Source of the DNA: a virus | Virus record (IMG/VR): IMGVR_UViG_3300046010_012134 | Coordinates: 1 to 32,676 of that record | Strand: one strand, 5' to 3' | Length of the DNA stretch: 32,676 nucleotides | In this document: piece after piece, positions 1 through 32,676 of the stretch | Numbering within the stretch: the first letter of the stretch is position 1 | How the letters are laid out: the number at the start of each line of letters is the position of its first letter | The notes under the pieces: generated by a model | Told to the model about the DNA's origin: nothing | The model's input: the letters and a program-made list of their open reading frames with translations, nothing else | Databases searched by the model: none | Program-made: the position numbers and the translations under genes

Positions 1-500
1 GCCATCATAGATATTCTATCCCATGGAGTTGCCCCTGTATTCATATCTACAGCAACGGTATTTGTAGAAAAAGTATCGCTGTAGCCGCTATATATTCTTG
101 CTTCGTTTACCCAACATGCAGTGATTCCTCCTGTATTATCTAAAGAAGCGCAAACATAATTCCATTGTCCATGTGGTGGAAAATGAGATGAGCCGCTCAA
201 AAAAGGCACTAATCTACCACTACTACCATTCCAGTGGAGTGGCACATATCCCATAATACCACCACTATTTCTCATCGCTAGACCGAATCCTCTATTTGTG
301 GAATTTCTGGCAATACCTGCAAACACAGCGTTGGTGTTGCCACCTAATATAGGATTGGGTACAGAGGGGTCAGGGTCAATATAAACCCAAGCCCCTATCG
401 TCATTGGAGGACATGAGGGTAAATATTCTGTTCCGACTATTTTTGATAAAGTTCCAGCAGTTGAACCCGGTGTTATGGTAGAATCAGTGAAAATTGCCAT
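1..500 (-). CDS. Lectin-like (LamG/ConA-fold) virion protein, truncated by window edge
   Basis: Reading from ATG at 500 gives an open frame (MAIFTDSTITPGST...) that runs off the window after 166 codons, so the C-terminus is missing. The frame carries a TIGAWVYIDP strand, a GFGLAMRN segment and a QWNYVCASLDNTGG segment followed by CWVNEARIYSG. These resemble the successive strands of laminin-G/pentraxin-like jelly rolls, which often bind glycans. Its ATG overlaps the stop of the 799-aa fibre gene by one base (TAATG), so the two are probably translationally coupled. From this context it is probably another receptor-binding or adhesin component. The fold call rests on pattern recognition and the ligand is unknown. 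Confidence 0.6.
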   Translation of the reverse strand, partial: MAIFTDSTITPGSTAGTLSKIVGTEYLPSCPPMTIGAWVYIDPDPSVPNPILGGNTNAVFAGIARNSTNRGFGLAMRNSGGIMGYVPLHWNGSSGRLVPFLSGSSHFPPHGQWNYVCASLDNTGGITACWVNEARIYSGYSDTFSTNTVAVDMNTGATPWDRISMM

Positions 501-2899
501 TATGCACCTCTTATTTCTACAGTGAATAATTGTGCGTCTTGTACATGTGTATCATTTGCACTTGCACCGTCCCTATAGATTTTAACTCTATATGGATCTC
601 CGGAAGTTATTCCATTTATGTTTGATGTGGTCAAAGTCAGACCAGACAAGAATGTTGCACCCACCGGACCAGTTGCACATATTGCCGTTGCAAATCCATC
701 TGAATTTAAAGTTTGACCAATCATATCTTCAAATTGAGCACACCAAACTATGTTTCCGGTGCTTCCTGTAGTGCCATAGTATAATATTGCACTTAAACTG
801 GTAAATGTTGCACCTTGAGGAATTACACTTCGGAATATTGCACTTTCCGCTGTCGTTCCAACAAATGACAAGAATGATATTGAGTTTCTTGTGTCTATTG
901 TTGCATAATCTGAAGCAGGCGGTTCGTTGTCAAGAGGAGTAAATACGGAGTATGTTTTTGTTCCCGCTGCTCCAGCAGATGCACTAGATGATATTGTGAT
1001 GCCAGCTGTTGATGCATCTATTGTTATGTTGCTTCCGGCGATCAAAGTCAAACCACCAGTAAGTCCATTCAGACTAGTCACGCCACCAGAAGAAGAACCA
1101 GAACCATCTGCTCCCTTGTCTCCGGTTCTTATGAAAGAAACATATACTTCCTGATTTTCTGCAAATGTTCCGCCCGTATATGACCCTGTGGTGGTTATTC
1201 TAAAATAATCTGGATAAATTACAAGCGGTAAATCACCATTATCACCACCATCGAACCATGTTATTCCGGTGACATTCAATATTACTAATTTATCAGAACC
1301 GGTTCCAGATATATGCAAATAACCTTTATGTGTGGAAGTTGAATCATCGAAAGTGTTTATATAACCAGAAACACCTAAATTTGCATTTGAACCATCAGTC
1401 AACCAAACATAAGTTGGATTTGAAACATTATTGAATTTTATTTGTCCGGTTTTACCGAATGGAAAAATTGAAGGATCATTAGTTTCTGTTGTAAAATTAT
1501 ACGGAACACCGGAAACTTTTCCGGTAGGTCCAGTTGGTCCAGTTGGTCCAGTTGGTCCAGTAACTCCAGTAGATCCTCTATCTCCAGTTCTGAAAAAATC
1601 TATGAACAAGTCCTCAAGTACACTGAATGTAACACCTGGAGTTAATCTGTTTAAAATCAAACTATAGTAAGTTACTCCAACTACGCCTGATTCGGTAATA
1701 GAACTGAAAGATCCTATACCATAAACACTATTGGATCTGTTCTTAACAGCAATGTAAGATTTAACTGTGCTTGTACTATCATCCCAAGTATCAATGTACG
1801 CTTTTTCACTTATATTTTGTACTGAATTTTGTGCGATAGCAAACTGATAAGTAGTTGAGTTTTGAAAAGTAACTCTTATTTCACCGATAGTTATTCCCGC
1901 AACATCAGAATTTGTTGTGATAAATCTTCTATACAAACCAGAAGGATTCCCGGTTGCACCCGTATTTCCTGTTCCCCCGCTTCCCACACCTGTTGTGCTA
2001 AATGTGAATCCTGTTGCCGAAAACGCTATGGTTATTCCTGTACCTGCAATTAGGGTTATTCCGCCAGTGTAACCGTTTATGGATACTACGCCATTTGATC
2101 CGGTGTTTCCGGTATTTCCTGTCGCTCCACGAATATATCCAACATTTAAAAGAGAACCAAATGTCTGTCCAGAAGCATTCGCATACCAGAAATATAAATT
2201 ATCACCTAATACTTGAAATCCAGTTACACCACTTCCAGTTGCCCCGGTGTTTCCAGTATTTCCAGTATTTCCTGTGTTGCCAGTATTTCCTGTGTTTCCA
2301 GTATTTCCTGTTGCTCCACGAATATATCCGACATTTAAAAGAGAACCAAATGTTTGTCCAGAAGCATTGGCATACCAGAAATGTAAATTATCACCTATAA
2401 TTTGAAATCCCGTGACACCACTTCCGGTTGCCCCGGTGTTTCCAGTATTTCCCGTTGATCCGGTACGACCAATAACATAACCGGCGTTTATTTTTGTTGC
2501 TCCAGGAACTTCAACCCCGTCCCAATATAAAGTGGTAAATATTAAATTGCCTGATGCATTTACAATAGGACTTAGGTAATTTCCTGTCGGTCCTGTTGCT
2601 CCTGTGTTGCCAGTATTTCCTGTACCACCTTTGACAACTCCAAGACTCTGGAGAGCCCCAAAAGTCTGCCCAAAAGCATTCATATAATAAAAACTCAATT
2701 CACCCAATACACTAACATTGAATCCAGTAACCCCGTTTCCGGTTGGACCCGTAGGACCGGTGTTGCCAATATCACCTTTTGGTCCAGAAACACCGCCTAT
2801 TGTGGAAATATACACCTCCCATGCATATCCATTCCATTGCCAAGTGATATCTCCTATGGTGTGTGTAGTACCTTCTGTTGGTGTATTTGGGAAACTCAT
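500..2899 (-). CDS. Modular collagen-like tail fibre / adhesin (799 aa)
   Basis: This is a virion fibre built from beads. An N-terminal Trp-rich module (GDITWQWNGYAWEV) is followed by Gly-Asn-Thr/Gly-Ala-Thr/Gly-Pro-Thr collagen-like runs alternating with ~40-residue modules of the form VTGFxVxGDNLxFWYxNxxGQTFGxLxNxGYIRG. The middle holds two related ~120-residue beta modules, each with a DDSTST signature and ending in an RTGD-G sequence that re-enters a Gly-X-Y run. The C-terminal ~150 residues form a probable jelly roll ending YRVKIYRDG...DAQLFTVEIRGA, a likely receptor-binding tip. No Shine-Dalgarno sequence precedes the ATG; an AATAAATA box lies seven bases upstream instead. Internal DNA repeats make length variation likely. 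The host receptor cannot be inferred. Confidence 0.75.
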   Translation of the reverse strand: MSFPNTPTEGTTHTIGDITWQWNGYAWEVYISTIGGVSGPKGDIGNTGPTGPTGNGVTGFNVSVLGELSFYYMNAFGQTFGALQSLGVVKGGTGNTGNTGATGPTGNYLSPIVNASGNLIFTTLYWDGVEVPGATKINAGYVIGRTGSTGNTGNTGATGSGVTGFQIIGDNLHFWYANASGQTFGSLLNVGYIRGATGNTGNTGNTGNTGNTGNTGNTGATGSGVTGFQVLGDNLYFWYANASGQTFGSLLNVGYIRGATGNTGNTGSNGVVSINGYTGGITLIAGTGITIAFSATGFTFSTTGVGSGGTGNTGATGNPSGLYRRFITTNSDVAGITIGEIRVTFQNSTTYQFAIAQNSVQNISEKAYIDTWDDSTSTVKSYIAVKNRSNSVYGIGSFSSITESGVVGVTYYSLILNRLTPGVTFSVLEDLFIDFFRTGDRGSTGVTGPTGPTGPTGPTGKVSGVPYNFTTETNDPSIFPFGKTGQIKFNNVSNPTYVWLTDGSNANLGVSGYINTFDDSTSTHKGYLHISGTGSDKLVILNVTGITWFDGGDNGDLPLVIYPDYFRITTTGSYTGGTFAENQEVYVSFIRTGDKGADGSGSSSGGVTSLNGLTGGLTLIAGSNITIDASTAGITISSSASAGAAGTKTYSVFTPLDNEPPASDYATIDTRNSISFLSFVGTTAESAIFRSVIPQGATFTSLSAILYYGTTGSTGNIVWCAQFEDMIGQTLNSDGFATAICATGPVGATFLSGLTLTTSNINGITSGDPYRVKIYRDGASANDTHVQDAQLFTVEIRGA
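2112..2452 (-). repeat. 189-bp tandem duplication plus 18-bp microsatellite in a fibre gene
   Basis: The segment 2112-2263 recurs at 2301-2452, offset 189 bases, with about 11 differences in 152 by eye. Each copy encodes one VTGF...GYIRG module. Between them lie roughly 18-bp units (CCAGTATTTCCTGTGTT on the plus strand) encoding a run of Gly-Asn-Thr triplets. The arrangement allows slippage or unequal recombination to change the number of fibre modules. Confidence 0.85.
2460..2620. repeat. 161-bp direct repeat, copy A (partner at 12674-12834)
   Basis: Copy A lies in the 799-aa fibre gene and matches 12674-12834 in the 381-aa fibre gene with two mismatches by eye. The encoded module includes GNYLSP, NASGNLIFTTLYWDG and INAGYVIGRTG. 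Other modules shared between these genes are far more diverged, so this stretch was probably exchanged or copied recently. Confidence 0.92.
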
Positions 2900-2906
2900 A
2901 TGTTTT

Positions 2907-2914
2907 TATTTATT
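2907..2914 (-). promoter_or_regulatory. Late-promoter-like AATAAATA box
   Basis: Minus-strand AATAAATA is seven bases before the ATG of the 799-aa fibre gene. T4 late promoters are a TATAAATA -10 element read by gp55, and cyanophages use NATAAATA. With usual spacing the transcript would start near 2901, leaving about two bases of leader and no ribosome-binding site. Confidence 0.55.
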
Positions 2915-3284
2915 CCAGTATTTGAAGTATTTCTTTTTTTCTTTGTTCCGTAAAAACACCTATTGCAACCATGTAATTCATACCCATAACAGTAACCGGA
3001 TCGTTTGATATGATTTCCTGTGCAGACTGGCATAGCATTAAGAAATCAGCCACATTTGGATCTGTCGCTGCTCTTTGACGGATGTCTGCTCTTTCTTCGG
3101 GTGTCAGACGGAGAAGAAATTGATATGCTGTCCATTTTGGAGGATCAAAATCTATACCATTGAATTCCCATCCAAGATAACAAGGAACTCCCACTCCAAT
3201 TTTGATCATATTGGATGTAAACGATTCTATATTTGGTGTTATTTCAATAACTTTATTATTGTCAAGAATAGCCCATCTTCTCAT
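2910..3284 (-). CDS. Small conserved fibre-region protein (124 aa), possible fibre assembly factor
   Basis: The N-terminal third ([14 protein letters not shown], then a [12 protein letters not shown] turn) resembles the start of phage tail-fibre-associated proteins. The helical C-terminal part contains [18 protein letters not shown] and a [14 protein letters not shown] helix. Proteins of this pattern occur beside fibre genes in tailed phages. The gene starts with an ATGA overlap on the stop of the 915-aa collagen-like fibre and ends just before the next fibre, so it is expressed with them. A role as chaperone or fibre connector is inferred from position only; no catalytic motif is visible. 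Confidence 0.6.
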
Positions 3285-6028
3285 GGTTCCTCCACCCCGA
3301 ATGTTACATAATCTACCAGCAATTCAGTAGTATTAAATGGAAAACCTTGATGAAAAACTGCCGATCCAGCAAACATTGTTTCGGTACTTCCTCTTGGAAT
3401 GTTTGAAGTTATGGTTGCAACTAAATTATTATTAATATAATAATTTGCGAACGATGCTCCTATTACTTCTACTTTAAGATCATACCATTTATCAACTTCA
3501 AATGTCACTCCGCTATCGACAACAGTAATGTCTGTATTTCCATTTCTTTTTGTAACACATTGAAAATTATTACTTGCTATATCGTATAAATTAAATGTTA
3601 TTCCTTCCGCATCAACTGTTATACCAGCATCAGCTGCGATTCCATATCTAAAATATACCCCATCTGTGAAATGATCTACGGTATAATCGGTTATCCATTC
3701 ACCAGTACTGTCTATGTAACCAGCCGCAATAAAATATGCATTAAAATATCCGTCTAAAATATAACCAGCAGTATTTCCTGATACACGCAATGATGTTAAA
3801 AAATACTCTTTTATATTTGAATTTTCTTGAAAAGTTATTGTATTTACTGTACTTAATCCTGTATATGCTCTACCGCCACCAGCTTGTCCACTATTTCGAT
3901 ATCCGATTACTCCAAATTTATCTGGGTTTACTGATGACCGAAGAATCGTGCTCACACCTGCATTTGTAACTGATGCAAATGGACTTCTCATAGTAATACT
4001 TAAATAATCAAATGTTTCAAATCTGTTTTTTGGATCAAATGTTACAGATCCAGTCGGACCAGTGGGTCCAACCGATCCAGGATTTCCGGTGGCTCCAGTT
4101 GCACCTGTAGCACCTGCACCGATTACTGTTTTATTTTCCCATTCTTGTGTGATATCGTTATATGCTAAAACTTGACCAGCAAGAGGGATTGGAGAAATCG
4201 ATGTATTACTCAAATCTCCCAGCGAGACTTGATTCAGTGTTCCCTGAAGATCTATTGATAATGTTTTTCCTGATGCTGATACTTTTATACCATTTGTTCC
4301 TACGACTTTTACAATTCCTGTTATTCCCAAAGCGGCACTGCCAATAGATTCAACATAGTTTGTAGGAATTGCTCCAGTTGGACCAGTTGGTCCTGTAGGT
4401 CCTGCTAAAGTATTTGCGACCTGTGTTGCAGTCAGGATAATCGATGGAATAGCTGGAGCCCCACCTTCTGCAGGAAGTTGTTGTATTGAAAGATCTGTAT
4501 CTGTAGTCTTCCAAGCTAACTCAAGATAATCATTAGCATTCAATTTTAACACATAGTTGACAGTCCCGATAGCATGTCCAGTTACACCCGCGTGTCTTTC
4601 TACAACGCTCCATTTACTATCGCTATCCTCAACATTAGATCCATTTTTCTTTAACCAAATATTGACATCATTTATTTTAGTGTCATCGTTGGCAAATTGA
4701 ACTGAGTATATAATACTATACACACCAGCATTTGTGAACTTTATTCGACTTCCATTTGTAATAGCGACACCATAAGAATCAGGATCGGTATTGTTATATG
4801 TGATCTGATATTCATAATTAGCAGTAGCAGCTATTTGATCTTCGGTTGACCAGAATGATCCCCAATACCCGGGGCTTGTTCCGGAAATAGTGCCACCGGT
4901 AGCAGTTGCAGTTATTGAAATCTGCTTTGGTGTGTTCAAGTCAATATTGAAACCGTCTTTAAAGTTTATGGTTTCAATTTGATTTGATAGTAGAGCACCT
5001 TTATTGTAAACTCTAAGAGCACCACCACCACCTTCTCCACCATATCCTCTTCCCATTCCTGTCACTTGTTCGACCGGGATCTTGAAGTCTTTTGAAATGG
5101 TGAGAGTCTTATCCTTCAATTTTAAAGGATATTCCACCTTTTCAATCTTGGTGTCCCCCGGTTCTCCTTTTGGACCCCGTGGACCTTCTTTTCCGGGTGA
5201 GCCCTTTTCACCCTTATCCCCCTTCGTTCCTTTAGGACCCGCTGGACCCGCTTTCCCTTGAGGACCGGGTTCTCCCCGGTCTCCTTTATCGCCCTTCTCT
5301 CCGGCTCTTCCGGGGGCTCCTACAGGGCCTACGGGACCTTGTGGGCCTTGGGTGCCCTGTGGACCCTGTGGACCAACGGAGCCCTCTGGACCCCTTTCCC
5401 CGGGGATTCCTTGCTCTCCTCGTTCGCCTCTTTCTCCGGGGGGTCCCTGTTCACCCTTCTCACCGGGATCTCCCTTGTCGCCTTTATCGCCTTTAGGACC
5501 GGGTTCACCCTTTTCTCCATCCAAACCCATCAATCCAGAGAACCCATGCTCCCCTTGCGGTCCCGGAGGACCGGGTGGTCCGGGAGGTCCGGGCGGACCT
5601 TGAAGTCCCGGTATACCTCTTTCACCTTTTGGACCGGGATATCCTTCCAGTCCTGAAATCGGTTGTTGAATCACAATTTCTTTAATTATTTGGAGTTCGG
5701 GTTTAATTTCTGCTTTAGTTTCTTTCACAACAGGAATCTGAATGACATCCTCAAACATTTCTGTTATCAGAGAACAATTTCCCTTGATTGAATACGCGGC
5801 GTTTGTTTCCTCGTCCAAAAGGTGAATTTCATGAATACCGATTCCTGCATTCAGACAGTTTGAAGATTCAGAAAGATTTTGTTTTTCGACTATTCGGTAT
5901 TTCTTGCCCGGAACAAGATCGATATTGCCTTTCCAAAAAACAACACTTTCTCCTATGTTGTTATTTAAAACATTCTTGGAAGGAGAGTATTTTTTGTTTT
6001 CAGAAAATTCCCCAAATTTTTTTATCAT
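3281..6028 (-). CDS. Collagen-like fibre with C1q-like and lectin-like domains (915 aa)
   Basis: Residues 1-125 form a non-repetitive head domain. Residues 126-293 are 56 uninterrupted Gly-X-Y triplets with four consecutive GPP and many KGD, GEK and GER triplets, typical of a collagen triple helix stabilised by salt bridges. After a Gly-rich hinge (GYGGEGGGG), residues ~388-540 look like a C1q/TNF-type jelly roll (GYWGSFWS...[17 protein letters not shown]). Short GPTGPTG runs then lead to a C-terminal ~225-residue ConA/LamG-like sandwich ([23 protein letters not shown]). The likely role is a trimeric receptor-binding fibre. The start is fixed by an ATGA overlap with the 41-aa gene upstream. 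Domain names are by eye. Confidence 0.75.
5150..5653 (-). repeat. Collagen-coding low-complexity block of high GC
   Basis: This stretch encodes the 56 unbroken Gly-X-Y triplets. Its base composition is visibly rich in G and C (many ccgggt, ggaccc and ggacct words on the plus strand) compared with the AT-rich DNA around it. Gly and Pro codons explain part of the shift. Separate acquisition of the block is possible but not shown. Confidence 0.8.
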
Positions 6029-6150
6029 ATATGAACTATTTTAGTTTTTATTTTTTGTTGTATTGTTACCGTTGTGGTGACTTTTCCGGAAGAATTTTTC
6101 TTTGCTTCCGGTTTAACTTGATAATTTATGTGTGTTATTTTTACTTTCAT
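6025..6150 (-). CDS. 41-aa small protein, translationally coupled on both sides
   Basis: The frame [19 protein letters not shown]... ends TKIVHI-stop. It starts with a one-base TGATG overlap on the SGNH-esterase gene stop and ends with an ATGA overlap on the start of the 915-aa fibre. It therefore fills the 121-base gap between two large genes with no spare sequence. The product is basic, with a Lys-rich middle and beta-prone segments ([14 protein letters not shown]), and has no signal peptide or membrane helix. No family is recognised. The double overlap is the main evidence that it is a real gene; position suggests a small fibre-associated protein. Confidence 0.6.
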
Positions 6151-8081
6151 CACACATTGCTCCATTCAACCGCAAATCTTCCATTTACTATATTTTGTTT
6201 ATCTCCGTTTGTGATATCAATTCCATAGTCTGGCGGTCTGGATGCTGGTACATAATTTAAAAGATTTTGAATGATGGGTATTCCCAATTCATCATAACCC
6301 GCAGAAGACAAGTGCATAAAATCGGTATTGCTAGACCCATATAATTGTTGATCATTTAATCTATCATATGTCGAATTAAATGTTCCTTTCAGTGCCAATA
6401 AATTCATAGATGTTACTGGAAGATTCAATACATTCGATTCTGATCTTTCTGCAATGATTTCTCTGTAGGCTGTCATGCTATTTGATTGTGTTACCACATC
6501 GGTATCGGTGGAATTCATAGGATGAGAAACCATAACTATAAATCCAAAATTATCTTTACTTATTGACGCGGCATAACATGCAATATCCAGTCTATTGATG
6601 ATTGATCTCATATTTGTCAAAAAATTCTCGGTGGTTGTTTCAGGTTCCACAATATCGTTTGTTCCGCATTGAACAAGGAAAAGAATTTTTCCCGATCCAC
6701 CTGCTGTGATTTGGCGATTTTTTAATTCTTTCAAATAAGTAGCCAATGTGTCTATTGGGGTCGCATTTAAAGTATTTGCTAGTCTTTTGCATGTTCTTCC
6801 ACCCATATACATCAAATTATTAAATGCTATTCCTTTTGTTTTTCTGTAAACAGAATGAAATAAGAGTCCAACATTTCCTGTCACTCCTCGTTCTTCGTTA
6901 CTGAGTCCCAATGATGAACATCTCAATTCTCCAGTATTTCCACTGTTTGAATTTGATAATTCGCTAACATACCAGTCCCATGATTCGCCATTGTTGGTAT
7001 CAATAGTCAATGGAGAAGCTATATCAATATACGGTGGCTCGTCTCTACGAATATTCATTGTCATTTTTCCACCGTTTATTCCGCGACTATGAACAACTCT
7101 GTATGTGAATGTCAATCCTCTAAAAGGATGATTTTCTTTTATGCCAATTCCGCCATGAACATGACTATAATAAAAATTATTCAAAGATCCTGTACTGTCT
7201 GAAAAAGCAAACCCCCAAAATGCGTTGTTGCTGATGTAATCATAGCTATCAGCTGTGTCACCAGAGCAAATTCCTACATTGAACTTTTGTCTAAGAGTTG
7301 CGGAATTAGAATCTGTATTTCCCCTCAAAAAACCATCATACATTAAACCAAATGTTTGACCACTGGATTGACCGAAACTATATGCAGACCCCGGGGCGAC
7401 AGGATCTCCGCTATTTCTGATAGGTATAGATGAATAAGCTGTTCTATATCCTATTTCACCGGAACTATTTAATAATGGTCCGACAAAAGGTGCTAATGGT
7501 GTTGCATATACGGTCATCCCTTGAGTTTCAACACATGCTTTAATGATACCTTCATGCCATCCGTATTGACCAAATCCGGTGTTGCTGTCTCCAATTAAAA
7601 CAACATCCAAACTGTCTTCTCCGTTATTTACGGATTTTAATAAAGATGATGCTTTTGCCTCTCCATAAACCGCTACATTTGTATTAAAATCGACATTATA
7701 TGCATTAAATTGTGTTATTCCGAATTGAACAGCCAATGAATATGTCCAATTTCCAATCTCTACCTTTTCCATTATATTAGCCGGAGCATAAACATATATT
7801 CCTCCGGTATCCCCAGAAATCCCCAAATATGAAGTATTTACATCTATACCACCTGTGGCTGAAAATTGAGAAAATGTTTGCCCTGTAGATCCTTGATAAT
7901 ATACGGTAATTCCAGATGTGCTAAAATCAAGCACAACATCATTTCCTAAAGGAGATTTTTTTACAGACAGTTTAACATCCGATGCAGATAAATTTATCGG
8001 ATTGTTATTTTCATCAGTTATTTTGAAATGATGATAAAATCCAGAACCTTTATTAGTCGTAATATCGTAGTAAGCAGCCAT
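6150..8081 (-). CDS. Virion protein with SGNH/GDSL hydrolase (esterase) domain (643 aa)
   Basis: Residues 1-~145 are a beta-rich structural N-terminus (FYHHFKITDENNNPINL, SGITVYYQGSTGQTF) like those that anchor phage fibres. The catalytic part shows SGNH landmarks: block I VLIGDSN with Ser166, block III QCGTNDI with Asn475, and block V TDFMHLSSAGYDELG with Asp587 and His590. About 260 residues separate blocks I and II, a large mostly beta insertion. SGNH enzymes hydrolyse esters, including acetyl groups on polysaccharides, so deacetylation of a capsular or LPS receptor is a reasonable inference. It lies between a glycosyltransferase gene and fibre genes. The ATG is preceded by GGGGGA. Confidence 0.72.
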   Translation of the reverse strand: MAAYYDITTNKGSGFYHHFKITDENNNPINLSASDVKLSVKKSPLGNDVVLDFSTSGITVYYQGSTGQTFSQFSATGGIDVNTSYLGISGDTGGIYVYAPANIMEKVEIGNWTYSLAVQFGITQFNAYNVDFNTNVAVYGEAKASSLLKSVNNGEDSLDVVLIGDSNTGFGQYGWHEGIIKACVETQGMTVYATPLAPFVGPLLNSSGEIGYRTAYSSIPIRNSGDPVAPGSAYSFGQSSGQTFGLMYDGFLRGNTDSNSATLRQKFNVGICSGDTADSYDYISNNAFWGFAFSDSTGSLNNFYYSHVHGGIGIKENHPFRGLTFTYRVVHSRGINGGKMTMNIRRDEPPYIDIASPLTIDTNNGESWDWYVSELSNSNSGNTGELRCSSLGLSNEERGVTGNVGLLFHSVYRKTKGIAFNNLMYMGGRTCKRLANTLNATPIDTLATYLKELKNRQITAGGSGKILFLVQCGTNDIVEPETTTENFLTNMRSIINRLDIACYAASISKDNFGFIVMVSHPMNSTDTDVVTQSNSMTAYREIIAERSESNVLNLPVTSMNLLALKGTFNSTYDRLNDQQLYGSSNTDFMHLSSAGYDELGIPIIQNLLNYVPASRPPDYGIDITNGDKQNIVNGRFAVEWSNV

Positions 8082-8083
8082 TT

Positions 8084-8104
8084 ATATTCCCCCAATAGGA
8101 ATAT
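8084..8104 (-). promoter_or_regulatory. Inverted repeat overlapping a ribosome-binding site
   Basis: On the minus strand ATATTCC, a 7-base loop (TATTGGG) and GGAATAT form a perfect 7-bp hairpin directly before the SGNH-esterase gene. The only Shine-Dalgarno-like run, GGGGGA, spans the loop and 3' arm, so pairing could limit initiation. No T-tract follows, so it is not a typical terminator. Confidence 0.5.
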
Positions 8105-8109
8105 TTATC
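8102..8109 (-). promoter_or_regulatory. Late-promoter-like GATAAATA box
   Basis: GATAAATA sits 20 bases before the SGNH-esterase ATG and overlaps the stop codon of the glycosyltransferase gene. Usual late-promoter spacing puts the transcript start near 8096, leaving a ~15-base leader that contains GGGGGA. Confidence 0.45.
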
Positions 8110-9322
8110 TGCTTTTCTGCTTCTTCTCTTTGAAGCGTTTATTCTTTCTGTTTTCAACTTTTTGTTCAATTTTTTGAATTTGTTGTTGCTTCATGAATTC
8201 TGCTTTTTGTTTTTCTATATTTGTTATCACTTCCTGATACCCAACTAGGTTTTTCTTGACTCTTTCAATGTGTTGTGGAGGAACGCGATTTTCCTTGATA
8301 AGTTTTTCAACAGCCTTTGCGCCTTCATATGGGAATCCTGCATAGAAAGCAGATGCTCCCAACTCATCAAGACATCCGAATGTATAAATTTCATCCATAA
8401 TAAACAAAATATCATTTACCGGGTATGGAATATCCGATGCCATTTTAGCAAAAAGATAGGCTAATCCCGGCTTATTGTTCATTCTATAGATTCTGGCAAT
8501 GTGGTATAAGGGTTCTGCACGAATTGGTCTGGAGTTGTAACACTCCAAGAATGCCTGTTGAATTTCTTCCCATTGTCTGTTCAACATAGCTTTTGATACT
8601 GCAACTCTGAAAAGAGAATAAAAAACTTCTTCTCCCCATCCGCCCATTTGAGCTCTTTTGGTGTAAGCTTCTATAGCTTTTTCCCATTGCTGTGAGTCAA
8701 AATATGATTGTCCAAGATAGAATTGATATCTACTGTTGTTTGGTTCATTCTTTAGTGCTTCTTCAAGAAGAATAGCGTCTTTTGCATATTTTTCTGTCGG
8801 GGTGATGCCCACATTTCTTGCCCCCATTGTTCTAGCAACAACAAAATAACTTCCTTCAAGTTTTGCTATTTTTGTTCCTGGAGTCGGACATGTTGCATAT
8901 TCATGAAGAATTCCTTCATATTTCCATCCCATCCCTGTCTTATAGATTTGGGTTCTCCACCAAGAAAATTCAGGGCGACCCATGCGAACTGCGTAACCAT
9001 CTGCTTCCATGGGTTCTGGATATTTAAAGTTTCCTTCAACATAATCATCGGCATCGATCATCCAGCAATAATCGGCTTTGCCATCGCATAAAGACAATGC
9101 CTCTGATCTATTATGACCAAAGTTTACCCATGGTCTCTCATGGAGCTCTCCGGGTATTCCTTTTTCAGCAAAAAAGTTTTTGATCATATCCTGGGTTCCA
9201 TCGGTAGAACCTGTGTCTACGATAACCCAGTAATCTATGTACTTGTAAATTGATTTCAAACATTCAAGAATGATATGGGTTTCATTCTTTACGATCATAG
9301 ACAAAGCCACAGTCTTTTTCAT
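8105..9322 (-). CDS. GT2-like (GT-A) glycosyltransferase with C-terminal TPR-like repeats (405 aa)
   Basis: The N-terminal ~130 residues match a family-2, GT-A glycosyltransferase: VALSMIVKNE strand, VDTGSTDGT nucleotide-sugar loop (residues 35-43) and a DADD metal-binding motif (residues 90-93). Residues ~190-370 are helical with TPR character (NSRYQFYLGQSYFDSQQWEK, EPLYHIARIYRMNNKPG). The tail is strongly basic. Such enzymes transfer a sugar from an activated donor; the acceptor here is unknown. A GGAG site six bases before ATG supports the start. The gene follows regA after 27 bases with no visible promoter, suggesting co-transcription with replication genes, so a host-surface or DNA target is as plausible as a fibre protein. 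Confidence 0.75.
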   Translation of the reverse strand: MKKTVALSMIVKNETHIILECLKSIYKYIDYWVIVDTGSTDGTQDMIKNFFAEKGIPGELHERPWVNFGHNRSEALSLCDGKADYCWMIDADDYVEGNFKYPEPMEADGYAVRMGRPEFSWWRTQIYKTGMGWKYEGILHEYATCPTPGTKIAKLEGSYFVVARTMGARNVGITPTEKYAKDAILLEEALKNEPNNSRYQFYLGQSYFDSQQWEKAIEAYTKRAQMGGWGEEVFYSLFRVAVSKAMLNRQWEEIQQAFLECYNSRPIRAEPLYHIARIYRMNNKPGLAYLFAKMASDIPYPVNDILFIMDEIYTFGCLDELGASAFYAGFPYEGAKAVEKLIKENRVPPQHIERVKKNLVGYQEVITNIEKQKAEFMKQQQIQKIEQKVENRKNKRFKEKKQKSR

Positions 9323-9349
9323 AATATACTCCAGATGTACAAGCGTACT

Positions 9350-9760
9350 TTATGTATGCTTCTTCTTGCCGATATGATACTTCGGAATCAATTCCCAGTC
9401 ATGTTTTTCTTTGTGAGGAATGATCTTCAATTGCTTCAGACTCACAACAGGATCTGATGCTTTATCTTTGTCAACGATATCCAGCAATCCCCATTCAGCG
9501 AGAAGACCGACGATGGCATTTCTCCTGCCAATGTCGGTCTCGTCGGTGTCGGTTTCTAGCCCATCGAGGGCAAGAAGTTCCTTGAAATGTAGGATTGCAT
9601 ATCTTCCTCTTTTATGAAGGATATGACACGATTGATATAGTTTATTTTGGGTTTTTGAGGAAACTCCCATTCTTGTGAGAGTTTCTTTTATCTTAAGGAA
9701 ATCTTCAGCATCTTTTAGCCGTATTTCCACTCCATAATCTTGAAATATATTCTCTTCCAT
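9350..9760 (-). CDS. regA: RegA translational repressor (136 aa)
   Basis: The protein matches T4 RegA along its length: EIRLKDAEDFLKIKETLTRMG, then LYQSCHILHKRGRYAILHFKE and a C-terminal KHDWELIPKYHIGK. RegA binds initiation regions of early mRNAs such as those for gp44/gp45 and represses their translation as replication genes fill their quota. The gene closes the gp45-gp44-gp62-regA order seen in T4. The chosen ATG at 9760 has an AAAGG nine bases upstream; a longer frame beginning with TTG at 9769 overlaps that site and is less likely. In T4 the DNA polymerase gene follows regA, but here a glycosyltransferase does. Confidence 0.93.
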   Translation of the reverse strand: MEENIFQDYGVEIRLKDAEDFLKIKETLTRMGVSSKTQNKLYQSCHILHKRGRYAILHFKELLALDGLETDTDETDIGRRNAIVGLLAEWGLLDIVDKDKASDPVVSLKQLKIIPHKEKHDWELIPKYHIGKKKHT

Positions 9761-9778
9761 GTAAAACAACCTTTATTC

Positions 9779-9798
9779 ATTATACATGGATTATGTAT
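9779..9798 (-). promoter_or_regulatory. Possible promoter / hairpin ahead of regA
   Basis: Minus-strand ATACAT-AATCC-ATGTAT is a 6-bp inverted repeat running into TATAAT. It lies between gp62 and regA. No good -35 element is seen at 17 bases. It could be a weak internal promoter or an RNA hairpin near the regA start. Confidence 0.3.
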
Positions 9799-9810
9799 TA
9801 AAATTCTGCT

Positions 9811-10182
9811 TTAACCGCCTTTATTTAAGGCTTTATAAATGATTTTCATGTCTTCTTCTGTTAAGAGAGGTAAAATATCCAAAGCTTTTTGGGTCGAATA
9901 CCCAAAATATTGCTTTATGACCTCAAGTTCCCTTGGATGCTGAATCTTTTGCCATTTGCTAAACCTCTTGCGGGGTCGGAGACCATGGAAAAAGTAATCA
10001 TATTGCATTCTCTTGGGAGTATGCCAAACCGCATTCATCTGGTTGGCTTGCAGAATGCTATCCGGGAAATATGACATGCAGCGATTCACCATGAAAGGGT
10101 AATAATCCTTCTCATCTCGGCTATCGGACATGACATGGTTTTTCTGAAAATTCAGGCTGTCAAGGTAATCTTTTAGTTCCAT
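9811..10182 (-). CDS. 62: Clamp loader small subunit, gp62-like (123 aa)
   Basis: The sequence MELKDYLDSLNFQKNHVM...PFMVNRCMSYFPDSILQANQMN is typical of T4-like gp62. With gp44 it forms the ATP-driven loader that opens gp45 and places it on DNA for the replicative polymerase. T4 gp62 is 187 aa; this one is about a third shorter, ending soon after a LPLLTEEDMKIIYKAL helix. The start overlaps the gp44 stop by one base (TAATG), giving coupled synthesis of loader subunits. Gene order and conserved N-terminal motif both support the call. Confidence 0.88.
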   Translation of the reverse strand: MELKDYLDSLNFQKNHVMSDSRDEKDYYPFMVNRCMSYFPDSILQANQMNAVWHTPKRMQYDYFFHGLRPRKRFSKWQKIQHPRELEVIKQYFGYSTQKALDILPLLTEEDMKIIYKALNKGG

Positions 10183-11120
10183 TACTTAAACTCACAGGAC
10201 ATCATAAGTTCCACCACACATGCCGCAGTATTGATTTCTTGATCGGCAACAAATGCAGCCTTGTATTGATACTCAGCAAGAATAAGAATTGCCTGTGGGA
10301 TGGATGAAGGACTCAGGTTTTCATAAAGTCCGTCATAGATCGCCCTGAACAGGTCAATCTGAGAATTATCCATGTTGCCAGCCACCCACTTGCGAGCAGA
10401 AGAGAAATCCTTGGACTTCATGAACCCCATGAGATCGGTGATTTTTTGATTCTTGGTATCTGCCAAGATCCCGACATCGATCTTTCCGGAAACTGAATAC
10501 CTCTGAAGTTCATTCAGTACCCGGCGGAAATCCGGGAAGAACTTGATGATCAATTCCGAAAGCACCTTTGGGTCATATTCGACCTTTTCTGTCTTCAGAA
10601 TATTTTCACACCTAGCCATGAACTCCTTAGCCATTTTAGGCTTGTCCTTGGCAGGAATGCAAAATTCGATGACAGTGCAGCGAGAATGAATCGGTTCGAT
10701 GATTCGGTTCTTGTAGTTGCAGGTTAGGATGAAACGACAGTTCTTTGCGAATTCCTCAATTGCCCCGCGAAGAGCGGGCTGGATGCTTGATGCATTACTA
10801 TAATCAAACTCGTCCAGAATGACAACCTTCGGTCGCTCATTTAGAGACACTGTACTTGCGAAGGTACGAATCTTGTTTCGAAGGGTGTCAATGTTACCAT
10901 CTTCAGAACAATTGATCATGATGTAATCACAATCAAGGTCTGAGCACAGAGCCTTGGCAACACTGGTCTTTCCTGTTCCCGCTTTACCAGCAAGCAGAAG
11001 ATTTTGTGGTTCACCGGATTTGACAATCTCCCGGAAAGTCTTTTTGATGCTTTCCGGGAGAATGCACTCCTCAACCGTCTTGGGACGATATTTTTCTACG
11101 AAGAGATTGATTTGATTCAT
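10182..11120 (-). CDS. 44: Clamp loader ATPase subunit gp44 (312 aa)
   Basis: This is an AAA+ clamp-loader ATPase. The N-terminus has the VEKYRPKTVEECILP motif common to RFC/gp44 proteins, Walker A GKAGTGKT at residues 45-52, Walker B ILDEFD ending at residue 106, and the SRC motif at residues 146-148 that supplies the arginine finger. The length fits T4 gp44 (319 aa). It hydrolyses ATP to load the gp45 clamp at primer-template junctions. The gene follows gp45 after two bases and overlaps gp62. Expression may be limited by RegA, as known for T4 gp44. Confidence 0.95.
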   Translation of the reverse strand: MNQINLFVEKYRPKTVEECILPESIKKTFREIVKSGEPQNLLLAGKAGTGKTSVAKALCSDLDCDYIMINCSEDGNIDTLRNKIRTFASTVSLNERPKVVILDEFDYSNASSIQPALRGAIEEFAKNCRFILTCNYKNRIIEPIHSRCTVIEFCIPAKDKPKMAKEFMARCENILKTEKVEYDPKVLSELIIKFFPDFRRVLNELQRYSVSGKIDVGILADTKNQKITDLMGFMKSKDFSSARKWVAGNMDNSQIDLFRAIYDGLYENLSPSSIPQAILILAEYQYKAAFVADQEINTAACVVELMMSCEFK

Positions 11121-11122
11121 GA

Positions 11123-11782
11123 TTAGCTCTTGACTGCGATCCAGTAAGTAAGATCAACAGAAAGGTTCTTGAACTGCACGACAGGTCCTTGAGAAACGGT
11201 AACTTCATAATCTCCCGGGAGAAGACGAAGATGTTCCATATCAAAGGTCACTTCAAATTCAGCATCAGCATCAGCCAGATTCACCGTGTAGTTGTTTGAG
11301 GTTGCATCTTCCTCGTCGTGCAACTTGGCAGAAAGACCGTTTTCTGCACTGATAAAAGTGATCTGTGGAAGTTGAAGGACTGAAGAAGCCTTCATCATTT
11401 GGGTGAAGGTATCTTGATACACCGTGAACACAGAAACAGTTTCCGGCATCTTCACAGTCTTGGTAGGGACAGTCAGGAGCTTCGGTTCAGAGTAGAAGAA
11501 CTTAACCTTTGATTCTGGTCCTTGAATCTCAACATACTTCTCATAGAATTCCAGAACAGGATCGCTGAAAAGTGAAAGAACTCCAAGTAACTTGTTCAGA
11601 TCCCAGATACCAAATTCGACATCAAAAGTTTCTTCTACGATGGCTTCTGCCATCATGTTCTTTCCCGGAGTAATAGTCGAGATCTTGTTGCCGGGACGCA
11701 CAAGAAGGTTTGAATTAATACTTGAAAAATTCTTGAGAATTCCAAGAGTAGTTTTGCTGATTGTGATGCCGGTTTTAGTCAT
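11123..11782 (-). CDS. 45: Sliding clamp gp45 (219 aa)
   Basis: The N-terminus ISKTTLGILKNFSSINSNLL resembles T4 gp45, which also opens with a helix containing LLKNFATINS. Length is near the T4 value of 228 aa. The protein should trimerise into a ring that tethers the polymerase and, in T4-like phages, also activates gp55-dependent late transcription. A GGAG inside the end of the upstream 60-aa gene lies 11 bases before ATG. The gene begins two bases after that stop and is followed directly by gp44. Confidence 0.93.
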   Translation of the reverse strand: MTKTGITISKTTLGILKNFSSINSNLLVRPGNKISTITPGKNMMAEAIVEETFDVEFGIWDLNKLLGVLSLFSDPVLEFYEKYVEIQGPESKVKFFYSEPKLLTVPTKTVKMPETVSVFTVYQDTFTQMMKASSVLQLPQITFISAENGLSAKLHDEEDATSNNYTVNLADADAEFEVTFDMEHLRLLPGDYEVTVSQGPVVQFKNLSVDLTYWIAVKS

Positions 11783-11784
11783 AA

Positions 11785-11967
11785 TTAATAATTCTCCATT
11801 TCATCTGCATAATCCAGATACGCTTCCGGATCATTTTCATTTTTGAGATCATTCATTATATCACGAATGTGATGTCTTTGTCCCTTGTTTTTCTTTCTAT
11901 TTACGGACTTTTGACTTCGCTTACGATCTCGATCATCATTCCAATCATCTTTAATATTTTTTGTCAT
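11785..11967 (-). CDS. 60-aa charged protein at the head of the gp45 operon
   Basis: The product has a Lys/Arg/Asp-rich N-terminal half (DDWNDDRDRKRSQKS, NRKKNKGQRHH) and an acidic, aromatic C-terminal end (AYLDYADEMENY). It is the first gene after a strong sigma70-like promoter, has an AGGTGA ribosome-binding site, and lies two bases upstream of gp45. No family is recognised. The C-terminal mix of hydrophobic and acidic residues resembles clamp-binding tails of T4 late-transcription factors, so an interaction with gp45 is conceivable, but this is speculation from position and composition. Confidence 0.7.
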   Translation of the reverse strand: MTKNIKDDWNDDRDRKRSQKSVNRKKNKGQRHHIRDIMNDLKNENDPEAYLDYADEMENY

Positions 11968-11982
11968 ATATCACCTAGTCAC

Positions 11983-12010
11983 ATTGTATCAGAAACAATT
12001 AATAAGTCAA
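11983..12010 (-). promoter_or_regulatory. Sigma70-like promoter of the gp45 operon
   Basis: TTGACT, 16 bases and TACAAT with an extended -10 TGA lie upstream of the 60-aa gene. The -35 element overlaps the stop codon of the 381-aa fibre gene. The start point near 11976 gives a ~9-base leader beginning close to AGGTGA. The core ATTGTTT(C/G)TGATA(T/C)AATG is shared with the promoter before gp55. Confidence 0.65.
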
Positions 12011-13152
12011 GACATCTCAACCCAGAAATAAAAATCTCCATCAAAGATATAAGTAAACTCTCTGCCACTAACAGAATCAAACCACCTGTCACCTATATTT
12101 GCATTTGGTGGTGTTATTCCCGTAAATGTAAATCCTGATCCAATACTTGTTCCTGTATCTCCTTTTGGACCTCTCACATATCCTGCATTTTGAAATGCGC
12201 CAAAAGTCAATCCAGAGGAATTCATGTACCAAAAGTAAAGGTTATCACCAGAAACTGTAAATCCTGTTACACCGCTCCCCGTAGGTCCAGTCGGTCCAGT
12301 ATTGCCTTGTATACCTGGTTCACCCTGATCTCCCTTTGAACCCGGATCTCCTGTTGCTCCGGTATTTCCTAAAACAAAGCCTGCTGTTTGAAGAGAACCT
12401 ATGGTTTGTCCAAAAGCATTCATGTACCAATAAACTAAAGTGTCCCTATTTACAAAAAATCCAGTTACACCGTTTCCCGTAGATCCGGTATTTCCTGTAT
12501 TTCCGGTGTTTCCTGTAGCACCTCTAATATATCCAGCATTCTGAAGAGCCCCGAATGTCTGTCCGGTAGAATTAGTATACCAGAAATAAAGATTGTCTCC
12601 TGACACGGCAAATCCTGTTACACCAGTTCCTGTTGCTCCGGTGTTTCCTGTTGTTCCTGTGTTTCCTGTAGACCCGGTACGACCTATAACATAACCGGCG
12701 TTTATTTTTGTTGCTCCAGGAACTTCAACCCCGTCCCAATATAAAGTGGTAAATATTAAATTGCCTGATGCATTTACATTAGGACTTAGGTAATTTCCTG
12801 TCGGTCCTGTTGCTCCTGTGTTGCCAGTATTTCCAGTGTTTCCTTGAATTCCAGGATCTCCGGTCGGTCCTGTTGGACCTGTAAATCCTGTTACACCTGA
12901 TGCAGATGTTACAATCTCGCTAAGATCAGAATCACCTGTTCCACCATAATACCAGAATTTTTTAGGAAGCCCGTTAATGATAAGACGAACTTCCATTGAA
13001 TTAAATCTTACACCGAGTGGAATTGAAGCATTTGCTAATGATTTTGCTTCACTTTCAGATGCGCCGGTGAAAGGACCCGACCAAGTATCAACTGGTTTTG
13101 GGTTGACTGGCTGTATACCGAAAGGTAATTGAAATCCGTTTTCTAATGGCAT
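12007..13152 (-). CDS. Collagen-like fibre protein of the inserted cassette (381 aa)
   Basis: The N-terminus (FQLPFGIQPVNPKPVDTWSG, then IPLGVRFNSMEVRLIINGLP and KKFWYYGGTGDSDLSE) is of a type found at the start of fibre proteins in marine T4-like phages. It continues as GNTG/GPTG collagen-like runs alternating with three VTGF...GQTFG type modules and one NYLSP...GYVIGRTG module. The C-terminus is a GDRWFDSVSGREF...FWVEMS module. The start lies one base after the stop of the 717-aa fibre. It shares a near-identical 161-bp DNA segment with the 799-aa fibre. It is probably a virion fibre or decoration; the attachment point is unknown. Confidence 0.72.
   Translation of the reverse strand: MPLENGFQLPFGIQPVNPKPVDTWSGPFTGASESEAKSLANASIPLGVRFNSMEVRLIINGLPKKFWYYGGTGDSDLSEIVTSASGVTGFTGPTGPTGDPGIQGNTGNTGNTGATGPTGNYLSPNVNASGNLIFTTLYWDGVEVPGATKINAGYVIGRTGSTGNTGTTGNTGATGTGVTGFAVSGDNLYFWYTNSTGQTFGALQNAGYIRGATGNTGNTGNTGSTGNGVTGFFVNRDTLVYWYMNAFGQTIGSLQTAGFVLGNTGATGDPGSKGDQGEPGIQGNTGPTGPTGSGVTGFTVSGDNLYFWYMNSSGLTFGAFQNAGYVRGPKGDTGTSIGSGFTFTGITPPNANIGDRWFDSVSGREFTYIFDGDFYFWVEMS
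12674..12834. repeat. 161-bp direct repeat, copy B (partner at 2460-2620)
   Basis: This is the second copy of the fibre module repeat, in the same orientation and about 10.2 kb from copy A. The two differences seen by eye are at 12685 and in the CATTTACATTAGG word. It lies inside the 381-aa fibre gene and stays in frame. Confidence 0.92.
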
Positions 13153-13153
13153 A

Positions 13154-15307
13154 TTATGTTCTGGTTATTTGATGTCTGTGATTTTCGCCGTATGGTACAG
13201 AGTTTGACATTACATATACATTATATTCTGTATCTGTTCCGATATAATTTGGAATTAAAGTTACTCCTGTCGATAAAATATATTGTGCTGTTATATTCGA
13301 GCTAGCAGTTTCTAGATCCAATACTTGAGATATTGTAGATGGGTCTGGTGTAGCAAACACAAAGTGTATATGTGTTATACCGGTATTCAAATTAAAAGTT
13401 AAAGAACTGTCTGTGAATGTTTTTCCTTCAAGCCCTCTTATACTTGATCCTGTAGACGGAACTGTTCCGGTAGCACCATAGAATATTATATTATAGAGAT
13501 TGATCAAAGAGGCTGTTCCGCCGATTACTGAACTACCCAGAGAATCTTGATAATCATCTCTTACTCTTATTCTATATCTGATACTTGCTGTCGCTCCACT
13601 AGCTGCATGTGCAGTAACACCGGTACTCCATGATCCTGTAGTTCCACTCGTAATTCCCGTGATTCCGGTCGAAATATAAGTCGAGTTGTTTGTACTGAAT
13701 TCAAATGTAAATCCAGTAAGATTTACATTTGGACTATTTCTTGTGATCGTTGCTGATATATTTGTTAGAGTATTGCCTTTTTCTCTTCTTGTAACTGATT
13801 GTGGAGATGTAATAGTTGCTGTTTGTGTTATTATTGCTGTAGGTGCAATATAAGCAGCCGGAGTTATTGTAACTGTGTCTGAACCTGTTCCTCCTAATGA
13901 ATCAACCACATAATAACGATATTGAAACCCATCTGTTGAATATAAACCATCAATTGTATTATGGGTGAATCCTCTTATTGATGCATTATTTGTCAATCCC
14001 GTCCACAAGGATTCACTTGTTCGTTTCCATTCCAATGTAACTCCGGCTACAGTGGCACCAAAAGTATTAATTGTATATGTTAATCCCAATACATTTGCAA
14101 TTGCAGTTTGATTGAATGCAATTGTGGTGGATGAGGATACATCCACCGTAACTGGTAATACATCGAATAATGCCATCTTTATTACTTCTACGGCACTCTT
14201 ACCGGCGGCAGGAATTGTATCTCCATTTTCATATTTACCAAAAAATTTACCCTCACCGAATGCAGCGGTCAAATCCGTATCAAATATAAACAAAGGACCT
14301 GTTGGTCCGATATACCCTACTTCTGTTTCCGCTGTTGTTCCATTCGAGTATACAACTTCAATATAAAGTTTATTGTCTCTTATTGTTGCATTTTGATAGC
14401 CGGTTCCAGTTGCCCCTGTATTTCCTGTAGGTCCAGTTGGACCTGTGTTTCCTTGTATGCCAGGATTTCCTTGTGGTCCTTTGACTAATCCAGCATTTTG
14501 AAGTTCACCGAATGTTTGACCAAGAGCATCCATGTACCAGAAATAAAGGTTATCTCCCGATACGGTAAATCCTGTTACACCACTACCTGTTGATCCTGTA
14601 TTTCCCTGTATGCCCGGATCTCCAGTAGGTCCTGTAGGTCCCGTGGGTCCAACACCTCCGCTTCCACCAGAACCACAAATTCCTCTAGTGTCATAATTTA
14701 TCGAACCCATTTCCACCCATTGACCAGAATTCTCGTCAATCAAATAGAAATAATACCTACCAGTTCCGCTATGAAACCATTGGTCTCCGGCGGTCATCCC
14801 ACTAGGAGGACTACTTTGATAAAATATTGTGTTTGGATTTCCAGTGATTCCGCGATCACCGGTATTGCCTGTTGGTCCCGCAGGACCTGTTGGTCCTATA
14901 TCTCCAGTTTCTCCCCTTGGTCCTATAGATGCAATTTCAATCCATTGTGATGAATTTTCATCTGCAACATAAATGTAAAATCTTCCGGTTGTGCTATTGA
15001 ACCATTGATCTGCAACTTCCGGGGAAACTGGAGGTGATGATGAGGGAGAATATGTTAATTTGATTCTTCCACCAGTACCACCCGACGCTCCAATTATTGT
15101 TGTTGTTCCTGCTGAGCCAAACCCAACCCAACCACCATTCACACCTGACAATGGGGTTCTATCCGTTCTTTGAACTGCAAGATATGTTGATTCTGTTCCG
15201 GGCGAAGATGTATAGATTACAAGATCACCTGGATTATAGGTGATCTGTACACCATTGACATCGTAGGCTCTCCATTTGCCTAGAAAGTTTATATCCGAAA
15301 TAGCCAT
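13154..15307 (-). CDS. Modular collagen-like and Ig-like fibre protein (717 aa)
   Basis: The first ~55 residues resemble a small carbohydrate-binding module ([19 protein letters not shown], then [12 protein letters not shown]). Two GDQWF/ADQWF modules ending QWIEIAS and QWVEMGS follow, then GPTG-type collagen-like runs with a VTGF...[11 protein letters not shown] module. The middle contains a [19 protein letters not shown] motif that recurs in phage structural proteins, then two Ig-like beta domains and a C-terminal domain ending in a His/Arg-rich tail. There is no Shine-Dalgarno site; AATAAATA lies six bases before ATG. It is the first gene of the cassette placed between gp46 and gp45. A virion adhesin role is inferred from domains. 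Confidence 0.72.
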
Positions 15308-15313
15308 ATTCAG

Positions 15314-15321
15314 TATTTATT
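15314..15321 (-). promoter_or_regulatory. Late-promoter-like AATAAATA box of the fibre cassette
   Basis: AATAAATA-CTGAAT-ATG lies in the 17-base gap after gp46. Standard late-promoter spacing puts +1 at about 15308, one base before the ATG, so the mRNA would be essentially leaderless. No ribosome-binding site is present. Confidence 0.58.
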
Positions 15322-15324
15322 TGA

Positions 15325-17040
15325 TCAGTTTACAACCATTTTACTGAAATTATTTTTCTTTTCAAATGTTAAAATGTTAGTAAATTTATCGATTAATTGG
15401 TCTGTTTTGTGACTGATGACAAATATATTGGAATTTGTCCCCATTGCTTTCAGGAGTTTCATGAATTCTTCAGTTCCCCCTGCATCGAGAGAAGAATCAA
15501 ATACCTCATCCAAAATCAAAAGATTACAAGAAACGCTATTCTTCATACGGGCAATTTCCCTCCAGCAAAGAAGTAGACTGAGATCTATTCTCATCTTTTC
15601 TCCCTCACTGAAACTTTCATATGAAAAATCATCTCGATGTCGGCTTTTGATTGATTCCTTGAATTCCTCGTCCAGATTGAATTTAACAAAGAAATCCATC
15701 GCCGACAGGTACTTATTGATCAGTTTGTTGATGATCGGCAAGTAATGTTTGATTATCTTTGCCTTTATTCCTGAATCCTTGAGCAACCCTCCGATAACTT
15801 CATAATATTGTCCGTCATCGATAATTCGTTTAATTTCGTTTGTAAGTTTCGTCTTTTCAGCAATAACCTTCTCCAAATTCTGCCTCTCTTCCTCAGAGTC
15901 ATCCTTCAGTGGGTCATTGACTTTTTTGTACAGCTCATCTTGTTCCTTTCGAATTCCATCATATCTAGAATCCAGAGTCGCAATCTTCAATTCAATGGAT
16001 CGAATTTTGTTTTCAATTTCTTTTGCTGCCTCAAGATCATTGGTATGGTTCTGAATGTTCTCTTTCAGCTTTTCCATACCTTCCTTGAGTTCTTCGATTT
16101 TTTTGGTGTTATTTGAAATGCAAGTATGTTTTGTTTTGTCAGAGATGTCCTGAGAACAAACATTGCACACTTGCGTGTCGTTAAAAAATCTGATCTGGTC
16201 TGACAATCGCGTGACATTCTCGGAAATTTGTCCTTCAATCCCATGCAATTTATTCAGTGATTTTTGTATTATCCCAGTGTCTTTGGATTGGGTTTTCAGA
16301 TCGTCCAGTTCTTTCTTAAGTTTTTCCCTGTCGTCATATACACCTCTGAGAAGGACATGAACCTCCTTGATCCTGTCTTCGACTCCCTGCATATCCTCTT
16401 CATTCTTCTTTTTGATGTTGTTTATATAATTGACAAGCAGTCTTTCCTTTTCCTTGAGGACTTCAATCTTGCTCTCCAGAGTCTGATGACGAGTCTTCAT
16501 CTGAGAGATCTTTTCCTTCAGTACCACATTCATCTCGGAGAACACACCGATATCCAGAATATTCTCAATGACAGCACGCCTGTCGGCAGCGGTCAATTGC
16601 ATAAATGGAATAAAAGACGCTTTACCCAGAATCACCACTTGGGTGAATGATTTATAAGTCATGTGAAGAATATTATTCTCCAGATGTTCCTGATAATCCT
16701 TGGTCTTGGATGATTGATTGATCAGTGTTCCATTTTCGTATATTTCAAATATTTTTGGAACTAATCCCCTGCGAATAAGATAAGGAATCTTGTTCACTTC
16801 AAGTTCAAGTTCAACAAGACAGTCTTTTTTATTCACAGTATTTGTCAACTGTGGAATGTTAATATTGCGGAATGGTTTTCCGAACAAGGCAAAAGTAATG
16901 CTGTCCAGTAGGGCAAAAGACTTGCCGTTTCCGTTTGTCCCACAAACTAAAGTTGTGTTTTTATTGTCTAGTTGAATTTCTGTAAATGTGTTACCAAAAG
17001 ATCCAAAGTTTTTAAAACGGACTTTTTTGAATAATATCAT
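15325..17040 (-). CDS. 46: Recombination nuclease ATPase subunit gp46 (Rad50-like, 571 aa)
   Basis: This SMC/Rad50-type ATPase has Walker A GTNGNGKS at residues 34-41, long coiled coils (~175-270 and ~310-400), a CNVC zinc-hook motif at residues 292-295 in the turn, an ABC signature (ESFSEGEKMRIDLSLLL), Walker B NLLILDEVFD and a switch His in VISHK. With gp47 it resects DNA ends for recombination-dependent replication and helps degrade host DNA. Length fits T4 gp46 (560 aa). The start overlaps the gp47 stop as ATGA. In T4 the gp45 region follows within a few small genes; here two fibre genes come between. Confidence 0.95.
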   Translation of the reverse strand: MILFKKVRFKNFGSFGNTFTEIQLDNKNTTLVCGTNGNGKSFALLDSITFALFGKPFRNINIPQLTNTVNKKDCLVELELEVNKIPYLIRRGLVPKIFEIYENGTLINQSSKTKDYQEHLENNILHMTYKSFTQVVILGKASFIPFMQLTAADRRAVIENILDIGVFSEMNVVLKEKISQMKTRHQTLESKIEVLKEKERLLVNYINNIKKKNEEDMQGVEDRIKEVHVLLRGVYDDREKLKKELDDLKTQSKDTGIIQKSLNKLHGIEGQISENVTRLSDQIRFFNDTQVCNVCSQDISDKTKHTCISNNTKKIEELKEGMEKLKENIQNHTNDLEAAKEIENKIRSIELKIATLDSRYDGIRKEQDELYKKVNDPLKDDSEEERQNLEKVIAEKTKLTNEIKRIIDDGQYYEVIGGLLKDSGIKAKIIKHYLPIINKLINKYLSAMDFFVKFNLDEEFKESIKSRHRDDFSYESFSEGEKMRIDLSLLLCWREIARMKNSVSCNLLILDEVFDSSLDAGGTEEFMKLLKAMGTNSNIFVISHKTDQLIDKFTNILTFEKKNNFSKMVVN

Positions 17041-18089
17041 CTGTGCTGGCTTTCGATGAATATGTCTTTTATCAAAGACTTCAATTTTATCTTGTCCTGA
17101 GTCAATTCCATTCCATCAATTTCAGTGCTAATGAGACTGAATGTATCTTGTGACAAGTCAACCTCTGTTGCAACTTGTTCGTCTTCATATGCATCTTCAG
17201 CAATGGTTATGTTGTACGCACCGCTATTATACAATTTTTCCATCATCTGTTCAAGAACGGATGAATGTTTTTTCTGTTTTACGAATATCTTTACATAACA
17301 ATTCTTTGCCTCAGAATAATCGGCGGAGAGAATCGTGTCTTTATTTTTTCCGCTGTCATCGTACACATATTGCCTGAACATTTGTCTGGGATTTTCCACG
17401 AATTCTATTTCGCCGCTTGCTGTATCCAACACATGAAATCCCTTTTGTTCGTTTAGATCACTCATGTACAATTGGTATGGGGTCCCAAAATAAGAGATGT
17501 TATCTTCGTAACTTCGAATGTGGAAATGCCCAGACATTACCATGTCGTATTTCTTGAACAAGGTAGAAGGCATACCTCCCTCATGGCGAATGCCTCGAAG
17601 GACTTCTCTTCCATCTATTTCAAAGTGACCGGCAAGGGTTCTGCATGCTGCTTCCTTGATGAACTTCTTGGATTCTTCCACATTTTCCTTGGTGATCCAA
17701 GGCATCATTCCGATACAATACCCATCGTAATCATTGATCACCGGTTTTTCGATGACATTGATGTTATCAAAACATGCGAACATTTCCCGGGGAGCATTCA
17801 CCGCATTTGTGTTCTTAAAATAACAATCATGGTTCCCAAGAATGAGATCCATGTAAATCCCCTGCTCTTTCATTGGAGCAAGGATCTTTTTACGAGTTTC
17901 AGAAAGTATGTTGATGTTTATGTACTTACGGCGATCAAAAAAATCACCAAGATGCAGAACCTTGGTGATGTCATGTTGTTTGCAATATGGAAAAAACACA
18001 TCCCTGAAAAAAGAGATTGAATTCTCAAAAAATATCGGGGAGTCGTTTCTTATTCCTATGTGGGTGTCGGTTATGATCCCAAGTTTCAT
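17037..18089 (-). CDS. 47: Recombination nuclease subunit gp47 (Mre11-like, 350 aa)
   Basis: Mre11-family phosphoesterase motifs occur in order: TDTHIG with Asp8 and His10, LHLGDFFDRR with Asp49, LGNHD around residues 84-88, AGHFE, and SGHFHIRSY. These residues bind two metal ions in the family. Length fits T4 gp47 (339 aa). It pairs with gp46 as the end-processing nuclease. Both junctions, with gp55 upstream and gp46 downstream, are four-base ATGA overlaps, so the three proteins are made from one coupled transcript. The A-rich 3' end of gp55 lies directly before the start codon. Confidence 0.95.
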   Translation of the reverse strand: MKLGIITDTHIGIRNDSPIFFENSISFFRDVFFPYCKQHDITKVLHLGDFFDRRKYININILSETRKKILAPMKEQGIYMDLILGNHDCYFKNTNAVNAPREMFACFDNINVIEKPVINDYDGYCIGMMPWITKENVEESKKFIKEAACRTLAGHFEIDGREVLRGIRHEGGMPSTLFKKYDMVMSGHFHIRSYEDNISYFGTPYQLYMSDLNEQKGFHVLDTASGEIEFVENPRQMFRQYVYDDSGKNKDTILSADYSEAKNCYVKIFVKQKKHSSVLEQMMEKLYNSGAYNITIAEDAYEDEQVATEVDLSQDTFSLISTEIDGMELTQDKIKLKSLIKDIFIESQHR

Positions 18090-18616
18090 TTTTTTTTCTT
18101 CTTTTTCTTCTTTTTCTTTTCACCCGACAATCTCTTCATGTCCAATTCGTTCAATTGGAACACATCCAGAAGAGGATTTTCGGAATCTTTTCTGTCATTT
18201 TCAAGATAATTTTCCCGAAACCAACGATGCATTGTTCCATCATCCATCATCTCTGTGGCTTTCAATTTCACATATGCCTGCTTCTTTTCTTTTTCTATTC
18301 GTCTTAAAAAGGCAAAGTATATGATTTGCGTGAAATAAGAAAATGGATTCTTTGATTTTCTTGGATTGAAGTTGTGAGCATACATCAAGCAGTTTTCTAT
18401 TCCATCTCCCACCATCTCTTCCCTGTAGGGATAATTTGCAAAGTTGGGTTTTTGAGAAAGATGCTCTGCTATATTGAGTATACAAGTTCCAATATAATTA
18501 GTCACAGGTGGTCGTGGATCGCCGCTATCTTCTGCGGCATCAACTGTCTTCTTCCACGCCACCATTTGTTTGAAGAATTCTTTGTTGTCTATGTAATGGT
18601 TTGTTTTCTTTGGCAT
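18086..18616 (-). CDS. 55: Late-transcription sigma factor gp55 (176 aa)
   Basis: The N-terminus YIDNKEFFKQMVAWK aligns with T4 gp55 (YVNNKELLQAIIDWK). The central region contains EEMVGDGIENCLMYAHNFN and KNPFSYFTQIIYFAFLRRIEK, matching the sigma region-2 core that contacts RNA polymerase and the late -10 box. LLDVFQLNELD (residues 149-159) resembles the C-terminal clamp-binding motif of T4 gp55, but here it is followed by RLSGE and ten consecutive lysines (167-176). The alignment fixes the start at MPKKT; the next Met is at residue 18. No Shine-Dalgarno site has suitable spacing, and a TATAAT ends only six bases before ATG. Confidence 0.92.
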   Translation of the reverse strand: MPKKTNHYIDNKEFFKQMVAWKKTVDAAEDSGDPRPPVTNYIGTCILNIAEHLSQKPNFANYPYREEMVGDGIENCLMYAHNFNPRKSKNPFSYFTQIIYFAFLRRIEKEKKQAYVKLKATEMMDDGTMHRWFRENYLENDRKDSENPLLDVFQLNELDMKRLSGEKKKKKKKKKK

Positions 18617-18622
18617 GTCACC

Positions 18623-18651
18623 ATTATATCACAAACAATGAATAAAAGCAA
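18623..18651 (-). promoter_or_regulatory. Sigma70-like extended -10 promoter of gp55-gp47-gp46
   Basis: TTGCTT, 17 bases and TATAAT preceded by TGA form a good extended -10 promoter. Standard spacing puts +1 on or next to the gp55 ATG, predicting a leaderless mRNA. It shares ATTGTTTNTGATA(T/C)AATG with the gp45-operon promoter. Confidence 0.62.
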
Positions 18652-18760
18652 GAGGACTATCTTGTTTTTTCTTCAACTTTGTTCTTGACAAGTTTTTTGA
18701 GGTCTTTTATAATTACCTTGTCCTGATTCAAGCACCATTGGGTTAAGTGTTCTTTTGAGA
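18652..18760 (-). other. Operon boundary between the GNAT-like gene and gp55
   Basis: This short gap follows the GNAT-like stop and leads into the gp55 promoter. No terminator hairpin is seen. An open frame from about 18830 to a TAG at 18657 reads protein-like (EHLTQWCLNQDKVIIKDLKK) but has no ATG and no ribosome-binding site, so it is not called as a gene. It could be a decayed or non-ATG small gene. Confidence 0.3.
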
Positions 18761-19435
18761 TCAGTGAGTATAATGAAGTAGATAACTGTTTCCTCTGCTG
18801 GTCGGCATTTCCTTGTCTCTTGGGTTGAAATCAGTATAGATTGTGTTGACATGATCTTCATTTTTTGGATCATAAGAGAAAGGTTCTCTTTCACCTCTGG
18901 TGTGAACACCTCTTACTCTGCCTGTCTTAGCCAATTCATCCCAAATTTTTTTGGACCCTTTGGTCTGGTCTAAGTCTGATATAATATCAACTTTGTGGTG
19001 TTTTGCAATCATTTTATAGACTCTGGACATCAATCCCTTACCTGTAAAATCTTCATGAAGCTCTGGTTCCAGGCTTATAGCTTCTGGTTTTCTTCCAAGC
19101 TGAGTCTGAACTCTATCATTTATGAGTTCTTTTTTATTTCCCACCAAAACGCCAACCCTGCCAATGTCTCTTAATTTATTATCTTCTCCGACATGAGCAA
19201 TAATAAACATTCTTTCCTTTAGATCCTCATCTCTAGTAGAAAGCAATTTAAATTGCATTCCCCTGTGACGAAAAGATTTTATTTGATCATAATGTTTTTG
19301 TAATCTGTCTGAATCTAAAATTGTGTGATATTTGGCATAAAAAGGAGAAAAATTTTGACCGGGACTTACATCAGTTCTTTTTTTGGCTGATCTTAAAAAT
19401 ATATCCTCCGAAATGTAGTCACGAAAAGATTTCAT
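18761..19435 (-). CDS. Predicted head-packaged GNAT-like protein with capsid-targeting N-terminus (224 aa)
   Basis: Residues 1-10, MKSFRDYISE, match position by position with conservative changes the T4 internal-protein capsid-targeting sequence MKTYQEFIAE, which ends in an (I/L)-x-E site cut by prohead protease gp21. Mature protein would begin at Asp11. Residues ~75-175 have acetyltransferase (GNAT) character: a VGVLVG strand, LHEDFTGKGLMSRVYKMIAK like motif A with a G-x-G pyrophosphate loop, and IISDLDQTKGSKKIWDELAK. The usual Arg/Gln of motif A is Asp here, so activity is uncertain. The gene lies three bases after the Sm-like gene, in a unit headed by a late-promoter box before UvsW, which suits a virion protein. 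Packaging and delivery to the host are inferred. Confidence 0.6.
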   Translation of the reverse strand: MKSFRDYISEDIFLRSAKKRTDVSPGQNFSPFYAKYHTILDSDRLQKHYDQIKSFRHRGMQFKLLSTRDEDLKERMFIIAHVGEDNKLRDIGRVGVLVGNKKELINDRVQTQLGRKPEAISLEPELHEDFTGKGLMSRVYKMIAKHHKVDIISDLDQTKGSKKIWDELAKTGRVRGVHTRGEREPFSYDPKNEDHVNTIYTDFNPRDKEMPTSRGNSYLLHYTH

Positions 19436-19438
19436 GGC

Positions 19439-20173
19439 TCACTGATACTCCTCGGAAGATAAATCAGGATTCCAATCTGTCCAGCGATTTCCATAATCTT
19501 TGTGGTCTTTTTGATCGCCTGTAAATTTTGCAGAATTTCCTTCAGACTGGCCTTTTTTTGGTTGTTTTTTTGCATTAGGAGGAAGTGGTTTTTTTCTTCT
19601 GCTGTGTTTTTTTATGTCCTTGTACATCTCGCCAAAAATTTCTGGATCTATTATTTCAGATTCTATGAGATCAACCAACATTTCTGGGGGGAACATCATG
19701 TTCATAAATATCATGTCATCGTTATCTGGTTTTTTATTCTTTTTTTCTTCTTTATCCTGAGATTCAATTTCTTTCATCATATCATCAAGTTTTTGAGTAT
19801 TATTTGAAAGATATTTCATCATTTGCTTGAATTCTTCATCTTCGGTTATTTCTTTTTTTAATTGTGATGTTTTTTGTTTTGTGTCTTCTTTTTCTTTTTC
19901 AAGTTCATATAATGATATTGCATCCAAATTAGGATTTAAAAAAGAGACAATGTGATCTTGGGGAATATCAATCTTGTTTTCGACACTTAATGGTATCCAA
20001 TTTTTCATGATTAAAATTTCTTTTGGAGTTCCATATAAATCCTGTGTGAGTATTGACCTGAAGCACATTGGCCTCTCAACAGTCAATTTTTCCTTTGTCG
20101 AATTGGTGATTCGTGCTATTATTTCTTCACCACTTCTAAGTTTCATTATTTTGTAATTTATTTTCTTTTCCAT
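19439..20173 (-). CDS. Sm/Hfq-like N-terminal protein with charged tail (244 aa)
   Basis: The start region contains MKLRSGEEIIARI followed by LTVERPMCF, a pattern like the first strands of Sm/LSM-fold proteins that recurs in T4-like phages. The rest is charged: coiled-coil-prone segment (~75-135), a hydrophobic PPEMLVDLIESEIIDPEIFGE helix pair, then a Lys/Pro/Gly-rich tail ending DWNPDLSSEEYQ. The chosen ATG at 20173 has GGAAGG six bases upstream; an ATG at 20179 overlaps that site and one at 20146 starts the Sm-like motif directly. The start overlaps the UvsW end by 38 bases. RNA binding would be expected if the fold is right; function is unknown. Confidence 0.55.
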   Translation of the reverse strand: MEKKINYKIMKLRSGEEIIARITNSTKEKLTVERPMCFRSILTQDLYGTPKEILIMKNWIPLSVENKIDIPQDHIVSFLNPNLDAISLYELEKEKEDTKQKTSQLKKEITEDEEFKQMMKYLSNNTQKLDDMMKEIESQDKEEKKNKKPDNDDMIFMNMMFPPEMLVDLIESEIIDPEIFGEMYKDIKKHSRRKKPLPPNAKKQPKKGQSEGNSAKFTGDQKDHKDYGNRWTDWNPDLSSEEYQ

Positions 20174-21665
20174 TCTCATCCTTCCGGAGATTTATTGATA
20201 TTAAATTATGCACGAATCGTTCTTTATTATATATCCGAAGCCTTTCCTGCAGATGACGATAAGTATGGTTGTCATATTTTTTGTAACGAAGATCATCTGA
20301 AATATCATAAATCACAACATTTTGTTTTGTTTCGCTTTTTCGAAGTCCTCTACCTATAGATTGAAGAACTCGAATAACAGATTTGGATGGGGAGGCAAAG
20401 ATAATGTTGTGAATGTTTCGAATATTAATGCCTGTGCTTGTCGTGCCATAACTCGCAACCATTATGGAATTATCATCTTTGTCAACAATTTTTCGAATTT
20501 GCTCGCGCATCTCCGTTTCTGTCTTTCCGTAAATGAAATAAATATTCTTACTTGATCCTTCGAGCATCTTGAAAAGGGGTTTGCCTTGTTTTTCGACATA
20601 ATTGAACAGAATGAGTGTATTCCCCTTCAGTTTCTCGGCAAGTTGCACGATGAACTTGTTTCTTCTCTCGTCCGTGACAATCCATTCAATTTCTTCCTGG
20701 TAGGTTCGCCTCTTGAGGGCAGCACGATCTGTGTCGGAATGGTTGATCGAAAGACACTCGACCTTAAGTTCAGACAAGATGTTTTTATCGATGAGATCTT
20801 TGGTGCTAGTTACCTTATAGACTGGACCGAAGAGCCCTTCGATAATTAATTTATGAACATAAACGCTATCTAGCGTTCCGGTGGTTCCTATCCTATAGGG
20901 ACAATCTTTTAATTTCGTCATCAATGCGACCAATGACTGGCTTCGATATTGATGACATTCGTCTCCAAAGACGGCGGAGAACTGATCGAACCAGTCTTTG
21001 TGTTCTCGAAAGATGCTTTGCCAAGTAGATATCACCACTCTTTTTGCGGTTTGTTTGCTCTTGCCTGCATGAATGCCGTGACAATTCCTGTCTGCTTTCC
21101 ATTTGGTATTCTTCGAGTATTCTGCGAAGTCTGAAATCATTTGCTGGACCAATCCAGTCGTCGGAACAATGATCAAGATTTTCTTGTCTTTTGGCAATGT
21201 CTCCAAATAATATCTCATTAAACAATATATTATCATGCTTTTCCCCGAGCCAGTCGGAGAGAGCAACAGACATCTTTTTCTTTTTATGCCGTGAAAAATA
21301 GCATCCATTTGGTAGTCGTGGATGTTTGCTTTTTCGTCTCTTATATGTGGCTGCACGAATTCTTCTAAAAACTTGCATATGTGGTCTCTTTGTGGGATTG
21401 TTTCCGACTCTTCGAACAGGGAGCATGAATAGTTTCGATCTTTGCAAAATTTTATTACATAATCAAGAAGACCACGATAAATTACATTTTTATGAGTATT
21501 GAGAAGATTTATCCTACCATTCCACACCCTATTTTTGTAGGCGGGCATATATTTATGGTTAGGCACTTCAAAACTAAAAAATTGGCTCATCTCCTTGATG
21601 ACCGATTTTTCGGCATTGATACGAATGAAGACGGAATCTACCGCCTCTATACTCACATGTTCCAT
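20136..21665 (-). CDS. uvsW: UvsW-like SF2 DNA/RNA helicase (509 aa)
   Basis: The N-terminal domain (FFSFEV...NRVWNGRINLLN) aligns with T4 UvsW (FFSFEA...GNWDGRIRLLD), fixing the ATG at 21665. Helicase motifs follow: Walker A SPTGSGKS (136-143), DECH box (235-238), GTTGT motif III and SIGRGLRKSE motif VI. T4 UvsW unwinds R-loops and branched DNA and turns off origin-initiated replication late in infection, when it is made from a late promoter. Here AATAAATA lies five bases before ATG, with no ribosome-binding site, consistent with late expression. It follows uvsY closely and overlaps the Sm-like gene. Confidence 0.93.
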   Translation of the reverse strand: MEHVSIEAVDSVFIRINAEKSVIKEMSQFFSFEVPNHKYMPAYKNRVWNGRINLLNTHKNVIYRGLLDYVIKFCKDRNYSCSLFEESETIPQRDHICKFLEEFVQPHIRDEKANIHDYQMDAIFHGIKRKRCLLLSPTGSGKSMIIYCLMRYYLETLPKDKKILIIVPTTGLVQQMISDFAEYSKNTKWKADRNCHGIHAGKSKQTAKRVVISTWQSIFREHKDWFDQFSAVFGDECHQYRSQSLVALMTKLKDCPYRIGTTGTLDSVYVHKLIIEGLFGPVYKVTSTKDLIDKNILSELKVECLSINHSDTDRAALKRRTYQEEIEWIVTDERRNKFIVQLAEKLKGNTLILFNYVEKQGKPLFKMLEGSSKNIYFIYGKTETEMREQIRKIVDKDDNSIMVASYGTTSTGINIRNIHNIIFASPSKSVIRVLQSIGRGLRKSETKQNVVIYDISDDLRYKKYDNHTYRHLQERLRIYNKERFVHNLISINLRKDENGKENKLQNNET

Positions 21666-21670
21666 ATTAG

Positions 21671-21678
21671 TATTTATT
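21671..21678 (-). promoter_or_regulatory. Late-promoter-like AATAAATA box of uvsW
   Basis: AATAAATA-CTAAT-ATG puts the expected +1 exactly on the A of the uvsW start codon. Late transcription of uvsW is established in T4. The box overlaps the end of uvsY. It may also serve the Sm-like and GNAT-like genes downstream. Confidence 0.6.
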
Positions 21679-22102
21679 GACCGTTTGTGAACTTTTGCCA
21701 GTCTATTGCTGCACGAATGGACCATTGACGGTTAGATATGACTTTCACAACATCCTCAATATAGTTTACGACATGGCAAAGTTCTCTATATTTACCCTCT
21801 ATCTCCAGAATGTCTCTGTCGGCATCCATAATGCGATCCACATCAGTTCTTAACACATTCAATTCAAATGGCTCCCATCCGAGTCGTTTGTGTTCCTCTT
21901 CAGACATCTTACCGGTATAGTAGAGCCATTTGTCCTTTTGCAATGCCTTTAGATCACGCTCAAGCCTGTCCTTGCGGTTCTTCAGACGAAGCAGTAGCAT
22001 CAGGTACTTGTTGTGTAACTGCGGTGTACGAAGCGACTCCTCATCCAAGCGAGTCTCATCGAGCTTAAGGTCAGCCTCGATCGTCTTGAAATCCAATTCC
22101 AT
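21674..22102 (-). CDS. uvsY: UvsY recombination mediator (142 aa)
   Basis: The protein is helical and matches T4 UvsY in length (137 aa) and layout: LHNKYLMLLLRLKNRKDRLE, the YYTGK motif near residue 65, VLRTDVDRIMDADRDILEIE, and a C-terminal SNRQWSIRAAIDWQKF helix ending in Asn-Gly. UvsY helps load the UvsX recombinase on gp32-coated single-stranded DNA. The ATG at 22102 is preceded by GGAG six bases upstream in the form GGAGTATATC, nearly the same leader as the glycosyltransferase gene. Its place before uvsW is the T4 order. Confidence 0.9.
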   Translation of the reverse strand: MELDFKTIEADLKLDETRLDEESLRTPQLHNKYLMLLLRLKNRKDRLERDLKALQKDKWLYYTGKMSEEEHKRLGWEPFELNVLRTDVDRIMDADRDILEIEGKYRELCHVVNYIEDVVKVISNRQWSIRAAIDWQKFTNGQ

Positions 22103-22114
22103 GATATACTCCAA

Positions 22115-22666
22115 TCAGTTGGTGTAGCCTTCCCCTCCTATGGGGAACACTTCATAATAAGAATAAGAAAAATTCACTGTACAGGACACGGGATCAGTGC
22201 TGGTGTTTTGAGATGTAAAATTGATACCACCCAAAGAACGAGGAAAAACATAGTAAAATACCGCTTGCATGAGTGGGGCGTATTGGCTATTTGTCACAAT
22301 AAGGGTAGCGGTGGAAAATACGCCATTAGGATCTGCTGGATCATAAGGTAAATTATTATAATCTGTCTTTAAATTTCCTATACCTTTCATCCAGTCATAA
22401 ATTTCTATCCAGTTTTTCATGTCGTTGTTGACCATGAAATTCACCATCAAATCATCAAAGTAAAAGTTTGTAGCTGGTATCTTGGGAAATGTTCCGAGAG
22501 TTGTCGGTTGATTTATTGCTCTTGTGCTCATCATCGGCAAATTTGCAGATTGCACAAAAAACTCAAAATTTGGAATTCTTTTCAATAAAAATTTGAAGTA
22601 ATTGGTAGCCAGATAATTGGTATTTTCTGGACCAGTTAGAATTGTATTCGAGTTACAACTAGACAT
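22115..22666 (-). CDS. Tail-tube-fold protein at the gp3 (tail completion) position (183 aa)
   Basis: By eye the protein aligns with the two gp19 copies at three places: FEFFVQSANLPMM with the ASLPAS/AALPSS segment, NWIEIYDWM with LWKDFHDWS, and VFPRSLGGINF...VNFSYSYYEV with CWPSKVGAVSL...IQYQYIEI. This suggests the tube fold. In cyanophages the gene after gp23 is gp3, a tail completion and sheath-stabilising factor, so a tube-terminating ring is likely; a baseplate-side initiator such as gp54 is an alternative. The ATG at 22666 lies only 21 bases after a strong terminator, with no Shine-Dalgarno site and no clear promoter. Confidence 0.62.
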   Translation of the reverse strand: MSSCNSNTILTGPENTNYLATNYFKFLLKRIPNFEFFVQSANLPMMSTRAINQPTTLGTFPKIPATNFYFDDLMVNFMVNNDMKNWIEIYDWMKGIGNLKTDYNNLPYDPADPNGVFSTATLIVTNSQYAPLMQAVFYYVFPRSLGGINFTSQNTSTDPVSCTVNFSYSYYEVFPIGGEGYTN

Positions 22667-22686
22667 GTAAGTATGTATGACCAATG

Positions 22687-22711
22687 AAAAAGGGGGGCAT
22701 TTCTGCCCCCC
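22687..22711 (-). terminator. Rho-independent terminator after gp23
   Basis: On the minus strand GGGGGGCA-GAAA-TGCCCCCC-TTTTT forms a perfect 8-bp stem with a GAAA (GNRA) tetraloop and a T-run, 26 bases after the gp23 stop. The plus-strand side ends TTCTT, so it is mainly a minus-strand terminator. It would insulate high-level capsid transcription from uvsY and uvsW. Confidence 0.92.
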
Positions 22712-22736
22712 TTCTTAGTCATCGATTACTCACTTA

Positions 22737-24233
22737 TCATGAGATCTGGAGACCACCAGTGATACCCATACCGTGAAGATTATCAATCTTCAAGAGACGG
22801 TAGTATTGGTTGCCCTTGGCAGTAGTACCAACACTGGTGGTTGCGGTATCTTCAGCAAACGGATTGGAGACCATGCCGTAGCGGGTCTTGAAGCCAATCT
22901 TCGGTTGGAAGGTGTCTTGACCGACTGAGCGGAACATCTGTAGAGGAACATACGGGCAGTAGAAGATACCTGCATCGTAAGCCACTTGACCCTTGTAGCC
23001 AACGAGAGCGAAGTTAACGCCGGTTGGTGCATAGGGATCGATGAAGACGCGGAACTTGTTGTTGAGAACGCCAGCAAAGATATTGCCGGTGTCATCGACT
23101 TCGAGGTTCACATTGAGTGCCGGGCTGATGTTGAGGTAGCCACCCATTGCGAGGGCTGAAGCAACATCGCTTGAGCAAACAACGAAGTTACCCTTACCGC
23201 GACGAGTTTCCTTGGCGATCACATTTGCTTCTCTTTCGAGTTGGAACATGAGGCCACGGAAGCGTTCGGCTGACCAACGACCGTCTGAGTCGAAGACGAG
23301 ATCGTAAGTACCGGAGGTCTTGAGGTCGCCTTGGTTGCCACCTTGCTTTGCTACACGGTAGATGGTGTAGAGAACTTCACGATTGATTTCGTGGAGAATT
23401 TCTTGTGAAAGAATGTTAGCAAGTTCGGTTTCGGCATCGAGACCGTGAACAGCCTTGAGGTCCTGAGCGAGCTCAGTTGTGTATTCTGCCTTCAAAGCAC
23501 GGCTACGAGCTTCGACTGCAAGTCTTTCGATGGTGATTGACATTTCTTGGAAAGCTGGCTTTCCTGATCCGCCGAGTTGTTCGGCTTCAGAAGTCAACAT
23601 ACCACGGAAAGCTTCCCAGTTGTTGGTTCCTGATTTACCGATACCGAATCCACCTTCATCCCAAGGTAGATCACGAACAGCGTTGATGCTGAGGTTATCT
23701 TTCTCAAACACTGCTGCACCAAAGGTTCCACCCTTGGTAGTGTCGCCAAATGTACCACCACGACCTGAGAACGGTGAATATGCAGACTGGAAGAGTGCTT
23801 CGTTCTTTTGACGATTTTGGATATCGTTTGGTGAACCACCTTCGTTGGTTGCCTTGAATTGGTCTTGGGTGCCGTAGCGTGAACGCATTGCAAAGATAAG
23901 ACCGGTGGGAGCAGTCATTGGCTGCACGCCAGCGATATCGTAAGCAAGTAGGTTAGGCATTGCACGACGAACGAGGCTGATGAGCACGGGGCTGTAACCA
24001 GCGAGAGCGGTGTTCGGGGTGCCGACTTGGGGGTTCATGAATGCTCCACCCATTTCGTTGCCGTATTCTGCGAGGTACTGTTCACGCATTGCCTTTTCTT
24101 GATTTTCAAGAAGGACTGCGGTGGTTCTCTTTCTATCGTAATCGTTGATGCGTGGAAGAGCATCGTGACTGAGCACTGGCTCCCACTTTTCAACTAGATT
24201 ATCATAAGCTGTAGTTTCTGATGAAAAGTCCAT
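22737..24233 (-). CDS. 23: Major capsid protein gp23 (498 aa)
   Basis: The sequence follows T4 gp23: KWEPVLSHDALPRI, LLENQEKAM, LVRRAMPNLLAYDIAGVQPM and TAPTGLIFAMRSRYG all have direct counterparts (KWKPLLEGEGLPEI, FENQEKDF, MVRRAIPNLIAFDICGVQPM). Length is close to T4's 521 aa. The N-terminal ~60 residues should be removed by gp21; YLAE at residues 53-56 fits the (L/I)-x-E cleavage rule. Codon use is visibly richer in G and C than in neighbouring genes, as expected for a very highly expressed product. A strong AAAGGAG site lies before ATG. Confidence 0.96.
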   Translation of the reverse strand: MDFSSETTAYDNLVEKWEPVLSHDALPRINDYDRKRTTAVLLENQEKAMREQYLAEYGNEMGGAFMNPQVGTPNTALAGYSPVLISLVRRAMPNLLAYDIAGVQPMTAPTGLIFAMRSRYGTQDQFKATNEGGSPNDIQNRQKNEALFQSAYSPFSGRGGTFGDTTKGGTFGAAVFEKDNLSINAVRDLPWDEGGFGIGKSGTNNWEAFRGMLTSEAEQLGGSGKPAFQEMSITIERLAVEARSRALKAEYTTELAQDLKAVHGLDAETELANILSQEILHEINREVLYTIYRVAKQGGNQGDLKTSGTYDLVFDSDGRWSAERFRGLMFQLEREANVIAKETRRGKGNFVVCSSDVASALAMGGYLNISPALNVNLEVDDTGNIFAGVLNNKFRVFIDPYAPTGVNFALVGYKGQVAYDAGIFYCPYVPLQMFRSVGQDTFQPKIGFKTRYGMVSNPFAEDTATTSVGTTAKGNQYYRLLKIDNLHGMGITGGLQIS

Positions 24234-24247
24234 TTTTTCTCCTTTGT

Positions 24248-24255
24248 TATTTAAT
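24248..24255 (-). promoter_or_regulatory. Possible late-promoter variant ATTAAATA before gp23
   Basis: ATTAAATA, one base off AATAAATA, lies 14 bases before the gp23 ATG. The predicted start near 24242 would begin the transcript with the ribosome-binding GGAG. T4 gene 23 has its own strong late promoter, so one is expected here. Confidence 0.35.
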
Positions 24256-25238
24256 TAGACTTGTTTCTTAGCTTGACGAGCGATGGCGGATGCATAGATC
24301 CCCATTGTGTCATTTGTGTTAACGATTCGTTTATCTGTGGTTTCTTCTAATAGTTCAGCTGCTTCTCTCATCATCGGTGCTGCTGGACGGAAATAACTTT
24401 CCTTGAGAATGTTTAGTTTTTCTGCATATTGTGCAACATTCTCATATTGCAGACCTTGTGAAAGTGAAGCGAGTTTTTCAATCTGAACATCGGTCAGACC
24501 GTTTGCTGCCTCAAGGAAAACAATGCCGCATTGATGATCGAGAAGAGCTTTGCGAAGAGCAATATTTTCATTGACTCTTTCGTTCAGTTCTTTTTCGAGT
24601 GTTTCATTATTGTCATTGACGCTTTCAAGAATGTCAATCTTTCCTTCAGGGACGCTGACATAGTGAGATTCAAAGAGTTCCTTGAGTCCACTGAGGAAGG
24701 ATTCAGCAATATCCATGCGAATGCCCTCTTCAAGTGCGAGTTTGTTTTCGGTCATCCATTCTTCAATGACATAGTTGAGATAATCATCTAGTTTTTGTGA
24801 AAGACCTTCTGATATCTGTTGAACTTGTTGTTCAACTGCTTCACTTGCCTGTTCAGCAAGAGTGTTAGCGATATTGTTGACTCTTTCATTGACAGCTGCT
24901 TCAAAAACAACTCTTACTTTTTCTTTGAATTCTTCGGTGAGGCTTTCACCATCGAAGAGTGAATCAAAATCAAAAGTTTCTGTTGCATAAGCTGCAGCAG
25001 CTCTCTTCTTCTTGAATTCTTCTTCGCCTTCTTCTTCCCCCTCTTGTGGAGGTGGAGCATTTTGGCCAACAGCGGCGGCTGGTTGACCCATGCGAGACAT
25101 TGGTGCAAGTGAAGCCATGTTCATTCCAGCAACCCCGGGTTGAGCGACTGGTTTGATGAACATTGAACCTCTTCCTGAGTAATCTGAGTCTCCTCTACCG
25201 GAGGCATCCATAACATCTTGTTGTGCAATTTTATCCAT
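24255..25238 (-). CDS. 22: Prohead scaffold protein gp22 (327 aa)
   Basis: It is positioned between gp21 and gp23 as in T4. The N-terminal ~80 residues are Gly/Ala/Met/Pro-rich with an acidic-basic stretch (EGEEEGEEEFKKKR). The rest is a long helical, coiled-coil protein with a FKEKVRVVFEAAVNERVN helix like that of T4 gp22. Scaffold proteins form the prohead core and are degraded by gp21 before DNA packaging. The C-terminus ends ASAIARQAKKQV. Start supported by AGAGGA 8-10 bases upstream and a CATAAATA box 26 bases upstream. T4 gp22 is 269 aa, so this one carries extra N-terminal sequence. Confidence 0.88.
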   Translation of the reverse strand: MDKIAQQDVMDASGRGDSDYSGRGSMFIKPVAQPGVAGMNMASLAPMSRMGQPAAAVGQNAPPPQEGEEEGEEEFKKKRAAAAYATETFDFDSLFDGESLTEEFKEKVRVVFEAAVNERVNNIANTLAEQASEAVEQQVQQISEGLSQKLDDYLNYVIEEWMTENKLALEEGIRMDIAESFLSGLKELFESHYVSVPEGKIDILESVNDNNETLEKELNERVNENIALRKALLDHQCGIVFLEAANGLTDVQIEKLASLSQGLQYENVAQYAEKLNILKESYFRPAAPMMREAAELLEETTDKRIVNTNDTMGIYASAIARQAKKQV

Positions 25239-25264
25239 TTTTGTTCCTCTTTGATGGTCTTTTT

Positions 25265-25272
25265 TATTTATG
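25265..25272 (-). promoter_or_regulatory. Late-promoter-like CATAAATA box of gp22-gp23
   Basis: CATAAATA followed by AAAAAG lies 26 bases before the gp22 ATG in the gap after gp21. The expected start near 25259 gives a ~21-base leader containing AGAGGA. This is the conventional late-promoter geometry, unlike the short-leader cases. Confidence 0.6.
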
Positions 25273-25277
25273 TAATT

Positions 25278-25937
25278 TTATTTTTTACCTTTTGAGAGTT
25301 TTCTCATAAAGTCTTCAAACACATTTACTGCAGTTTCTTGTAGTTTTTTGGATGGGGCTCTTTTTACAATTTGTCTGTAATTCTCGACAACTTCTTGTTT
25401 TAGAACTCCATTGTCCCAAATCCATTCTACTCCTTCCATTATGCCGTTGACAAAGGCATTTGGAGCGGATGGATCAGCCACTAAATCCACGGCTGAAAGC
25501 ATAAAATCTTTTTGAACTTCCTTATAACCCCTGCTTTCCTTGAGACTTCCCATGCCACGGGAAGAAACTCCTAATTTTACCCCTGCCTCTAATAGATTTT
25601 GGGCAATTAGACCACATGGAGTTTCCAGAAGTTTAGCCTTACCGATGACATCTTTTCCTTCCATTCTCAGGTTGGTTATAAGATGTGAAACTTTGTCAAG
25701 ATTCACAGTGGGTCCTGATGGATGGTTTAATTCACCAAGAGCTCTGTTTTCATTGACATATTTTTTGCTGTAACGATTTACCTCGTTTTCCAGTATGGTA
25801 CGAGGATAAACTCTACCGTTTCTGTTCACGGTATCGGATTGCATGAAAACGCCTTCGATGGCAAACTTCTTTTTTCCATTTTCATTTCCTTCGACTACGA
25901 AAGAAATGTCCTCGTTCATTTCTGTGATTAGTTTCAT
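25278..25937 (-). CDS. 21: Prohead core protease gp21 (219 aa)
   Basis: This is a herpesvirus-like serine protease of the T4 gp21 family. The catalytic His lies in LGELNHPSG (His72), the Ser in LGVSSRGMG (Ser125/126), and the conserved VDLVADPSAPNAF segment follows. It should mature itself, then cut scaffold, core, capsid and any packaged proteins after (L/I)-x-E. T4 gp21 has 212 aa. The start overlaps the acidic core-protein gene as ATGA. Activity on the ISE site of the GNAT-like protein at 18761-19435 is a direct prediction. Confidence 0.94.
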   Translation of the reverse strand: MKLITEMNEDISFVVEGNENGKKKFAIEGVFMQSDTVNRNGRVYPRTILENEVNRYSKKYVNENRALGELNHPSGPTVNLDKVSHLITNLRMEGKDVIGKAKLLETPCGLIAQNLLEAGVKLGVSSRGMGSLKESRGYKEVQKDFMLSAVDLVADPSAPNAFVNGIMEGVEWIWDNGVLKQEVVENYRQIVKRAPSKKLQETAVNVFEDFMRKLSKGKK

Positions 25938-26455
25938 TTATCTTTTTCCTTGTTGTGAGAATTTATGTCAAAGTGAAAAATTTTACCATTTTTCTTCTTG
26001 ACTTTATCTTCCTCTTCTTCCTCTTCTTCCTCTTCCTCGTCCTTTTCGTCTTCATCTTCCTCGTCTTCGTCCTCATCCTCATCATCTTTTTTCTTTGATT
26101 TTTTCTTGTGGGATTTTTTCTTCTTGCTCTTTTTCTTATCTTCATCTTCCTCGTCTTCATCTTCTTCCTTTTTCTTTTCTAGAAGAGAGATGATATAAGA
26201 AACGCTTTCGCTGATTTCTTGTTCGGTGAATTCAGTTCCCAGTCGTTCTTCGGCTTCTGAAATGACATTATTGATGTAATCAACAAGGTCGGAAGATTCC
26301 TGCAATCTTTCAACATTGAAGACTTCAGAAATCATGTCGATTGTGGATTCCTTAATCACATAAGAAAGTTTTGCATAAAGCATTTCGTTCAATGCTGAAC
26401 GAAATTTAACATGGTTTTCGTTTGCTGCGAATTTGATTAGATCTAAACTACTCAT
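25934..26455 (-). CDS. 67: Acidic prohead core protein, gp67-like (173 aa)
   Basis: The N-terminus (LDLIKFAANENHVKFRSALN, then MLYAKLSYVIKESTIDMISE) parallels T4 gp67 (LIEAIKSNDLVAARKLFAEA...), and both carry a very acidic C-terminal half. Here residues ~94-151 alternate acidic and lysine blocks: an EDEDEEDED stretch, a KKKSKKKKSHKKK stretch, then a long Asp/Glu run. T4 gp67 is only 80 aa. It belongs to the internal prohead core that is processed by gp21. ATGA overlaps link it to both neighbouring genes. The low-complexity GAA/GAT/AAG coding makes its length prone to change. Confidence 0.75.
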   Translation of the reverse strand: MSSLDLIKFAANENHVKFRSALNEMLYAKLSYVIKESTIDMISEVFNVERLQESSDLVDYINNVISEAEERLGTEFTEQEISESVSYIISLLEKKKEEDEDEEDEDKKKSKKKKSHKKKSKKKDDEDEDEDEEDEDEKDEEEEEEEEEEDKVKKKNGKIFHFDINSHNKEKDK

Positions 26456-26913
26456 TTTTGAGTCCTTTCGGTATATTTTTTGGAAAATTGTAAGATTTTG
26501 TTGTATTCCGAATAATTTTCAGACATCAGTTTTCTCATCTTTTCTTGATTTATTCTATTCAGAGAATCATGCAAGTTGACTAAACATCTTGAATCTTCAT
26601 GTGTTATGGCGATGGTATCTCCATTCATGAAATTGTGTATGATTGTTTTTTCGTCCCTGATCGATTCCTGTAATGAAGAAATGATGGTCACTATTGGTTT
26701 TTCTACGCTTTCATTTATAATGGCTACAGAGGTCGATGAATTTTCTTCAGCTAGAGCGGTGTTTGTTTCATACAAACTTTCACATATTCTGGCATAGAAA
26801 TCGACAACCTTGTCATTTAGACGGTTGTCGATTTCTTCTTTCAGGGATGAAACAAAATCCGACTTCCCCTTGGAAGAGATCAATCGAATTGTTTTAGCCA
26901 GCCTTTTGTTCAT
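26452..26913 (-). CDS. Prohead core protein candidate, gp68-like by position (153 aa)
   Basis: The start, LAKTIRLISSKGKSDFVSS followed by LKEEIDNRLNDKVVDFYA, has the same helix pattern as the gp67-like and gp22 proteins (a Phe, then Leu-x-x-x-hydrophobic and a Lys/Arg-Leu pair). The rest is helical and ends in a basic tail (KKYTERTQK). The gene begins 20 bases inside the end of the portal gene and ends in an ATGA overlap. T4 encodes gp67 and gp68 between portal and protease; here the acidic one comes second, so the order is swapped if this is gp68. A core or portal-associated role is inferred from position. Confidence 0.6.
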   Translation of the reverse strand: MNKRLAKTIRLISSKGKSDFVSSLKEEIDNRLNDKVVDFYARICESLYETNTALAEENSSTSVAIINESVEKPIVTIISSLQESIRDEKTIIHNFMNGDTIAITHEDSRCLVNLHDSLNRINQEKMRKLMSENYSEYNKILQFSKKYTERTQK

Positions 26914-28498
26914 TTTTGTTTTGTCCTTGCTGCCCCTGCGGTTGTCCTTCCGGTGCCAATTGTTGTTGCATCATTTGCTGTTGCATCATTCTTTCCTGTT
27001 CAATCGCAAACTCCTGCTCCATTTCGGCATTCATTCTTATGATGTCCTGATCGTCTTGCTTGAGGAAGTTCTTTCTGATGTACTCTTCAGAGAAGTATTT
27101 TCCTGCAAACGGAGCGACCGTAGCCAACAAATCCATTCTTTCTTTCAGAATCTCTGCTTCTTTCAACTCATCGAAGTAAGAGTCCCTGTTGTACAAGAAA
27201 GCGATATTTTGATTGATATCTTCCCAATCCTGCTCACTGATCACGCCCTTGAGAATGAGTTGTGTTCTTAAGAGAGATGAAAACAGAACAGAAAATCTGT
27301 TCCTAAGTCTATCTATGAACTTATAGAATTTTACTTCATCTCTTGTGATCTCGGCTGCTCGTCCCATATTGAAACCGGTTTCCGGCAACATGCGGGAAAG
27401 GGGCACATTCAATGCTTGCCAGAGTTTTCTCTGGAAGTATTCGACATCCGTCATTTCTCCAAGATTTGCACCTGAATCCAGTGTACTGATCTCAGTTCCC
27501 CTACCACCCTCACGGCGAGGCATCCAGAAGTCTTCCAACATGGATTGGAAATTTCTGTCATCCCTGATTTGACCAGTGGATGAATCATATGTGATCTTAT
27601 TGCGATATCTGTTCATGATGTCACGAACATATTGCTCTGCTTTTTGCTTTGGCAAATTACCGACATCCACATAAAAAACTCTTCGTTCTGGGGCTCTTGC
27701 AATACGATAAATGACAACAGAATCTTCAATCTGGCGAAGCATGTTGAGCGGGCGAATAGCCTTCTGAAGATAACCAACCACTCTTCTTGTCGATGAATCG
27801 ACTATTCCAGAGTGAACATAACAAACACTATCGGTAGAAAACTTAATTCCAGCCGTCGAGGTTGGTATGAGTGCTTCTCTCTCAGTATCAGTATAGATAT
27901 AAAATTCTTCCATTTTCTTGATGATCGGAAGAACGACATTTACATTCGGATCTGGGCGTTTTCTTTCTTTTTCTATTCTACGGACTTTTTTGATCTTTAT
28001 AGGATCTATGGGAATTAGATCTTGAATCCCTGCTTGAGGATTGTCATTGTCTATTTGAATATAATAATATATTTTGCTGTCCACATACCATTTTCTAAAA
28101 ATATCATATCCTCTGTTGTTGAAATCCAACAGAGTCAAAATAGTGTTAAATTCGTTTTGAATCTTGGTTTTTATTTGTTCCGACAATGGAACATTGTCCA
28201 AATTTATTCTTACAGGTCTCTTTTGGCTTCCGGGCACGATGGCATCATTTACGATATCATCAAGTGCCTTGTCCACTTCAGAATAAATTGACATTGATCT
28301 GTATTGCTGTATGAGTGCATTTTCGTCTCTTACAGCACCGGAAAAGTCAACCAGTGTTCCTTGAACACCGCCTGTTTCGATGACATGAGCACCGTCATAC
28401 TTGTCAGGAGGAACTACTTGTGGTTGTGGCGGAGAAGTTTCCTGAGTGCCGTCAGCGCGTTTTCTGCCTATCGTAAAGCCCCAAATTTCTAATGCCAT
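26894..28498 (-). CDS. 20: Portal protein gp20 (534 aa)
   Basis: Length matches T4 gp20 (524 aa), and the sequence carries family segments: QQYRSMSIYSEVDKALDDI with NDAIVP, IYYYIQIDNDNP, RAPERRVFYVDVGNLPKQKA, RNKITYDSSTG, and FWMPRREGGRGTEISTLDSG. The dodecameric portal nucleates prohead assembly, is the DNA channel, and docks the terminase and neck. The C-terminus is Gln/Met-rich (MMQQQMMQQQ) and poorly ordered by appearance. AAGGA lies ~9-10 bases before ATG. It follows the second gp19 and precedes the prohead core genes, as in T4. Confidence 0.95.
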   Translation of the reverse strand: MALEIWGFTIGRKRADGTQETSPPQPQVVPPDKYDGAHVIETGGVQGTLVDFSGAVRDENALIQQYRSMSIYSEVDKALDDIVNDAIVPGSQKRPVRINLDNVPLSEQIKTKIQNEFNTILTLLDFNNRGYDIFRKWYVDSKIYYYIQIDNDNPQAGIQDLIPIDPIKIKKVRRIEKERKRPDPNVNVVLPIIKKMEEFYIYTDTEREALIPTSTAGIKFSTDSVCYVHSGIVDSSTRRVVGYLQKAIRPLNMLRQIEDSVVIYRIARAPERRVFYVDVGNLPKQKAEQYVRDIMNRYRNKITYDSSTGQIRDDRNFQSMLEDFWMPRREGGRGTEISTLDSGANLGEMTDVEYFQRKLWQALNVPLSRMLPETGFNMGRAAEITRDEVKFYKFIDRLRNRFSVLFSSLLRTQLILKGVISEQDWEDINQNIAFLYNRDSYFDELKEAEILKERMDLLATVAPFAGKYFSEEYIRKNFLKQDDQDIIRMNAEMEQEFAIEQERMMQQQMMQQQLAPEGQPQGQQGQNKNEQKAG

Positions 28499-28523
28499 GA
28501 TGTATATCCTTTACTTTTTATTA

Positions 28524-29081
28524 TTATTCAGTTAAACCATCAATTTCAATATATTGATATTGTATTGTTACAGGGAAACTTACAAGTTCTTCATTTTTAT
28601 CCATAGAAAGGGAAACGGCTCCGACTTTTGATGGCCAACAATTTATTAATGTTACTTTTTTTACCGCAACACCGTTAAGATCTAATTGTTCAACAGTCCA
28701 ATCATTCATGCCTGCTCCATCAGCGGAAGCATTACTGCCAGCACCAAAACCAGGAGCAATCCCACCGGCTAAAGTATTAGCCACATGAGAATTAAAATTT
28801 TCACTCCAATCATGAAAATCTTTCCACAAGACCGTTCCTGAAGCAGTATCATCCAATATAGTTATTTCCCATTCACTATATTCTCTATTTCCTGGAATTT
28901 TATAAATTCTACCCCTATATGGCACTTCGATTGTACTAATTTTTGAAGCGGGAAGAGATGCTGATATTATATGAAAATCTGTTGTATCTCCATCTTCTCC
29001 TATGGCACCGATAACTCTAAATCTATTTGGTCTTAAACCACCTTGAAAATTTGAAATAAAGTCTTGTATACTATTTGCCAT
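28524..29081 (-). CDS. 19: Tail tube protein gp19, copy 2 (185 aa)
   Basis: The protein has the gp19 pattern: FQGGLRPNRFRVIG near the N-terminus, SASLPASKISTIEVPYRGR, a DFHDWSENF helix and the CWPSKVGAVSLSMDKNEEL strand pair ending in IQYQYIEIDG. Hexamers stack to form the inner tube through which DNA passes. It is a clear paralogue of the gene at 29100-29657, which has the same length and landmarks but differs in the loops; this copy has a Gly/Ala-rich insert (GGIAPGFGAGSNASADGAG). Either may be the main tube subunit. Confidence 0.88.
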   Translation of the reverse strand: MANSIQDFISNFQGGLRPNRFRVIGAIGEDGDTTDFHIISASLPASKISTIEVPYRGRIYKIPGNREYSEWEITILDDTASGTVLWKDFHDWSENFNSHVANTLAGGIAPGFGAGSNASADGAGMNDWTVEQLDLNGVAVKKVTLINCWPSKVGAVSLSMDKNEELVSFPVTIQYQYIEIDGLTE

Positions 29082-29099
29082 TGTTTTTTTCCCTTGTTA

Positions 29100-29657
29100 T
29101 CACCCTGCTCCTATAGCAGTAGTAAAGTATTGATATTCTAAAGTAACTGTAAATGTTACATAATTTTCATTGTCAGCCATAGAAAATTCAACAGGTCCTA
29201 CTTCAGATGGCCAACACTTATTAAGAACAACTGTTTTTTCGGTAGTTCCATTTATATCAAGTTGTTTGATTGTATGACTTGCCATTAAACTAGAAAAATC
29301 ATCCATATTAGTTCCGGAACTGGCTATTTTATTTGATTTGTGTTTTAATATTTTACTTGACCACAAATGATAAACATCCCATAATTCGCCACCAACATCA
29401 TCTAATACAACCATTTGCCAGGGGGTATATGTTCTAGCTCCTGGCATTTTAAATGTTCTTCCTCTATAAGCAATAGGAATTACAGCTAAATCTGAACTAG
29501 GAAGAGCCGCTGCTCTTATAAAAAAACTATAAGCATTGGCATTCGTAAGTGTCACGCCACTGGGGAATGTGGGAATAACCAAAAATCTATTTGGTCTTAA
29601 CCCACCACCAAAACCGTCAATAAAATCATCTATCGATTGTCCTGTTGCTCCAGCCAT
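29100..29657 (-). CDS. 19: Tail tube protein gp19, copy 1 (185 aa)
   Basis: Landmarks match the downstream paralogue: FGGGLRPNRFLVIP, AAALPSSDLAVIPIAYRGR, VYHLWSSKILKHK and CWPSEVGPVEFSMADNENY followed by LEYQYF. It starts two bases after the sheath stop with GAGGT seven bases before ATG, the expected gp18-gp19 arrangement. Side-by-side gp19 genes of equal length point to an old tandem duplication. They may build a mixed tube or separate segments, which the sequence does not settle. Confidence 0.9.
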   Translation of the reverse strand: MAGATGQSIDDFIDGFGGGLRPNRFLVIPTFPSGVTLTNANAYSFFIRAAALPSSDLAVIPIAYRGRTFKMPGARTYTPWQMVVLDDVGGELWDVYHLWSSKILKHKSNKIASSGTNMDDFSSLMASHTIKQLDINGTTEKTVVLNKCWPSEVGPVEFSMADNENYVTFTVTLEYQYFTTAIGAG

Positions 29658-29659
29658 GC

Positions 29660-30937
29660 TTATACCTCATCAAGGTTAGTGAATCTGATTGTGATTGTAT
29701 CGATATAGTTGACCGGTCTAATGGTTACATCGACTACGAACTTGTTATCTCTTACTACAGAATCCGGATTGTTTGACCTATCACAAACAATTTTGTAGGT
29801 TTCAATACCATTTGTACTCTGTATTGTAGTAAAAATTGGTGTTATGGCATTCACGAATGAAGTTCTAGTTCGTTCGTTGTTGATTTCAAAGAGATATTGA
29901 TTTGCAATCGGTGTGATGTTCTTGATCAGATAAATCAGCAACCTTGAAATGTTTATATTTCTGTATGGACTGGTATCTTCATCAAGAGTTCTATCCGAGA
30001 ACAGATATGTTCCTTGTGTCGGTATTGTCGTTGCAAAGTTGATCTTCTTGGACAGTAAATGTGTTTGAACTGCATCGCTTGGTTGTTCCTTTAATCGAAC
30101 AGTGTTCAATATCTGTCCTCTTCTCATCCCAGCAGGAGAAACCCAGGGATAGCGATCATTGTCTACGCGAGCAAGACAACCGGCTGCATCTGCCATCAAA
30201 GGAGTCGATACCAAGGTAGTAGTGTCGTTCGGGTCTATTCCCGAGTGTTGTTTACTTCCATAAATTGCCATTCCATACTTGCCAAGGCTTGCACCTCTTG
30301 GTTCCATCAATCCTGCTGTCTGACCAAGAAAAGTGTTTCCAGGAACAGGTTCACCGAAACCACTTAGGCTTCCACTCACCCCGACGATACCAAAGCAATC
30401 ATTTCCTCTACCCGCAACCAATTCGCGGACAATTGTGGCTTGAGTGATGCCATGGTCAAGAGCAAAAATAACATCAATGTCGTTCAGGACTGATTTGTCC
30501 AGAAGGGGGGTGTTTGTACTATTGAAACCTGTATATCCACCTGCAACCAAACAACTTCCACCATATGTCAAATAATTATGAATTGACCACCAATGTGTCG
30601 CTAGGTTGCCATTTGCACCCAGGAAGCAACCAGAATCACCTTTGGCTCTACAAATTGGAAGGGTATTTGACGGATTGGGGCTTAAAACTTGATCTTCACC
30701 CGAAACTCCGGCAAATTTACTAACATATCTTTTTACCCAGTCGCTTGCATCAGAGACTCTAAAATAGCCATCAGATAACTCGCTTCCTATTGCAAATTCG
30801 CTAAAAATAGTAAGAGTTGAACCTGATTCACCAGAATAAGTGTGACCATAAACCGCTGCTATTGAATTTGAGAGATCTTCACTAAAGGAAGGAACAAGAT
30901 TGTTGCCCAATAATTCAACTATAATTTTGGAAGACAT
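29660..30937 (-). CDS. 18: Contractile tail sheath protein gp18, compact form (425 aa)
   Basis: The C-terminal third is diagnostic of phage sheath proteins: NISRLLIYLIKNITPIANQYLFE followed by NNERTRTSFVNAI, DNKFVVDVTIRPVNYIDTITIRF. The middle shows the sheath core (PWVSPAGMRRGQI, TYLFSDRTLDEDTSPYRNIN). T4 gp18 is 659 aa, so this form lacks about 230 residues, probably the protruding surface domains. Sheath hexamers surround the tube and contract to drive it through the envelope. AAGGAG precedes ATG and an AATAAATA box lies 23 bases upstream of ATG. Confidence 0.9.
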   Translation of the reverse strand: MSSKIIVELLGNNLVPSFSEDLSNSIAAVYGHTYSGESGSTLTIFSEFAIGSELSDGYFRVSDASDWVKRYVSKFAGVSGEDQVLSPNPSNTLPICRAKGDSGCFLGANGNLATHWWSIHNYLTYGGSCLVAGGYTGFNSTNTPLLDKSVLNDIDVIFALDHGITQATIVRELVAGRGNDCFGIVGVSGSLSGFGEPVPGNTFLGQTAGLMEPRGASLGKYGMAIYGSKQHSGIDPNDTTTLVSTPLMADAAGCLARVDNDRYPWVSPAGMRRGQILNTVRLKEQPSDAVQTHLLSKKINFATTIPTQGTYLFSDRTLDEDTSPYRNINISRLLIYLIKNITPIANQYLFEINNERTRTSFVNAITPIFTTIQSTNGIETYKIVCDRSNNPDSVVRDNKFVVDVTIRPVNYIDTITIRFTNLDEV

Positions 30938-30960
30938 TTTTTCTCCTTTTTCTACTGATT

Positions 30961-30968
30961 TATTTATT
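30961..30968 (-). promoter_or_regulatory. Late-promoter-like AATAAATA box of gp18 operon
   Basis: AATAAATA lies in the gap between gp17 and gp18. The expected transcript start near 30955 leaves an ~18-base leader with AAGGAG, a conventional layout. It could drive gp18, both gp19 genes, gp20, the core proteins and gp21. Confidence 0.6.
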
Positions 30969-30979
30969 ATTCTTTTGAA

Positions 30980-32647
30980 TTAGCCTGAACTAGCCTTCCA
31001 ATAGTCATTTCCGTCCAAAATTTCAGTTTCTATCTCAGATCCTGTAGCCATGAACCCAAAAGGAGTCAATTCATTCTCAATATCCTCTATTTCATCCTCC
31101 ATCATTCCTTTTCGGATGTCGATCGAGGTCATGTCTTTGAAATATTGTTGTCTGCAAAGCCAAGAAAATAATATTAGACACATTACCAAATCGTCCGAGT
31201 GACCATCTTCAGCTTTCCACCCCATCTCTCCATGAGACACAAATGTCATTAATTCGTCAACAATGTCCTGATCCTCAATAATTAATCGATCCTGTTCGAC
31301 CAAATTTTTGAGAATTGAACAGCCGGTTTTTTTCAACGCCACGGTTGTTCTGACTCCCTGAAGTTTGTTGCCTTTTCCGAACCCACCACTTACGACTTGA
31401 CCTTTTCTTCCCTTTGCGATGGTAGAAACTATATTTTCATATTCCAATTCAGAATGAAGAATATCAACAACCTGACCACCTATGTCGTTTACTTCGACCA
31501 GAACCCACGAATTATTATACAATCTTGCCACAGATTCTATGATATTTGGGAACACAAGAGGAGGAATTAAATTATTCCTGTATTTTGCGACAAGTTTATA
31601 TGGAGATACGCTTGCGTCTACAACCGTGAATGCACTATAATCTTTTCCTATGCCTCTAGCCACATCGACCGTCAAAATGTAAATATGATCCGGTTTTGGT
31701 TCCTCGTATATCATCAATCCGTCTTTATGTGTTTTTATTGGCTTTGACCAATTCATGGAACTCAGTTTCCACGATGCTATTAGGGTATTTGTAGATCCCA
31801 AAAATTCAGTATTATATTCCTGATTGAACTGCTCAAGACTGGTATTTGCTATCGTTTCCATCATCCATTTATCGTCGCGAAGCGGTCCACCGGGATATTT
31901 TGGAACATCTCTCCAAGAAACCTCAATTGGTATAAATTCGTTTTTTCCTTCTTCTCCCTTTTTCTTTGTGGCACCCTTCCACAACTGATAAAACTTGTTC
32001 AGTCCCCTAGGTGTGCTGGTAATGATGACTTTAGTGTCCTTACCTGCAGAGATCGTAGGGTAAACGCTGGAGAAGAAATCTTCGGCTATGTTGTTTGGAA
32101 TGTGGGCAAATTCGTCCAGATAAATGATGTTCAAAGACAGACCACGGACGGCGGATGAGCTTGTTGCGGATGCTATGACGCGAGAACCGTTTTCCAACAC
32201 TATGGATCCCTTATTCCATTCCTTCACTCCTTGCTGGAGCCATTTTGGAATGTATTGGTATGCGTTCTTGATTCTTTCCAAAATTTCATAGGCGATTGTT
32301 TTCTTGTTTGCAAGAACTGCAACATTGATATCCTGATTGAACATCACATTCCAGAGAAGATAAGCACACATAGTCAATGTTTTACCACTTTGACGGGGGA
32401 GCTTGCATATGACGAACCTGTTGTTTGCACAAGTTTCAATCATATTTTTTTGATAAGGATACGGATGATATGGAATTAGTCCTTCATCAAGAGAGACCGC
32501 TTTCATGTAGCGAGTGGCAAAATAAATCGGGTCAGAAGCACATTTGACATATTCTTCAACTTGCTCCGGGGTAAAATTTACCTTTACACCATATGGTTTC
32601 AGGTTTACATTGTCCCTATAACCCTCAAGAGATCTTTTATTCGCCAT
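30980..32647 (-). CDS. 17: Terminase large subunit gp17 (555 aa)
   Basis: The N-terminal ATPase has Walker A KLPRQSGKT at residues 82-90, Walker B IIYLDEF at residues 174-180 with the catalytic Glu, and a TSTPRG coupling motif. The C-terminal RNase H-like nuclease has TVDVARGIGKDYSAF, EVNDIGGQVVD and GHSDDLVMCLIL acidic motifs. It packages DNA into the prohead through the portal and cuts concatemers. Length is a little below T4 gp17 (610 aa). The start overlaps the end of the upstream frame by 11 bases, resembling the gp16/gp17 overlap of T4. Confidence 0.96.
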   Translation of the reverse strand: MANKRSLEGYRDNVNLKPYGVKVNFTPEQVEEYVKCASDPIYFATRYMKAVSLDEGLIPYHPYPYQKNMIETCANNRFVICKLPRQSGKTLTMCAYLLWNVMFNQDINVAVLANKKTIAYEILERIKNAYQYIPKWLQQGVKEWNKGSIVLENGSRVIASATSSSAVRGLSLNIIYLDEFAHIPNNIAEDFFSSVYPTISAGKDTKVIITSTPRGLNKFYQLWKGATKKKGEEGKNEFIPIEVSWRDVPKYPGGPLRDDKWMMETIANTSLEQFNQEYNTEFLGSTNTLIASWKLSSMNWSKPIKTHKDGLMIYEEPKPDHIYILTVDVARGIGKDYSAFTVVDASVSPYKLVAKYRNNLIPPLVFPNIIESVARLYNNSWVLVEVNDIGGQVVDILHSELEYENIVSTIAKGRKGQVVSGGFGKGNKLQGVRTTVALKKTGCSILKNLVEQDRLIIEDQDIVDELMTFVSHGEMGWKAEDGHSDDLVMCLILFSWLCRQQYFKDMTSIDIRKGMMEDEIEDIENELTPFGFMATGSEIETEILDGNDYWKASSG

Positions 32648-32676
32648 CTTTTTCTTCCAGTTTGATTTCAGTCTTC
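32637..32676 (-). CDS. 3' end of an upstream gene, probably small terminase gp16
   Basis: A frame entering from the window edge reads KTEIKLEEKDGE and stops inside the first codons of gp17. In T4-like phages gp16 immediately precedes and overlaps gp17. Only 12 residues are visible, so identity rests on position. Confidence 0.45.
   Translation of the reverse strand, partial: KTEIKLEEKDGE

Follow-up and report, generated by a model that had tools for sequence, protein, structure and literature searches.

A probable SGNH O-acetylesterase nested in a tail-anchor protein of a T4-like phage

P0001 is a predicted protein encoded in a 32,676-nucleotide stretch of viral DNA (IMG/VR record IMGVR_UViG_3300046010_012134, positions 1 to 32,676; hereafter the window). 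A first-pass annotation described it as an SGNH esterase embedded in a virion protein. P0001 is probably a virion-displayed SGNH O-acetylesterase that is nested in a tail anchor and carries an Ape1-like insert. We infer its virion location, catalysis, substrate and insert function; the computed basis consists of the motif order, the conserved insert, the fold match, the existence of stand-alone anchors and a C-terminal match to them. The window phage is a T4-like myovirus whose major capsid protein matches those of Methylophilales phage Melnitz, Pelagibacter phages and cyanophages at about 52–54%. The photosystem gene family PF00124, sought as a clue to the host, was found in 0 of 11 records. 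The features of the locus are given in Table 1.

Table 1. Coordinates of the fusion gene, its parts and its neighbours in the window, and of the gp7-like wedge loci on other contigs.
Feature	Position	Strand	Evidence or remark
Fusion protein P0001, 643 aa (anchor domain, SGNH hydrolase with large insert, last anchor strand)	6150–8081	-	
Anchor domain, residues 1–119 (phrog_1084)	7725–8081	-	phrog_1084 E 1.8e-6; 67, 65 and 56% identity to L008, L009 and L010
SGNH module, first half: block I, residues about 137–177, Ser166	7551–7673	-	GDSNT..G..GW invariant in 9/9 aligned proteins
Large beta-rich insert (predicted) between blocks I and II, residues about 178–427	6801–7550	-	Conserved in the P0001 esterase family
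SGNH module, second half: residues 428–615 (Gly428, Asn475, Asp587, His590)	6237–6800	-	
Residues 623–643, putatively homologous to the last strand and C-terminus of stand-alone anchors	6153–6215	-	Shuffle test
41-aa ORF overlapping the fusion-gene stop codon	6025–6150	-	Conserved behind the stand-alone anchors of L008, L009 and L010
Family 2 glycosyltransferase gene	8105–9322	-	PF00535 E 7.6e-12; phrog_13126 E 3.7e-29
Collagen-like tail-fibre gene, downstream of the fusion	3281–6028	-	PF01391 E 1.3e-29; phrog_6320 (tail fiber) E 1.3e-47
gp7-like wedge locus, L109	5592–8852		
gp7-like wedge locus, L121	3971–7837		
gp7-like wedge locus, L122	1964–8414		

The catalytic residues proposed in the first-pass annotation, Ser166 (GDS; codon AGC), Asn475 (GTND), and Asp587 and His590 (DFMH), are found in P0001 at exactly those positions and in SGNH order, with Asp587 three residues ahead of His590. 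The proposed gap of about 260 residues between blocks I and II was likewise confirmed by counting, as Ser166 and Gly428 are 262 residues apart, and Ser166 and Asn475 are 309 apart. Pfam detects the second half only of the SGNH domain, below the curated cut-offs (PF00657, E 0.0053, residues 436–599, 17.4 bits against 23.6; PF13472, E 0.01, residues 467–597, 16.8 bits against 32.9), which are library thresholds and not a defining residue of the SGNH/GDSL superfamily. Ten ORFs on other viral contigs match P0001 (L101, L105, L107, L108, L109, L113, L114, L115, L117 and L118; phmmer E 1.4e-22 to 2.7e-27), some of them near-copies of one another, and the SGNH motifs are therefore not a matter of chance. 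Three of the ten (L107, L108 and L113) are free-standing members of the family. The pattern GDSN[TS]..G..GW occurred in 20 stretches of viral contigs, one from the same phage, ten with family ORFs and the rest without a phmmer match to the family.

The family alignment comprised P0001 and eight of the ten relatives (L109 and L115 being omitted as near-copies), with three stand-alone anchors included. Among the nine esterase-family proteins, 39 residues are invariant, including Ser166, Gly428, Asn475, Ser519, His520 and His590. The column of Asp587 holds D or E in five proteins and a gap in four, three of which are closely related. Spacing between blocks I and II ranges from 236 to 319 residues across the family, and the big insert is kept in all eight aligned relatives, so that it is best regarded as an old family feature and not as a peculiarity of the window phage. 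The invariant pair Ser519-His520 (window positions 6522–6527, minus strand; 9/9) lies outside the named SGNH blocks and possibly has a role near the active site.

An AlphaFold2 model built from the family alignment has a mean pLDDT of 46.5; an earlier model at 37.1 was set aside. The strands and helices of the SGNH core are present, with pLDDT of 53–88 in most ten-residue blocks, and P0001 is predicted to have the alpha/beta/alpha SGNH fold. For the insert, the model gives a beta-rich structure with low confidence (pLDDT about 20–56), while the anchor, the C-terminal tail and residues 551–589 fall below 50. In a VIA-align comparison, 81 of 997 chains reached a Z-score of at least 8, with many SGNH enzymes among the top rows and with matches covering the P0001 range 153–611. 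The top matches are to Campylobacter Ape1 (Z 18.4 for 8gkd, and 18.2; 316–317 residues), and the peptidoglycan O-acetylesterase 4k3u, presumably from Neisseria, was matched at Z 16.4 over 298 residues. The next entry after the Ape1 structures has a Z-score of 12.0, and other SGNH enzymes score 12 and below over about 150–200 residues. Because Ape1 aligns over 298–317 residues, it appears to match the SGNH core together with part of the insert.

According to an excerpt of PMC9487903, the carbohydrate-binding domain of Ape1 sits inside its SGNH domain, and an excerpt of PMC6174289 places it at residues 104–221. Since Ape1 carries a carbohydrate-binding-like domain within the SGNH domain, the “very large insertion” highlighted in the first-pass annotation is an architecture of an already known kind. 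The Ape1 structures (8gkd, 8gld and 4k3u) share with the predicted fold of P0001 the order of serine, inserted beta-domain and remaining SGNH fold, and the insert of P0001, though modelled at low pLDDT, resembles the Ape1-type domain in position and beta-rich nature. Unlike Ape1, P0001 sits inside a phage anchor and has no detected sequence match to it, the likeness being one of predicted fold; the P0001 family profile retrieved a single chain from the PDB sequences (7ddy, E 0.7), and no Ape1. Foldseek returned no PDB match at E 0.001 or better, the best being a CE2 esterase (E 8.7e-3), and the carbohydrate-binding modules among its PDB matches reached E 0.045 at best. Two unannotated proteins of uncultured Caudovirales matched strongly in fold in the viral library (A0A6J5M2C8, E 9.6e-23, 24% identity over 513 columns; A0A6J5RY71, E 1.5e-20, 18% over 600 columns). 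The weaker matches there were phage proteins annotated as minor tail protein, hydrolase, lipase or tail fiber. Family conservation, the model and the fold matches together support the proposal that P0001 is an SGNH esterase whose insert is rich in beta structure and may bind glycans.

By sequence, the first approximately 120 and last approximately 20 residues of P0001 are assigned to a separate anchor domain, which the first-pass annotation had missed. This domain belongs to phrog_1084, a family with no known function (window, residues 1–64, as in Table 1; L008, E 7.2e-12; L061, E 3e-15). For comparison of the slot, contigs with a close gp44 were gathered, of which 182 were found and 80 kept. 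In three of these (L008, L009 and L010), with gp44 90–91% identical, the same slot holds a protein of only 140, 140 and 145 residues, respectively, which aligns to the start (1–119) and the end (about 619–641) of P0001. The anchor profile detected further stand-alone copies in L060, L061, L073, L077, L080, L081 and L083, and their size in most related phages is 131–155 residues. Across 37 kin records the anchor is present in 14, in twelve as an ORF of 134–155 residues and in the other two as ORFs of 801 and 173 residues. The SGNH module is absent from all 14 anchor-bearing records, and PF13472 was found in one of 38 records, namely the window. The 801-residue protein (L012, 13031–15433) consists of an anchor and an RCC1 propeller (PF13540, E 8.8e-39) added behind the last strand. 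A copy of this protein in L011 is interrupted by a stop (8358–8876 and 8880–10760) and may represent cargo in decay or a contig error.

Whether the esterase was placed within the anchor or added behind it depends on the C-terminus of P0001. A conserved strand (GRF...) closes the stand-alone anchors, and the best match of P0001 to this terminus, ranking top of all segments compared, is residues 623–643. Its score was reached by 0/5000 shuffles against the three nearest anchors and by 1/5000 against ten. With the seven distant anchors taken by themselves, it was reached by 430/5000, which is not significant, and the C-terminal match thus rests on near relatives. The last 60 bases of the gene are identical to those of L008, L009 and L010 at 34–37 positions. 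The short ORF that overlaps the stop codon follows the anchor gene in the window and in the same three relatives, and its conservation indicates that the 3′ edge of the ancestral anchor gene is intact. It is most likely, on this sequence evidence, that the SGNH module (about 137–615) splits the anchor and was placed ahead of its last strand. The 5′ junction is also present in a second contig, which is identical to the window over 14,626/14,626 bases, ends at P0001 residue 529 and may derive from the same population. In an unlikely alternative, the cargo was merely appended, with residues 120–141 taking the place of the anchor's last strand and the final 20 residues of the protein being a remnant that has no structural role. 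MAFFT does place the last strand of the anchors on residues 120–141, and the low-confidence model leaves the point unsettled; however, residues 111–140 score no better than shuffles against the anchor end, whereas 623–643 score best of all.

Related modules occur in other virion proteins. L101 and L109 carry the module inside a member of a T4-like baseplate wedge family (PF23786, E 1e-12) that is flanked by wedge genes of phrog_219 and phrog_438, which are read as gp6 and gp8. The annotated T4-like gp7 of Ochrobactrum phage vB_OspM_OC (phiOC_p050, 631 residues) matches both flanks of the L109 module, its residues 1–237 corresponding to 98–346 and its residues 227–287 to 861–921, and hence the esterase interrupts a gp7-like protein in L109. 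Stenotrophomonas phage DLP_6 has two gp7-like parts separated by about 270 other residues, for which no Pfam match better than E 0.1 was found. On these alignments, insertion at the gp7-like baseplate wedge seems to be a general occurrence. In L105, about 130 residues precede the module; they match phrog_673 (E 2.4e-11; label, head scaffolding) and, at E 0.057 only, a phage cement family. The neighbours of the module in L107, L108 and L113 gave no phrog match.

The placement of P0001 in a virion, as first proposed, is plausible: the slot lies beside collagen-like tail-fibre genes and a related module is found inside a baseplate wedge protein, but the anchor family itself offers no function in support. 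Four collagen-like repeat proteins surround the slot (500–2899, 3281–6028, 12007–13152 and 13154–15307, all on the minus strand), and two of their genes lie between genes read as gp45 and gp46. The suggestion that the adjacent glycosyltransferase points to editing of surface sugars did not hold. The glycosyltransferase gene adjoins the anchor gene with or without the SGNH module; among 13 other loci with a complete glycosyltransferase copy and downstream sequence, the anchor directly follows it in 12, and none of these loci has the module. In the one exception, L074, no anchor was detected behind the glycosyltransferase at E 0.1. The glycosyltransferase and esterase were rejected as a functional pair, as the gene goes with the anchor and not with the esterase.

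In the preferred reading, the anchor (residues 1–119 and the last approximately 20) would hold the enzyme out on the particle, since the whole module (about 137–615) appears to be inserted before its last strand. The beta-sandwich insert between blocks I and II, as in bacterial Ape1, would probably bind a glycan. At cell contact, the enzyme would most likely strip O-acetyl groups from an envelope polysaccharide, either surface glycan or peptidoglycan, and deacetylation would help phage binding or lysozyme cutting.

The substrate could be peptidoglycan or a surface glycan, and neither is strongly favoured. It is quite possible that P0001 deacetylates a surface polysaccharide (O-antigen, capsule or exopolysaccharide) and thereby sets host range, as do G7C gp63.1 and the fibres of Klebsiella prophages. 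Phage receptor-binding proteins often contain SGNH domains, and two of these were shown to be esterases, according to excerpts of PMC13123978 and PMC11058221, and cargo turnover at the anchor slot fits host-range selection. Yet the slot is that of a small anchor and not of a known tailspike, and among solved structures the closest fold belongs to a cell-wall enzyme. In a somewhat less probable reading, P0001 is a peptidoglycan O-acetylesterase like Ape1 that frees O-acetylated MurNAc, which would let a tail lysozyme cleave the wall as the phage enters. The top structural matches are Campylobacter and Neisseria Ape1, which align with both halves and with part of the insert; a related module lies in the L109 baseplate wedge; and O-acetylation blocks lysozyme (excerpt of PMC6174289). 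However, a substrate does not follow from fold similarity, and the sequence profile does not retrieve Ape1.

It is improbable that the module is a binding device instead, a lectin-like adhesin whose SGNH core has weak or no catalysis. The triad aspartate is missing at its usual place in four of the nine aligned proteins, but P0001 keeps Asp587, and the invariance of Ser, Gly, Asn and His in 9/9 is hard to explain without catalysis.

Phage tail proteins carrying SGNH esterases are known (G7C gp63.1, Klebsiella prophage receptor-binding proteins and Acinetobacter fibres; excerpts of PMC13123978 and PMC11058221) and resemble P0001 in this respect, but in them the domain is C-terminal in a fibre, whereas in P0001 it is nested in a small anchor. 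Another comparison is offered by a Foldseek match of P0001, D4P7M4, an 856-residue tail fiber protein of Rhodococcus phage ReqiPoco6. In the tail fibre encoded by gene 006 of that phage, a block I-like GSSTT at 91 and a block II-like GGATM at 261 are about 170 residues apart, and Lipase_GDSL_2 matches only from residue 254. Unlike P0001, it has Mtd_N as its N-terminal domain and matches neither the family nor the anchor profile. LIT1 ORF53 and five ReqiPoco6 tail fibres likewise match neither profile and were rejected as relatives.

Sequence searches outside the family returned little. Whole P0001 found no relative by tblastn in 50,697 phage records; piecewise searches in phages gave three records in all, at E 4–5, none of them credible, and tblastn in plasmids gave no credible relative. 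Related-locus searches with P0001 and two pieces returned the same phage only. Pattern scans of genome contigs yielded 395 stretches, none confirmed, and another scan yielded one (L119) without a family ORF. No description of the P0001 esterase family or of a wedge-inserted esterase appeared in the literature searches, although one may exist. SGNH tail enzymes and the Ape1 architecture are already known; what is new is the nested placement, and also that a single esterase family recurs as an insert in virion proteins of two unrelated kinds.

In the window, the esterase module appears to sit before the last strand of an anchor; in another T4-like phage it lies inside a gp7-like wedge, in a third it follows what may be a head cement-like domain, and elsewhere it is free-standing. 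It may tentatively be proposed, with some doubt, that an Ape1-like viral esterase cassette roams among virion proteins by whole-domain insertion, and that loops of these proteins serve as general display slots at which an enzyme is added without changing assembly contacts. The slots are called general because these virion proteins also take up an RCC1 propeller and further inserts. Such a pattern suggests that entire enzymes are fitted into phage particles as cargo that can be exchanged, and that a virion anchor can take a 500-residue enzyme within its own fold. As related phages with and without the enzyme share one slot, it can be tested directly how a deacetylase on display affects entry, and unannotated phage proteins gain an Ape1-like architecture together with a substrate class open to testing. 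The content of the gp7-like wedge varies among phages, with no insert in phage OC, about 270 residues in DLP_6 and the esterase in L109. At the gp7-like wedge of Synechococcus phage ACG-2014g, the annotation shows a structural gene about 21 kb long.
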